Shown piece after piece: positions 1-55,987 of a stretch of DNA of 55,987 nucleotides. This DNA comes from Paracoccaceae bacterium (GTDB taxonomy: Bacteria > Pseudomonadota > Alphaproteobacteria > Rhodobacterales > Rhodobacteraceae): positions 1 to 55,987 of the forward strand of contig JAIXSA010000100.1 in assembly GCA_027484915.1 (NCBI GenBank), written 5' to 3'. Position numbers and translations under genes: made by a program. Under the pieces are notes generated by a model that saw only the letters and a program-made list of their open reading frames with translations, did not search any database and was not told the DNA's origin. Within the stretch, counting starts at the first letter, position 1; each line of letters begins with the position of its first letter.

Positions 1-135
1 CAGGGCGGAGCGCTGTCGGGCGGCGGTCCGGATTGACGCTCTGCAGACGGCGAGGTTTTGGCGGTTGGCGGACCGAGGTCCGGAAGCTTGTGGCGGGAGC
101 GTTTCCGCTTAAGGAAGACCCGGCCGATTTGGTGG
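1..135. other. Left edge, no gene recognised
   Basis: This GC-rich stretch lies downstream of the minus-strand SRPBCC gene that ends at 136. I see no convincing start with ribosome-binding site, no known protein motif and no strong hairpin. It may hold the 3' untranslated region of the arsR operon. Confidence 0.5.
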
Positions 136-582
136 TCAGGCGATAGTGAGGCCTTCGATCCGGCCGTAGACCGTGTCGATGCCGTCGGTGAAGCCCTGTT
201 CGATGGCGGTGGCACGGGACTGTGCGTCGCGGTAGCGCATCACCACGATCATCCGGGTGCCGGTGCCATCCGGGGCTAGGGTGGTGGTGACGGTCGGGCC
301 TTGGGTCATGTCCCCGTTGAAGTGTTCGACATGGACCATGTGATGCGGGGCCTCGGCTTCCAGGACGGGACCGGAGAAGAAGAACTCCGGCCAGGCATAG
401 TGGAAGCTGCCGCCCGGACGCGCGTCGATCTGGCACTCGGTGAGGTCGGGCGAGAGCCACTGGCGGATGACCGCAGCATCGGTGAGCGCGCGCCAGACCT
501 TTGCCGGGGGATGCGAGAAGCGGCGGCGGATGGTGACGTCGGTCTCGCCGTCGAGGGACAGCTGGGCCTGGTCGTGCAGCAT
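136..582 (-). CDS. SRPBCC family protein (AHSA1-like)
   Basis: A 148-residue protein of the SRPBCC/START superfamily, AHSA1 (activator of Hsp90 ATPase-like) branch. The family signature is clear: an N-terminal strand ending RRRFSHPPAKVWRALTD (about residues 19-35), then IRQWLSPD, then GGSFHYAW, and a C-terminal long helix. These proteins form a helix-grip fold that encloses a hydrophobic ligand; the ligand of this subgroup is not known. It lies 34 bases downstream of a second, related SRPBCC gene and is the last gene of an arsR-SRPBCC-SRPBCC operon. The two proteins share the HPPAKVWRALT block and the GTGTRM segment, so they look like an old tandem duplication. Function beyond the fold is not known. 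Confidence 0.9.
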   Translation of the reverse strand: MLHDQAQLSLDGETDVTIRRRFSHPPAKVWRALTDAAVIRQWLSPDLTECQIDARPGGSFHYAWPEFFFSGPVLEAEAPHHMVHVEHFNGDMTQGPTVTTTLAPDGTGTRMIVVMRYRDAQSRATAIEQGFTDGIDTVYGRIEGLTIA

Positions 583-616
583 GGCGAGGTCCCTTTCGAA
601 GGACGGTTTGGGGCGA

Positions 617-1096
617 TCAGCCTACGATCCGCAGGGAATCGAGCTTGGCGTAGACCTCTTCCATGCCGTCGGTCATGCCGGTGGCGATGGCGGCGGCGCG
701 GGCCTCGGCGTTCTCATAACGCATCACCATGGTCATCCGGGTGCCGGTGCCGTTCGGAGCAAGGTCGGTGGTGATCCGCGCAGACATGGCGGGGTCGCCG
801 TTGAAGTATTCGATATGGGTGATGTGGTGGGGTTCGCGGACGTCGAGGATGGGACCGGAGAAGAAGAAGGATCTGCCATCCTGCCCTGCCCATTCGAAGT
901 GGAAGCTGCCCCCGACGCGAGGGTCGAACGCGCAGCGGGTCATCGGATGGCCTTCCACCGCCATCCACTGCCGGATGAGCGCGGGTTCGGTCAGGGCGCG
1001 CCAGACCTTGGCCGGCGGATGCGCGAAGCTGCGGCGCAGGATGATGTCGGTGTCGCCGTCGAGGACGGTCTGAAGTTGGGTCAGGTCGAGGGACAT
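617..1096 (-). CDS. SRPBCC family protein (AHSA1-like)
   Basis: A 159-residue AHSA1-type SRPBCC protein beginning MSLDLTQLQT. I chose the ATG at 1096 because it overlaps the arsR stop codon (TGATG, translational coupling) and because residues encoded further upstream have no family match. The motifs RRSFAHPPAKVWRALTE, IRQWMAVEG, GGSFHFEW and HITHIEYFNGD follow the family order, and the length is normal. Operons joining an ArsR repressor to one or two SRPBCC proteins are common in proteobacteria and actinobacteria, and the regulator usually controls the operon. Ligand and reaction are unknown. Confidence 0.9.
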   Translation of the reverse strand: MSLDLTQLQTVLDGDTDIILRRSFAHPPAKVWRALTEPALIRQWMAVEGHPMTRCAFDPRVGGSFHFEWAGQDGRSFFFSGPILDVREPHHITHIEYFNGDPAMSARITTDLAPNGTGTRMTMVMRYENAEARAAAIATGMTDGMEEVYAKLDSLRIVG

Positions 1097-1437
1097 CAGG
1101 GTTTCCTTTCGTTTGCAGCGTCGTCGGGCAGGCTGTCGAGCACGGCGTCGAGGCGCTGGAACTGCGCCTCCCACAGGGCGCGGTACTGGCCAAGCCAGCC
1201 CCAGAGCTGCGCCATCGTGTCGGGTTTCAGGCGGCGGGGGCGGGAGGTGCCGTCGATCCGGGTCTCGATCAGGCCAGCATCCTCGAGCACCCTGAGGTGG
1301 CGGCTGATCGCGGGTTGCGAGATTGCGAAGGGGCGGGCGAGGTCCTGGACGGTGGCCTCACCTTCCGCCAGCCGGGCGAGGATGGCGCGGCGCGTGGGGT
1401 CGGCAAGGGCCGCGAAGGATTGGTCGAGGTCAGTCAT
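1096..1437 (-). CDS. ArsR-family transcriptional regulator
   Basis: A 113-residue winged helix-turn-helix regulator. The core ALADPTRRAILARLAEGE is diagnostic of the ArsR/SmtB family, followed by the recognition helix ISQPAISRHLRVLEDAGL and the wing residues LIETRIDGTSRPRRL. It lacks the CxC or other Cys/His metal sites of metal sensors, and it belongs to the subgroup that accompanies SRPBCC genes. It is first in a three-gene minus-strand operon and its stop overlaps the next start by one base. The likely role is autorepression through the inverted repeat just upstream (1447-1474). The inducer is unknown. Confidence 0.93.
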   Translation of the reverse strand: MTDLDQSFAALADPTRRAILARLAEGEATVQDLARPFAISQPAISRHLRVLEDAGLIETRIDGTSRPRRLKPDTMAQLWGWLGQYRALWEAQFQRLDAVLDSLPDDAANERKP

Positions 1438-1446
1438 GATGAAGTC

Positions 1447-1474
1447 CGTTATGTAACAAATGACTTATATAACG
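1447..1474. promoter_or_regulatory. Candidate ArsR operator / arsR promoter
   Basis: CGTTAT at 1447-1452 and ATAACG at 1469-1474 form a perfect 6-bp inverted repeat with 16 bases between, in an AT-rich island directly upstream of arsR. On the minus strand a TTGATT (-35-like) precedes this site, and a TA-rich -10-like segment lies inside it. Position and symmetry suit the operator of a self-regulated ArsR repressor. This is inference; no consensus for this subgroup was available. Confidence 0.45.
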
Positions 1475-1640
1475 AATCAATGAATGAGTAAAGGGACAGC
1501 ATCGGTCAGGGGTCCGCCGCGCAACATGCCGTGAGAGCGGGGTCCGTACTTTGGCAGCCCGGGACCGATGCCTTGACCTTTCGGCCCCTGTCGCTCAGGT
1601 TGCCGCCGCGGTCAAACGGGGCCCCAAGGGCAAAAGGCAG

Positions 1641-2927
1641 ATGGCAAAGAGCACGCGTCCGTTTTCGGGCTTTGAATTCATGATCGCCTGGCGCTACCTG
1701 CGGGCGCGGCGCGCCGAGGGCGGGGTCAGCGTGATGACCTGGATCAGCCTGATCGGGATCACGCTGGCGGTCTTTGCGCTGATCCTGACGCTGGCGGTGC
1801 GGGCGGGCTTCCGGGCTGAGTTCGTGGACACCATCCTCGGGGCCAATGCGCATGTGACGGTCTATTCGTCGGGCGTGCTGGGCGAGGACGGGCAGATGAT
1901 CCGGGGCTTCACCGAGCCCGAAGCGATGGCGGCGGCGATTGCCAAAGTGCCGGGTGTGACGCGGGCGGCACCGCTGATCAAGGGCAAGCTCATGGTCTCG
2001 GACGGCGAGGACACGACGGGGGCCGAGGTCTTCGGGATGTCGCCGGAGGAGTTCGCAGCCATTCCGCGGATCGGGGCGGGGTCGGATGCCATCGGGGACC
2101 TTTCGCGGTTTCCCGAGGGGATCGCGCTGGGGTCGGGGATCGCGCGGGAGCTGGGGGTCAGCGTCGGCGACCGGGTGCGGCTGATCGCTCCGGGTGGGGT
2201 GCGGACGGCGATGGGGACGACGCCCAGGGTGAATGCATATGAGGTCGTCTATATCTTCAGCGCGGGGCGCTATGATATTGATACCACGCGGATCTACATG
2301 CCCTTCGCCGAGGCGCAGAGCTTCTTCAACAAGGAGGGTCGTGCGGACGAGATCGAGGTGATGGTCGAAAACCCCGATGCCATCGAGAGCTATGGGGATG
2401 CGATCCTGCAGGCAGCGGGGCCGGTGGCGATGCTGTGGACCTGGAAGGACAGTTCGGGCGCGTTCCTGCGGGCCTTGGACATCGAGGACAACGTGATGTT
2501 CGTGATCCTGTCGGTTCTGGTGCTGATCGCGGCGATGAACATCGTCAGTGGCCTGATCATGCTGGTGAAGAACAAGGGGCGGGACATTGGCATCCTGCGG
2601 ACGATGGGGCTGACCGAGGGGTCGGTGCTGCGGGTCTTCTTCATCTGCGGGGCGTTCACGGGGCTGGTGGGCACGGTGGCGGGGGTGGCGCTGGGGTGCC
2701 TGACCGCGCTGAACATCGATCAGATCATGAGCTTCATCAATTGGGTGAACGGGGCGGATGTCTGGGACCCGTCGATCCGGGGGATTTATTCGCTGCCGGC
2801 GAAGCTGCAGTGGGGCGACGTGATGTCGGCCGTGGCGCTGTCCTTGGGCCTGTCGTTCATCGTCACCTTCTTCCCGGCCCGGCGTGCGGCGCGGATGAAC
2901 CCGGTGGAGGCGCTGCGCTATGAGTGA
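1641..2927 (+). CDS. lolC: Lipoprotein-releasing ABC transporter permease (LolC/LolE family)
   Basis: A 428-residue inner-membrane permease of the Lol system, which extracts outer-membrane lipoproteins for transfer to LolA. It starts with a short cytoplasmic segment ([12 protein letters not shown]), a first membrane helix at about residues 29-54, a large periplasmic domain, then three membrane helices in the C-terminal third (around [36 protein letters not shown] and [17 protein letters not shown]). It ends in the typical NPVEALRYE. The ATG at 1641 was chosen because upstream codons have no family match and it gives the usual length. It overlaps lolD by 8 bases. Alphaproteobacteria often have one LolC/E-type protein acting as a homodimer, so the C or E label is arbitrary. 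Confidence 0.93.
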
Positions 2928-3594
2928 GATGCTCGCGCTGGAGGGTGTGGAAAAGGGCTACAACCGGGGCAAGCCCTCGGAGGTGATCGTGCTGCGCGGG
3001 GCGTCGATCTCGGTCGCCAAGGGTGAAGTGGTGGCGCTGGTGGCGCCATCGGGGGCGGGGAAGTCGACGCTGCTGCATATCGCGGGGCTGCTGGATGTGC
3101 CCGACAGCGGGACGGTCCGGCTGGACGGGCGCGAGATGGGGGGGCTTTCGGACAAGGCCCGGACCGAGGCGCGGCGGGACGAGGTGGGGTTCATCTACCA
3201 GTTCCACCACCTGCTGCCCGAATTCAGCGCGCTGGAGAATGTGGTCATTCCGCAGCTGGCGAATGGCGTGGCGCAGGCCGAGGCCGAGGCGCGGGCGATG
3301 GAGCTGCTGGGCAAGGTCGGCGTCGGCGCGCGGGCGGGTCATCGCCCGGCGGCGCTGTCGGGGGGCGAGCAGCAGCGGGTGGCGTTCTGTCGGGCGCTGG
3401 CGAACCAGCCGAAGCTGCTTTTGGCCGACGAACCGACGGGCAACCTTGATCCCGGCACCTCGGACCAAGTGTTCGGGGTGCTGATGGACCTGGTACGGTC
3501 GACCGGACTGTCGGCGCTGATCGCGACGCACAACCTGGACCTTGCCGCGCGGATGGACCGCATCGTCCGCCTGACGGCGGGGCAGGTGACCTAG
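2920..3594 (+). CDS. lolD: Lipoprotein-releasing ABC transporter ATPase LolD
   Basis: A 224-residue ABC ATPase that powers lipoprotein release with the LolC/E permease encoded just upstream (8-base overlap). Walker A is APSGAGKST (about residues 42-50), the Q-loop lies in [16 protein letters not shown], which is typical of LolD, the signature is LSGGEQQRV, Walker B is [12 protein letters not shown], and the switch histidine follows in LIATHN. Length is normal. The first Walker A position is Ala rather than the usual Gly, which occurs in some relatives. Confidence 0.95.
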
Positions 3595-3647
3595 ATCAAG
3601 GCAGGGGCGGGCATGGCCTGATCCACTGCCACAAGAAGGAGACCACC

Positions 3648-4058
3648 ATGCGCCATGCTGTGCTGATCCTGTCGTTGTCCCTGGCCCTGACGGCGTGCGT
3701 CGAGAGGGACCGGGTGCCGAGCGGGGCCGAGGACTTCGGCGACTTCTGCGCGGCCTGCCACGGGATGTCGGGCAGGGGAGACGGCGAAGGCGCGGCGGCG
3801 CTGGACCGCAAGCCTGCCAACCTGACGCAACTGTCGGCGAAGAATGGCGGCGTCTTTCCCGCCACTCGGGTGATGGCAAAGATCTGGGGCTACACGGGTG
3901 TTGCCCCCGGACGGCAGGACCAAAGTTCGCCCATGCCGGAATTCGGGGCACTGCTGCAAGGGGACCTTGTGCCCTATGACGGCGGGGATGGCATTGCCAC
4001 GCCCACCCCGGTCCGGCTGGTGCAGATCGCGGAGTATCTGAAGACCCTGCAGGAGTAA
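3648..4058 (+). CDS. c-type cytochrome, probable lipoprotein
   Basis: A 136-residue single-haem cytochrome c. The N terminus is hydrophobic and ends in LTAC (Cys17), which fits a signal-peptidase II lipobox, so the protein is probably anchored to a membrane facing the periplasm. The haem-attachment motif CAACH is at residues 34-38, and the likely distal ligand is Met96 in SSPMPEFG. The fold resembles cytochrome_CBB3/class I proteins. The gene lies 53 bases after lolD with its own AAGGAG-like ribosome-binding site (near 3635), so it could be co-transcribed, but the electron partners are unknown. Confidence 0.88.
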   Translation: MRHAVLILSLSLALTACVERDRVPSGAEDFGDFCAACHGMSGRGDGEGAAALDRKPANLTQLSAKNGGVFPATRVMAKIWGYTGVAPGRQDQSSPMPEFGALLQGDLVPYDGGDGIATPTPVRLVQIAEYLKTLQE

Positions 4059-4220
4059 GGCCGGGGCTCTCCCCGTGTGGCTTCGCCTTCTCGTCGTCGA
4101 GGGAGTCCTAAGAGGAACGGGTTTTCAGTCAGGCAGGATCGTGGGCCGGAGTGGCTGGGATGACGGGTTGGCCTGACCGCAGACGCTACCGCAGGGCTGG
4201 GTCCGGACAGTCGGCGCGTC

Positions 4221-4673
4221 TCATCCGGGTGGCGGACGGTTGTAGCGGATGAACGGCGTGACCTTCGCCACCCGGTCGTACAGCTGTCGCGCCTCGTGGT
4301 TGAAGTCCTGGGTCAGCCAGTAAACGGCAGGGGCACCGGCGGCGTCGGCGGCGGCGTAGACCGCCTCGATCAGGGCGCGACCGAGACCGGTGCCGCGGGC
4401 CTCGGGCGCGACGTAGAGGTCCTGCAGATAGCAGACCTCTTCGATCTTCCAGCAGTGGCGGTGGAAAAGGTAATGCGTCAGGCCGAGAAGATGGCCGTCC
4501 TGGTCGGCCACCAGCGCCGAGAAATCGCGCGGGTCGTCGCCAAGGAGACGGGCGAAGGTGGAAGTGTAGACCTCTTCCGGGACCGAGGTCTGGTAGAACT
4601 GGAGATAGCCGGTCCAGAGGTGGCGCCACTGGTCATGGTCGTCGGGCCGGAGGGGACGGATCGTGGCGGGCAT
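4221..4673 (-). CDS. GNAT family N-acetyltransferase
   Basis: A 150-residue acetyl-CoA-dependent N-acyltransferase. Beta-4 and the acetyl-CoA pyrophosphate loop are clear: EEVCYLQDLYVAPEARGTGLGRALIEAV (the Q/RxxGxG/A element reads ARGTGLG). A following NHEARQLYDRV matches the CoA-contact helix of the family. I preferred the ATG at 4673 over one two codons upstream because AGGA is well spaced for it. It is divergently oriented from the DUF4153 gene. The substrate is unknown. Confidence 0.9.
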   Translation of the reverse strand: MPATIRPLRPDDHDQWRHLWTGYLQFYQTSVPEEVYTSTFARLLGDDPRDFSALVADQDGHLLGLTHYLFHRHCWKIEEVCYLQDLYVAPEARGTGLGRALIEAVYAAADAAGAPAVYWLTQDFNHEARQLYDRVAKVTPFIRYNRPPPG

Positions 4674-4800
4674 GAACATCCTGATGCGTTGTACAGTTTC
4701 AGCCTGCCGCAGATGTTAACGCTTGGCAACTGGCCGGAAATCCTGACTATGAGGAGACCGTCCGGACGCATAAGGGCGGACGGAGCCGGGAGTTTTTCGA

Positions 4801-6522
4801 ATGACGGGCCAGATTGCCGCACGGGTCGGGCTTGCCCTGACAGGCGCGCTGGGCGGGGCCGCGATCTGGGCGGTCCTTGAGGCGGCGGACCGCGCCTGGC
4901 TTGCCGACTTCCCGACGCTGGCGCTGTTCGTCTTCGTGGCCACGGGCTTTGGTGCGGTGATGGCATTGGCCGGACCGATCGGCCTGACCAGCGCGGTGCC
5001 AAGGGGCCTGGGCCTGGGGCTGGTCGTCGGAGCGCTGACCTGGCTGATGGCGCTGCGGTTCGAGACGGTGGATCAGGTCCTGTTTGCGGCGATCCCGGTC
5101 CTGGCGATCTTCGCGCTGGCGACGCTGCCGCTGCCTTTCCTGATCGCCGGGGTCCGCAGCCGGTGGACCGATTATCCGGTCCTCTTCCTGGAGGCCTGGT
5201 CCATCGTGTTGCGTGTTGCGGCGGCGGGGGCCTTCACCGGGCTGGTCTGGCTGGTGATCTTCCTGTCGGACGAACTGCTGCAGATCGTTGGCATCGGCAT
5301 CATCGGTAACGTGCTGGCGCAGGAGGGGCTCGCCCTTGCACTGGGCGGCGCGATCTTCGGGCTGGGCATGGCGGTCATCCATGACCTTGCCGAGCTTCTG
5401 TCGCCCTATGTGGTCCTGCGGGTGTTCCGGCTGTTCCTGCCGGTGGTGCTGGCGGTGATGGCGGTCTTTCTGGTCGCGCTGCCGTTCAGGGGGCTGGATG
5501 GTCTGGCCGGTGGGCTGTCACCGGCGACGCTGCTTTTGACGATGGTGGGCGGGGGGATCGCGCTGGTCTCGATCGCCATCGACCAGGCGGACGCGGATGC
5601 GACGAAAAGCCCGCTTCTGCTTCGCTGCACGCAGGGCTTGGCGCTGATCCTTCCCGTGGTGGCGGGGCTTGCGCTGTGGGCGGTTTGGTTGCGGGTGGCG
5701 GATCGCGGCTGGTCGCCCGAGCGGCTGTTCGTCGTTCTGGTGGCGGGAACAGGGCTGGTCTACGGGCTGGTCTATGCCGTTTCGGTCCTGCTGGGCCGGG
5801 AATGGATGGAGCGCATCCGGCAGGGCAACATCCGGATCGCGCTTGCGGTCCTGGTGCTGGCGGCGATGTGGTTGACCCCGGTGCTGAACGCAGAACGCAT
5901 TTCGGCCGCAAGCCAGCTGGCGCGGCTCGAGACCGTGGGCGTCGCGGCGCTGGATCCCGCTGCGCTGCGGTCGTGGGGCAAGCCCGGGGCGGCAGCGCTG
6001 GCGGAACTGGAGGCGCGGGCGAAAGAGCCTGGGCAGGAGGCGCTGGCGGCTGCCCTGGCGGGAGAGACAGTGGACCAGGCGGACGCCAGGCCTGCGTTGG
6101 CGGCCGAGCTTGCCGCGCTGATGCCGGTGCAGCCGGCCACGGCCACGGGGATGCGCGAGGTGATCCTGGGCGCGGCGGAGGAGTACCTTCTGCAGGACTG
6201 GCTGCAGGTCTGCCGGGTGAAGCTGGAAAACGGGCAACCGGGCTGCCTGATGGTGGTGGCGGACCTTTTGCCGCTGCGGCCGGGCGAGGAGGCGATGCTC
6301 TTCCTGCAGCGCGGGACGGACTACATCGAGGTCAGCGGGCTTTATCTGGATGACAGCGGGATGCTGGTCTGGCGAAGTGCCACGCGACCCGATGGCTCTT
6401 ATCTGACGCCCGAGGCGGCCTCGCGCCTGTTGCGGCAGTACCAGACCGCTCCACCGCCGCTGACGGGGGCAGAGCTGAACCAGCTGGGCACGGGCGAGGA
6501 GGCGCTGCTGTTTCTGCCATGA
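4801..6522 (+). CDS. DUF4153 domain-containing membrane protein
   Basis: A 573-residue integral membrane protein with about ten to eleven predicted hydrophobic helices in its first 370 residues (for example LGLGLVVGALTWLMAL and LFLPVVLAVMAVFLVALPF), followed by a soluble C-terminal region of about 200 residues. The pattern matches the DUF4153/DUF4173 family, whose role is not known. The C-terminal part contains a Cys pair (VCRVKLENGQPGCLM) that could form a disulfide if it faces the periplasm. A GGGAG ribosome-binding site precedes the ATG. The H-NOX-like gene begins about 60 bases downstream on the same strand, so the genes may be co-transcribed. Confidence 0.8.
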   Translation: MTGQIAARVGLALTGALGGAAIWAVLEAADRAWLADFPTLALFVFVATGFGAVMALAGPIGLTSAVPRGLGLGLVVGALTWLMALRFETVDQVLFAAIPVLAIFALATLPLPFLIAGVRSRWTDYPVLFLEAWSIVLRVAAAGAFTGLVWLVIFLSDELLQIVGIGIIGNVLAQEGLALALGGAIFGLGMAVIHDLAELLSPYVVLRVFRLFLPVVLAVMAVFLVALPFRGLDGLAGGLSPATLLLTMVGGGIALVSIAIDQADADATKSPLLLRCTQGLALILPVVAGLALWAVWLRVADRGWSPERLFVVLVAGTGLVYGLVYAVSVLLGREWMERIRQGNIRIALAVLVLAAMWLTPVLNAERISAASQLARLETVGVAALDPAALRSWGKPGAAALAELEARAKEPGQEALAAALAGETVDQADARPALAAELAALMPVQPATATGMREVILGAAEEYLLQDWLQVCRVKLENGQPGCLMVVADLLPLRPGEEAMLFLQRGTDYIEVSGLYLDDSGMLVWRSATRPDGSYLTPEAASRLLRQYQTAPPPLTGAELNQLGTGEEALLFLP

Positions 6523-6584
6523 GGAGAAAAGGTTGTTAACCGATGCGCGTTAGCCTCTTCCCCGAAACGGCATTGGGGTCGGAC

Positions 6585-7160
6585 ATGGATGCGCTGTTGC
6601 TGCGGTCCTTGCAAAGCTACGTGATCGACACGTTCGGCGGGGCGCGCTGGCAGAAGGTCTGCCTGGGCGCCGATCTGGGCGTGATGAGCTTTGAGCCGAT
6701 GCTGCGCTATGAGCCCGGCACCGCCGACCGCATCGCGGAGGTTGCTGCCGACGTCCTGGGCCGCCCGTTCGACGCAATCTGGGAGGATGTGGGCATCCAT
6801 CTGGTGACCAACCCCGAGCGCGAGGGGATCCGACGGCTTTTGCGCTTTGGCGGGGTGACATTCGCAGATTTCCTGTACTCGCTGGAAGAAATGCCGGGCC
6901 GGGCGCGGTTGGCGATGCCGGACCTGGAGCTGCCGGAGGTGACCCTGATTGACCTGGGCGAAGACCGGTTCGAGCTGCGCTGCCAGTCGCACCTGCGCGC
7001 GACGCAACGGGTGCTGGTCGGGCTTCTGACCGCGATGGCCGACGATTATGGCGCGCTTTGCCTGATCGAGGCGCAGGCCGATTATCGCACGTCGATCTCG
7101 ATCCTAGATCGCCGCCATGCCGCCGCTCGGCGGTTCGACCTTGCGCTGCCGGGGAAATAG
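6585..7160 (+). CDS. H-NOX-like (haem NO-binding fold) protein lacking the haem-ligand His
   Basis: About 191 residues with the H-NOX fold. The start MDALLLRSLQSYVIDTFG aligns with the N-terminal helix of bacterial H-NOX, so I chose the ATG at 6585; an ATG at 6543 would add 14 residues. The segment FLYSLEEMPGRARLAMPDL aligns without gaps with the helix that carries the proximal histidine (His102 in the Caldanaerobacter protein), and here that position is Pro (residue 118 counted from 6543). No other His lies in the helix. The haem-propionate YxSxR motif is also altered, to CQSHL. So the protein keeps the fold but probably does not bind haem in the usual way. It lies 2 bases upstream of an HNOBA-GGDEF cyclase, the usual partner of H-NOX. 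Confidence 0.8.
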   Translation: MDALLLRSLQSYVIDTFGGARWQKVCLGADLGVMSFEPMLRYEPGTADRIAEVAADVLGRPFDAIWEDVGIHLVTNPEREGIRRLLRFGGVTFADFLYSLEEMPGRARLAMPDLELPEVTLIDLGEDRFELRCQSHLRATQRVLVGLLTAMADDYGALCLIEAQADYRTSISILDRRHAAARRFDLALPGK

Positions 7161-7162
7161 GG

Positions 7163-8164
7163 ATGCAGACCTTTCGCAGCGAGGATCGGATCGAGCTGGA
7201 CAGCGCCGCTGCCGCCCAGTTCATGCCGATGCACCTGTTGCTGGATGGCGGGGGAAGGGTGATCAGCCTTGGGCCGACGCTGGCACGGGTGCTGCAGGCG
7301 GACGCGGTGCCAGGTGCCCGGTTCGAGGATCTGTTCGAGGTCCGCTCGCCCGGCGGGGCGGTCACCATCGAACAGGTGCTGGCGCGGGGCGGCAATCGGT
7401 TCCGGCTTCTGCCGCGCAAGGGATTGCGCATCGGGCTGCGGGGCCTGGGTCAGCGTCTGCCGGGATCGGGTCGCATCCTGCTGAACCTGACTTTCGGGAT
7501 CGACCTGATCAAGGCGGTCCGGGCCTTGTCGCTCACCGATGCCGATTTCGCCGCGACTGACCTGGCGATGGAGCTTCTTTACATGGCGGAGGCCAATGCC
7601 GCCGTCACGCATGAACTTCGGGGCCTGAACCTGCGGCTGGAAGGCGCGCGGATGGCGGCCGAGGAAGAGGCGATGACCGACTCCTTGACCGGCTTGCGCA
7701 ACCGTCGCGCGGCCGATCTGGTGCTGGAGCGGCTGTGTGCCGCGCGGGCGGGGTTCGGGCTTCTGCAGATGGACCTGGACTACTTCAAGGCGGTAAACGA
7801 CACCCTGGGCCATGCCGCGGGCGACTTCGTCCTTGGCAGCGTCGGGCGCATCCTGCGCGAGCAACTGCGGGCCGAGGATTGCGCGGCGCGCGTCGGGGGC
7901 GACGAGTTCGTCGTGATCCTGGCCGGACGGATCGAACCGAACATGCTGCAGTCCATTGCCGAGCGGATCATCGCGCGCATCAGCCAGCCGATGGAATTCG
8001 AGGGGCAGGTCTGCCAGGTGTCTGCCAGCATCGGGATCGTCCGGTCGCTGGACCTTGCGGTGCCTGAACCTGTTCAACTGCTCGCCGCCGCGGACCGTGC
8101 GCTTTACGCGGCCAAGCACGCCGGCCGGGGCCGGGCGGTGCTGCTGGTCACGCGCGGAGAGTAG
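7163..8164 (+). CDS. HNOBA-like sensor / GGDEF diguanylate cyclase
   Basis: A 333-residue protein. The N-terminal part (about residues 18-130: FMPMHLLLDGGGRVISLGPT... and FEDLFEVRSP) resembles the HNOBA domain, the PAS-like H-NOX-associated domain. A helical linker (about 140-170, ANAAVTHELRGLNLRLEGAR) leads into a GGDEF domain starting at MTDSLTGLRNRR. The active site GGDEF is intact, metal-binding DLDYFKAVND is present, and RAED five residues before GGDEF fits the RxxD inhibitory site. It should make c-di-GMP from two GTP with product inhibition. The start follows the H-NOX stop with a GGGG-type ribosome-binding site, so the two are co-translated partners. Its 3' end overlaps the convergent ABC ATPase gene by 17 bases. 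Confidence 0.88.
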   Translation: MQTFRSEDRIELDSAAAAQFMPMHLLLDGGGRVISLGPTLARVLQADAVPGARFEDLFEVRSPGGAVTIEQVLARGGNRFRLLPRKGLRIGLRGLGQRLPGSGRILLNLTFGIDLIKAVRALSLTDADFAATDLAMELLYMAEANAAVTHELRGLNLRLEGARMAAEEEAMTDSLTGLRNRRAADLVLERLCAARAGFGLLQMDLDYFKAVNDTLGHAAGDFVLGSVGRILREQLRAEDCAARVGGDEFVVILAGRIEPNMLQSIAERIIARISQPMEFEGQVCQVSASIGIVRSLDLAVPEPVQLLAAADRALYAAKHAGRGRAVLLVTRGE

Positions 8165-9239
8165 GGGGGACAGGCCCGGTCGGTCCGCCTGTGCCGCGCG
8201 TTCCGTCCGGTGGAAGAAGCCACAGCGCCTCGGGCGGGAGCGAGACTGTCAGGCTGGTGCCGGGAGCCATGCCGGCGGCAAGGTCGGGCGTTGTCAGGGC
8301 CTGCAGGAGCAATCCGTCCACGGTCAGGTCGATCCGGTTCTGGGTGCCCAAGAAGGTGACGGCCTTTACCTGCGCTGTGCGGGGGTTGGGACCAGGGCCA
8401 AGGTGCAGCGCCTCGGGGCGGAGGGTCAGGATCCGTTCGCCCTCGGGCGCGCCAGTGGGCAGGGTGAGCGGACCAAGCGGCGAATGGAAGATGCCGCGCT
8501 GCGACTTTCCGGCCAGGAAGTTCACACCCCCGAAGAAACGGGCGACGGCGATGGAGGCGGGACGGCGGTACAGGTCCTGCGGCGGCCCGTGCTGGGCCAG
8601 GCGACCGTCCAGCATGAGCGCGATCCGGTCGGCAAGGGCGACGGCCTCGGCCTGGTCGTGGGTCACGACGAGCGTGGTGATCCCGGTTTCCTGCTGCAGG
8701 CCTCGGATCAGCTGGCGCATCTCGTCGCGCAAGGACGGGTCGAGGTTGGACAAGGGCTCGTCCAGAAGCAGGACCTTGGGCTGCAGCACCAGCGCGCGGG
8801 CCAGGGCGACGCGTTGCTGCTGCCCCCCCGACAGTGCCGCGGGCCGACGGTCGCCCAGACCATCCAGGCGGACGCGGGCCAGCATGGCGGCAACGCTGTC
8901 CTCGATCCGGTCCGGGGACAGGCCGCGCATCCGAAGCCCGAAGCCGATGTTCTGGGTGATGGTCAGGTGGGGAAAGAGAAGCGGGTTCTGGAAGACCATC
9001 GTCACGCCGCGTCGTTCGGGCGGCAGGGTTGTGATGGGGGCCGAGTCCAGCCGCACCTCGCCCGCGTCGGGGGTCAGGAGGCCGGCGATCAGCTTCATCG
9101 TGGTGGTCTTGCCGCAGCCCGAGGGGCCAAGAAGCGCGGTCAGGCTGCCGCTTTCGACGGTTAGGTCGATGCCGTGGACCGCGGCCTGCCCGGCACCGGG
9201 ATAGGTCTTGCGCAGTCCGTGCAGCGAGAGAGTGGTCAC
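8148..9239 (-). CDS. ABC transporter ATPase (YnjBCD-like / spermidine-type with TOBE)
   Basis: A 363-residue importer ATPase. Walker A is GPSGCGKTT (residues 38-46), the signature is LSGGQQQRVALARAL, Walker B is VLLLDEPLSNLD and the switch His is in VVTHDQAEA. The C-terminal 130 residues (from about residue 235, GGVNFLAG onward) look like a TOBE domain, as in spermidine, iron and thiamine ATPases; E. coli YnjD lacks this extension. The start overlaps the upstream permease stop (ATGA), making it the last gene of the ynjB-like operon. The C-terminal tail is Pro/Gly-rich and overlaps the convergent GGDEF gene. Confidence 0.9.
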   Translation of the reverse strand: MTTLSLHGLRKTYPGAGQAAVHGIDLTVESGSLTALLGPSGCGKTTTMKLIAGLLTPDAGEVRLDSAPITTLPPERRGVTMVFQNPLLFPHLTITQNIGFGLRMRGLSPDRIEDSVAAMLARVRLDGLGDRRPAALSGGQQQRVALARALVLQPKVLLLDEPLSNLDPSLRDEMRQLIRGLQQETGITTLVVTHDQAEAVALADRIALMLDGRLAQHGPPQDLYRRPASIAVARFFGGVNFLAGKSQRGIFHSPLGPLTLPTGAPEGERILTLRPEALHLGPGPNPRTAQVKAVTFLGTQNRIDLTVDGLLLQALTTPDLAAGMAPGTSLTVSLPPEALWLLPPDGTRGTGGPTGPVPPTLRA

Positions 9240-10039
9240 GGGTGCAGCCTTTCGGTCAGGGCTGCGCCCCGGCCGGTGATCCGGCGTGCGGTGACGGCCA
9301 GAATCAGGAGGCCCGGCAGGATGTAGAGAAGGGCTATCGCTGCGGTGATGTCGTTCCGCCCGGCGCTGGCGAAGCTGAACAGGAGGAGCGGCAGGGTCTG
9401 GACCCGCCCTGCGCCGACGGCCAGCGTCAGAAGGTACTGCGACCAGGACACGAGGAAGGCGAAGAGGCAGGCGATCATCAGACCCGGCATGATGGCGGGC
9501 AGAGTGACAGAGCGGAAGGTCTGCAAAGGTGTCGCACCAAGCGAGCGGGCTTGCTGCTCGAACGCAGGGTCGAAGCGGGCGAAGACGGCCGTCATGACCA
9601 GGGTCATGTAGGGCAGCACCGGGATCAGGTGGGCTAGAATCACCCCGGGCATGGTCCCCGCGAGACCCAGGCGCAACAGGATGCCGTGCAGGCCGAAGAC
9701 CACGGCGATGCCCGGCAGCAGGGCCGGGGCGAGAAGGAGGAGGAGCACGAGGCCGCGCCCGCGAAAGCGGTACAGGCCAAGGGCACGTCCTGCAGGCAGG
9801 CCGACGAGGAGGGCGAGCAGCGTTGTGGCGGTGGCGATCAGGGTGGTGGTGGCAAAGCTTGCCAGCACTCCGGCCTGCGAGGAGAGGGCGAAGGTCCAGG
9901 CTTGGGCAGAGACCTGGTCGGGCATGAGGGCGGGAAAGCGCCAGCCCCTTGCGACCGACCAGGCGACGAGCGGCAGCAGGGGCAGGACCAGGAAGCCAGC
10001 CAGCGCCAGGCCAGCGAGTGTGCGCAGGCTAGGGCGCAC
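9236..10039 (-). CDS. ABC transporter permease (C-terminal half of YnjC type)
   Basis: A 267-residue binding-protein-dependent permease with about six hydrophobic helices and the EAA-type loop QQARSLGATPLQTFRSVTLP. I chose the GTG at 10039 because GGAAGGACT lies just upstream at proper spacing; an in-frame ATG at 10069 would overlap the preceding gene more deeply. It overlaps that gene by 11 bases and the ATPase gene by 4. Together with the preceding permease it corresponds to the two halves of E. coli YnjC, which is one fused protein there. Confidence 0.88.
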   Translation of the reverse strand: MRPSLRTLAGLALAGFLVLPLLPLVAWSVARGWRFPALMPDQVSAQAWTFALSSQAGVLASFATTTLIATATTLLALLVGLPAGRALGLYRFRGRGLVLLLLLAPALLPGIAVVFGLHGILLRLGLAGTMPGVILAHLIPVLPYMTLVMTAVFARFDPAFEQQARSLGATPLQTFRSVTLPAIMPGLMIACLFAFLVSWSQYLLTLAVGAGRVQTLPLLLFSFASAGRNDITAAIALLYILPGLLILAVTARRITGRGAALTERLHP

Positions 10040-10892
10040 GGGGCGAGTCCTTCCCAACCAGCCGGGCATACAGCGCCAGAAGCGCGAAACCGATCAGCGC
10101 GATGACCACGGCCATCGCCATCGCCTCGGGACGGGTGGTGAGGTCGCTGTCCGTGGAGGCCTGCCAGGCGAGGACGGGAAGCACCTTCGGGGCATGGGCG
10201 CCAAGGACCAGGGGGACCTCGTAAGCCCCGAAGGCGAAGGCGAAGACCAGGGCCGACGCGGCGAGGAGGGCGGGCATGAGTAGGGGCAGAAGGACGTGCC
10301 GGACCGCCTGCCAGCGCGTCGCGCCCAAGGATCGGGCGACGGATTCGTGATCTTCGCCAAGGGTTTGCATGTTGGCGAGCAGGATCAGGGTGATGAAGGG
10401 CAATTCCTTCCAGACGTAGAGGAGAATGATGCCGATGGCATAGGGATCCTGCGTGAGGACGGGAAACTCGGCCGGGGTGGCGATCAGGCCTGCGGCATGG
10501 GCGAGGCGGGCGAAGCTGCCGGACTGCGATAAAAGGTAAAGGATGCCGATGGCGCCGACGATGTGGGGGATGGTGAGGTTCAGCTGGACCAGAAAGCTGA
10601 TGACCGCGCGGCCGGGGAAGGTCTGGCGGAGGAGGAGGGCGGTGGCCAGGGCCAGGACGGCGGCGATCAGCGTCGAGACGCTGGCGATCCAAAGCGACAG
10701 GACGAGCGACTTCAGGAAGCCGGGTGCCGTCAGGATGGCCGTGTAGGCGGAGAGGTCGGGCTCGGTCATGCCGAGCGCGGGCACGTAGCGGAACGAACGC
10801 AAGAGCGTGAGGCCGAGCCCGGTCAGGAAAAGCCCGCCCAGCACGAGGAGGGCCGGGGCAAGGAGCAGGACGAGGCGGGTGCGGTCGGTCAC
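10029..10892 (-). CDS. ABC transporter permease (N-terminal half of YnjC type)
   Basis: A 287-residue permease starting at a GTG (10892) with AAAGG seven bases upstream. Hydrophobic helices include LVLLLAPALLVLGGLFLTGL at the N terminus, and the EAA loop reads SVARSLGATRWQAVRHVLLP. The reading frame stays open far upstream (to 12098), but that part is antisense to the binding-protein gene and has no family match. It lies 128 bases after the binding-protein gene, without an evident terminator between. Likely a heterodimer with the next permease in the inner membrane. Confidence 0.87.
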   Translation of the reverse strand: MTDRTRLVLLLAPALLVLGGLFLTGLGLTLLRSFRYVPALGMTEPDLSAYTAILTAPGFLKSLVLSLWIASVSTLIAAVLALATALLLRQTFPGRAVISFLVQLNLTIPHIVGAIGILYLLSQSGSFARLAHAAGLIATPAEFPVLTQDPYAIGIILLYVWKELPFITLILLANMQTLGEDHESVARSLGATRWQAVRHVLLPLLMPALLAASALVFAFAFGAYEVPLVLGAHAPKVLPVLAWQASTDSDLTTRPEAMAMAVVIALIGFALLALYARLVGKDSPRAP

Positions 10893-11020
10893 CAGGGGGC
10901 CTTTCGCGGCGGGCTCGGCGCAGCTTGCGTCAAGGTGGGGCGGGGGGCAAGGCGGGCCTGTCGTCGACGTCGTCGCGCCTTGCGCGTGTCGAGGTGGATC
11001 CGAAGCCGAACGCGGCGCGG

Positions 11021-12235
11021 TCAGTTGCCGACGTTCTCGGCCCAGCCCTTTTCGATGGCGGTCAGCCAGTCGGCCTGCAGTTCCGGCAGCGCGGCCTTGG
11101 CCAGGTCGGCGGCGGGGACGACGGAAGGGTGAGTCTTGATCGCGGCGAGGCCGTCCTGCACCTCGGGCCCGGTGCGCGCGACCTCGATCGCGGGGGCGGC
11201 ACCCCAGACTTCGGGCTTGGCTTTTTCCAGCTGCGCCTCGCCGGACAGAAGCAGGTTCTGCACCACCATCGCGGCGGCCTTGTTGGGCGAGTTGAAGGGG
11301 ATCAGCGTGTAGTTGGTGTTGCCGATGGTGCCGTCGGTCAGGCCGAAGGATCGCGTGGTCTCCGGCCAGGTCCCGGCCTGCACGGCGAGGCCGAACTGGG
11401 CCGGGTCGTAGTTGAAGCTGAAGTCGACCTCGCCATTGGCGAAAAGCTCGTTCAACTGGGTGACGGTGGTGGGATAGGTCGCGCCCTCGCGCCAGAGGAA
11501 GGGCTCGATCTCGTTCAGGATGGCCCAGGTCTTCGCGGCGGTCGTGTCGAAGGTCGCCTGGTCGAAGGGGCCGAGGAGGCTGTCCGGCCCGCCCGCCGCA
11601 TGAATTAACACATGGCGCAAAAAGGCCGAACCGGTGAAATCGGGCGGCGCGGGATAGGTGAAGCGGCCGGGATTGGCCTTGATCCAGTCCAGAAGCGAGG
11701 CAATGTCGCGGGGCGGGTCGGTCACCACGGCGCTGTCGTGGGCGAAAGCGAACTGGACGGTGTTCCAGGGCACCTCGCAGCCGTCGACGGGGACGCCGAA
11801 GTCGTTGGCGATGGCCGGATTGTCCCAGTTCACCAGCGCGTCGTTGGGCAGAAGGTCGGTGTAGCCGCAGAAGGCGAGGTCGGCCTGCTTCATGGACCGG
11901 AAATTCTCGCCATTGATCCAGATGAGGTCGACAGAGCCAGCGTCGGTCACCCCGGCCTCTTTCTCGGACAGGACCTGGTTCACGATGTCGGCGGCGTCGG
12001 TGATCGGGACGCGGTTCAGGGTGATGCCGTAGTCGGCGCGAAGCCGGTCGGCGACATAGCCCGAGACATAGGCGTTGATCGTGTCGGACCCGCCCCACAT
12101 GAACCAGTTCACCGTGCCGCCGCGCGCCTTATCCACGATCTGGTCCCAAGACATCGCCTTCAGCGCCTCGCCATCGGCGGTGTCTGCGAGGGCGGCAGTG
12201 GACAGCAGAAGCAGGGTGGCAAGGGATCGCAGCAT
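11021..12235 (-). CDS. ynjB: YnjB-like ABC transporter substrate-binding protein
   Basis: A 404-residue periplasmic protein with a signal peptide (MLRSLATLLLLSTAALA, cut near residue 17). It matches E. coli YnjB as I remember it over most of its length: a TVNWFMWGG-like opening, DAADIVNQV, SVDLIWINGENFRSMKQA, TYPAPPDFTGSAFL, FLWREG and PEVWG occur in the same order. The YnjBCD substrate is not established; the ATPase and permeases look thiamine/iron/polyamine-like. I chose the ATG at 12235, which gives a compact signal peptide. First gene of the four-gene operon. The two cysteines in the mature part (FCGYTD and DGCEVPW) could pair. Confidence 0.87.
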   Translation of the reverse strand: MLRSLATLLLLSTAALADTADGEALKAMSWDQIVDKARGGTVNWFMWGGSDTINAYVSGYVADRLRADYGITLNRVPITDAADIVNQVLSEKEAGVTDAGSVDLIWINGENFRSMKQADLAFCGYTDLLPNDALVNWDNPAIANDFGVPVDGCEVPWNTVQFAFAHDSAVVTDPPRDIASLLDWIKANPGRFTYPAPPDFTGSAFLRHVLIHAAGGPDSLLGPFDQATFDTTAAKTWAILNEIEPFLWREGATYPTTVTQLNELFANGEVDFSFNYDPAQFGLAVQAGTWPETTRSFGLTDGTIGNTNYTLIPFNSPNKAAAMVVQNLLLSGEAQLEKAKPEVWGAAPAIEVARTGPEVQDGLAAIKTHPSVVPAADLAKAALPELQADWLTAIEKGWAENVGN

Positions 12236-12253
12236 GATGACTCCGGGGCGAGG

Positions 12254-12296
12254 GACTGGCGGGCATATGACCGTTCCGCCCCCGCAAAGGCCAGTC
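12254..12296 (-). other. Inverted repeat upstream of the ynjB-like gene
   Basis: GACTGGC at 12254-12260 and GCCAGTC at 12290-12296 are perfect 7-bp arms; GCGGG and CCCGC inside allow a second stem. It lies between the end of torT and the start of the ynjB-like gene, both on the minus strand. It could be a torT terminator or a structured leader of the importer. I looked for thiamine-riboswitch core sequences and did not find them. Confidence 0.3.
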
Positions 12297-12328
12297 ACAT
12301 GGGCGTTGGCGCGCTGTAACAGAGGGGG

Positions 12329-13402
12329 TCAGGGGCCGGGGACGGGCACCGGGGGAGGCAGCGAGAAGACCGGGACAAAGCTTGCCGGGGCCAGCGAGTC
12401 CTGCATTACGCCATCGCCTGCGGTGGCGGGGGTCACGGTCCAGACCGGGGGCCCGGCATGGGGCGTATTCAGCCGATCCTCCAGCGCGCGGACGGCCATC
12501 TCGATGGAGAGGCGGCCCTGCAGGACGGGCGAATCCGTGGGCGCTGCCAGGATGCGGCCGCGCACGACGCCGCGATAGACGGCGTGGCTGAGATAGGTCG
12601 AGACGATGGCGATCTTACCTTCCAGCCCGCGGGCACGCAGGATCGGGACGGCGGCTTCGGCCATCGGGCCGCTGCCGACGAGATAGTCGATATCGGGCAT
12701 GGCTTCGAGCACCTCTTCGACGAGCAGAACCTGTTCCTCGGTGCCGGTATCGCCGAACCGGGTCATTACGATTTCGGCGGAACTGTCGGCCAGGGCCGCA
12801 CGGAAGCCCGCTTCGACGAAGGTGACCCAGCCCGCGCCCTGCGGTCCGGGGAACCAGGCGACACGGACGGGGGGGCTGCCCTTCGGGTGGCGTTCGGCCA
12901 GAAACCGCCCGGCGGCGGCGCCCATTTCGGTCCAGGGGACGCTGGCCTTGGCGGTGATGCCACTGTCGTCGATGTCGTTGACGGCCGCGATGACGGGTTT
13001 CAGGCGGGCGATCCGTTCCACCTCGGCGGTCAGTCCGGCATAGGACACGCTGCCCAGGATCACTGCGTCGAATTCGTCGCTGGCGCAGCCCTTCAACTGG
13101 TCGATCTGGCGGTTCAGGTTGGGGTAGCCCCCGGCCTCGAACACGTCGAAGGCCACGCCCAGGCGGCGGGCCTCTTCGACCATGCCGTAGTTCACCGACA
13201 GCCAATAGGCATCCTTCAGGTGCGGGTAGAGGACGCAGAAGCGCCAGGGCCGGGCGGCGTGGTCCAGCGGCGTGTAGGCCAGCGGCACGGCGGCGCTTGC
13301 GTCGTCAAAGGGGATGGCGCGCGCTTCCAGTTGCCAGATCTCGGCCAGGGCGGGATCGGCAAGGCCCGCCACCAGGATCGCCGCCGCAACGGCCTTGCGC
13401 AT
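12329..13402 (-). CDS. torT: TMAO-binding sensor protein TorT
   Basis: A 357-residue periplasmic protein of the sugar-binding type I fold with an N-terminal signal peptide (cut near ADPALA|E). Its sequence (PWRFCVLYPHLKDAYWLSVNYGM, NRQIDQLKGC, FDAVILGSVSYAGL, VNDIDDSGITAKASVPW) matches TorT, which binds TMAO in the periplasm and presents it to the sensor kinase TorS. GGGGAG lies five bases before the ATG at 13402, which fixes the start; the open frame upstream is antisense to torS. It is divergent from torS with only 60 bases between starts, so both probably share one control region. Confidence 0.9.
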   Translation of the reverse strand: MRKAVAAAILVAGLADPALAEIWQLEARAIPFDDASAAVPLAYTPLDHAARPWRFCVLYPHLKDAYWLSVNYGMVEEARRLGVAFDVFEAGGYPNLNRQIDQLKGCASDEFDAVILGSVSYAGLTAEVERIARLKPVIAAVNDIDDSGITAKASVPWTEMGAAAGRFLAERHPKGSPPVRVAWFPGPQGAGWVTFVEAGFRAALADSSAEIVMTRFGDTGTEEQVLLVEEVLEAMPDIDYLVGSGPMAEAAVPILRARGLEGKIAIVSTYLSHAVYRGVVRGRILAAPTDSPVLQGRLSIEMAVRALEDRLNTPHAGPPVWTVTPATAGDGVMQDSLAPASFVPVFSLPPPVPVPGP

Positions 13403-13462
13403 CGTCTCTCCCCTTTCGCGGATTCGGTGGTAGCCTGCACCCGCAAACCCTGGAGGGGAGCC

Positions 13463-16310
13463 TTGCGGAACTTCGGCTACAAGTCGAGTCTTGGCGGACG
13501 GCTGCTGCTGGCGATCGGGCTGATCGTGGGCTTTCCGGCGGCGACCGGCGTGCTGGGCTGGTTCGAGCTGAAGGACGTGGCGGCAAACCAGTCGCGGGTG
13601 GTGACCGAGGCGATCCCGGCGATTTCCGAAGTGCGGGGCGTGGCCGAGGAGACAAGCCGCGTGGTGGCGGTTGCCCCCGAGCTTGCGGCGGTCACCGACG
13701 AAGCGCAGCGGGCCGAGAGGGCGGCGTTCCTGTTCGACCAGGCAAATGCGCTGCGGGCGCGGCTTCTGCGGCAGGAGGGGTTGCCGGACGATGCCCTTGC
13801 CAATGCTCTCGCGGCCGAGGCGGGCCTGCGACAGGCGCTGACCACCATCGACCGGCTGGTGCGGCAGCGGATCAGCCTGATTGCCCGCCGCGATGCCCAG
13901 CTGGCCGAAGGTCTTGCGGCGGCGGTGGAGTTGACCGAGATCGCCGACACGCTGGTGGCCAATGCCGAGATGGGGGCCTCGGCGGTGATTTCCAGCCTTT
14001 ACGGGATGGACGGGACCGACACCGCCGACCCGGAGGTCAGGCTCGACACGCTGGACAAGCTGATCGAGGTGGACCTGTTCCAGATGGGGCTGATGTTCGA
14101 GTTGCGGTCCCATGCCTCGGAAGTGGGGCTTCTGTTGAACCGGGTGGCCGGGGTGCAGACACAGGCCGACCTGCAGCTCTTGCGCGACGAATTGGCGGCA
14201 CGGGTCCGCGTGATTTCGCGGCGATTGGAGTCGGTTCAGGATCCCCGGCGGGCGGACCGGGTGCGGGTGCTGCTCAGGGTGATCGGGGCGGCCCCGGCCT
14301 CGCCACCGGAAACGGCGGCGCTGTTCGAGAACGTGGCGCAGGTGCTGGCGGTGACCGAGCGGATTGGCGGGGCCGAGACCGAGTTGCGCCGCGCGGCGCT
14401 GGAGCTGGAGACGGCTGCCTCGGCCCTGGCCGACCGGATCGAGGCGAATGCGGTACGGGCGGGCCAGTCGGCGGAACAGGCGATCCTCGCGACGCAGCGG
14501 CTGTATGCCTTCTCGGCGATGCTGGCGCTTGTGCTGTCGCTGGGGGTGCTGTGGTTCTATGTCCGGGGCAACCTGATCCGACGGCTGGACGCGCTTGCCG
14601 TGCGGATGGCGGGTCTGGCCCAGGGCGATCTGGGCGACGAGGTCCCACGGTCGGGCACCGACGAGATCGCGCAGATGGAAGGCGCGGTGGAGGTGTTTCG
14701 TCAGCAGGCCATCGCGAACCGGGAATTGGCGGCCGAGCGGGAACGCCATCTGGAGGAGTTGCGTCGGCACCGCAGCGAATTGCAGGAACTGGTGGACGAG
14801 CAGACCGAGGCCTTGCGCGGCGAGGTGGCCGCCCATGACGCGGCGCGCGACCGGGCCGAAGCGGCGGACCGGGCGAAGTCGGAATTCCTGGCGATGATGA
14901 GCCACGAGATCCGGACCCCGATGAATGGCGTCCTTGGCATGTTGCGGAACCTGCCGCGTGACGGGCTGACGCGGGTTCAGGTGGCGCGGTTGGACGCGGC
15001 GCTTGCGGCGGGCAAGGGGTTGATGGGGCTTCTGAACAGCATCCTCGACTATTCCAAGCTGGAGCAGGGCCAGACGGCCGAAGAGATCGAGGATTTCGAT
15101 CTGGGCGAGGCACTGGGGGACATCGCGCTTCTGATGGCGCCGATGGCCGAGGAGAAGGGCTTGCGGCTGGTCACCGAACTTCCCGACGCCGCACTGCCGC
15201 CCTTGCGCGGCGACATGGGCAAGTTGCGGCAGATCCTGTTCAATCTCGTGTCCAACGCGGTCAAGTTCACCGACCGGGGCGAAGTGCGGATCGCCTTGGC
15301 GTTGGCCGGACCCCCTGACGCCCATCCGCTGCGACTGCGGTTCACGGTCAGCGACACTGGCCGGGGGATTGCTCCCGAGGCGCTAGAGCGGATTTTCGAC
15401 GCCTTCCAGCAGGCCGACCCGCAGACGACGCGGACGCATGGCGGCACGGGGCTGGGGCTGACGATCAGCCGCCGGTTGGCGGGCCTGATGGGCGGCGTGC
15501 TGACGGTGGTCAGCCAGCACGGGAAGGGCGCGACCTTCACGCTGCATCTGCCCTTCGCGCGGGCGGCGCTGGTGGCGGCGCGCCCCGCCCAGGACCTGCC
15601 GGAGCTGCCACCGCTGAACGTGCTGGTGGTCGAGGATCACCCCGTCAACCAGGAGGTAGCTGCAGGATTTTTGCAGGCGATGGGCCACCGGGCGGTGATC
15701 GTGGCGACGGGCGAGGCGGCGCTGGACATGCTGGCGACGGGTGGGTTCGATGCGGTGCTGATGGACGTGAACCTGCCGGGCATCTCGGGCATCGAGACGA
15801 CGGGCCGCCTGCGCTGTCTGCCGGGGCTGGACCGGCTGCCGGTGATCGGCGTCTCGGCTCATGCCCAGCCAAGGGACATCCAGGCTTGCCGGGATGCCGG
15901 GATGGATACGGTGGTGGCCAAGCCGCTGACCCCCGAAGCGCTTGCCGCGGCTTTGCAGCGATTGTGCGGAACCGGCGTCGCGCCGGCGGTGCAGGAGACG
16001 CTGGCCGATCTGGGACCGAAGGCCACGCGCGAGCTGGTGCGACTAATGCTGGACCGGCTGCGGCCCGAGGTCGAGGCGCTGGCCGAGGCGCTGCGCCAGG
16101 GAGCCACCAGTGACATCGAGCGTCGGGCGCATCAGCTGAAGGGGGCGGTCGGGAACTTCGACCTGCCCGAACTGAGCGAGGTGCTGGCCGACCTGTCGCG
16201 CCGCGATGCCGCCCCTGATCCCGGCGCGGTTGGGGCCCTTCTGGCGGCGACTGCAGTGGCGGATCGGGCGCTGACCCGATCACTTCAGGCGCTGGACGAC
16301 CTGGCGGGGG

Positions 16311-16330
<20 letters not shown>
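13463..16330 (+). CDS. torS: TMAO sensor histidine kinase TorS (hybrid)
   Basis: A 955-residue hybrid kinase starting at a TTG (13463), chosen for the strong GGAGG six bases upstream. Domains in order: membrane helix about 13-33, a long helical periplasmic sensor region with no Cys, second membrane helix about 349-371, HAMP, coiled coil, HisKA with SHEIRTPMNG (phospho-His about 481), HATPase with N, G1 and G2 boxes (LVSNAVKFTDRG, DTGRGI, GGTGLGL), receiver with LMDVNLPG (Asp about 768), and a C-terminal Hpt domain with AHQLKG (His about 890). This four-step relay is that of TorS. It pairs with TorT (divergent) and TorR (convergent, 20-base overlap of 3' ends). Confidence 0.93.
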
Positions 16331-18141
<1,811 letters not shown>

Positions 18142-18175
18142 ACTCCGGCGTCACCTTCGGGTGACAGACCACCTT

Positions 18176-18204
18176 GCCACCCGGGAGCATCGCCCCCGGG
18201 TGGC
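18176..18204 (+). terminator. Intercistronic hairpin between binding-protein and ATPase genes
   Basis: GCCACCCGGG (18176-18185) and CCCGGGTGGC (18195-18204) form a perfect 10-bp stem with a 9-base loop. The bases after it (CCTTTG) are only weakly U-rich. Such hairpins after the first gene of binding-protein operons usually stabilise or partly terminate the transcript so that the binding protein is made in excess. Confidence 0.6.
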
Positions 18205-18226
18205 CCTTTGCACTGGAGGCTTGCAG

Positions 18227-19249
18227 ATGACCGAAAGCGATGTGGTGATTTCCTGCAGAAATGTCTGGAAGGTCTTCGGTGACCGTCCGGAGCGGCTGCG
18301 CCTGACACCCGCGACGACGCTGGAGGCCCTGCGGGCAACGAACCACATCGCCGCCGTGCGCGACGTATCGCTGGACATCCGGCGTGGCGAGATGCTGGTG
18401 GTGATGGGGCTCTCGGGGTCGGGCAAATCGACCCTGGTGCGCTGCCTGGCGCGGCTTCTGGACATCACCTCGGGCGAGGTGATGGTCGAGGGGCAGGATA
18501 TCGGCAAACTGTCTGAGACCGAGCTGATCGAGCTGCGCCGCAAGAAGATGGGGATGGTGTTCCAAAGCTTTGGGCTCCTCCCGCACCGCACCGCGCTGGA
18601 GAACGTGGCCTTCCCGCTGGAGATGCGGGGGCAGGACCGCGCGTCCCGCATCGCCCGTGCGCGCGACATGCTAACGCTGGTCGGGCTGAAGGGCCGCGAG
18701 GGCTATTTTCCTCGTGAGCTATCGGGGGGCCAGCAGCAGCGCGTGGGCATCGCGCGCAGTCTTGCGGTGGAGCCGGACATCTGGTTTCTGGACGAGCCGT
18801 TCAGCGCGCTGGACCCGTTGATCCGCCGCGAGATGCAGGACGAGTTTCTGCGGCTAAAGGGGATGCTCGCCAAGACCATCGTCTTCATCACCCATGACTT
18901 TGACGAGGCCCTGCGGCTGGCCGACCGCATCGCGATCATGAAGGACGGTGCAGTCGAACAGATCGACACGCCGGAACGCATCGTGATGGCCCCGGCGACG
19001 CCTTATGTGGCCAAGTTCACCGAGGCCATTGACCGCACCCGCGTCGTCCGGGCGCTGGCCTTGGCGCAGCCGGTCGCGGGACCGGTGCCCGAGGGGGGTG
19101 CGCTGCCCGCGGGCGAGACCCTGCATGCCCTGGCCCGCCGGATCGTCGGCGACAGCAGGCCCATGATTCCGCTGATGGACCAGGGCCGGATTGCCGGGAT
19201 TCTGGACCGGAAAGCGGCGTTGGACCTGCTTCTGGGACCGGCGGCATGA
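18227..19249 (+). CDS. TmoV/ProV-like ABC transporter ATPase
   Basis: A 340-residue ATPase of the glycine-betaine/proline type. An N-terminal extension (RPERLRLTPATTLEALRATN) precedes the core, as in ProV/TmoV proteins. Walker A is GLSGSGKST (61-69), signature LSGGQQQRVGIARSL, Walker B DIWFLDEPFSALD, switch His in FITHDFDEA. The last 60 residues look like a single degenerate CBS unit (PMIPLMDQGRIAGILDRKAALDLL), shorter than in ProV. TGGAGG is seven bases before the ATG. Its 3' end overlaps the permease gene start by 4 bases (ATGA). Confidence 0.9.
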   Translation: MTESDVVISCRNVWKVFGDRPERLRLTPATTLEALRATNHIAAVRDVSLDIRRGEMLVVMGLSGSGKSTLVRCLARLLDITSGEVMVEGQDIGKLSETELIELRRKKMGMVFQSFGLLPHRTALENVAFPLEMRGQDRASRIARARDMLTLVGLKGREGYFPRELSGGQQQRVGIARSLAVEPDIWFLDEPFSALDPLIRREMQDEFLRLKGMLAKTIVFITHDFDEALRLADRIAIMKDGAVEQIDTPERIVMAPATPYVAKFTEAIDRTRVVRALALAQPVAGPVPEGGALPAGETLHALARRIVGDSRPMIPLMDQGRIAGILDRKAALDLLLGPAA

Positions 19250-21198
19250 TGGCGGCGACGCTTGCGAAACCCGGCTTTTTCCTTGACCAGCGGCGAGTTG
19301 CTCAGGCGATCCTGCTGGCGGCGCTGGTGCTGGTCCTGTTCCGGGGTGTGCTACCTGCGGGCCTGATCCGTCTGCCCGAGGGCATGGTCCTGCCCTTCGC
19401 CGACTGGATCAACGCGGCCTTCGCCTTTGCGCAGAACGACCTTGGGCTGATGACGCTGACCCGCGCCTTCTCGGACGCGGTGGAAGTCTGCCTAGATGTC
19501 ACGGCGAACCTGCTTTACGGCAAGTCGCGCTGGCCGAACGTCGGGCCAATCCCCTGGGTGGTGATCGCCGCGACCGCCGGGATGGCAGGCTATGCGCTTG
19601 GGGGCCTGCGTCTTGCCGTGCTGGCAGCCGGCACCTTCGTCTGGATCGCCGTGATGGGCCAGTGGAAATGGGCGATGGAGACGCTGTCGGTCATCGTCGT
19701 CGCCGTGCCCTTCTCGGTCGTCTTCGGCCTCCTCATGGGCGTCCTTGCCTGGCGCTACCGGATGGCCGAGCGCATCCTGAACCCCATCCTGAACATCGCG
19801 CAGTCGCTGCCGCACTTCGCCTATATGATCCCCGTGGTGGTCTTCATCGGCGTCGGGCCGAAGGCGGGGGCAATCGTCACGATCATCTTCTCGGTCCCGC
19901 CGATGATCCGCATGTCGCTTCTGGGCCTGCGCGCGGTCTCGCCCGAGATCATCGAAAGCGGCAAGATGAGCGGGACGACCCGCTGGCAGTTGATGACCCG
20001 CGTCCGACTGCCTGCGGCCCGGACCGAGATCCTGATCGGCGTCAACCAGGTCATCATGCAAAGCCTGGCGATGGTGGTACTGGCCAGCTTCATCGGTATG
20101 CCGGGGCTGGGGCAGAAGCTTCTGCAGCTTCTCCAGGCGCTGAAGATCGGGCTTTCGGTCGAGATCGGGATCACGATCGTCCTCTTGGCCATCGTGCTGG
20201 ACCGGATGTCCAAGGCCTGGGCGCTGAAGCAGCCGGAGCATGTGGAAGGTGCGACCTGGGTGCAGCGGCATCGGCTGCTGGCGGTCTGGCTGGGCCTGAT
20301 CGCTCTGGGCTTCCTGCTGGCCTGGTTGAACCCCTATTTCATCGAGGTCGAACGCAAGCAGGCCCTTAGTCTGGCCGACCCGCTGGATGCCGTCGTGGGC
20401 GGCTTGATCGACCTGATCGACCCCGTCGCCGACTGGCTGCGCTGGTTCCTGATCACCTGGGTCCTTATCCCCTTGCGCGACGCCTTCCTGTGGCTGCCGA
20501 CCTCGGCCGTGCTGGTGGCGCTAGCGGGGGCGGCCTGGAGGATTGGGGGCCTGCGGTCGGCGCTGGTCTGCCTGGCCTTCATCCTGCCCATCGCGTTGTC
20601 GGGCTGGTGGGACCGGGCGATGATCACGCTCTACACCGTCTTCGTCTCGGTTGCATTGGCGCTGGTGATTGGCGTTCCGCTTGGCCTTCTGGGGGCCGCG
20701 AACGAGGCCCGTGCGCGGCGGTTCCTTCTGGTCTGCGACACGGCCCAGACCTTCCCGAGCTTCATCTACCTGATCCCGGTGATCATGCTGTTCGGTGTGA
20801 ACGACGTGGCCGTCGTCGCGGCCGTGATGGTTTTCGCGACGGTTCCCATCGTCCGCTATACCATCGAGGGCTTGCGCAACATCCCGCCCGAGATCGTGGA
20901 ATCGGCCCAAATGTCGGGCGCAAGCGGCCGTCAGCTTCTGTGGCACGTCAAGCTGCCGCTGGCCCTGCCGACGCTGGTCGTGGGGGCGAACCAGTCGATC
21001 ATGTTCGCGCTCTTCATGGTGATCATCGCAGCCTTCATCGGCACGCAGGACCTGGGCCAAGAGATGCAGCGCGCCTTGTCGTCCACGGACGTCGGCAAGG
21101 GGTTGGTCCTGGGCCTGGCCGTGGCCTTCATGGGGCTGACGGCCGACCATCTGCTGATGAAATGGGCCCGCGGACGTGAGGCTACTGCGGGACGGTAA
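19246..21198 (+). CDS. TmoW-like ABC transporter permease, two fused permease domains
   Basis: A 650-residue inner-membrane protein with two complete binding-protein-dependent permease domains. The first EAA loop is GLRAVSPEIIESGKMSGTTR (third quarter of domain one, about residues 225-245) and the second is GLRNIPPEIVESAQMSGASG (about 545-565). Several extra hydrophobic helices precede each domain. A duplicated permease in one chain is unlike E. coli ProW but like TmoW as I recall it. An ATG three bases downstream (19249) is an alternative start. It should form the channel with the ATPase dimer and the upstream binding protein. Confidence 0.9.
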   Translation: MMAATLAKPGFFLDQRRVAQAILLAALVLVLFRGVLPAGLIRLPEGMVLPFADWINAAFAFAQNDLGLMTLTRAFSDAVEVCLDVTANLLYGKSRWPNVGPIPWVVIAATAGMAGYALGGLRLAVLAAGTFVWIAVMGQWKWAMETLSVIVVAVPFSVVFGLLMGVLAWRYRMAERILNPILNIAQSLPHFAYMIPVVVFIGVGPKAGAIVTIIFSVPPMIRMSLLGLRAVSPEIIESGKMSGTTRWQLMTRVRLPAARTEILIGVNQVIMQSLAMVVLASFIGMPGLGQKLLQLLQALKIGLSVEIGITIVLLAIVLDRMSKAWALKQPEHVEGATWVQRHRLLAVWLGLIALGFLLAWLNPYFIEVERKQALSLADPLDAVVGGLIDLIDPVADWLRWFLITWVLIPLRDAFLWLPTSAVLVALAGAAWRIGGLRSALVCLAFILPIALSGWWDRAMITLYTVFVSVALALVIGVPLGLLGAANEARARRFLLVCDTAQTFPSFIYLIPVIMLFGVNDVAVVAAVMVFATVPIVRYTIEGLRNIPPEIVESAQMSGASGRQLLWHVKLPLALPTLVVGANQSIMFALFMVIIAAFIGTQDLGQEMQRALSSTDVGKGLVLGLAVAFMGLTADHLLMKWARGREATAGR

Positions 21199-21208
21199 GG
21201 CGGGGAGG

Positions 21209-21283
21209 TGGCAGCCCGTAGGGGAGTCGAACCCCTCTTACCTGGTTGAAAACCAGGTGTCCTAACCGATAGACGAACGGGCC
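21209..21283 (-). tRNA. tRNA-Glu (anticodon UUC)
   Basis: The minus strand folds into a 75-base cloverleaf: acceptor GGCCCGT/ACGGGCT, D arm GTCT...GGAC, anticodon stem CCTGG/CCAGG around loop TTTTCAA (anticodon TTC), T arm AGGGG TTCGACT CCCCT, then G and an encoded CCA. It is identical over all 75 bases to the copy at 22234-22308. Confidence 0.97.
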
Positions 21284-21288
21284 ACTAC

Positions 21289-21311
21289 CGCGCCTGTTAC
21301 CCGCAGGCGCG
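21289..21311 (-). terminator. Hairpin between lytic transglycosylase and tRNA-Glu
   Basis: CGCGCCTG (21289-21296) and CAGGCGCG (21304-21311) form a perfect 8-bp stem with a 7-base loop, just downstream of the minus-strand transglycosylase stop at 21327 and 5 bases before the tRNA. There is no U tract, so it could be a weak terminator or processing signal. Confidence 0.4.
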
Positions 21312-21326
21312 AACGGGTGCAAGGGG

Positions 21327-22130
21327 TCAGCCGTCGATCTTGGCGCCCATGATCGCAATGGCCTGTTGATAGACCGTGGCGGCGTTCCATTCCTTGATCA
21401 CCGCAAAGTTCGGCTCGCCTTCCTGATAGCCCTTGCCGGGCTTCCAGCCCTTGTCCTTCAGATAGTTGGCGGTCGTGGCCAAGGCATCGGCCTGATTGTA
21501 AAGGTCGACAACGCCGTCGCCGTTGCCGTCCACCCCATAGGTATAGGCGTTGCCCGGCAGGAACTGCGTGTGGCCCAGTTCGCCATGCTTGGCGCCCACT
21601 GTGTCGGGCGAGATCATGCCCTTGTCGACCATCTTCAGCGCGCCGATCAGATGCGGGCGGAAGAAGTCCGACCGGCGGCAGTCGTAGGTCAGCGTGGCAA
21701 TGGCCGAGACGACATTCGTGTCGCCCATGAAGCCGCCGAAGCCCGTCTCCATCCCGTGGATCGCGATGAGCACGCCGGCGGGGACGCCGTAGGCCGCCTC
21801 CAAGCTGGCGTAGAAGTCGGGGTTCTTTGCCTTGCGGCTGCGGCCCTGCGACACGATGGTGTCGGCCCCGCGGACACTCAGGAACTTTTCCAAGCTGTAC
21901 TTGAAGCTTTTCTGGTTGCGATCCGCGCCAATCGTGGCCTTGGAATAGGAGGTCGCCAGCAGCGCCTCGATCCCGCGCTTGCCGACACCTTCGGCCTTGG
22001 CTTCCGCTGCCATTTCGGCCTTCCAGGACTCGTACTGCCCGCCAGTGTCACTGCAACTTGCTGCATACGACGCAAACGGGAGGGCGATCAGCAGGGCAGC
22101 GGCAGAAACACGGGACAGTCGTCTGAACAT
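21327..22130 (-). CDS. Lytic murein transglycosylase (MltB/SLT_2 family)
   Basis: A 267-residue peptidoglycan-cleaving enzyme with a signal peptide (about 1-24). The catalytic Glu128 is in IHGMETGFG, and the MltB-type features KFL, FYASLEAAYGVPAGVLIAI, ELGHTQFLPGNAYTYGVDG and DALATTANYLKDKGW follow in order. It would cut glycan strands to form 1,6-anhydromuramyl ends in the periplasm. The GTG just before the ATG at 22130 is an alternative start; AAGG precedes it. It has no C-terminal PG-binding domain, unlike longer relatives. It is flanked on both sides by identical tRNA-Glu genes. Confidence 0.92.
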   Translation of the reverse strand: MFRRLSRVSAAALLIALPFASYAASCSDTGGQYESWKAEMAAEAKAEGVGKRGIEALLATSYSKATIGADRNQKSFKYSLEKFLSVRGADTIVSQGRSRKAKNPDFYASLEAAYGVPAGVLIAIHGMETGFGGFMGDTNVVSAIATLTYDCRRSDFFRPHLIGALKMVDKGMISPDTVGAKHGELGHTQFLPGNAYTYGVDGNGDGVVDLYNQADALATTANYLKDKGWKPGKGYQEGEPNFAVIKEWNAATVYQQAIAIMGAKIDG

Positions 22131-22233
22131 CACGCACCTTTTCTTGGTAGTCGGGCCAATCTATTGAAGGACCAGCAACAATCAAGCACACCTTTTTGAG
22201 GCGCAACGTGGTTCCGCTGACAAATTGGTGAAG

Positions 22234-22308
22234 TGGCAGCCCGTAGGGGAGTCGAACCCCTCTTACCTGGTTGAAAACCAGGTGTCCTAACCGATAGACG
22301 AACGGGCC
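22234..22308 (-). tRNA. tRNA-Glu (anticodon UUC), second copy
   Basis: Same 75-base cloverleaf with anticodon TTC and encoded CCA as the copy at 21209-21283; only two or three bases beyond the ends are shared. It lies about 100 bases upstream of the transglycosylase start, on the same strand, and just downstream of recJ. Confidence 0.97.
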
Positions 22309-22370
22309 ACGCTGTCGGTGGAGCGGTGTGTAGAATCTGCGCCGGGGTTCCGCAAGAGGAAAAATGCGGC

Positions 22371-24110
22371 TTATGCCGGGGCGGCGTCGTCGAGGCGAAG
22401 CTGCACCCTGGTGCGGCCGTTCCAGTGGTTCAGCTCCAGCTTTCCGGCGAGGTGAAAGCGCTTGTGGCCGCCACTTTCGAGGGTGGGGCCAAGGGGGCCG
22501 TCGAAGGCCCCGAAGGCGATGGCGTCCAGCGCCGGGCCCGAGCCGTCGGTGACGGAGAGCTTGAGGTGGCTGTCGCCGATCCGGCGGCACGTGACGGCAG
22601 CATTGGCGAAGGCGAAGCGCGGCGCGGGAGCGGCTTGTCCGAAGGGGCCGGCATTCTCGATCTCTTCGACCAGCGGTACCGTGGCGGCCGAGGTCGCCAG
22701 CAAGCCATCGATCCGCAGGTCGCGTGGTCCCGTGGTGCCCGCACCCTGACGCGCCAAAAGCTCGCCCAGGCGGTCCATCGCGGGCTGGAGCTGCGCGCGC
22801 GTCAGGGTTAGACCCGCCGCCATCTTGTGCCCGCCGCCCTTCTGGATCAGCCCTTCGGCCGCGACGCGCTGGATCGCCGCGCCAAGGTCGACGCCGGGGA
22901 CCGAGCGGGCCGAACCCTTGCCGAGGTCGCCCTCAAAGCCGATCACGACCGAGGGGCGGTTCGCGGCCTCCTTCAGCCGGGCGGCGACGATGCCGACCAC
23001 GCCGGGGTGCCAGCCCTCGGCGGCGGCCCAGACGAGGGGGCCGTCAAGCCCGCGTGCCTCGGCCTGGGCAAGGGCTTCCTCGCGGACCCGCTCGGTGATC
23101 TCGCGCCGTTCGGTGTTGAGCTGGTCAAGGCGGGCGGCGATGCGGGAGGCTTCCATTTCGTCGTCGGTGGCCAGAAGCCGCGCGCCAAGGTCGGCCTGGC
23201 CAATGCGGCCACCGGCGTTGACGCGCGGGCCGAGGAGGAAGCCCAGGGCATAGCAGGTCGGGGCCTGGTCCATGCGGGCGATATCGGCAAGGGCACGCAG
23301 GCCGGGGCGGTCGCGACGGGCCATGATCTTCAGCCCCTGCCGGACGAAGGCGCGGTTGACGCCCGTCAGGGGGGCGACGTCCGCCACGGTGGCAAGCGCC
23401 ACGAGGTCGAGGAGCGCCATCAGATCGGGGGTCTGTTCGCCCCGTTGCTTGAGCCGGCGGTTCGCCTCCACCAGCAGCAGGAACACGACCCCGGCGGCGC
23501 AGAGATGGGCGAGAGAGCCGTCCTCGTCCTGCCGGTTGGGGTTCACGATGGCCAGCGCCTGCGGAAGGGTCTCCAGCGCGAGGTGGTGGTCGAGGATGAC
23601 GACCTCGGCCCCCTTCGCGGCAGCGATGGGCTCGTGAGAGAGGGTGCCGCAGTCGACGCAGAGGATAAGGTCGTGGGCGAGCGCGAGGGCGGACATGGCG
23701 GGGACGTTCGGCCCGTAGCCTTCGTCGATGCGGTCTGGGATGTAGAGGGTCGCCTGCAACCCGAAGGCCCGCAGCCAGACAAGAAGGAGTGCGGCGGAAG
23801 AGCCGCCGTCGACGTCGTAGTCGGCGAAAATGGCGATCCGCTCCTTGCGGGCGACGGCCTGCAGAAGGCGGTCGGCGGCGGTCGCCATGTCCTTCAGGGT
23901 CAGGGGGTCGGGCAGGAGGTCGCGCAGGGAGGGGGCGAGGAAGGCAGGGGCCTCCTCGGGTGCCACACCTCGGGCCGCGAGGATGCGGCAGAGGGGGAGC
24001 GAGAGGCGGGTCTGCTGGGCCATCCCTTCGGCCAGGCGGTCCTGCGCGGGGTCGGGGCCGACCCAGCGGCGGCCGGTGAGGGAGGTCGTGACGGAAAGGA
24101 AGGCAGTCAT
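22371..24110 (-). CDS. recJ: Single-stranded-DNA-specific exonuclease RecJ
   Basis: A 579-residue 5'-3' exonuclease acting in recombinational and mismatch repair. DHH-family motifs are intact: FADYDVDG (about 97-102), VDCG, ILDHH (about 174-176), and the DHHA1 motif GGGHKMAAG in the second half, followed by the OB-type C-terminal domain. The ATG at 24110 was chosen because the open frame further upstream has no RecJ match and includes intergenic repeat sequence. In related genomes recJ follows glpX; here an MFS gene lies between. Confidence 0.95.
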   Translation of the reverse strand: MTAFLSVTTSLTGRRWVGPDPAQDRLAEGMAQQTRLSLPLCRILAARGVAPEEAPAFLAPSLRDLLPDPLTLKDMATAADRLLQAVARKERIAIFADYDVDGGSSAALLLVWLRAFGLQATLYIPDRIDEGYGPNVPAMSALALAHDLILCVDCGTLSHEPIAAAKGAEVVILDHHLALETLPQALAIVNPNRQDEDGSLAHLCAAGVVFLLLVEANRRLKQRGEQTPDLMALLDLVALATVADVAPLTGVNRAFVRQGLKIMARRDRPGLRALADIARMDQAPTCYALGFLLGPRVNAGGRIGQADLGARLLATDDEMEASRIAARLDQLNTERREITERVREEALAQAEARGLDGPLVWAAAEGWHPGVVGIVAARLKEAANRPSVVIGFEGDLGKGSARSVPGVDLGAAIQRVAAEGLIQKGGGHKMAAGLTLTRAQLQPAMDRLGELLARQGAGTTGPRDLRIDGLLATSAATVPLVEEIENAGPFGQAAPAPRFAFANAAVTCRRIGDSHLKLSVTDGSGPALDAIAFGAFDGPLGPTLESGGHKRFHLAGKLELNHWNGRTRVQLRLDDAAPA

Positions 24111-24162
24111 GCGGACAGGGGTGCCGCAAAGGGGGCGGGCTGGCAAGGGGGTGTGGAGTGCG

Positions 24163-24232
24163 CCACGCGTGGGCAGCATTCTGTGGTGTTTGGAATCAAG
24201 GGGTTGGGTGTGGGCGTTGACGTTTTGGCAAG
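24163..24232 (+). repeat. Dispersed ~70-bp intergenic repeat, copy A
   Basis: It begins CCACGCGTGGGCAG, has TGGAATCAAGG and TTGGGTGTGGGCGTT in the middle, and ends TTTTGGCAAG. Two more copies in the same orientation occur at 42601-42663 and 55150-55218. This copy lies between the MFS gene and recJ. The start holds the palindrome CACGCGTG. No coding capacity is shared among copies. Confidence 0.75.
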
Positions 24233-24310
24233 CTCTTTGGCAAAGTAAATCTTTCGCTGTCCCGCCCTGTTCTGCGGAAAGGGACGCAGTTTGCGGACGA
24301 CTGCTTCGGT

Positions 24311-25504
24311 TCACCCGGATGTGTCGAGGCGGCGGTTGCGCCCCGCGAGCAGCATCAGGCTGGCTCCCGCAAGACTGAGAAGGGCGGCCACCGCCATGAA
24401 CGGCGTGTAGGATGAGGCCGAGTTAAGCGAGAAGACGGCCGCTGCAATCCAGACCGAGACGACCCGGGACAGATCGACAAGGGAGGTCGAAAGACCAACG
24501 CGGGACGGGATCGCCTCTTGTAGGTAGCTGATGTTGATGCTGAGCAGAGCAGCGATCGCGACGGCGGCGATGGCTTGCAGAAGGACGACCTGCAGGAAGC
24601 TGGAGACAAAGAGCATAAGCCCGAAGTAGACCGCGAAAACTGCGCTTGCCACGGCAAGGATCAGATCCTTTCGCACACGCATCGCAAGATAGCCCCAGCC
24701 GATCATCGCTGGAACCTCGATTGCCGCTGCAATCGAGGCGTTGATGCCGACTTGCGCCAGGCTGCCGTTGAGGTCGCGCAAGATGACCAGCGGCAGCAGC
24801 ACCATGTTCAACTGCACCGCGGCCATCGCAAAAGTGACGCCGACGATCCCTAACTTGTAAGGTGCGGCGATGCGGATGCGGGGTGGAGCGGCCGCTGGTT
24901 TGTCCGGGTCGGACGCAGGCACCCCGATCTTAGCGTCCGGTTGCAGCCAGAGCACGCCGATCACCAGGGTACATCCGACGTGGGCAATGGCCGAAAAGGC
25001 GAAGACCGAATAGGCCGACCAGCGCGCTGCAATCCACCCGGCAATGGGTGGCACGACAATCCAGGCCAAGGTGAACATGCTGCGCAGAACCGACAGGATG
25101 AACTCGGCCCGGTCGGGGTGGCTGCGGTTATAGTAGGCCCGGGAGAACGAAAAGCTTTGCGAAAAGAGCGCGTTGCCGAAGGGAACCAGCAGGCAGAAGG
25201 TCAGAACGAAGACAAAGGGCGTCTGGATGGCCCAGACAAGTCCGAAGGCGACAACCCCCATGACCGCGCATAGAAGGATCAGGACGCGCCGGTCGGTGAC
25301 CTTGTCGGACAGCCAGCCAAGCGCGACGGACGCGCACGCGCTGCCGACGGCGGTCAGCGCCATGACGGTGCCAAAGGCCGCATTCGACAGGCCAAGAGAA
25401 TCGACGCCCACAATGGCCCGGTAGGGAGTCATCGCGGCGAAGGCGGCACCGGACAGGAAGATGTTGGTGGCCAGTAAGCCGGTGACGCGGCGGGTGTTCA
25501 TCAT
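24311..25504 (-). CDS. MFS transporter (possibly sugar-efflux SetA-like)
   Basis: A 397-residue major facilitator protein with about twelve hydrophobic helices. The loop between helices 2 and 3 has the MFS motif GWLSDKVTDRRVL. The segment SHPDRAEFILSVLRSMFTLAWIVVPPIAGW resembles SetA-type sugar efflux proteins, but this is a loose match. Start ATG at 25504, with a second ATG at 25501. The gene sits between glpX and recJ, genes often adjacent in Rhodobacterales, and is bounded by a REP-like element on one side (25567) and a dispersed repeat on the other (24163). It seems somewhat less GC-rich than its neighbours, so it may have been acquired. Confidence 0.85.
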   Translation of the reverse strand: MMNTRRVTGLLATNIFLSGAAFAAMTPYRAIVGVDSLGLSNAAFGTVMALTAVGSACASVALGWLSDKVTDRRVLILLCAVMGVVAFGLVWAIQTPFVFVLTFCLLVPFGNALFSQSFSFSRAYYNRSHPDRAEFILSVLRSMFTLAWIVVPPIAGWIAARWSAYSVFAFSAIAHVGCTLVIGVLWLQPDAKIGVPASDPDKPAAAPPRIRIAAPYKLGIVGVTFAMAAVQLNMVLLPLVILRDLNGSLAQVGINASIAAAIEVPAMIGWGYLAMRVRKDLILAVASAVFAVYFGLMLFVSSFLQVVLLQAIAAVAIAALLSINISYLQEAIPSRVGLSTSLVDLSRVVSVWIAAAVFSLNSASSYTPFMAVAALLSLAGASLMLLAGRNRRLDTSG

Positions 25505-25566
25505 CCCTAGGGTCCTGCTGCAAGGTCCCGCATCGTTATCGATGAACGCCAGGTGCAGCAACCGGC

Positions 25567-25591
25567 GGTGCGCCATGAATGCGCACCCTAC
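25567..25591 (+). repeat. REP-like palindromic element, copy 1
   Basis: A 25-base element starting GGTGCGCCATGAATGCGCAC and ending CCTAC; arms GTGCGC/GCGCAC form a stem. The same 25 bases occur inverted at 55744-55768 and direct at 55849-55873, next to a REP-associated transposase gene. Here it lies between the MFS gene and glpX. Confidence 0.8.
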
Positions 25592-25599
25592 GGGTGGGA

Positions 25600-25617
25600 G
25601 TCGGGCTGAAGCCTGAC
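25600..25617 (-). terminator. Hairpin at the end of glpX
   Basis: GTCGGGCT (25600-25607) and AGCCTGAC (25610-25617) pair with one G-T wobble across a two-base centre, directly after the glpX stop codon. No U tract follows on the minus strand. It may be a weak terminator, or part of the REP-like unit next to it. Confidence 0.4.
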
Positions 25618-26583
25618 CTACTTGACCGGGGTCTTGTATGTCATCCGGCGGATCGAGCCGGATTTGGAGCGCATCAGGATGGTCTCCAACGTAACCCAAC
25701 CCGGATCGCGCTTGATGCCGGCGAGAAGTGAGCCCGAGGTCACCCCGGTGGCGGCAAAGATCACGTCGGCGCGGACGAGGTCGTCGCGGGTGTAGACGCG
25801 GTCGAAGTTGGTGATGCCGGCCTTGCGGGCGCGGGCGCGTTCGTCGTCGTTGCGGAAGAGAAGCTTGCCGTAGAACTGGCCGCCCATGCATTTCAGCGCG
25901 GCGGCGGCGAGGACGCCCTCTGGTGCGCCGCCGGACCCCATGTACATGTCGATGCCGGTCAGCTCGGGCTCGGCGCAGTGCATGACGCCCGCGACGTCGC
26001 CGTCGGTGATCAGGCGGATCGCGGCGCCGGTGGAGCGGACTTCGGCGATCAGGTCCTCATGCCGGGGGCGGTCGAGGATGCAGACGGTGATGTCCTCGGT
26101 CGAGCAGCCCTTGGCGGCGGCGAGGTTCGAGACGCGTTCCGAAGGGGACATGGCGAGGGTCACGGTGCCGGGCTTCAGGCCGGGGCCGATGGCGAGCTTG
26201 TCCATGTAGACGTCGGGGGCGTGCAGAAGCGTGCCGCGCGGGGCCATCGCGATGACCGTGAGGGCGTTCGGCATGTCCTTGGCGGTCAGCGTGGTGCCTT
26301 CCAGGGGGTCGAGGGCGATGTCGACCTCGGGGCCGTTGCCGGTGCCGACTTCCTCGCCGATATAGAGCATCGGGGCCTCGTCACGCTCACCCTCGCCGAT
26401 GACGACGACGCCCTTGATGTCGAGAAGGTTCAGCTGGTCGCGCATCGCGTTGACGGCGGCCTGGTCGGCGGCTTTTTCATCGCCGCGGCCGATCAGGCGG
26501 GCCGAGGCGAGGGCGGCGGCTTCTGACACGCGGCCAAGGCCGAGGGACAGGAGACGGTCCTGGAATTGCGATTTTTCAGACAT
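25618..26583 (-). CDS. glpX: Class II fructose-1,6-bisphosphatase GlpX
   Basis: A 321-residue cytosolic enzyme that hydrolyses fructose 1,6-bisphosphate to fructose 6-phosphate in gluconeogenesis and the Calvin cycle. GlpX features are complete: GVVVIGEGERDEAPML, DIALDPLEGTTLTAKD, the IALAMSP-like ALAMSPSERV, and MGSGGAPEGVLAAAALKCMGGQF. Length is typical. It follows hom in the usual order, separated here by a small secreted-protein gene on the opposite strand. Confidence 0.95.
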   Translation of the reverse strand: MSEKSQFQDRLLSLGLGRVSEAAALASARLIGRGDEKAADQAAVNAMRDQLNLLDIKGVVVIGEGERDEAPMLYIGEEVGTGNGPEVDIALDPLEGTTLTAKDMPNALTVIAMAPRGTLLHAPDVYMDKLAIGPGLKPGTVTLAMSPSERVSNLAAAKGCSTEDITVCILDRPRHEDLIAEVRSTGAAIRLITDGDVAGVMHCAEPELTGIDMYMGSGGAPEGVLAAAALKCMGGQFYGKLLFRNDDERARARKAGITNFDRVYTRDDLVRADVIFAATGVTSGSLLAGIKRDPGWVTLETILMRSKSGSIRRMTYKTPVK

Positions 26584-26714
26584 GCGTCCCCCGGGGTTTT
26601 CGCTGGTGTAACCGGGGGTTGGCGAGGCGGCAAGCGTGGTGGCGCTAACAGAGACACGTGACTTTGACGGGCGCGTATGGAACGCTGGTTGCGGTGTTTC
26701 GGTCGGGAATGTGC

Positions 26715-27428
26715 ATGCGGTTCGGGTATGTGTGGCTTTGGCTCATGTCGGGCGGAATGACCGTCGCGCAGGAGCTGCAGATCAACGAGACGCCCTATGC
26801 TGACCTGAAGGCGCTGAAGCCTATGGTCGAGACGTTCCAGGCGCATGCGAAGGCTTCGTTCTGGGACGAACTGGAGATCGACATGGCGCGTGTCGGACAG
26901 ATTCTGGCGGGGCAGAGCCTGCGGGCGCGGACGGGGCGGGGCCTTGATACGCACTGGGTGCTGGAGGACCGCTCGGCAGAAGTGCCGCTACGGCTGGCGA
27001 CGGGGAGCGAGGGGCCGGTGGCGGGGGTGGTGCAAGACGGTGCATTTGGCGGATATGCGCTGGCGGGGATCGGGCCGAAGCAGACCGGGATGGGCAACAT
27101 GCGGTTGGGAAGCGGCATCGTGACGGTGGTTTTCGAAGACCTGCAGTGCCTGTTTGGACTGCGGACCTGGCTGGACGGCGGGCAGGACAACATCGTGATG
27201 CGCGACTATCCCGAGGGTAACCTGAACGTGATCTTCTGGAACGAGGCGGGCGAAGAGCTTGCGGATTTCAGGCGGTATCTCGACCAGGGGCTGCTGGAGA
27301 TCGGCTATATCCAGTCGGCAGGAAGCTACCCCGAGATCAAGGCGGTCACGATCCAGAATCTCGACCCCGGGGGGATCGGGATCGACGAGATCCTGTATGC
27401 GCCGATGTGCCCGATGATGGTGTCCTAG
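26715..27428 (+). CDS. Hypothetical secreted protein
   Basis: About 237 residues with a signal peptide (MRFGYVWLWLMSGGMTVAQ, cut near QELQ). I do not recognise a family with certainty. The C-terminal half (VTVVFEDLQCLFGLRTWLDGGQDN, LNVIFWNEAGEELADF, VTIQNLDPGGIGIDEILY) alternates strands like a secreted beta-sandwich, and ...DPGGIGIDEI recalls domains of extracellular or PEP-CTERM-type proteins. Two Cys near positions 155 and 233 could pair. Start is uncertain (26709 or 26715). Its stop overlaps the convergent hom stop by 4 bases. It sits on the opposite strand between hom and glpX. Confidence 0.7.
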   Translation: MRFGYVWLWLMSGGMTVAQELQINETPYADLKALKPMVETFQAHAKASFWDELEIDMARVGQILAGQSLRARTGRGLDTHWVLEDRSAEVPLRLATGSEGPVAGVVQDGAFGGYALAGIGPKQTGMGNMRLGSGIVTVVFEDLQCLFGLRTWLDGGQDNIVMRDYPEGNLNVIFWNEAGEELADFRRYLDQGLLEIGYIQSAGSYPEIKAVTIQNLDPGGIGIDEILYAPMCPMMVS

Positions 27429-28714
27429 ACTTCCTCGATCCGGATGGCGACGGGTTCGCCTACCAGGACGCCGGTCGCGGCGAAGCGGGTCATGGCGTGG
27501 GCCACGTCGTCGGGGGCGGCCTTATGGGTGACGATCAGGACCGGGGCGTTGGCGCCCTGGTGGCCGTACTGGCGCATCTGGTCGATGGAAACGCCAGAGT
27601 CGCCAAGGCAAGTGGCGATCTTGGCCAGTGCGCCGGGTTTGTCGAGAAGCGTCATGCGGAGGTAGTAGGGCGCGGGCGTCGCGGCGCGGGCGGGCTGGGC
27701 GGCGGTCAGGGTGCTGGCGGGCTGGCCGAAGGTCGGCAGGCGGAAGCCGCGGGCGATGTCGATGACGTCGGCCATGACGGCGCTTGCTGTCGGGCCCATG
27801 CCGGCGCCAGGACCGCGAAGGACGATCTGACCCACGCTGTCGCCTTCGAGGACGACCATGTTGGTGCCGCCCTGCAACTGGCCGAGCGGGCTGTCGGCTG
27901 GGACGAGGCAGGGGGTCATGCGCTGCTCAAGCCCCCGGCCGGTCATCTGGGCGACGCCGAGAAGCTTGATGCGGTAGCCCATGTCCTCGGCCAGGCGGAT
28001 GTCGTCGATGGACACGTTGCCGATGCCTTCCAGTTCGACGGCGTCGAAGGCGACGCGGGTGCCGAAGGCGATGGAGGCGAGCAGGGAAAGCTTGTGGCCC
28101 GCGTCGATGCCGCCAACATCGAGGTTGGGGTCGGCCTCAAGATAGCCAAGCTGGCGGGCTTCCTCGAACACGGTCTCGTAGGGCAGGTTCTCGGACTGCA
28201 TCCGGGTCAGGATATAGTTGCACGAGCCGTTCATCACGCCCATGACGCGCTTCATGCGGTTGCCCGCCAGACCCTCGGTCAGGGACTTGATCACGGGGAT
28301 GCCCCCGGCGACGGCGGCCTCGAACCGAAGTGCGAGGTTTGCGGCCTCGGCGGCTTCGGCCAGGGCCTGGCCGTGATGGGCGAGAAGCGCCTTGTTGGCG
28401 GTGACAACGTGCTTTCCGGTGGCAATCGCGGCTTCGGTCGCGTCCTTCGCCGGGCCTTCGTGGCCGCCCATCACCTCGACGAAGACGTCGATGTCGGGGC
28501 GCCGTGCGAGAGCGACGGGGTCGGTTTCCCAGGCATAGGCCGACAGGTCGGCGTCACGGTTCTTCTTTTGGTCGCGGGCCGAGACGGCGGTGATCGTCAC
28601 CGGGCGACCGGCGCGGGCCGCGATGAGGTTGGCATGGGCCTGGACGATTTTCACGACACCGATGCCGACGGTCCCGAGACCGGCAAGACCAAGACGCAGG
28701 GGGGCGGCGGACAT
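27425..28714 (-). CDS. hom: Homoserine dehydrogenase
   Basis: A 429-residue enzyme that reduces aspartate semialdehyde to homoserine on the path to threonine and methionine. N-terminal NAD(P) motif GLAGLGTVGIGVV, then VTANKALLAHHG, the catalytic segment GGIDAGHKLSLLASIAFG, and a C-terminal ACT domain (YLRMTLLDKPGALAKIATCL), which usually mediates threonine inhibition. The ATG at 28714 gives the family N terminus MSAAPLRLGLAG. It is the first gene of the hom-glpX-recJ neighbourhood. Confidence 0.95.
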   Translation of the reverse strand: MSAAPLRLGLAGLGTVGIGVVKIVQAHANLIAARAGRPVTITAVSARDQKKNRDADLSAYAWETDPVALARRPDIDVFVEVMGGHEGPAKDATEAAIATGKHVVTANKALLAHHGQALAEAAEAANLALRFEAAVAGGIPVIKSLTEGLAGNRMKRVMGVMNGSCNYILTRMQSENLPYETVFEEARQLGYLEADPNLDVGGIDAGHKLSLLASIAFGTRVAFDAVELEGIGNVSIDDIRLAEDMGYRIKLLGVAQMTGRGLEQRMTPCLVPADSPLGQLQGGTNMVVLEGDSVGQIVLRGPGAGMGPTASAVMADVIDIARGFRLPTFGQPASTLTAAQPARAATPAPYYLRMTLLDKPGALAKIATCLGDSGVSIDQMRQYGHQGANAPVLIVTHKAAPDDVAHAMTRFAATGVLVGEPVAIRIEEV

Positions 28715-28779
28715 CGGGAAACCCTTGGCAGATTGTGGCTGTCGTCTGTTAGCCGGAAGCCAGGGCGGGTGCAACGCCG

Positions 28780-29010
28780 TCAGGGCGCTGGTGATGCAGC
28801 AGAGATCATGGCGGCGCGGGCCTTGAGCCGGGCGGCACGAGCGGCGACGGCTGGGCCGGGGTCAACGGTCTGCGTCCTGGACTGGGCCAAAAGCTCGTCG
28901 ATCGGCAGCAACTGCGGCGGCGGGCCGGTATCGGGACCCATCGCGTCAATCTCGGGGAAGGGCGCGCAGCCCGGCAGGGTGAAGACCAGAAGGAGGAGGA
29001 TCAGTCGCAT
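28780..29010 (-). CDS. Small predicted lipoprotein
   Basis: A 76-residue protein with a signal peptide and lipobox LPGC (Cys15), so it is probably lipid-anchored. The rest is Pro- and Ala-rich with no recognised domain. It is the last gene of a minus-strand series that includes two TadE-like genes and a TadG-like gene; 78 bases with a hairpin separate it from the TadE-like gene. A link to pilus assembly is only suggested by position. Confidence 0.75.
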   Translation of the reverse strand: MRLILLLLVFTLPGCAPFPEIDAMGPDTGPPPQLLPIDELLAQSRTQTVDPGPAVAARAARLKARAAMISAASPAP

Positions 29011-29034
29011 GGAAACACCGACGGGACGGGGACT

Positions 29035-29064
29035 GGCTACCCCCGGAACGGTCCGGGTGTAGCC
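29035..29064 (-). terminator. Hairpin after the TadE-like gene
   Basis: GGCTACCCCCGGA (29035-29047) and TCCGGGTGTAGCC (29052-29064) pair over 13 bp with one mismatch and a 4-base loop. It is placed 25 bases after the TadE-like stop and just before the lipoprotein start. It lacks a U tract, so it could reduce rather than stop read-through. Confidence 0.45.
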
Positions 29065-29088
29065 TTGGGTCGACTGGACGCTTCCGGA

Positions 29089-29727
29089 TCAGGTGCAGGT
29101 GTTGGTGCCCTGGAGGCAGAGGCGGCGGTGGCGCGGGCGGGTCACGATGAACTCGCCATAGGTGCCGTTGTCGACGCCGACCAGGAAGCCGGCAAGAACG
29201 CTTTTCATCTGCGTCCGGAACTCGACCGTGGTCTCGACGACGAAGACGCTTTCACCATTGTTCAGGACCGGGACCCGCGTGGTCTTCCAGCCCTGGATGT
29301 TGGCCTGGGTCAGCGTGGTGACCTTGCCTCCTGGGGAGAACGAGAAGAGAAGCCGGTACGTGCCTTTGGACGCATCGCAGGGCTGGGTCACGCCAGGCTG
29401 AGTGGCAAGCGGCGGTGAGACGCATTCAAAGCTGGTGATACGCATCTTGACCGGGTGGCCGCCGGGGGTCAGGAAGGTGGCGATGTTCTGCAGCCCGTTG
29501 GCAAAGGTCAGGGGAAGGGTGTCCCGTTGGCGTGACAGGAGGTCCGCGACCGAATAGGCGGCCTTCTGGGTGACGTTGATGGTACGGAACACGTCCCAGT
29601 AGATGAACATGGCCACCAGCGCCCAGATGATGAGCGGCATCATGACGATCGCCTCGGCGAGGATCAGGCCATCTTCCTCGCGCAGGAAGTCCTTGAAACG
29701 GCGGGTGTATTTACGCATCGCTGTCAT
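29089..29727 (-). CDS. TadE-like minor pilin / pilus assembly protein
   Basis: A 212-residue protein with the TadE/G N terminus: FKDFLREEDGLILAEAIVMMPLIIWALVAMFIYWD, a short basic cytoplasmic part followed by one membrane helix (about residues 23-46), then a periplasmic domain. Four Cys (in SFECVSP, TQPCDA, HRRLCLQ, TNTCT) suggest disulfides. It overlaps the preceding TadE gene (ATGA). TadE-type pseudopilins are needed for Flp pilus formation, but no Tad motor or prepilin genes are in the window. An ATG three codons downstream is also possible. Confidence 0.82.
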   Translation of the reverse strand: MTAMRKYTRRFKDFLREEDGLILAEAIVMMPLIIWALVAMFIYWDVFRTINVTQKAAYSVADLLSRQRDTLPLTFANGLQNIATFLTPGGHPVKMRITSFECVSPPLATQPGVTQPCDASKGTYRLLFSFSPGGKVTTLTQANIQGWKTTRVPVLNNGESVFVVETTVEFRTQMKSVLAGFLVGVDNGTYGEFIVTRPRHRRLCLQGTNTCT

Positions 29728-30266
29728 CCCGGCTCATTCACGAAGGTCGAGGTCACGATCAGCGCATATGTCCCGTCCGGCTCGCTTGCCATGTTCAGCG
29801 ACACAAGCGTGGTCGGGAACATCGGTTTCTCCTTCAGGCAGATGCGCAGAAGCATGATGTCGTTGTCCGTCCCATAGGCGAATTCGTTGGCCGGCGGGTT
29901 GTTCAGGTTGGGCGGCTGGCTACGGTCGACGCAGCTTTTGGGGGGGGCCACCATCGCGAAGGTCGCGGTGTTGACCGGCTGCATCCAGATCCGCATGTTG
30001 TCGATGCAGGTCTGCACCGAGCCGATCATCATCCCTTCCGTGCAGATGGTGGTCTTGAGGTTCTGGTGTGTCATGTTCTTGTAGTTGCCCAGACGTATCT
30101 GGCGCACCACCTGGTCGACGGCGCGTTCGAACATGACGTAACGCGCCATGTACATGCTGCTTTCGAACGAAGCGGTGAAGATCAGGAAGATGACCGGGAA
30201 GACGAAGACGAACTCGATCGGTCCCGTCCCGGATTCGTCCTGAAGGAAGTGGCGGAACCGGGTCAT
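29724..30266 (-). CDS. TadE-like pilus assembly protein
   Basis: A 180-residue protein with the TadE signature: MTRFRHFLQDESGTGPIEFVFVFPVIFLIFTASFE, where EFVFVFP leads into the membrane helix (about 17-38). The periplasmic remainder has four Cys (TICTEG, VQTCID, KSCVD, RICLKE). It lies between a TadG-like gene and a second TadE-like gene with 4-base overlaps on both sides, so the three are translationally coupled. Confidence 0.88.
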   Translation of the reverse strand: MTRFRHFLQDESGTGPIEFVFVFPVIFLIFTASFESSMYMARYVMFERAVDQVVRQIRLGNYKNMTHQNLKTTICTEGMMIGSVQTCIDNMRIWMQPVNTATFAMVAPPKSCVDRSQPPNLNNPPANEFAYGTDNDIMLLRICLKEKPMFPTTLVSLNMASEPDGTYALIVTSTFVNEPG

Positions 30267-32239
30267 TGGGTCAACTTCAGCGGAGAGACGAGGACGGCAA
30301 TCTGCTCGAAGGCGGCGTTGAGCGCGTCACCGTTCGTGACCTTGTAATAATAGCCGGTGCCGGGCGAGGCGCAGTTGCGCACCGGCGCTTCGACGACCGC
30401 GTCACCAAGGATAATGCCGAACACCTCGAACCCGGCGGTCTTTGCGGCCGTGCAGTTCTGGTCGAGCAGGTTGTCCATGTAGGCGTCATCCACCAGATAG
30501 GGGGCGACGAAGGTGTTGTAGACGGTATCGTAGTTGCCGGTCCCGGAGACGCCCGAGCGCATGTAAAGTTGCTCGACCATCCAGTCGACACGGACATAGC
30601 GCCAGACTTCTGACCAGTCGAGTTGAGTCACGGTGCCGCTGCCGGTCCAGGACGGCGTTGCCGACCAGGCGCGCGGGTCGCAGGCGCCGGTGATGTTGCT
30701 GCCTGTGCCGGCACCTTCGGCCTGCGTGCCGACCCGCTGACGAACCGAGCTGGCCTTGAGATGTGGTATGAAGTATTCGCGCGTGGTTCCGAGTACCCAG
30801 CCAGAGCAGGTGCTGGTCGTCGTCAATCCGGGCCGCGTGCCGTTCGTCAGGGCGGCACCGCCGCTGGTATAGCGGATCGCAAAGTTGCCATCGCCCGCGC
30901 CACGCCAGATCGGCGAGGGGCCGGTCTTATAGGTGTCGCGGATGTGGCTTGAAGCCACGTGGTCGCCGTCGGTCATCAGAACGATGATCTTGCGGGTTTC
31001 TGGGTCGCTGTTGGCAACCGGTCGTCCTGCCATTCCGGGAACACCATTGCGCAGCGCGGTGTAGATCGGGCGGGCGGTTTCATCCATGAGGAGCGTGCCC
31101 CAACGCATCCCGACCGCGATCGAGGTGCGGCCGCGCGGCTGCAAGAGAGCGATCTGGTTGGTGACCGTGCTGGGCAACGTCGTGGGCAGAAGCACCATGT
31201 TGCCCGTCGTCTCGTTCGCGCCGGTGCTGGGGTTGTCGCCGTGGTTGCAGATCACGTCGCTGGAGTTCATGTCCGGGATCGATCGCGCCGATCCGGTTCC
31301 GCCCTGCGTCGGGCTGCGGAACGCCAGGTTCACTGTGCCGCCGGCCGTGTTGGTGGTGATCGTAGGGGCGATGCGGGAATAGTTGGTGTCTGCAACTGCA
31401 GCCATCGGAAAGGCCGTGGCTGTGGGCATCGCGGTCTGTGTCCAGCTGCTGACCGGGAATTCAAAGCAGTTGATGTTCGGCACGCCCTGGTTCGGGACAC
31501 CATTCCAGGCCGACAGGCGCGTGTAGGAGAACTGGTCGCGCAGGTTGGTCGGGATATTCACGTTCGACGAATACGGCACCATCCCGATCGAGATCAGGTT
31601 GTTGGGATCCTTCGGGATCGTGTAGTTGCCCGAAGTGTCGCGGCTGAATTTCAGGATGTTCACGAAGTTCGTCGCGGCGGTCCGCAAAGCGGCGATCTTT
31701 GTCGTCGAGCCCGAGGATTCGCCCATCGAGCCGGTGATGTCGAGCACCAGGATGACTTCGATCTTCGAGACGCCCTGCTGCGCCCCCGAGGAGACCGGAC
31801 CCTCGAACCAGGGGTAGTCCATCATGTGCATGAAGTGGTTGTAGGATCGGACCCTGGCAGTGCCCACGACTTCACGCGAGCTGCTGGTGGCCTGGCCGGT
31901 GATGACGGGGGACGAATAGTCCACCGTCAGTTCGTCGCCGAGGCCCGCGACGTCGAACCAGCTTTCCGCAACACTTTGCGGCGTCTGGTTGGGCGGGATG
32001 ACCAGGTTGGCGGCCGCGAGCATGGCGCGGTCCATCGTTTCCTGCAGCGTGACGCGGCGCCATTCAAAGCGCATGACGTCCACCGCGATTCCGCCGAACA
32101 GGATCATCAACACGAAGAGCAAGACGACGAAGATGGTCACGCCGCCTTCTTCCTGAGAGCGGAAATCCGAGAACTTGCGCACGACACGTGCAGAAACTGG
32201 TCGTCTGGCAGCAGCTTTGGTCAACATGTCACTATCCAT
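30263..32239 (-). CDS. TadG-like protein with von Willebrand factor A domain
   Basis: A 658-residue protein. I chose the ATG at 32239 because GGGGGA is eight bases upstream. The N-terminal TadE/G module (SQEEGGVTIFVVLLFVLMILFGGIAVDV) is followed by a vWA domain with MIDAS start VLDITGSMG (DxTxS) and a later IIVLMTDGD strand. Large Asn/Thr/Gly-rich insertions occur within it. TadG proteins are periplasmic parts of the Flp (Tad) pilus system and may anchor or sense the pilus. It is the first gene of the minus-strand module and is divergent from glutamate dehydrogenase. Confidence 0.88.
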   Translation of the reverse strand: MDSDMLTKAAARRPVSARVVRKFSDFRSQEEGGVTIFVVLLFVLMILFGGIAVDVMRFEWRRVTLQETMDRAMLAAANLVIPPNQTPQSVAESWFDVAGLGDELTVDYSSPVITGQATSSSREVVGTARVRSYNHFMHMMDYPWFEGPVSSGAQQGVSKIEVILVLDITGSMGESSGSTTKIAALRTAATNFVNILKFSRDTSGNYTIPKDPNNLISIGMVPYSSNVNIPTNLRDQFSYTRLSAWNGVPNQGVPNINCFEFPVSSWTQTAMPTATAFPMAAVADTNYSRIAPTITTNTAGGTVNLAFRSPTQGGTGSARSIPDMNSSDVICNHGDNPSTGANETTGNMVLLPTTLPSTVTNQIALLQPRGRTSIAVGMRWGTLLMDETARPIYTALRNGVPGMAGRPVANSDPETRKIIVLMTDGDHVASSHIRDTYKTGPSPIWRGAGDGNFAIRYTSGGAALTNGTRPGLTTTSTCSGWVLGTTREYFIPHLKASSVRQRVGTQAEGAGTGSNITGACDPRAWSATPSWTGSGTVTQLDWSEVWRYVRVDWMVEQLYMRSGVSGTGNYDTVYNTFVAPYLVDDAYMDNLLDQNCTAAKTAGFEVFGIILGDAVVEAPVRNCASPGTGYYYKVTNGDALNAAFEQIAVLVSPLKLTQ

Positions 32240-32580
32240 TGCAGCAGTCCCCCAGCGGAAATTGCCGAGCATCGACCAGCGATTTAGGCACAGGATCAGG
32301 CAGAAGTATGGCATTTCCTGCCGATGCCCCCGCAGGCTGCCACAATCCGGAAACAATCCGAGGGAATCTGGCGAATTTTGCTGCGAACGCGAAAATCTTC
32401 TTAAGCGTTCAGATTTGATCAAGACATCGGTGCCGGAAATGATTCGTTCTCCCTGGGACTGGCTGGAATTGGCCCTGTGTCGCTGTTCCGGGCTCCTTCG
32501 GGGTTCCCAAGGCGGGGGGCAGAATCTAGGGTGCAGTCCGGCGCCAGGCCCACGGTGCCGCAATTTGAGGGAGGGATAGA
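32240..32580. other. Divergent control region between tadG-like gene and gdhA-like gene
   Basis: This 341-base gap is less GC-rich than the genes on either side. GAACGC (32385-32390) and GCGTTC (32405-32410) form a small inverted repeat around an AT-rich centre. Leaders and promoters of both divergent genes must lie here. No RNA gene or conserved open frame was recognised. Confidence 0.5.
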
Positions 32581-34014
<1,434 letters not shown>

Positions 34015-34298
34015 CGTCCCTGGCGGAGGGAGCTGTCCTTCCGCCCGCAGTCGCCAACCGATTCGCCCAGACAGGTACGCGGTCGGGGCGCTTGGGCCGT
34101 CGGCAACAGCGGTGGGTGCGGGAATCTTGGCTGTGAATGCAACCAGAGATTGCTTGGACCGAAGCGCGCTCGCGCAAGGCCTTAGTTTTGCCTCAAACTG
34201 ACCACGGAATCGGAACCGTTTAATTTCGGTTAATGTTCGCTCGGTTATTCAGAACCTTGGTTGTGTTTGATTTTCCAACAACGTGATCATTGATCGGG
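34015..34298. promoter_or_regulatory. Leader of the plus-strand Tad module with CtrA-like half sites
   Basis: This gap becomes AT-rich near its end. TTAA at 34220-34223 and 34230-34233 are separated by 6 bases, which resembles the CtrA motif TTAA-N7-TTAA (one base short). Tad and flagellar genes are CtrA-controlled in several alphaproteobacteria. The match is weak evidence on its own. Confidence 0.3.
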
Positions 34299-34736
34299 AT
34301 GGACGCCATGACGGTTCGGGCGGATGGCATTGGCAAGAAATTTAAGGCATTTCTAAGGCAAGAGGGCGGAAGTTCCTCAATCGAGTTCGTGCTGTGGATG
34401 CCGCTGGTGGTGGCGATTCTGCTACTCGTCGTCGATTCGAGCATGCTCTTCATGAGCCGGACCCAGGCGATGCGCGTCCTGCAGGACACCAACCGGCTGT
34501 ATTCGGTCGGGCAGTTCACCGGCACCCCGGCAGAGCGGATAGCCAAGGCGCAGACCTATGCGCTGAACCGGCTGCATGGGCTGTCGCCTAGCGCCACGAT
34601 CACCACGACCGAGACCAACCGCGTCGTCCGCACCCGGGCGACCCTTGAGACCGCCGAGATTGCCCAGATCGGGTTCCTCGGCCTGATGATCGATACGGAA
34701 ATGGTGGTCGCCGCCGAACACAGAGTGGAGTTCTGA
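34299..34736 (+). CDS. TadE-like pilus assembly protein
   Basis: About 145 residues with the TadE module FKAFLRQEGGSSSIEFVLWMPLVVAILLLVVDSSMLFM: short basic part, EF motif, then a membrane helix (about 30-52). The periplasmic part is about 85 residues and has no Cys, unlike the TadE-like proteins on the minus strand. Start is uncertain among TTG 34290, ATG 34299 and ATG 34308. It is one base upstream of the next Tad-like gene, so the two are an operon. Confidence 0.85.
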   Translation: MDAMTVRADGIGKKFKAFLRQEGGSSSIEFVLWMPLVVAILLLVVDSSMLFMSRTQAMRVLQDTNRLYSVGQFTGTPAERIAKAQTYALNRLHGLSPSATITTTETNRVVRTRATLETAEIAQIGFLGLMIDTEMVVAAEHRVEF

Positions 34737-34737
34737 C

Positions 34738-36150
34738 ATGAAACGCACCTCTGCACTCGCGTCATTCGTCCGGTCGGAAGAGGGGGGGATGACGGTCGGC
34801 GGCCTGATCTTCATGGTCATATTCCTGGCCGTCGGGGGGCTGGCAGTGGACGTCTCGAACGCCATCAGCCAGCGCACCCATCTGCAGGTCACTGCAGATG
34901 CCGCAGCTCATACCGCGCTCTACGTGCGCAACTACACGCTGAACGCCACCCCGGAGGAGGCCAAGGCGGCAGCCTTGGCGCTGGGACAGGAAAACATGCC
35001 GCCGGGCGTCTTCGGCAATGTGCTGACGACCCAGGACATCGAGTTCGGGGTTTGGGACCGGGAAGACCGCACCTTCACTCCCGACGAAACTTCACGCAGC
35101 GCGGTGCGCGTCTGGACCCATCGCGACGCGGCGGGTGCCAACGAGGTGACGACTTACCTGCTGAAGTTCGCGGGCTTCGATGCGTTCGATGTCCGGACCG
35201 CCTCGGTCTTCGAGACTTACGTGCCGGATTGCCTGCGGGAAGGCTTCGTTGCCGAGAAGATGGTCGATATCCAGAGCAACAACAGCTACTTCGACGGATT
35301 CTGCATTCATTCCAACGACATCGTGTCGATGAACAGCAACAACTACTTCGAGCCGGGTACGGTCGTTTCGATGCCGGATTCGACCCGGCTGGACATGCCG
35401 CCCTCGGGCGTCCGGTCCAACGAAGGTCTGGTCCAGGCCCTGCGGTATGGCGCGATGCAGATCCGGCTGATCAATGCCCTGCGTGAGGTGCCCCCGACCC
35501 CGTTCGATACCGGCAAGGCGGCGATGTGGCGGTACATCCAACTGGCGACGCGCGACGGGCAACTTGACTATGTGACCGCCCCGCCCCGCAACATCACTAT
35601 CGTGAACGGACGGCCGGCGCCGTCGGGGGCCAGTGCGGACTCGGTTCAGGCGGGTCGCAACCTACTTGACCGCAACGATGCGCTGGCGCTGCGGCCGAAT
35701 GCGGTCAACTACGTCTTCTGCTCAAGCTCCAGCATGCAGCTGCAGATCGACCGCGTGCTGAGCAACATGGTGATGATCACCAACTGCCAAGTCAGCTTCC
35801 GCTCGGGCGGGGCGCTGGAAAACGGGATGATCGCCACGCTGCACACCAGCGCCAGCGCAATCACCGGGTCCTCGGATTCGCGCATCGGGGTCGTCGATAA
35901 TTGTGCCGCTGGGGGCGGGGCGCAGCTGATCGCGCTTGGCGGCATGAACTTCGCCTCGGGCATAGCGATCCACGGCGGCCAGCTGATCGCGTTGACGGAG
36001 ATCGCCTTCGCCGCCAACGGCCAGGGGCTGCGCGGGACCTCGATCATCTCGGGCGACACGGTATCGGGAACGTCCAACATGTCGATGGGCCTGTGCGGGT
36101 CGGGCATGGAGGACAACCTGTCGTTGGACTACTTCCGGATGGTCCAGTAG
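34738..36150 (+). CDS. TadG-like protein without vWA domain
   Basis: A 470-residue protein with the Tad N terminus: VRSEEGGMTVGGLIFMVIFLAVGGLAVDVSNAISQRTHLQVTADAAA, i.e. membrane helix about 20-40 followed by the helix typical of TadG. Unlike the TadG-like protein at 30263-32239 it has no MIDAS motif. The later part holds short strand-turn units rich in Asn, Ser and Gly (DIQSNNSYFDGFCIHSND, NSNNYFEPG, FASGIAIHGGQLIALTEIAF), which look like the rungs of a beta-solenoid. Several Cys (DCLREGF, GFCIHS, VFCSSS, NCQVSF, NCAAGG, GLCGSG) may pair. Function unknown beyond the pilus-linked family. Confidence 0.82.
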   Translation: MKRTSALASFVRSEEGGMTVGGLIFMVIFLAVGGLAVDVSNAISQRTHLQVTADAAAHTALYVRNYTLNATPEEAKAAALALGQENMPPGVFGNVLTTQDIEFGVWDREDRTFTPDETSRSAVRVWTHRDAAGANEVTTYLLKFAGFDAFDVRTASVFETYVPDCLREGFVAEKMVDIQSNNSYFDGFCIHSNDIVSMNSNNYFEPGTVVSMPDSTRLDMPPSGVRSNEGLVQALRYGAMQIRLINALREVPPTPFDTGKAAMWRYIQLATRDGQLDYVTAPPRNITIVNGRPAPSGASADSVQAGRNLLDRNDALALRPNAVNYVFCSSSSMQLQIDRVLSNMVMITNCQVSFRSGGALENGMIATLHTSASAITGSSDSRIGVVDNCAAGGGAQLIALGGMNFASGIAIHGGQLIALTEIAFAANGQGLRGTSIISGDTVSGTSNMSMGLCGSGMEDNLSLDYFRMVQ

Positions 36151-36261
36151 CCGGGTGACAGTTTGCGACGCAAAGTGTCGCGACGGGTGCAGGAAATCGG
36201 CATGCAGTCTTGAATATGCTGTCCAGAGCCGGTCTTATGGCTGGGTCTGGGGAGTCTGTGC

Positions 36262-37512
36262 ATGCGCTATTCCGGCCTGAAGGTCATCACCGAGGGATTG
36301 TTCGGCAACAAGGGCTGGACGCCCGCCTGGCGCGATCCGGCGCCAAAGGCGGAGTATGACGTCATCATCATCGGTGGCGGCGGGCACGGGCTGTCGACGG
36401 CCTATTACCTGGCGAAGAACCACGGGATTACGAACGTCGCGGTGCTGGAGAAGGGCTATCTCGGGTCCGGCAACATCGGGCGGAACACGACCATCGTGCG
36501 GGCGAACTACTTCCTGCCGGGGAACAGCGAGTTCTACAGCCATTCCATGAAGCTGTGGGAGGGGCTGGAGGCCGACCTCAACTACAACGTGATGCATTCG
36601 CAGCGCGGGCTGATCAACCTGTTCCATTCCGACGGTCAGCGCGATGCCTTCGTGCGGCGCGGCAATGCGATGATCAACCAGGGGGATGACGCGATCCTTC
36701 TGGACCGGGACGGGGTGAGGGAACATCTGCCGTATCTGGATTTCGACAACACGCGGTTCCCGATCTATGGCGGTCTGCTGCATCCGCGCGGGGGGTCTGC
36801 CCGGCACGATGCGGTGGCCTGGGGCTATGCGCGGGGGGCGGACCAACGCGGGGTGGACCTGATCCAGAACTGCGAAGTCACCGGGATCGACATCGAGAAT
36901 GGGGTCGTGCGCGGCGTGCAGACGACGCGTGGGGCGATCCGGGCGAAGAAGGTGGGGATCGTGGTGGCGGGGCGGTCGTCTCAGGTGGCGGCGATGGCGG
37001 GAATGCGGTTGCCGATCGAAAGCCACATCCTGCAGGCCTTCGTGACCGAGGGGCTGAAGCCGGTGATCAACCATGTCATCAGCTTCGGGATGGGGCACTT
37101 CTATATTTCCCAGTCGGACAAGGGGGGCTTGGTGTTCGGGGGCGACCTTGATTTCTACGCGTCCTATGCCGCGCGGGGGAACCTGCCGATGGTCGAGCAT
37201 GTGATGGAAGCGGGCATGACCCTGATGCCGATGATCGGGCGGGCCAAGGTGCTGCGGTCCTGGGGTGGGATCATGGACATGTCGCCGGATGGGTCCCCGG
37301 TGATCGACAAGACGCATGTGGACGGGTTGTTCATCGACTGCGGCTGGAACTACGGGGGCTTCAAGGCGGTGCCGGCGTCCGGCTGGTGCATGGCGCACCT
37401 GATGGCGACCGGGGAGCCGCACGAGGTCGCGCGCAAGTTCCGGCTGGACCGCTTTGCGACGGGGCATCTTCTGGACGAAGAAGGCACCGGCAGCCAGCAC
37501 AACCTGCATTGA
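36262..37512 (+). CDS. soxB: Sarcosine oxidase subunit beta
   Basis: A 416-residue FAD/FMN subunit of heterotetrameric sarcosine oxidase, which oxidises sarcosine to glycine with transfer of the methyl carbon to tetrahydrofolate and release of H2O2. The Rossmann motif DVIIIGGGGHGLSTAYYLA is at about 33-51. The His at about 182 in GGSARHDAV fits the covalent-FMN site of the family. GGGGAG lies eight bases before the ATG. First gene of soxBDAG. Upstream (36151-36261) contain the palindromes TTTGCGACGCAAA and GTCGCGAC, possible operators. Confidence 0.95.
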   Translation: MRYSGLKVITEGLFGNKGWTPAWRDPAPKAEYDVIIIGGGGHGLSTAYYLAKNHGITNVAVLEKGYLGSGNIGRNTTIVRANYFLPGNSEFYSHSMKLWEGLEADLNYNVMHSQRGLINLFHSDGQRDAFVRRGNAMINQGDDAILLDRDGVREHLPYLDFDNTRFPIYGGLLHPRGGSARHDAVAWGYARGADQRGVDLIQNCEVTGIDIENGVVRGVQTTRGAIRAKKVGIVVAGRSSQVAAMAGMRLPIESHILQAFVTEGLKPVINHVISFGMGHFYISQSDKGGLVFGGDLDFYASYAARGNLPMVEHVMEAGMTLMPMIGRAKVLRSWGGIMDMSPDGSPVIDKTHVDGLFIDCGWNYGGFKAVPASGWCMAHLMATGEPHEVARKFRLDRFATGHLLDEEGTGSQHNLH

Positions 37513-37555
37513 GGGGGCGCATCATGGCCAATCAAATGCGCCTTGTGGAGCGTTC

Positions 37556-37593
37556 GGATGCCTCCGGCGGGGATATTTCTACCAGTATGAAAG
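37556..37593 (+). repeat. GGATGCCTCCGG-type intergenic repeat, copy 1
   Basis: A 38-base element starting GGATGCCTCCGGCGGGGATA and ending ATGAAAG, between soxB and soxD. It matches the element at 42781-42818 in about 30 of 38 positions. Similar sequences are common between genes in Rhodobacterales as I recall; their role is unknown. Confidence 0.65.
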
Positions 37594-37606
37594 CGGGGGC
37601 CGGATC

Positions 37607-37870
37607 ATGCGGCTGACATGTCCGTTGTGCGGTGAGCGGGACCGGCGGGAGTTCTACTATTGCGGAGCGGAGGACTATCTGCATCGGCCGGCAGAGGGGG
37701 CTCCGCTGGCGGAATGGGATAACTACCTGCACCTGCGGGACAATCCGGCCGGGGTGACGAAGGATCTTTGGTATCACGAGGCGGGTTGTTCGCAGTGGCT
37801 TATGGTCACGCGGAATACGGTGACCCATGAGATTTCTGCCGTGGAACTGGTAGCGGAGCGCAAGGCATGA
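37607..37870 (+). CDS. soxD: Sarcosine oxidase subunit delta
   Basis: An 87-residue zinc-binding subunit. Zinc ligands known in the family are found as Cys5 and Cys8 (TCPLCGE) and His57 and Cys61 (WYHEAGCSQW). It stabilises the alpha-beta complex. Length is normal; its stop overlaps the soxA start (ATGA). It follows soxB by 94 bases, a gap that holds the short repeat, unusually long for this operon. Confidence 0.94.
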   Translation: MRLTCPLCGERDRREFYYCGAEDYLHRPAEGAPLAEWDNYLHLRDNPAGVTKDLWYHEAGCSQWLMVTRNTVTHEISAVELVAERKA

Positions 37871-40776
37871 GGGTTGACGGCAAGGGGCTGATCGACCGGA
37901 CAAAGCCGGTCCGCTTCCGCTTCGACGGGAAGGATTATGCCGGGTACAAGGGCGATACGCTGGCATCTGCGCTGCTGGCGAACGATGTCCGGCTGGTGGG
38001 GCGGTCGTTCAAGTATCACCGGCCTCGGGGCGTTCTGACTGCGGGGTCGGAGGAGCCGAATGCGCTGGTCGAGGTCGTGGGGCCGTCGAACCAGACGCCG
38101 AACGTCCGCGCGACGATGCAGGAGGTGTTCGAGGGGCTGGTGGCGCAGTCACAAAACCGGCTGGGGTCGCTGCGGTTCGACCTGATGGCAGTGAATGATT
38201 ACCTGTCGCCCTTCCTCTCGGCAGGGTTCTACTACAAGACCTTCATGTGGCCGCGCGCCTTCTGGGAGGGGCTCTATGAGCCGCTAATTCGCCGGGCGGC
38301 GGGGCTTGGCAGCCTTTCGGGCAAGCATGACGAGGGGACCTACGAGAAGGCCTTCGCCTTCTGCGATGTGCTGGTGATCGGCTCGGGTCCTGCGGGCCTG
38401 ATGGCCGCCCTGACGGCGGGGCGGGCGGGGGCGGATGTCATCCTGTGCGAGGAGAGCCATGTCCTTGGGGGCCGCTTGCTGTCGGATGGAGGGACGATTG
38501 GCGGTCAGCCCGCCGGGGAATGGGTGGCCTCGGTTCTGGCGGAGTTGCAGGCGCTGCCGAACGTGCGGATCATGGCGCGGACGACGGTGACGGGGGCCTA
38601 TGACCACGGCACCTATGGCGCGTTGGAGCGGGTGGGGTTGCACAAGCCTGCGCGACCGAACCTGCCGCGGGAGTGCTTCTGGCGGATCGTGGCGAAGCAT
38701 GCGGTGCTGGCCGCAGGCGCGTTGGAGCGGCCGGTGGCGTTCGAGAACAACGACCGGCCGGGGATCATGATGGCGTCCGCCGTCCGGACCTACCTCAACC
38801 GCTATGGCGTGGTGCCGGGCAAGCGCGTGACGCTGTTTGCCAACACCGACCAGGCGCGGGGGGTGGCTCGGGAGTTGATGGCGGCGGGGGTGACGATGGC
38901 GGCGATCATTGATCCGCGCCCCGATGCCAGTGCCGTTGAGGATTGCCCGGTGCATGTGGGTGCGGAGGTTGTGGGGTCTCGCGGAAGGCTGGGGCTGTCG
39001 GGGATCCAGGTGCGGAAGGGGTCGGAGATCATCGAGATCGAAACCGATTGCCTCGCGATGTCGGGCGGCTGGAACCCGACGATCCATCTGACCTGCCACA
39101 TGAACGGGCGGCCGCGCTGGAGCGAGGACCTTGCTGCCTTTGTGCCGATGGAGGGGGCTGTGCCGGGGCTGGTCGCAGTGGGGGCGGCGAACGGGTCGTT
39201 CTCGACGCATGGCGCTTTGGCCACGGGGCATGCGGCAGGGATGAAGGCGGTCGAGGCGCTCGGGCGGAAGGTCTCGGTTCCGGTGCCGGAAGCCGAGGAC
39301 ATGCCCTATCGCCTGAAGGCGCTGTGGGCGGTGGAGGGGAAGGGCCGGGCCTGGCTCGACTTTGCCAACGACGTGACGACCAAGGACGTGAAGCTGGCCG
39401 CGCAGGAGGGCTTCCGGTCCGTCGAGCACATGAAGCGCTACACGACGCAAGGCATGGCGCCGGATCAGGGGAAGAACTCCAACGTTGCGGCGCTGGCGGT
39501 GCTGGCGGATGCGACGGGGCGGGGGATTGCCGAGACGGGGGTGACGACGTTCCGGCCGCCTTACACTCCGGTGTCGATCGCCGCGATGGGGGCGGGGGGC
39601 CGGGCCGAGGGTTTCGCGCCGCAGCGGTTCCTGACGAGCGATCAGGCCAGCCGCGACCGGGGCGCGCCGATGATCGAGGCGGGGCTTTGGTATCGGCCTT
39701 CCTATTTCCCGAAGCCGGGAGAGACGACGTGGCGCGAGGCTTGTGACCGTGAGGTCAACATGGTCCGGCAGGCGGTCGGGGTGGCCGATGTCTCGACCCT
39801 GGGGAAGATCGACATCCAGGGCCGCGATGCGGGCAAGTTCCTGGACTTCGTCTACACCAACACGTTCAGCACCTTGCCGGTGGGCCGGGTCCGCTATGGC
39901 CTGATGCTGCGCGAGGATGGGCTGGTGCTGGACGACGGCACTTCCGCCCGGCTGGGAGAAAACCATTACCTGATGACCACCACAACAGCGGCGGCGGGGC
40001 TGGTGATGCGGCATCTGGATTTTGTCCATCAGGCCTTCTGCGCGGACTGGCAGGTGCGGTTCATCTCGGTAACCGAAAGCTGGGCGCAGTTCGCCGTTGC
40101 AGGGCCGAAGGCGCGGGGGCTGGTGAATTCGTTCCTTGAGACGCCGGTCGAGTTGCCGTTCATGGGCGTGGCCCCGGTCCGGATCGGGGGCGTGGATGGG
40201 CGGCTGTTCCGGATCTCGTTCAGTGGCGAGGAGGGGTATGAACTTGCGGTCCCGACGCGTTATGGCGAGGCGCTGTTCCGCGATCTCGTGGCGCGGGCAG
40301 AGACGATGGGCGGCGGGCCCTACGGGATGGAGGCGCTGAACGTCCTGCGGATCGAGAAGGGCTTCATCACCCATGCCGAGATTCATGGCCGGGTGACGGC
40401 GCATGACATCGGGATGGAGAAGATGGTCAGCGCGAAGAAGGACTGCATCGGCAAGGCGGCGGCGACGCGGCCGGGGATGTGGGGTCCGGAGCGCGAACAG
40501 CTGGTGGGCTTGAAGGCCAGTGCGCCGATTTCGGCGGGGGCGCATCTCTTCGTGCCGGGGGCCGAGGTGCACCGCGAGACGGATCAGGGCTATGTCACCA
40601 GCATCTGCTGGTCGCCCACCGTCGGGGCCTGGCTGGGGCTTGGCTTCCTGAAGGACGGGCGGGCGCGGTTGGGCGAAAAGGTCCGACTGGTCGACCATCT
40701 GCGCGGGCTGGACGTGATCTGCGAGGTCTGCCACCCGGTGTTCCACGACCCGGACGGGGAGAAGCTGCGTGCCTGA
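37867..40776 (+). CDS. soxA: Sarcosine oxidase subunit alpha
   Basis: A 969-residue subunit. The N-terminal part (FRFDGKDYAGYKGDTLASALLAND, RSFKYHRPRGV) is the ferredoxin-like domain without 2Fe-2S cysteines, as expected in this family. A NAD-binding motif follows (VLVIGSGPAGLMAALTAGRAG, about 171-191), then the central domain, and a C-terminal aminomethyltransferase-like folate domain from about residue 600 (YRPSYFPKPGETTWREACDREV, ISFSGEEGYELAVP, GLGFLKDG). It takes the methylene group onto tetrahydrofolate. It overlaps soxG by 8 bases. Confidence 0.95.
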   Translation: MRVDGKGLIDRTKPVRFRFDGKDYAGYKGDTLASALLANDVRLVGRSFKYHRPRGVLTAGSEEPNALVEVVGPSNQTPNVRATMQEVFEGLVAQSQNRLGSLRFDLMAVNDYLSPFLSAGFYYKTFMWPRAFWEGLYEPLIRRAAGLGSLSGKHDEGTYEKAFAFCDVLVIGSGPAGLMAALTAGRAGADVILCEESHVLGGRLLSDGGTIGGQPAGEWVASVLAELQALPNVRIMARTTVTGAYDHGTYGALERVGLHKPARPNLPRECFWRIVAKHAVLAAGALERPVAFENNDRPGIMMASAVRTYLNRYGVVPGKRVTLFANTDQARGVARELMAAGVTMAAIIDPRPDASAVEDCPVHVGAEVVGSRGRLGLSGIQVRKGSEIIEIETDCLAMSGGWNPTIHLTCHMNGRPRWSEDLAAFVPMEGAVPGLVAVGAANGSFSTHGALATGHAAGMKAVEALGRKVSVPVPEAEDMPYRLKALWAVEGKGRAWLDFANDVTTKDVKLAAQEGFRSVEHMKRYTTQGMAPDQGKNSNVAALAVLADATGRGIAETGVTTFRPPYTPVSIAAMGAGGRAEGFAPQRFLTSDQASRDRGAPMIEAGLWYRPSYFPKPGETTWREACDREVNMVRQAVGVADVSTLGKIDIQGRDAGKFLDFVYTNTFSTLPVGRVRYGLMLREDGLVLDDGTSARLGENHYLMTTTTAAAGLVMRHLDFVHQAFCADWQVRFISVTESWAQFAVAGPKARGLVNSFLETPVELPFMGVAPVRIGGVDGRLFRISFSGEEGYELAVPTRYGEALFRDLVARAETMGGGPYGMEALNVLRIEKGFITHAEIHGRVTAHDIGMEKMVSAKKDCIGKAAATRPGMWGPEREQLVGLKASAPISAGAHLFVPGAEVHRETDQGYVTSICWSPTVGAWLGLGFLKDGRARLGEKVRLVDHLRGLDVICEVCHPVFHDPDGEKLRA

Positions 40777-41314
40777 ACTCATCGCGAAATCTGCGCTCGA
40801 GGGGCGTGAACTGACGGTCGGGACGGTGACTTTGGCTGAGGTCGATGTGGGACCCATCACCTCTATCGCCGTGTTTCCCGGCGGGGCGAAGGCCGTGGCA
40901 AAGGGGCTGAAGGCCTTGGGGCTGGCTATGCCGGAGCCGAACAGCTTTACCGAGAAGAAGGGTGCCCGGATCGTCTGGACCGGGCGGGAACAGGCCTTTC
41001 TGCTGGGGGCCGATTGCCCGGCGCTGGAAAGCGCGGCGGTGACGGACCAGTCCGACGGGTGGGCGGTCCTTTCGGTCAGCGGAGCAGGCGCGGTCGACGT
41101 GCTGGCGCGCTGGGTGCCGCTGGACCTGCGGCTTGGCGCATGTCCCGTGGGGGGCGCGGTCCGGACCCAGCTGAACCACATGAATGTGGTGATCCTGCGC
41201 ACGGGCGACCATGCCTTTGAGATCATGGTCTTCCGCAGCATGGCCCGGACGGCCTGGCACGAGGTCGAAAGCGCCATGCATATGCTCGCTGCCCGGTCGG
41301 CCACGAAAATCTAG
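40769..41314 (+). CDS. soxG: Sarcosine oxidase subunit gamma
   Basis: A 181-residue subunit starting at a GTG that overlaps the soxA end by 8 bases. The pattern (VDVGPITSIAVFPGG, EPNSFTEKKGARIVWTGREQAFLLG, VTDQSDGWAVLSVSGAGAVDVLARWVPLDL, TWHEV-like TAWHEVESA) matches the gamma subunit, which resembles part of the aminomethyltransferase fold and contacts alpha. It completes soxBDAG. No folate-cycle genes follow directly. Confidence 0.92.
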   Translation: MPELIAKSALEGRELTVGTVTLAEVDVGPITSIAVFPGGAKAVAKGLKALGLAMPEPNSFTEKKGARIVWTGREQAFLLGADCPALESAAVTDQSDGWAVLSVSGAGAVDVLARWVPLDLRLGACPVGGAVRTQLNHMNVVILRTGDHAFEIMVFRSMARTAWHEVESAMHMLAARSATKI

Positions 41315-41370
41315 GCGGAATCGCGCAAAGAGAAGAATTTGTCACTGGCGTGTGATCTGGCAGGAGTTTA

Positions 41371-41403
41371 CACCTTTTCTTAATGCGCGATTAAGAAAAG
41401 GTG
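41371..41403 (+). promoter_or_regulatory. Perfect 14-bp inverted repeat over the DegT ribosome-binding site
   Basis: CACCTTTTCTTAAT (41371-41384) and ATTAAGAAAAGGTG (41390-41403) are exact inverted copies with a 5-base centre GCGCG. The right arm holds AAAAGG, the only good ribosome-binding site, five to ten bases before the ATG at 41408. As RNA it would hide that site; as DNA it is a symmetric operator. Its AT content is conspicuous in this GC-rich sequence. Confidence 0.7.
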
Positions 41404-41407
41404 CACG

Positions 41408-42595
41408 ATGGCTCCCGACGGTCAGACACTGGCTCCGAACGTTTACGACGCCGAGCCGATCCCGGCGGCCGCGCGGGCCGAGATCGACCGGCTGCTGCTG
41501 TCGGGTGACCTCTTCCGGTATACGGCCCCGTCGGATGCGCCCGTCGCGCTGCTGGAGGCCGAGTTTGCTGCCCTGCTGGGCGCGCGCTATGCGCTGGCGG
41601 TGTCGTCCTGTTCTGCGGCGCTGTTCCTGTCGCTGAAGGCGTTGGACCTGCCGAAGGGGGCCCGCGTGCTGATCCCGGCCTTCACCTTCGCGGCAGTGCC
41701 GTCGTCGGTGGTGCATGCGGACTGCGTGCCGGTGCTGGTCGAAGTAGGCGAAAACTACCGGGTCGACATGGCCGACTTCGCGCGGAAGCTGCCCGAGGCC
41801 GACGCGGTGATGATCAGCCACATGCGGGGGCATACCTCGGACATGGATGCGATCATGCGGCTCTGCGACGCGGCGGGCGTGCCGGTGATCGAGGATGCGG
41901 CCCATTCGCTGGGCACGGTCTGGGGCGGTCGGAACATCGGGACGATCGGGAAGGTCGGCTGCTTCAGCTTCCAGTCCTACAAGCTGGTGAATGCGGGCGA
42001 AGGCGGGATCATGATCACCGACGATCCCGAGATTGCGGCGCGGGCGATCATCATGTCGGGGGCCTATGAGACCAACTGGAAGAAGCATCCGGGCCTGACG
42101 AATTCCTGCGCGCACTGGCAGAACAAGCTGCCGCTGTATAATTTGCGGATGCAGAACCTGTCGGCGGCGGTGATCCGTCCGCAGCTGCCCTTGGTGGCCG
42201 AACGGGTGGCGAAGGGTCGCGCCGGGCATGACCGGGTGGCGGCGGAGTTGAACCTGTCCGCGCATCTGGCGGTGCCGGAGTCGCTGGGGCCTGAGGAACG
42301 CGCGCCGGATTCTATCCAGTTCAACCTGGTGGGCGGCTGGACGGATGCGGAGGCAGTGGCCTTCCAGACGGCAGCGAAGGCTCGCGGTGTGTCGGTCCAG
42401 ATCTTCGGCTTGAGCGAAGGGAACGCGCGGGCGTTCTGGAACTGGCAGTTCCTGGGCGAGACCCCCGACCTGCCGCAGACCCGGGCGATGCTGATGCGGG
42501 CCTGCGACGTGCGGCTGCCGACCCGGCTGACGGAGGCCGAACTTGACTACATCGCGCGGGCGATCGTGGAGGCGGCGGCGGAGGTTCGCGGCTGA
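41408..42595 (+). CDS. DegT/DnrJ/EryC1/StrS family PLP aminotransferase
   Basis: A 395-residue fold type I PLP enzyme. The PLP lysine is Lys192 in CFSFQSYKLVNAGEGGIM; EDAAHSLG upstream supplies the Asp that contacts the pyridine N. Family members aminate keto-sugars, but some act on non-sugar substrates such as inositol or other alcohols after oxidation. Nearby genes are not sugar-nucleotide genes, so the substrate is open. It follows soxG by 93 bases, with a separate control element (41371-41403). Confidence 0.9.
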   Translation: MAPDGQTLAPNVYDAEPIPAAARAEIDRLLLSGDLFRYTAPSDAPVALLEAEFAALLGARYALAVSSCSAALFLSLKALDLPKGARVLIPAFTFAAVPSSVVHADCVPVLVEVGENYRVDMADFARKLPEADAVMISHMRGHTSDMDAIMRLCDAAGVPVIEDAAHSLGTVWGGRNIGTIGKVGCFSFQSYKLVNAGEGGIMITDDPEIAARAIIMSGAYETNWKKHPGLTNSCAHWQNKLPLYNLRMQNLSAAVIRPQLPLVAERVAKGRAGHDRVAAELNLSAHLAVPESLGPEERAPDSIQFNLVGGWTDAEAVAFQTAAKARGVSVQIFGLSEGNARAFWNWQFLGETPDLPQTRAMLMRACDVRLPTRLTEAELDYIARAIVEAAAEVRG

Positions 42596-42600
42596 CCTGT

Positions 42601-42663
42601 CCACGCGTGGGCAGGTTTTCAGGCTCAAGGAAATCAGTGGCTTGGCTGTGGGCGTTAGGCAAG
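42601..42663 (+). repeat. Dispersed intergenic repeat, copy B
   Basis: It begins CCACGCGTGGGCAGG five bases after the DegT stop, contains GGAAATCAGTGGCTTGGCTG and ends GGGCGTTAGGCAAG. It lacks about seven bases found near the end of copies A and C. The start is a perfect palindrome, CCACGCGTGG. Confidence 0.75.
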
Positions 42664-42780
42664 CGTTAAGCTTTTGACTTGTGGCCCCGCACCCCCATTC
42701 CTTCCCCGCGGAGGGGCAGGGGAAGCGCTTCTTGTTGCTGGTGGTCCCGGTGGTCAGACGCTGCGCTTGGCCCTGCGGTT

Positions 42781-42818
42781 GGATGCCTCCGGAGGGGATA
42801 TGTGGGCAAAGATGAAAG
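42781..42818 (+). repeat. GGATGCCTCCGG-type intergenic repeat, copy 2
   Basis: A 38-base element beginning GGATGCCTCCGGAGGGGATA and ending GATGAAAG, 12 bases before the end of the convergent LysR gene. It matches the element at 37556-37593 without gaps. The gap 42596-42830 holds this repeat and dispersed repeat copy B, and otherwise nothing recognised. Confidence 0.65.
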
Positions 42819-42830
42819 GCTTGGCGTGCC

Positions 42831-43775
42831 TTAAAGGACGCGGAGCGCGGGGGCGAGCCAGGGGGTGGTTTTCAGGGCCGGGCTGATGACGACCTCTTCG
42901 ATGAGGGGCTTCAGGCGCTGGGCGATCTGGGTTGGGACGCCCTGCAGAATTCCGGCGCGGGCTGAGAGCGAAAGAGTGCGTGAGAGCGCGGGGAAGGGGA
43001 GGGGGCGGACCTCGACCTTGTCCCGGAAGGCGCGGGCCTGGTGGAGCGCGAGGGGGGTGAGGATGGTCCAACCCTCGCCACCAGCGACCATCGCGAGGAT
43101 GGCGGCGTAGCTGTCAAGCTCGAACCGGTGGGCGGGCTTGAGGCCGTGGCGCGCCAGGTGGGCAGCGATCTGGCGGCCCATCAGGTGGCGGGCAGTGTAG
43201 AGGATGAGAGGGAGGTCGTCGATCCTTGCGCCTGGCGGGGTCACGGCGACGAAGGGTTCGGAGAGGATGGGGTGGACTTCGCGCCAGTCCTCGGGCGTCT
43301 GGTCGGCGCTGTCCGCGGCGATGACGATGTCGAGGGCGCGGGCTTCGAGCTGGTCCATCAAGCGGTGGCTGGCCCCGGTTTCCAAGAGGAAGCGGCAGCC
43401 TTTCAGGTCCTTCGCGAGGGCCGAGAGGAGGCGGGGGGTTACGTCACTGTCGAAATCCTCGATCACGCCGAGGCGGAGCGTAGTGAGGCCCGAAAGGTCC
43501 GCCATCGCCAGTTCGGCCCGGGCCTCGGAGGCGGCGTTGAGGATCGTCTGGGCGTGGCGGCGGAACATTGCACCGGCGGGCGTCACCTGCACGGGGCGGC
43601 TGGCGCGATCGAGAAGGGTGGCGCCGAGGGCGGCTTCAAGCACGGTGAGTTGCTGGCTGATGGCAGAGGGCGAGACGCCCAGGCGGCGGGCGGCAGCGGA
43701 GATCGAGCCTTCCTCGGCAGCGGCGACGAAGACCTCGATCCCCCAGAGCGTGACGCGGCCTTCGGCTTCGGCCAT
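42831..43775 (-). CDS. LysR-family transcriptional regulator
   Basis: A 314-residue regulator with an N-terminal helix-turn-helix (WGIEVFVAAAEEGSISAAARRLGVSPSAISQQLTVLEAALG, about 11-51) and a C-terminal effector-binding domain (TTLRLGVIEDFDSDVTPRLL, then GEGWTILTPLAL). The effector is not known. It starts 3 bases after the phaR stop on the same strand, so it is probably co-transcribed with phaR; its targets may be elsewhere. Confidence 0.93.
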   Translation of the reverse strand: MAEAEGRVTLWGIEVFVAAAEEGSISAAARRLGVSPSAISQQLTVLEAALGATLLDRASRPVQVTPAGAMFRRHAQTILNAASEARAELAMADLSGLTTLRLGVIEDFDSDVTPRLLSALAKDLKGCRFLLETGASHRLMDQLEARALDIVIAADSADQTPEDWREVHPILSEPFVAVTPPGARIDDLPLILYTARHLMGRQIAAHLARHGLKPAHRFELDSYAAILAMVAGGEGWTILTPLALHQARAFRDKVEVRPLPFPALSRTLSLSARAGILQGVPTQIAQRLKPLIEEVVISPALKTTPWLAPALRVL

Positions 43776-43778
43776 CGG

Positions 43779-44333
43779 TCAGAGCTTGGAGAGTTTCTTT
43801 TGCAGCTCGGCCAGTTGCCGCTTGATCTCGGCGATGTCGTCGGCAGAGGCGGGCGTTTCTTCTTCCTTGGTGGGACCCGAGCCGGACCAGCCAGGCATTC
43901 CGCCCATCATCGTCTTCAGGAAGGCTTCCTGCTGCTTGCGAAGCGCCTCGAAACCTGGAACGGCGGCCAGCGGGTTCGGGATCGCAGCGAGGTTTTCGAC
44001 CATCTTGGCCTGACTGTCGCGCAGCATTTCAAAGGACGAGGCGAGGAACTGCGGCATCACCGCCTGCATCCCGGTGGCGTAGCTGCGGACGAGGTCGGTC
44101 AGGACGCCGACGGGAAGGACGCTTTCGCCCTTGGATTCATGTTCCGCGACGATCTGGAGGAGGTACTGCCTGGTCAGGTCATCGCCGGTCTTGAGGTCGA
44201 CGATCTGCACTTCGCGCCCCTGGCGGATGAAACCGGCTATGTCTTCCAGCGTCACGTAGTCCGAGGTTTCGGTGTTGTAGAGCCTGCGGCTGGCGTAGCG
44301 CTTGATGAGAAGCGGCTTGTCGGTGTCGGCCAT
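43779..44333 (-). CDS. phaR: Polyhydroxyalkanoate synthesis repressor PhaR
   Basis: A 184-residue repressor of phasin and PHA genes. The N-terminal DNA-binding domain LIKRYASRRLYNTETSDYVTLEDIAGFIRQGREVQIVD is diagnostic, and the PHB-accumulation domain (QYLLQIVAEHE... VRSYATGMQAVMPQFLASSFE) follows. The C terminus is an acidic and coiled helix (AEIKRQLAELQKKLSKL). The ATG at 44333 has GGGGGAAC upstream. In the known mechanism PhaR leaves its DNA sites when nascent PHA granules bind it. Candidate sites are at 45682-45719 and 47592-47602. Confidence 0.95.
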   Translation of the reverse strand: MADTDKPLLIKRYASRRLYNTETSDYVTLEDIAGFIRQGREVQIVDLKTGDDLTRQYLLQIVAEHESKGESVLPVGVLTDLVRSYATGMQAVMPQFLASSFEMLRDSQAKMVENLAAIPNPLAAVPGFEALRKQQEAFLKTMMGGMPGWSGSGPTKEEETPASADDIAEIKRQLAELQKKLSKL

Positions 44334-44411
44334 CGTGTTCCCCCCGGCGTCTTTTGCGCCCGCAGAGAAGCTTAAGGTGGGGCGCAGCAAAAAGAAAGCA
44401 TTCTGCGCAGG

Positions 44412-45053
44412 TCACTTCGCCCGCGCAGCATCGGCCGCCGCGAAGTGGTCCATCTGGTCCTGGTGCGCCTTCAGGAACGCGGGGCGCGCGGTGATGCGGT
44501 CGGTGTAGGCCTGCAGGGCGGGATAGGGGTCAAGCGCGGCGCGAAGTTTCTTCACCCGCAGGATGTCGGCCATCAGAAGGTCAGCCACGGTAAACCGGTC
44601 AGCGGCGAGATGGTCGCGCTGGGAAAGGACGGTTTCCAGGCGAGAGAGGCGCGAGGCGAGCCAGCCTTCCAGCGGGTTCTCCGGCGGGTTGGACAGGCCG
44701 ATGACCCACCAGGGGACCGAGACCATCTCGATCGAGTTGAGGCCCGAGATCACCCATTCCAAGGTCTGGGCCTTGCCGACGGGGTCGCGCGGCATCAAGG
44801 TTTCGGACTTGTCTGCAAGGTGCAGCAGGCAGGCGCCGCTTTCGAAGAGCGTGACCTCGCCGTCCTGCAGGGCCGGAACCTGGGCGAAGGGCTGGCGGGC
44901 AAGGTGGTCGGGGCTGGTACGATCCTCGAACCGGACGGTGGCGATGCTGTAGGGAAGGCCCACTTCTTCGCACGCCCAGCGGAGACGGATGTCGCGGACA
45001 TGGCCGCGCGGGGGCGGGGGAACCCAGTCGTAGGTCCAGATGGTCAGGGTCAT
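44412..45053 (-). CDS. Glutathione S-transferase family protein
   Basis: A 213-residue protein with a thioredoxin-like N-terminal domain (IRLRWACEEVGLPYSIATVRF, then FAQVPALQDGEVTLFESGACLLHLAD, where VPAL holds the cis-Pro and ES contacts glutathione) and a helical C-terminal domain (DHLAADRFTVADLLMADIL). It probably acts in the cytosol on electrophiles or as a chaperone-like reductase; the substrate is unknown. It lies between phaP and phaR. Confidence 0.92.
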   Translation of the reverse strand: MTLTIWTYDWVPPPPRGHVRDIRLRWACEEVGLPYSIATVRFEDRTSPDHLARQPFAQVPALQDGEVTLFESGACLLHLADKSETLMPRDPVGKAQTLEWVISGLNSIEMVSVPWWVIGLSNPPENPLEGWLASRLSRLETVLSQRDHLAADRFTVADLLMADILRVKKLRAALDPYPALQAYTDRITARPAFLKAHQDQMDHFAAADAARAK

Positions 45054-45090
45054 GGGCGGCCTTCCTTTGCGGCAAGGATGGAAGGATGCC

Positions 45091-45127
45091 GGAAAAAGAA
45101 CAAGGCCCGGAGCGAACTCCGGGCCTT
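45091..45127 (-). terminator. Intrinsic terminator after phaP
   Basis: AAGGCCCGGAG (45102-45112) and CTCCGGGCCTT (45117-45127) form a perfect 11-bp stem; read on the minus strand the loop is TTCG and the stem is followed by GTTCTTTTTCC. This is a strong Rho-independent terminator for the phasin transcript. Confidence 0.9.
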
Positions 45128-45159
45128 TACGTGCGCCCTTGGGGCGAACTCGTTACGAA

Positions 45160-45609
45160 TTACTTCGCAGCGGCAGCAGCTTTCTTGGCGACCGAGGTCA
45201 CGTCCGCGGTGGCTTTCTTGACGGCGGCGGTCGCGTCTTCCGACATGTCCTTGCCAGCGGCCAGCATCAGCTCGACCGTTTCCATCTGCACTTTCTTGGC
45301 GACTTCGGCGAAGGCGGCCAGGTTTTCGGCAGCCATTTCGGCAGCGGCCGAAGCGAAGTCGGTCACCGATTTGGTGTAGTCAGCCGGCTCGGACTTGGCC
45401 TTGGCGATGTCGCCAACCTTGGCCAGCGCGTCCTTGGTCCACTTGGCCGAAATCTCGGTCGACTTTTCAGCGGCTTCGATGGCGACTTTCGAGAACTTCT
45501 CGGCGAAGGCGGCCTGGGTCTTGAACGCGTTCTGGAACGCCGAGGCGTCAACCGGGAACGAGGCCATCATGTCCTGCATGGTCTTGGCGAAATCCGGGGT
45601 CTTGGTCAT
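45160..45609 (-). CDS. phaP: Phasin (PHA granule-associated protein)
   Basis: A 149-residue Ala/Lys-rich amphipathic helical protein of the phasin family that coats PHA granules. The start MTKTPDFAKTMQDMMASFPVD is typical; the ATG at 45609 was preferred over one at 45621 because GGAG is well spaced before it. Features are long heptad-like helices (AEKFSKVAIEAAEKSTEISAKWTKDALAKVGDIAKA) and an Ala/Lys C terminus. No Cys. It has its own terminator and two PhaR boxes upstream, so it is a PhaR-repressed gene. Confidence 0.93.
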   Translation of the reverse strand: MTKTPDFAKTMQDMMASFPVDASAFQNAFKTQAAFAEKFSKVAIEAAEKSTEISAKWTKDALAKVGDIAKAKSEPADYTKSVTDFASAAAEMAAENLAAFAEVAKKVQMETVELMLAAGKDMSEDATAAVKKATADVTSVAKKAAAAAK

Positions 45610-45681
45610 GTCATTCTCCATGGGGCCTGCGAGGGGGGAGGGGAGGATCGGCCCGGTTCCTTGATGACGAAGATATACGTG

Positions 45682-45719
45682 CTGCGGTGCAGCATTTCAA
45701 GTCTTTTTCTGCAATGCAG
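45682..45719 (-). promoter_or_regulatory. Two PhaR boxes upstream of phaP
   Basis: CTGCGGTGCAG (45682-45692) and CTGCAATGCAG (45709-45719) both match CTGC-N3-GCAG, the PhaR site described for Rhodobacter sphaeroides. Their starts are 27 bases apart. They lie 73-110 bases before the phaP start, where a promoter is expected. The pair should permit tight, PHA-responsive repression. Confidence 0.85.
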
Positions 45720-45767
45720 CAAAACCTGAGGGCGAGCCGGGTAACCCTGCGGAAAGCGGGTGAAATG

Positions 45768-47567
45768 TCAGAGCCGGGGTTGGGCCACGACATAGGTGCC
45801 CGGCGCTGGGGCGAGCGAATCGGCTGGTTTACGCGCGGGGATCATCGGGCCGGAATGGCTGGCAAGCCAGGCGCCCCATCGCGGCCACCAACTGCCCTTG
45901 TTGAAGGTCGCGGACTTGAGCCACGCCTCGGGGTCGCCCGCGACGGGGGCGTCGTTGGTGTAGTGGCCGTACTTGTCCTTGGCCGGCGGGTTGATGATCC
46001 CGGCGATGTGGCCGCTTTCGCTTAGAAGGAAGGTCTTGTCCTTCGATCCCATCTGCTTGATGCCGTTGAAGGAGCCGCGCCAGTGGGCGATGTGGTCGGT
46101 CTCGCAGGCGATGGCGCAGACGGGGAGCTTGATGTCCGCAAGGCTGACGGGCTTGCCGAAGACTTGGAATTCGCCCTTGGCAAAGCCGTCGCCCTGGCAG
46201 AGGCCGCGGAGGTATTGGACGGCCATCTTCGCGGGCAGGTTGGTGCCGTCGCCGTTCCAGTAAAGAAGGTCGAAGGCCGGGGGCGCCTCGCCCAGCATGT
46301 AGGACTTGATGGCGGGGGTGTAGATCAGGTCGTTCGAGCGGAGGTAGGAGAAGGTCCGCGACATGAAGAACTTTGAGAGGATGCCGTCGCGTTCGGTCTG
46401 GCGTTCGATCCCGTCGACGAAATCGTCGTTGAGGAAGACGCCAACCTCGCCGGGGTCGGAGAAGTCGGTCAGCGTGGTGAAGAAGGTGGCGGTCTTCACC
46501 GTCTCGTCCCCGGCCTTCTGCAGGTGGGCGAGGGTGAGGCCCAGAGTCGTGCCGGCGATGCAGTAGCCGACGGCGTTGATCTGCTTTTCACCGGTGATGC
46601 GGCGGACTTCGGCCATGGCGCGCAGGTAGCCGTCGCGGATGTAGTCGTCCATCGCGGTCCCGGCGTAGGAGGCGTCAGGGTTGACCCAGGAGACGACAAA
46701 CAGCGTGAAGCCCTGGTCCACGATCCACTTGATCAGCGAATTCGCGGGCTTCAGGTCCATCACGTAGAACTTGTTGATCCAGGGCGGGAAGATCAGAAGC
46801 GGGGTCTTGTGGACCTTTTCCGTGGTGGGCGCGTACTGGATGAGTTCGAGCATCCGATTGCGGTAGACCACCTCGCCCGGCGTGGTGGCGATGTTCTGGC
46901 CGACGTGGAAGGCTTCCTTGTCCGCCAGCGTCACCAGAAGGTCACCCTGGTTCGACTCGATGTCGCGGACCAGGTTTTCGAGGCCCTGCACCAATGACCC
47001 GCCGTCCGTCTCGACCGCCTTTTCCAGCGCCTCGGGGTTGGTCCCAAGGAAATTCGTCGGGCTGAACATGTCGACGATCTGCTTGGTGAAATACTCCACC
47101 CGCTTGCGATCGTTCGGGTCGAGGCTTTCCATGTCGCCCACGGCGTTCGAGATCGCCTCGGCGTTCAGCTGGTACTGCTGTTTCAGGTAGTTGAAGAACG
47201 GGTGCGTTTCCCACAGGGGATTGCTGAACCGGCGGTCCTTCGGGTTCGGGTCGGGGGGTGCTTTGAATTCGCCCTTGGCCAGTGTCTGCTGCGCCTCGAC
47301 GTAGTGCTTCAACGTCTTGCCCCAGTAGTTCACCTGATGCTCGACCACCTTGGCGGGGTTCGAGACCATCTCGGCGAAATAGGCGGCGGCGGCCTTCATG
47401 TAGACGTCCGGCGCGGGGCCGTGGAGCGCGGGGTCGACCTGGCGACGATGCGTCAACGCAGCGGTGAGGCGCTTTGACAACTCCTCAACCTTTGCGAGGT
47501 TGGCGTTCAGACGCTCGGCCTTTTCGAGTGCTGCTTTGGTCTCGGGGGTGCTGTCTTCTGTTGTCAT
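45768..47567 (-). CDS. phaC: Class I polyhydroxyalkanoate synthase PhaC
   Basis: A 599-residue enzyme that polymerises 3-hydroxyacyl-CoA into PHA at the granule surface. The catalytic Cys is in NAVGYCIAGTT (about residue 336), with Asp in ACETDHIAHW and His in SESGHIAGI. Class I features FPPWINKFYVMDL and YTPTAMDDYI-like AGTAMDDYIRDGY are present. I chose the ATG at 47567, nine bases after GGGGGA. It is divergent from phaZ, with a near-match PhaR box between, and upstream of phaP on the same strand. Confidence 0.95.
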   Translation of the reverse strand: MTTEDSTPETKAALEKAERLNANLAKVEELSKRLTAALTHRRQVDPALHGPAPDVYMKAAAAYFAEMVSNPAKVVEHQVNYWGKTLKHYVEAQQTLAKGEFKAPPDPNPKDRRFSNPLWETHPFFNYLKQQYQLNAEAISNAVGDMESLDPNDRKRVEYFTKQIVDMFSPTNFLGTNPEALEKAVETDGGSLVQGLENLVRDIESNQGDLLVTLADKEAFHVGQNIATTPGEVVYRNRMLELIQYAPTTEKVHKTPLLIFPPWINKFYVMDLKPANSLIKWIVDQGFTLFVVSWVNPDASYAGTAMDDYIRDGYLRAMAEVRRITGEKQINAVGYCIAGTTLGLTLAHLQKAGDETVKTATFFTTLTDFSDPGEVGVFLNDDFVDGIERQTERDGILSKFFMSRTFSYLRSNDLIYTPAIKSYMLGEAPPAFDLLYWNGDGTNLPAKMAVQYLRGLCQGDGFAKGEFQVFGKPVSLADIKLPVCAIACETDHIAHWRGSFNGIKQMGSKDKTFLLSESGHIAGIINPPAKDKYGHYTNDAPVAGDPEAWLKSATFNKGSWWPRWGAWLASHSGPMIPARKPADSLAPAPGTYVVAQPRL

Positions 47568-47591
47568 GCTAATCATTCCCCCCTATCGTCG

Positions 47592-47602
47592 CCGCTATGC
47601 AG
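47592..47602. promoter_or_regulatory. Candidate PhaR box between phaC and phaZ
   Basis: CCGCTATGCAG fits CTGC-N3-GCAG with one mismatch in the left arm. It is in the 96-base gap between the divergent phaC and phaZ starts, so one PhaR dimer could act on both. Weaker evidence than the phaP sites. Confidence 0.45.
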
Positions 47603-47663
47603 CATAACGGTGCGTTCCGCGCCCCGCCATGCGACATCCGCCCGCCGGGGGCAAGGAGACGTG

Positions 47664-48932
47664 ATGAAGTATATGTTCACCTACGACCTGATGGAAAGCG
47701 CCCGCAACACGAATGAGTGGTTGGGCGCCTCGGCCAGGGCGTTTGCCAGCTATCCGGCGTTTGCGATGTCGATGAACCCGATGCTGCCGCTGATGGCCGC
47801 CTGGGGCGAGGTGACGGAACGGACCTTCAGCCGCATGATCGCCAAGCCCGACTGGGGCATCCGGTCGATCGTGGGTCCGGACGGGCAGGACCACTTGGTC
47901 GATGTGAAGCCGGTGGTGGAAAAGCCCTTTGGCAACCTGGTGCAGTTCTTTGTCCGCCGCCGGTCGCCGATGGCACGGAAGGTCCTGCTGGTGGCTCCGA
48001 TGTCGGGACATTATGCGACCTTGCTCCGCTCGACGGTCGCCAGCCTGCTGCCCGATGCCGATGTTTTCGTGACGGATTGGCACAATGCGCGCGACATTCC
48101 GGTCAGCGCGGGCAAGTTCGACGTCGAGGATTATACGCTGTACTTGGCCGAGTTCATGAAGTTCATGGGCCCCGACACGCATGTGATCGCGGTCTGCCAG
48201 CCGGTGCCGCTGACCCTTGCGGCCACGGCCTATCTGGCTGCCGAAGACCCGGACGCGCAGCCGAAATCGCTGATCCTGGTGGGGGGGCCGGTCGATCCGG
48301 ACGCCGCCGCGACCGAGGTCACCGACTTTGGCCGCCGGGTGACGATGGGGCAGCTGGAGCATCTGGCGATCCAGCGCGTCGGCTTCAAGTACAAGGGCGC
48401 GGGGCGGCTGGTCTATCCGGGCCTGCTGCAGCTGCAAAGCTTCATCACCATGAACGCCGAGCGCCACGGCAAGGCGTTTTCCGAGCAGATCATGCGCGCG
48501 GCGCGTGGCGAATCGTCTGACCACGACGCGCACAACCGATTCTACGACGAATACCTGGCCGTGATGGACATGACGGCTGAGTTTTACCTGTCGACCGTCG
48601 AGCGGATCTTCAAAAACCGCGAGATCGCGCGGAACGAGTTCGTGGTGGCAGGCCGCAAGGTGGACATGGGCGCGATCACCAAGGTCTCGGTGATGACGGT
48701 CGAGGGTGCGAACGATGACATCTCGGCACCCGGGCAATGCGTGGCGGCGCTGAAGCTGCTGACCGGGCTGTCGGAAGACAAGAAGGGCCATCACCTGGAG
48801 CCGGGCGCGGGACACTACGGCATCTTCGCGGGCAAGAGCTGGCGGTTGAACATTCGTCCCCTGGTCCTGAACTTCATCGACAAGGCCGCGGGCAAGCCCA
48901 AGGCGAAGATCGCTCTGGCGTCGGCGCAGTAG
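47664..48932 (+). CDS. phaZ: Intracellular polyhydroxyalkanoate depolymerase PhaZ
   Basis: A 422-residue intracellular depolymerase (PhaZa type) that releases hydroxybutyrate units from native granules. The nucleophile is the Cys in VIAVCQPVPLT, replacing the serine of lipases, as known for this family; the oxyanion region is SGHYATLLRSTV and the C-terminal His region is EPGAGHYGIFAG. AAGGAG precedes the ATG at 47664. It is divergent from phaC, so synthesis and breakdown are controlled from one region. A 69-base hairpin ends the gene. Confidence 0.94.
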   Translation: MKYMFTYDLMESARNTNEWLGASARAFASYPAFAMSMNPMLPLMAAWGEVTERTFSRMIAKPDWGIRSIVGPDGQDHLVDVKPVVEKPFGNLVQFFVRRRSPMARKVLLVAPMSGHYATLLRSTVASLLPDADVFVTDWHNARDIPVSAGKFDVEDYTLYLAEFMKFMGPDTHVIAVCQPVPLTLAATAYLAAEDPDAQPKSLILVGGPVDPDAAATEVTDFGRRVTMGQLEHLAIQRVGFKYKGAGRLVYPGLLQLQSFITMNAERHGKAFSEQIMRAARGESSDHDAHNRFYDEYLAVMDMTAEFYLSTVERIFKNREIARNEFVVAGRKVDMGAITKVSVMTVEGANDDISAPGQCVAALKLLTGLSEDKKGHHLEPGAGHYGIFAGKSWRLNIRPLVLNFIDKAAGKPKAKIALASAQ

Positions 48933-48942
48933 TTCAACCCGC

Positions 48943-49011
48943 CGCTCGTCGAGCACTTCGTGCACTCCTCGCTGGGGTGCTGCGACGAGTGCATGAAATG
49001 CTCGAGGAGCG
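48943..49011. terminator. Long imperfect inverted repeat between convergent genes
   Basis: Two 30-base arms (48943-48972 and 48982-49011) pair at 26 of 30 positions around a 9-base loop. It fills the gap between phaZ (ends 48932) and the hydrolase gene (ends 49015), so it can act as a bidirectional terminator. Each arm can also fold into a small hairpin (GCACTTCGTGC and GCATGAAATGC). No clear U tract. Confidence 0.65.
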
Positions 49012-49014
49012 TCT

Positions 49015-49758
49015 CTATCGCAGCATCAGCGTCGGCAACCGGCCGGCAAGGAAGGTCTGCAGTACCTTGGTCACCGCCTCGGGCTGTTCGAGCTGGGGCA
49101 GATGGCCTGCTTCGGGGATCATCTCGAGACAGCCCTGCGGCATCATCGCGGCCAGGAACTCGGCCCGGCGGCGGGGGACGAGAGTGTCGCTTTCGCCCGC
49201 GATGATCATCGTCGGCACATGCACCTTGCGCAGCGTCTTTTGCTGATCAGGTCGCCGTTGCAGCACGCGCAGGTGGCGCTGGAACTGGATTGGCCCAAGA
49301 TTTTCGGCCATGTCCAGGACCAGCGCCATCACTTCGTCCCGCCAAGGCGCGTCGTGAAGCGCGGTCGTCGGCAGCATCTGTTCCATGCAGGCGGCAAGGT
49401 GGCCGGTCTTGGCGGCGACAAGCAGCGCCTCACGCGCGGCGGCGACCTGGGGTGTGTCGGGAAGCGGGTCGGTGGAGATGAGTGCCACACGGGTTACCGC
49501 CCCGGGCCGCTTGCGCAGGATCTCGATGGCGATGTTGCCGCCAAGGCCGTGGGCGACAAGGGCAAATTGGGGCGGAAGATGCGGGGCGAGGTCCGCGGCG
49601 ATCTTCTCGACGCTGTCGCCCAGGCCAGGACTCAACAGGACCACCGGTCGGTCGGCGCCAAGGCGGGCGATCTGCGGCATGAAGCTGCGGGCGTCCGCCA
49701 TGAAGCCGGGGATCAGCACGACCGGGTCTGGCGGCATGGGGTTCCGAAGGACGAGCAT
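49015..49758 (-). CDS. Alpha/beta hydrolase-fold protein lacking the nucleophile Ser
   Basis: About 247 residues with an alpha/beta hydrolase fold: VVLIPGFMADARSF, the nucleophile elbow region ALVAHGLGGNIAIEIL, the Asp in IAGESDTLVPRRR and the His in EAGHLPQLEQP. The elbow should read GHSxGG, but here it is AHGLGG: the Ser position is Gly (codon GGC). So Asp and His are kept while the nucleophile is absent, and normal hydrolysis is unlikely. Start is uncertain (GTG 49764 or ATG 49758). It converges on phaZ; a link with PHA is possible but not shown. Confidence 0.85.
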   Translation of the reverse strand: MLVLRNPMPPDPVVLIPGFMADARSFMPQIARLGADRPVVLLSPGLGDSVEKIAADLAPHLPPQFALVAHGLGGNIAIEILRKRPGAVTRVALISTDPLPDTPQVAAAREALLVAAKTGHLAACMEQMLPTTALHDAPWRDEVMALVLDMAENLGPIQFQRHLRVLQRRPDQQKTLRKVHVPTMIIAGESDTLVPRRRAEFLAAMMPQGCLEMIPEAGHLPQLEQPEAVTKVLQTFLAGRLPTLMLR

Positions 49759-49892
49759 GTTCACGGCGCGGGCCCTCTGCGCAGGATTCCTGCAAGCGGC
49801 TTTTCTTATTGTTGCCTAAAGCGTAACTCACAAGCTGCTGGATTCAAATCCGCATTTCGGTCATCCCCGGCGGGGCTGGCGAAAACCTCACA

Positions 49893-50690
49893 TCAGAGGA
49901 TGTTCGAAATCTTCAAGCTTGGGCTTTCGTCAAACGGCAGCGCCTCACGCGCGCGGATGACGTCCTCGATCGCCTCGGTGATCATCGCAAGGCAGGGCGG
50001 AGAGGAAAACCGGTGGTCGGCGTCCTTGACCAGGGTCAGCCGGAGGTCGGGGCTGGAGATCTGGTGGAAAAGCGAGATGGCCACGGTCGGCGGCACATCG
50101 GTGTCGGCGCTGCCCTGCAGCAGGCGCACTGGCATGGGCAGGTGCAGGGGACCGTTCATCACCAGGTTATGACGCCCGTCCTCGATCAGGCGGAGGGTGA
50201 TCGGGTAGGGCTCGTCGGAATAGTCCGAGGGGCGCAGGAAGAGGCCCTCTTCCAGAAGGGTGGTGCGTTCGGCCAGGGTGAACTCGGCCTCCCACATCCG
50301 TTCGGTGAAATCGGGGGCGGCGGCGATGCCGATGAAGCCCGCGACGCGGTCGGGCATGTCGCGGGCGAGGAGGAGCGAGATCCAGCCGCCCATCGAGGAG
50401 CCGACGAGGATCTGCGGTCCTTCGGTCAGGACCTCGATGACGGCGGCGGCATCCTCGCGCCAGTCGGTGATGGCACCGTCGACGAAGGCGCCGTGGGACT
50501 GGCCGTGGCCGGAATAGTCGAAGCGCAGGAAGGCGCGGCCCGTCGCCTCGGCCCAGGCTTGCAGGGCTTGGGCCTTGGAGCCGGACATGTCCGAGCGGAA
50601 GCCGCCCAGGAAGACCACTCCGGGGCCCTTGCCTGGGGTCTGGTGGTAGGCGATGTGGCGGCCTTGCGGGGTGGTGAGGAAGGTTGTCAT
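49893..50690 (-). CDS. Alpha/beta hydrolase (ABHD10-like)
   Basis: A 265-residue alpha/beta hydrolase. Catalytic Ser in ILVGSSMGGWISLLL, Asp in GSADTDVPP and His in KDADHRFS complete the triad. The N-terminal GVVFLGGFRSDMSGSKA and RFDYSGHGQSHGAF resemble the ABHD10/palmitoyl-esterase-like group. The ATG at 50690 gives the natural N terminus; the open frame continues upstream but has no family match. The substrate is not known. Confidence 0.9.
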   Translation of the reverse strand: MTTFLTTPQGRHIAYHQTPGKGPGVVFLGGFRSDMSGSKAQALQAWAEATGRAFLRFDYSGHGQSHGAFVDGAITDWREDAAAVIEVLTEGPQILVGSSMGGWISLLLARDMPDRVAGFIGIAAAPDFTERMWEAEFTLAERTTLLEEGLFLRPSDYSDEPYPITLRLIEDGRHNLVMNGPLHLPMPVRLLQGSADTDVPPTVAISLFHQISSPDLRLTLVKDADHRFSSPPCLAMITEAIEDVIRAREALPFDESPSLKISNIL

Positions 50691-50854
50691 GGGCAGAAGA
50701 TAGCAAGCGATGGATCGGTCCGTCAGGGCCGCTGCAACCCACGGGCGAAGAACCGCGCATGGCTTGACTTGGGCGCCGGGCGGGGGCATCAAGCGGCCCG
50801 ACATAACCCGCAACCGGGCGTTTCGTAGGCGCCAAAACGACGAGGAGCAGGCCG

Positions 50855-52798
50855 ATGGCCCAGATTTCCCTGACATTTCCCGATGGCAACAAGCGTGTCT
50901 ATGACGCAGGGATCACGCCTGCCGAGGTTGCGGCGTCGATTGCTCCGTCGCTGGCGAAAGCGTCGATTTCGGCGCAGGTGAATGGCAAGCACTGGGATTT
51001 GCAGTGGCCGATCCATGCGGACGCGACGATCTCGCTCAACACGCTGAAGGACGACGCCGCGGCGCTGGAGCTGATCCGGCATGACCTGGCTCACATCATG
51101 GCCCGCGCAGTGCAGGAGATATGGCCGGACGTGAAAGTCACCATCGGGCCGGTGCGGGACCAGGGCTGGTTCTACGACTTTGATCGGGCGGAGCCGTTCA
51201 CGCCCGAGGACCTTGGGGCCATCGAAGCGAAGATGAAACAGATCATCAACGCGCGTGACCCGGTGCGGACGGAGGTCTGGGACCGCGCGCGGGCGGTGGA
51301 GTATTACCGGGGCCGGGGCGAGCCGTTCAAGCTGGAGCTGATCGACCGCATTCCCGAAGGGGAAGACCTGCGGATGTACTGGCATGGGCCTTGGCAGGAC
51401 CTATGCCGGGGGCCGCATCTGCAGCACACGGGGCAGGTTCCGGCGGACGGGTTCAAGCTGACGCATGTGGCGGGGGCCTACTGGCTGGGGGATGCCTCGC
51501 GGCCCATGTTGCAGCGCATCTACGGCGTGGCGTTCAAGAACCGCGACGACCTGAAGGCGCACCTCACGATGCTGGAGGAGGCCGCCAAGCGCGACCACCG
51601 AAAGCTTGGCCGCGAGATGGAGCTGTTCCATCTGCAGGAAGAAGCGCCTGGCATGGTCTTCTGGCACCCGAACGGTTGGACGATCTACCGCCAGCTTGAG
51701 GACTATATGCGGGGCCGTCTGCGCCAAGCGGGCTACAAGGAAATCAAGACGCCGCAGGTCGTGGACCGGGTGCTGTGGGAGAAGTCCGGCCACTGGGAGG
51801 CCTACCGCGAGAACATGTTCATCGTGGAGGTCGACGAAGAGGGTGCCAAGGAAAAGCGGATCAACGCGCTGAAGCCGATGAACTGCCCCTGCCATGTGCA
51901 GGTGTTCAACCAGGGGCTCAAGAGCTACCGCGACCTGCCGCTGCGGCTGGCGGAGTTCGGGTCGTGCCATCGGTATGAGTCTTCCGGGTCCATGCACGGG
52001 CTGATGCGGGTGCGCGGCTTTACGCAGGACGACGCGCATATCTTCTGCACGGAAGACCAGATCGAGAGCGAATGCGCGGGGTTCATCCGGCTTCTGTCGT
52101 CGGTCTACAAGGACCTGGGCTTTGACAGCTTCGAGATCAAGCTTTCGACGCGGCCCGAAGTGCGGATCGGCACGGATGAACAGTGGGACAAGGTCGAGGG
52201 TGCGCTTGAGGGCGCGATCAAGTCGCTGGGGTTGGCCTATGAGATCAACCCGGGCGACGGGGCGTTCTATGGGCCAAAGCTGGACTTCAAGCTGACCGAC
52301 GCCATCGGGCGGCAGTGGCAGTGCGGGACGTTCCAGGTGGACGCGCAACTGCCGCACCGTCTGGGGGCGGAGTATGTGGGCGAGGACGGGGCCAAGCACA
52401 TGCCCTACATGCTGCACCGCGCGGTTCTCGGCTCGTTCGAACGGTTCATCGGCATCCTGCTGGAAAACTACGCCGGGAAACTGCCCTTCTGGCTTGCCCC
52501 GCGGCAGGTCGTTGTCGCCTCTATCGTCTCGGATGCAGACCCGTTCGTGCATGAGGTTGTGGCGGCGCTGCGCAAGGCCGGGGTCCGGGCCGAGGCGGAT
52601 GTTCGCAACGAGAAGATCAACTACAAGGTCCGCGAACATTCAGTTGGCAAGGTGCCAGTGATCCTGGCCATCGGGATGCAGGAGGTCGAAGGCCGCACCG
52701 TCAGTGTCCGTCGGTTGGGCGAGACGCGGACGGACACGATGAGCCTTGATCAGGCCGTCGCAACCTTCGGGTTCGAGGCACTGCCGCCTGCGAACTGA
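50855..52798 (+). CDS. thrS: Threonine--tRNA ligase
   Basis: A 647-residue class II synthetase that charges tRNA-Thr. Domains: TGS (about 1-62), the editing domain with [11 protein letters not shown], the catalytic core with [12 protein letters not shown] (zinc Cys) and [31 protein letters not shown] (motif 2), motif 3 around [11 protein letters not shown], and the anticodon-binding domain ([14 protein letters not shown] to [17 protein letters not shown]). GAGGAGC precedes the ATG. A strong hairpin follows. Confidence 0.97.
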
Positions 52799-52816
52799 AG
52801 TCCTCGTTGCATGCAA

Positions 52817-52851
52817 AACAGTCGCCCCAGTTGACGACTGGGGCGACTGTT
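52817..52851 (+). terminator. Hairpin after thrS
   Basis: AACAGTCGCCCCAGT (52817-52831) and ACTGGGGCGACTGTT (52837-52851) form a perfect 15-bp stem with a 5-base loop, 19 bases after the thrS stop. It is followed by TCGCC rather than a U tract on the plus strand; on the minus strand TTTTGC follows. The remaining gap to the cold-shock gene (52852-53001) should carry its promoter and leader. Confidence 0.75.
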
Positions 52852-53001
52852 CGCCTTGCGGCTTGATTTTCGGCGAATCCTTGGCATCATCCCGGCAGTG
52901 ACGACAGAATTCCTGCACGGCTCTCTGAACGAAGCCCTGGAAGACCTGGTGGCACGGCTCGCGGCAATGACGCCGCGGGGGGTTCTGAGAGGAGAAGCGG
53001 A

Positions 53002-53208
53002 ATGCCGACAGGCACCGTGAAATGGTTCAACGCCACCAAGGGTTATGGCTTCATTGCGCCGGATGATGGCGGCAAGGATGTGTTCGTCCACATCTCGGCC
53101 GTGGAACGCGCGGGGCTGAAGGGCCTTAGCGACAACCAGAAGATCGGCTACGAGCTGCAGTCCGGCCGCGACGGCAAGCAATCCGCCGGCGATCTGCGTC
53201 TGCTCTGA
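53002..53208 (+). CDS. Cold-shock protein (CspA family)
   Basis: A 68-residue single-stranded nucleic-acid binding protein. RNP1 is KGYGFIAPDDG (about 13-23) and RNP2 is DVFVHISAVE (about 26-35); the start is TGTVKWFNATKG. Length is normal. GAGAGGAGAAG is a strong ribosome-binding site. A leader of about 150 bases follows the thrS hairpin, and such leaders often control Csp translation by temperature. It ends 4 bases before the end of the convergent ArsC/Spx-like gene. Confidence 0.96.
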   Translation: MPTGTVKWFNATKGYGFIAPDDGGKDVFVHISAVERAGLKGLSDNQKIGYELQSGRDGKQSAGDLRLL

Positions 53209-53212
53209 CGGA

Positions 53213-53545
53213 TCAGCGCGGCCCCAGAAGCGTTTCCGCGGTCGCGCTGTCCCAGCCCAGGTACCAGCGATCCCCATCCTGGATGACCGGCCGTTTCATG
53301 ACGGTCGGCTGAGCCATGATCTGCGCCTCGGGGTCGGAGGCTTTGAGGAAATCATTGAAGCTGCGGTAGGTGGTGGACTGCTGGTTCACAGCCCTTGATC
53401 CGAACTCCTGCACGATGCGGTCGACCTCTGCCTGCGTCAGCGGGTTTGCCCGGATGTCGCGGAAGCTGACGTCCTTGCCGGCCTGCTCCAGCGCCTTCAG
53501 CGCCTTCTTGCAGGTGTCGCAGGTGGGGATGCCATACAGGATCAT
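53213..53545 (-). CDS. ArsC/Spx/MgsR (YffB) family protein
   Basis: A 110-residue thioredoxin-fold protein with CDTC at residues 9-12 (IPTCDTCKKALKAL), and the family features VSFRDIRANPLTQAEVDRIV, STTYRSF and PTVMKRPVI followed by LGWD. Members range from arsenate reductases to Spx-like regulators; this short form resembles YffB, whose role is unclear. No arsenic genes are nearby apart from a distant ArsR that lacks metal-binding Cys. Confidence 0.9.
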   Translation of the reverse strand: MILYGIPTCDTCKKALKALEQAGKDVSFRDIRANPLTQAEVDRIVQEFGSRAVNQQSTTYRSFNDFLKASDPEAQIMAQPTVMKRPVIQDGDRWYLGWDSATAETLLGPR

Positions 53546-53629
53546 GGGGTTCCTTCCGTCCGGGCGAGCCGTTCCGATTCAAGGGCTTGGGGTCATGGGT
53601 AGCATGACGGCCCGTGGCTGCAAAGGCCC

Positions 53630-54022
53630 CTAGCCGTGGATCACCCGCGTGATCGCCACGCCGGCCCAAGCGGAAATCGCAGTCAGCGCCCCACCCCAAA
53701 GCGTGTCCGTCGCCACCATCGTCCAGCGCCAGTCCTTCATGATGCTCCACGAGGTGAACTCGTAGGTGCCGTAGGCCATCAGGCCGATGATCAGGGCGGG
53801 GATCAGGATTGGTGCGCCGGTCTTCATGGCGGGCAGCGAGACGAGGTAGACCAGACCCGCGACGTAGGCCAGGTAGAAGAGCGCGGCGGGGGCAAGGCGG
53901 ATCGGTTCGGCCATCAGGGGGCCGATGTGACGGGTGAAGAGCGGCTTCATCACCAGGGTCAGCATGATCGCGTCGAGGATCAGGAAGACGGCGGCGGTCG
54001 CGGCGTAGAGGGTGAGGGTCAT
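53630..54022 (-). CDS. DUF2177 family membrane protein
   Basis: A 130-residue protein with four predicted membrane helices (TLYAATAAVFLILDAIMLTLV, ALFYLAYVAGLVYLVSL, PALIIGLMAYGTYEFTSW, and WGGALTAISAWAGVAI). The motif YGTYEFTSWSIMKDWRW and MVATDTLWGG identify DUF2177, whose role is unknown. AAGGAG lies six bases before the ATG at 54022. It lies 84 bases upstream of, and is oriented like, the ArsC/Spx-like gene. Confidence 0.9.
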   Translation of the reverse strand: MTLTLYAATAAVFLILDAIMLTLVMKPLFTRHIGPLMAEPIRLAPAALFYLAYVAGLVYLVSLPAMKTGAPILIPALIIGLMAYGTYEFTSWSIMKDWRWTMVATDTLWGGALTAISAWAGVAITRVIHG

Positions 54023-54152
54023 GGGGGGCTCCTTCGGCGGAAAAGGTAGCATGCGCGCGGGGTCTGACCAGCACCGGGTTGCAACCATCGTCCATTCTGC
54101 GCGTTATCTGGGCAAAACGCGGGACAGCCGCGCATTATGAAAGGATGATTTG

Positions 54153-55145
54153 ATGCGCACGTTCACTTTGCCGCTTGCCCTGATTGCCGGGCTTGGCCTG
54201 ACGCCCCCCGTGGCGGCTCAGGACCTGGGGGACGTGATCGGGGGAATCGCCCAGACGCTGATTCAGCAGGAATTGGACAAGAACGCCTATATCGCGGCGC
54301 AGCAGGCGAACACGGTGGCGGCCTATCGGGATTATCTGGCGAAGTTTCCCAAGGGTGCGTACCGGGTGAATGCCGAGCGGGCGCTGGAGCGGTTGGGAGC
54401 CTCGGCCGAGGCATCCTCGGCGCAGCAGGCCGAGGCGCGGCTGGGGATCACGGTCGCGCAGCGGGTGGCGGTGCAGCGTGAACTCACGCGGCTTGGGTAC
54501 CGGACCTACGGGACAGACGGGGTCTGGGGTCGGAACACCCGGACGGCGATCGCGACCTGGCAGCGGGACCGGGGCGACAAGGTGACGGGCTACGTGACGG
54601 AAGCGCAGCTGCGGGTCCTGCTGCGGGGGGCGGTAGTGACGCCTCCGGATGAGGATGACGACGGCGGGGTCAGCCCGGCGGCGGTGGAAGCCGCGCTGAA
54701 ACTGACCCGGGCGCAGCGGGTGGAGATCCAGCGGCAGCTGTCGGACCTCGGCTTCGACGCCGGGGTGGCGGACGGGCTGTGGGGGTCGAAGACGCGGGGG
54801 GCGATCAAGGCCTGGCAGCGGGCGAACCGGCAGACCCAGACGGGGTACGTGACGGCGGCGCAGGTCAAGCTGATCCGGCAGCAGGCGGGGTCCTCGACCC
54901 CCGCGCCGGGGACGGACAACGAGGCGGCGCTGGAGGAGAGCCTTCTGGAGCTGACCCGGACCGAGCGGATCGACCTGCAGCGGCGGCTCACTCGGCTGGG
55001 ATACGAGACGCTGCGGACGGACGGGACCTTCGGGCCGGGCACCCGCCGGGCCATCGCGGAGTGGCAGTCCGACGAGGGGGAGCCGGCGACGGGGTATCTC
55101 ACGGCTGACCAGGTGCGGCTGATCCGGGTCGAGACGGGCGGCTGA
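54153..55145 (+). CDS. Secreted protein with three peptidoglycan-binding repeats
   Basis: A 330-residue protein with a signal peptide ending VAAQ (about residue 23). A helical region (about 24-95) is followed by three PG_binding_1 repeats, each about 60 residues: RVAVQRELTRLGYRTYGTDG, RVEIQRQLSDLGFDAGVADG and RIDLQRRLTRLGYETLRTDG, each ending in TGY(V/L)T and a final AQ-L or DQVRLI. Linkers are acidic or Ser/Pro-rich. No catalytic domain is seen, so it may be a cell-wall scaffold or a sensor. The ATG at 54153 follows AAGGA. Dispersed repeat copy C begins five bases after its stop. Confidence 0.88.
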   Translation: MRTFTLPLALIAGLGLTPPVAAQDLGDVIGGIAQTLIQQELDKNAYIAAQQANTVAAYRDYLAKFPKGAYRVNAERALERLGASAEASSAQQAEARLGITVAQRVAVQRELTRLGYRTYGTDGVWGRNTRTAIATWQRDRGDKVTGYVTEAQLRVLLRGAVVTPPDEDDDGGVSPAAVEAALKLTRAQRVEIQRQLSDLGFDAGVADGLWGSKTRGAIKAWQRANRQTQTGYVTAAQVKLIRQQAGSSTPAPGTDNEAALEESLLELTRTERIDLQRRLTRLGYETLRTDGTFGPGTRRAIAEWQSDEGEPATGYLTADQVRLIRVETGG

Positions 55146-55149
55146 CGCG

Positions 55150-55218
55150 CCGCGCGTGGGCACCTTTGCGGGCCCTTGGAAATCAAGGACTTGGCTGCGG
55201 GCGTTAGGGTTTTGGCAA
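55150..55218 (+). repeat. Dispersed ~70-bp intergenic repeat, copy C
   Basis: It begins CCGCGCGTGGGCAC, contains GGAAATCAAGGACTTGGCTG and ends TAGGGTTTTGGCAA. Same orientation as copies A and B. It lies between the peptidoglycan-binding gene and the REP-associated transposase; the following bases to 55285 include GGTAACC and GGTTAACC and should hold the transposase promoter. Confidence 0.75.
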
Positions 55219-55285
55219 CCTCTGCCCGCAGGAGCTTTTGGCCGGGGGTAACCGCAGGTTAACCTATCTTGGGCAGTGTGCGCGC

Positions 55286-55747
55286 ATGTCAGCGTACATA
55301 CGTCCCAGGGTTCCAGGTGCTTCGGTGTTCTTCACCGTGAATTTGGCCGACCGCCGTGCGCGGACGTTGGTGGAGAATGTGGATGTGTTGCGTGATGTTG
55401 TCCGTGTGACAAAGGCGGAGCGGCCGTTCCGAATCGATGCGTGGGTGGTGTTGCCCGACCACATGCACGCGGTTTGGACCTTGCCCGAGGGGGACCATGA
55501 TTTTTCAACCCGGTGGAGCGTCATCAAGGCGCGGTTTTCCCGCGCGATGCCGCACACGCCCCGGCGCCGCAGTCACGGCGAGCGGCGAGAACACGGGTTG
55601 TGGCAGCGCCGGTTTTGGGAGCGGCACATCTGCGACGACGCGGATTGGGCGAACCACGTCCATTATTGTTGGATCAACCCGGTGAAACACGGGTACGTTG
55701 AGCGCCCCGAGGATTGGCCGTATTCGAGTTACCACCGCGACCGGTAG
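55286..55747 (+). CDS. REP-associated tyrosine transposase (RAYT, IS200/Y1 family)
   Basis: A 153-residue Y1-type HUH nuclease. It has VFFTVNLADR, the HUH motif in LPDHMHAVWTLPEGD, the LWQRRFWERHI segment and, near the end, HVHYCWINPVKHGYVERPEDWPYSSYHRD, where the Tyr after KHG is the likely nucleophile. Such single-copy proteins move REP elements and lack terminal inverted repeats of their own. Its stop codon lies within a REP element, so the last codons come from the repeat and the usual C-terminal tail after HRD is missing. The start has no strong ribosome-binding site. Confidence 0.9.
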   Translation: MSAYIRPRVPGASVFFTVNLADRRARTLVENVDVLRDVVRVTKAERPFRIDAWVVLPDHMHAVWTLPEGDHDFSTRWSVIKARFSRAMPHTPRRRSHGERREHGLWQRRFWERHICDDADWANHVHYCWINPVKHGYVERPEDWPYSSYHRDR

Positions 55748-55768
55748 GGTGCGCATTCATGGCGCACC
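55744..55768 (-). repeat. REP-like element, copy 2 (inverted)
   Basis: Exact reverse complement of the 25-base element at 25567-25591. It includes the transposase stop codon and forms an inverted pair with copy 3, which lies 80 bases further on. Confidence 0.85.
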
Positions 55769-55848
55769 ACAACGGGCGCGACATCGGGTTTTTGGATTGG
55801 TGCGGTTGGTGGGCGTTGCGCGGGGGAACGATCGTTCCGCGATGGAAC

Positions 55849-55873
55849 GGTGCGCCATGAATGCGCACCCTAC
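55849..55873 (+). repeat. REP-like element, copy 3
   Basis: Identical over 25 bases to the element at 25567-25591, in the same orientation, and inverted relative to copy 2. The 80 bases between include a palindrome, GGAACGATCGTTCC. Two inverted REPs form a REPIN-like unit. Confidence 0.85.
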
Positions 55874-55895
55874 GGGCGGTCCTGGTCATCCGCGG

Positions 55896-55946
55896 GAGGG
55901 ACCGTATTCGTCATGGCACCGCGATGCGGGTGGGGCGGTGTGGTAG
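55896..55946 (+). pseudogene. Remnant of a RAYT C terminus
   Basis: The plus-strand frame reads EGPYSSWHRDAGGAVW then stop, matching EDWPYSSYHRD at the end of the transposase upstream. CCGTATTCG and CACCGCGA are identical in DNA. It looks like the displaced or duplicated 3' end of a RAYT gene, split off by the REP pair. Confidence 0.55.
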
Positions 55947-55969
55947 GGCGGGTCGTGCCCCGCCATTTT
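55947..55969 (+). terminator. Terminator-like hairpin at the window edge
   Basis: GGCGGG (55947-55952) and CCCGCC (55959-55964) with a 6-base loop, followed by ATTTT. It could end the transposase transcript. Nothing else is recognised up to the window end at 55987. Confidence 0.5.
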
Positions 55970-55987
55970 GGAGAGGGAGAGTTCGGG

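Follow-up and report, generated by a model that had tools for sequence, protein, structure and literature searches.

What can an H-NOX-fold protein sense when the histidine that should ligate its haem is missing, and what does it do to the diguanylate cyclase encoded beside it? Both questions are raised by a gene pair in the window, the whole 55,987-nucleotide stretch of Paracoccaceae DNA analysed here. The frame for the H-NOX-fold protein closes with a TAG stop codon at 7158-7160, and a spacer of 2 bases separates it from the ATG of the cyclase at 7163 (Table 1). The H-NOX fold is evident from the Pfam HNOB score of the protein (61.4 bits; cut-off 25.5) and from an AlphaFold model (pLDDT 82.9, pTM 0.80) whose top Foldseek match is the Nostoc H-NOX (3tf8_A; TM 0.74, E 1.0e-10). 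All but two of the 50 Foldseek matches listed are H-NOX proteins or beta chains of sGC (48, with 3m0b and 3nvr among them); the two others are sGC alpha chains. A search of the source genome with the HNOB profile at E ≤ 1 returned a single match and no second, canonical H-NOX. Two start codons were considered. At least 90% of the 149 orthologues share the Met at 6585, and at least 90% have a gap where the Met at 6543 stands, with the caveat that local alignments may miss true upstream extensions; judged by this conservation, ATG 6585 is the better start. An earlier note on this DNA had named both the H-NOX identity and the start at 6585, and both have held. Residue numbers of the H-NOX-fold protein count from the ATG at 6543.

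Table 1. Coordinates of the gene pair and of its principal features in the window.
Feature	Coordinates	Strand	Remarks
H-NOX-fold gene	6585..7160	+	191 aa from ATG 6585; 205 aa if ATG 6543 is used
Gly84, counterpart of first hinge Gly	6792..6794	+	at least 90% identical over 149 orthologues
Pro118, codon CCG, at the place of the proximal His	6894..6896	+	by alignment with Nostoc H-NOX; Pro in 121/149 orthologues, His in 6
Pro131, counterpart of the conserved H-NOX proximal Pro	6933..6935	+	by alignment
CQSHL, residues 147-151, at the place of the YxSxR haem-propionate motif	6981..6995	+	aligned on Nostoc YQSTR
Gly160, counterpart of second hinge Gly	7020..7022	+	Gly in 142/143 non-His orthologues, one gap
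Diguanylate cyclase, HNOBA (PAS-like)-helix-GGDEF	7163..8164	+	Pfam GGDEF and HNOBA
HNOBA stretch of cyclase	7193..7408	+	Pfam HNOBA; profile match to sGC
Long helix, probable coiled coil, from HNOBA to GGDEF	7562..7672	+	model helix 134-170; first part of low confidence
RxxD (RAED), motif of the inhibitory c-di-GMP site	7868..7879	+	RxxD five residues before GGDEF in 146/146 cyclases found
GGDEF active-site motif	7895..7909	+	in 146/146 cyclases found

A phmmer search of the PDB aligned residues 18-167 of the window protein with residues 4-154 of the Nostoc H-NOX. The only gap is a single residue far upstream; there is none within or near the ligand helix. In this alignment Pro118 of the window sequence SLEEMPGRARLAMPDLELP falls on the His of Nostoc NLDNLHARVGLSFPQLRPP, the ligand His105. 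The Pro on the ligand helix and the replacement of YxSxR by CQSHL had both been noticed from the sequence alone, and both are borne out by the alignment. A complete YxSxR motif occurs in 0/149 orthologues. The roles of the proximal His and of YxSxR are set out in PMC8196705. In the AlphaFold model the ligand helix is split into two pieces, residues 107-114 and 117-124, so that Pro118 lies at the start of the second piece.

A proximal His at another position, which the earlier note had allowed for, was looked for column by column in the 149 orthologues, and none is general. As judged from the alignments, no other His can serve as a general proximal ligand, because no column that is at least 90% identical is His or Cys and because the three His of the window protein, at 86, 150 and 192, are rarely shared (His in 10, 19 and 39, respectively, of the 143 orthologues without the ligand His). 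At two further columns His is common among these 143, in 97 at column 16 and in 99 at column 112, where the window protein has Asp16 and Tyr112; over 144 rows His is present at both columns in 68, at one only in 33 and 30, and at neither in 13. We rejected these positions as the ligand of the window protein, given its Asp and Tyr and given that the two His are not coupled. A Cys/zinc redox site as in Vibrio cholerae was rejected as a family trait, no Cys column reaching 90% identity.

Residues that matter for movement of the fold have been kept. The proximal Pro of H-NOX has a functional role, and the column of Pro131 is Pro in 142 of the 143 non-His orthologues (the other is a gap) and in all six that bear His. 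The counterparts of the two hinge glycines are similarly constant (Table 1). PMC7108781 describes the glycines as a hinge and deals with the role of the proximal Pro.

How general is the loss of the His? At E ≤ 1e-6 the profile matched 287 of 394 genomes of the family, a few of the weakest matches (e.g. G004, G294) being canonical H-NOX. From the 287 matching genomes we drew 120 loci: 30 from the best-scoring genomes, 60 hand-picked and 30 deliberately weak-scoring. Three were copies of rows in other sets (two Pro and one Tyr, one of the three being the window itself) and three lacked the column, which leaves 114 distinct orthologues, drawn from roughly the same number of Rhodobacteraceae genera. 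The residue at the His column is Pro in 90, Gln and Asn in 5 each, Ala and His in 4 each, Arg in 3, Ser in 2 and Gly in 1, a tally biased both by the way the loci were chosen and by the search profile, A1, which is itself mostly of the Pro type. The weak-scoring set, with 27 counted rows, contributes 12 Pro and 2 His. Over all sets, 186 aligned rows reduce to 159 distinct ones and, after three canonical H-NOX and seven fragments without the column are dropped, to the 149 orthologues of Table 1, of which 22 have a residue other than Pro or His. The Q, N, A, S, G, Y and R variants suggest that the ligand place is variable once the His has gone.

Closer to the window, the gene is present in 30 of 32 congeneric genomes, with Pro in all 30 loci; the two genomes without it are 59% and 70% complete. 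A contig search gave 30 relatives with Pro in 26, Tyr in one, Arg in one and His in two, both His rows being frame-split. Two of the six His-bearing orthologues, those of HTCC2083 (L030) and of a Planktotalea sp. MAG (L031), have the H-NOX frame split in two. A search at the level of the order matched 197 of 244 genomes; all of the genomes listed belong to the window's own family, so that no outside group was gained. Named records with Pro are those of Paracoccus denitrificans, P. ferrooxidans, P. versutus and Phaeobacter sp. G2, and Pseudorhodobacter turbinis (NZ_CP039965.1, a large replicon; L227) has Arg; the residues come from the five of six plasmid matches that were retrieved.

As a control we took the best 30 HNOB matches of the family, which are canonical H-NOX: His is present in 30/30 and YxSxR in 29/30. 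The pattern H-x(26-31)-YxSxR is found in those 29, their His sharing one alignment column, and the thirtieth (L058) has a His at the same spacing before YxS, with Asn instead of Arg. The H-NOX-fold gene itself is under purifying selection, with dN/dS values of 0.15-0.22 in all six pairs tested. At the level of sequence, the loss of the His is a conserved state of the whole family and not an error or chance. The survey of Rhodobacterales that the earlier note had called for, run here on Rhodobacteraceae, has thus turned a loss seen in one protein into one seen across a family.

The history of the loss can be given in outline. On a tree rooted on three canonical H-NOX, parsimony counts six changes between His and non-His, of which strongly supported branches force only two. 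If His was never regained, there were at least nine losses after weak branches are collapsed, and 18 on the full tree. These counts are soft because the tree is poorly resolved, with 78 of 147 inner branches open and long branches meeting.

The partner protein scores 129.2 bits against Pfam GGDEF (cut-off 23.8) and 23.8 bits against HNOBA (cut-off 23.4). Of the 25 cyclases that were aligned, 24 contain HNOBA at E ≤ 0.01, and D204, N212, D213 and the GGDEF motif are invariant over all 25. Against the PDB, the cyclase profile A2 matches the HNOBA-helix part of sGC beta1 (residues 207-368, E 4.5e-5) and alpha1 (281-446, E 6.8e-4); the sGC type of HNOBA is thus present in the window cyclase, weakly but consistently. 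The class III guanylyl cyclase domain is absent, and Pfam finds GGDEF instead. The model of the cyclase (pLDDT 83.5, pTM 0.53) is best matched by PAS-GGDEF proteins, with an sGC beta chain at rank 34. Given the HNOBA domain and the profile match to sGC, the pair reproduces the domain order of sGC (H-NOX, HNOBA, helix, cyclase) spread over two proteins and ending in a cyclase of a different type.

A cyclase of the same type adjoins the H-NOX gene on the same strand in 146 of the 149 orthologues. Its start falls anywhere from 67 bases ahead of the end of the H-NOX frame to 170 bases past it, and within 80 bases of it in 144/146. No cyclase was seen beside the three remaining orthologues. Two of them lie at the end of a contig, and the third, L031, is a MAG fragment with a split frame, for which the 2.3 kb downstream of H-NOX were covered. 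The proposals that an intact cyclase, with GGDEF, metal residues and RxxD, follows two bases downstream and that the two genes form a module are therefore upheld, the second over 146 loci. Diguanylate cyclase activity is predicted from these motifs.

A group answering this description is already in print. A 2022 review (PMC8738867) outlines a 'Group 5' of H-NOX proteins, fewer than 10% of which have the proximal His; most have Pro, there is no conserved Cys and the hinge glycines are kept. The window orthologues show the same features, with no difference in kind. Kumar & Spiro 2017 (PMC5588039) report that the H-NOX proteins of Paracoccus denitrificans and Rhodobacter sphaeroides lack the His. 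Because the His-less, mostly Pro state is thus already described, we regard the window protein, by homology and by its features, as one more member of Group 5. The review seeds the Group 5 network with the P. denitrificans H-NOX and gives the trigger of the group as unknown; it still presents the P. denitrificans pathway as an NO-bound H-NOX inhibiting the cyclase.

The P. denitrificans H-NOX is 36% identical to the window protein and aligns with it ungapped over the ligand helix. Like the window locus, HnoX/DgcA (Pden_3719/3720) is a GGDEF gene pair with Pro at the same column (record of strain HAMBI_2443). Unlike the window protein, HnoX has been studied by genetics: as PMC5588039 relates in its account of the mutants, the hnoX mutant is partly deficient in attached growth and poor in biofilm and the dgcAB mutant overproduces biofilm, on which grounds the authors suggest that H-NOX inhibits DgcA, with NO acting through H-NOX, and model HnoX as NO-responsive. 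Two other systems show an H-NOX fold without haem. The sGC alpha chain has a haem-free 'pseudo-H-NOX' whose pocket is filled by an N-terminal extension, according to PMC8196705. Like the window pair, whose H-NOX fold is probably haem-free as well, sGC combines such a fold with HNOBA, coiled coil and cyclase; in sGC each subunit is a single chain and the cyclase domain is a guanylyl cyclase, whereas the window has separate proteins and a GGDEF cyclase. In V. cholerae a haem-free H-NOX that keeps the proximal His senses redox state through a Cys/zinc site, as PMC7108781 describes. It is a precedent for an H-NOX fold working independently of haem, as proposed here; the window orthologues lack both a conserved Cys and, as a rule, the proximal His that it retains.

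The closest functional comparison is with Dinoroseobacter shibae. A 3,001-base stretch of the second contig of genome G035 is 100% identical to plasmid NC_009955.1 of D. shibae DFL 12. Its H-NOX gene lies on the minus strand (L210:2804-3385), flanked by a membrane-protein frame and by an HNOBA-GGDEF cyclase, and among the matches listed no other HNOB hit comes from that genome; the gene pair is orthologous to that of the window and has the same order. In D. shibae, NO-bound HNOX inhibits Dgc1, the product of the adjoining gene, as reported in PMC7232146 and PMC8846402. Unlike the window protein, the D. shibae HNOX retains the haem His (LHDRARL), so the only orthologous pair found with reported NO-dependent inhibition is one of the 4 in 114. 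Since this pair belongs to the His-bearing minority, the mechanism should not be transferred to the Pro majority. Judging by the alignment, the new element here is the placing of the NO-inhibited D. shibae pair in that minority; in the literature searched we found no statement of the D. shibae protein as a His-bearing exception.

Several features of the surroundings may be recorded. Upstream of the H-NOX gene, 4801-6522 encodes a 573-aa membrane-like protein that matched no Pfam family at E ≤ 1 and no NCBIfam model at E ≤ 0.01; by eye, the frame upstream of the D. shibae H-NOX resembles it. Further away, at about 12400-16330, a divergent pair appears from the translations to encode a TorT-like periplasmic binding protein and a TorS-like hybrid histidine kinase with receiver and Hpt domains. 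The sequence GTTAAC lies at 6535-6540, and many orthologues have an element containing TTAAC at a distance of about 50 bases from the conserved start Met, on its upstream side. When 134 upstream stretches, each some 110 bases long, were scanned, 69 contained TTAAC (8.5 expected from single-base shuffling), 45 contained GTTAAC and none contained TTAA-N7-TTAA. The element may be a promoter or a half site of the CtrA type. In R. capsulatus the cyclase gene rcc02629 is under CtrA control, as cited in PMC9143464.

Our preferred reading, which we consider probable with ample room for error, takes the pair as a two-protein c-di-GMP switch: the H-NOX-fold protein would act as a haem-free 'pseudo-sensor' and hold its cyclase in check through HNOBA. 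The sequences show that the H-NOX fold has been retained together with the proximal Pro and both hinge glycines, that His and YxSxR have been lost, and that the cyclase is inherited along with the H-NOX gene. The H-NOX-fold protein would bind no haem stably. By analogy with sGC, in which H-NOX, HNOBA and coiled coil work together, it would bind the HNOBA/helix part of its partner and restrain GGDEF activity. Something other than haem-bound NO would move the hinge, perhaps a partner or a different small hydrophobic molecule lodged in what was once the haem pocket; alternatively, the hinge would not move at all. Inhibition is preferred to activation because of the mutant genetics of the Pro-type P. 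denitrificans H-NOX in the part of PMC5588039 already cited, and a haem-free H-NOX has its precedent in the sGC alpha 'pseudo-H-NOX'. That precedent is imperfect: the loss of haem from sGC alpha is explained by the pocket-filling extension, and the missing His and YxSxR need not be its cause; no N-terminal extension of this kind was seen among the orthologues in local alignments. The window HNOBA score is also barely above its cut-off. The literature searched yielded no measurement of binding, haem content or activity for a protein of the Pro type.

The same conservation of hinge and proximal Pro that we ascribe to a haem-free switch could mean that a cofactor still occupies the pocket, and the authors of the P. 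denitrificans study model their Pro-type H-NOX as NO-responsive. The protein may then still be a haem-based NO sensor, with the haem held by hydrophobic contacts and perhaps another axial ligand, a His from a different position or from the cyclase, and with the NO form inhibiting the cyclase. This reading is favoured by the orthology and common gene order with the NO-inhibited D. shibae pair, by the retained fold and by the frequent His at columns 16 and 112, and we nevertheless judge it unlikely: the D. shibae protein has the very His that the window protein lacks, YxSxR has been lost, conservation reaches 90% in no column of His or Cys, and the window protein has Asp at column 16 and Tyr at column 112, with the two His uncoupled elsewhere.

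We give the same low probability to an H-NOX fold that has become a permanent, ligand-free structural partner, the signal arriving through the HNOBA domain or through the level of expression. The loss of both haem motifs, the eight kinds of residue besides His at the ligand place and the constant pairing with the cyclase would suit such a subunit, and the conserved upstream element suggests control of expression; against it, few columns of the alignment are as conserved as those of Pro131 and the hinge glycines, residues that movement depends on. A decaying relic or annotation accident, to which the split frames in two of the 149 orthologues (L030, L031) might point, is refuted by the low dN/dS in six pairs together with the conservation of the gene in nearly all congeneric genomes and, a few canonical matches aside, in most of the family, and can be dismissed.

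Extended from the window to the family, our preferred reading of a haem-free switch becomes more tentative. It is possible, though we would lean against asserting it, that the H-NOX proteins of Rhodobacteraceae linked to diguanylate cyclases are as a rule no NO sensors, the ligand having been lost many times while hinge and cyclase coupling were kept and the pocket turned to another signal, with D. shibae as a surviving exception. The source genome also encodes, outside the window (G000:C145:4593-5177; L229), one FIST-domain protein (146.1 bits). FIST is the domain of NosP, the other haem NO sensor, according to PMC8738867, and the FIST protein could, to go by this domain, sense NO where the H-NOX cannot. 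Proteins of the window type are labelled 'heme NO-binding' in two annotated records, though most members lack the haem ligand. Setting orthologous pairs that have the ligand against pairs that lack it makes the question of how Group 5 proteins sense anything a testable one.
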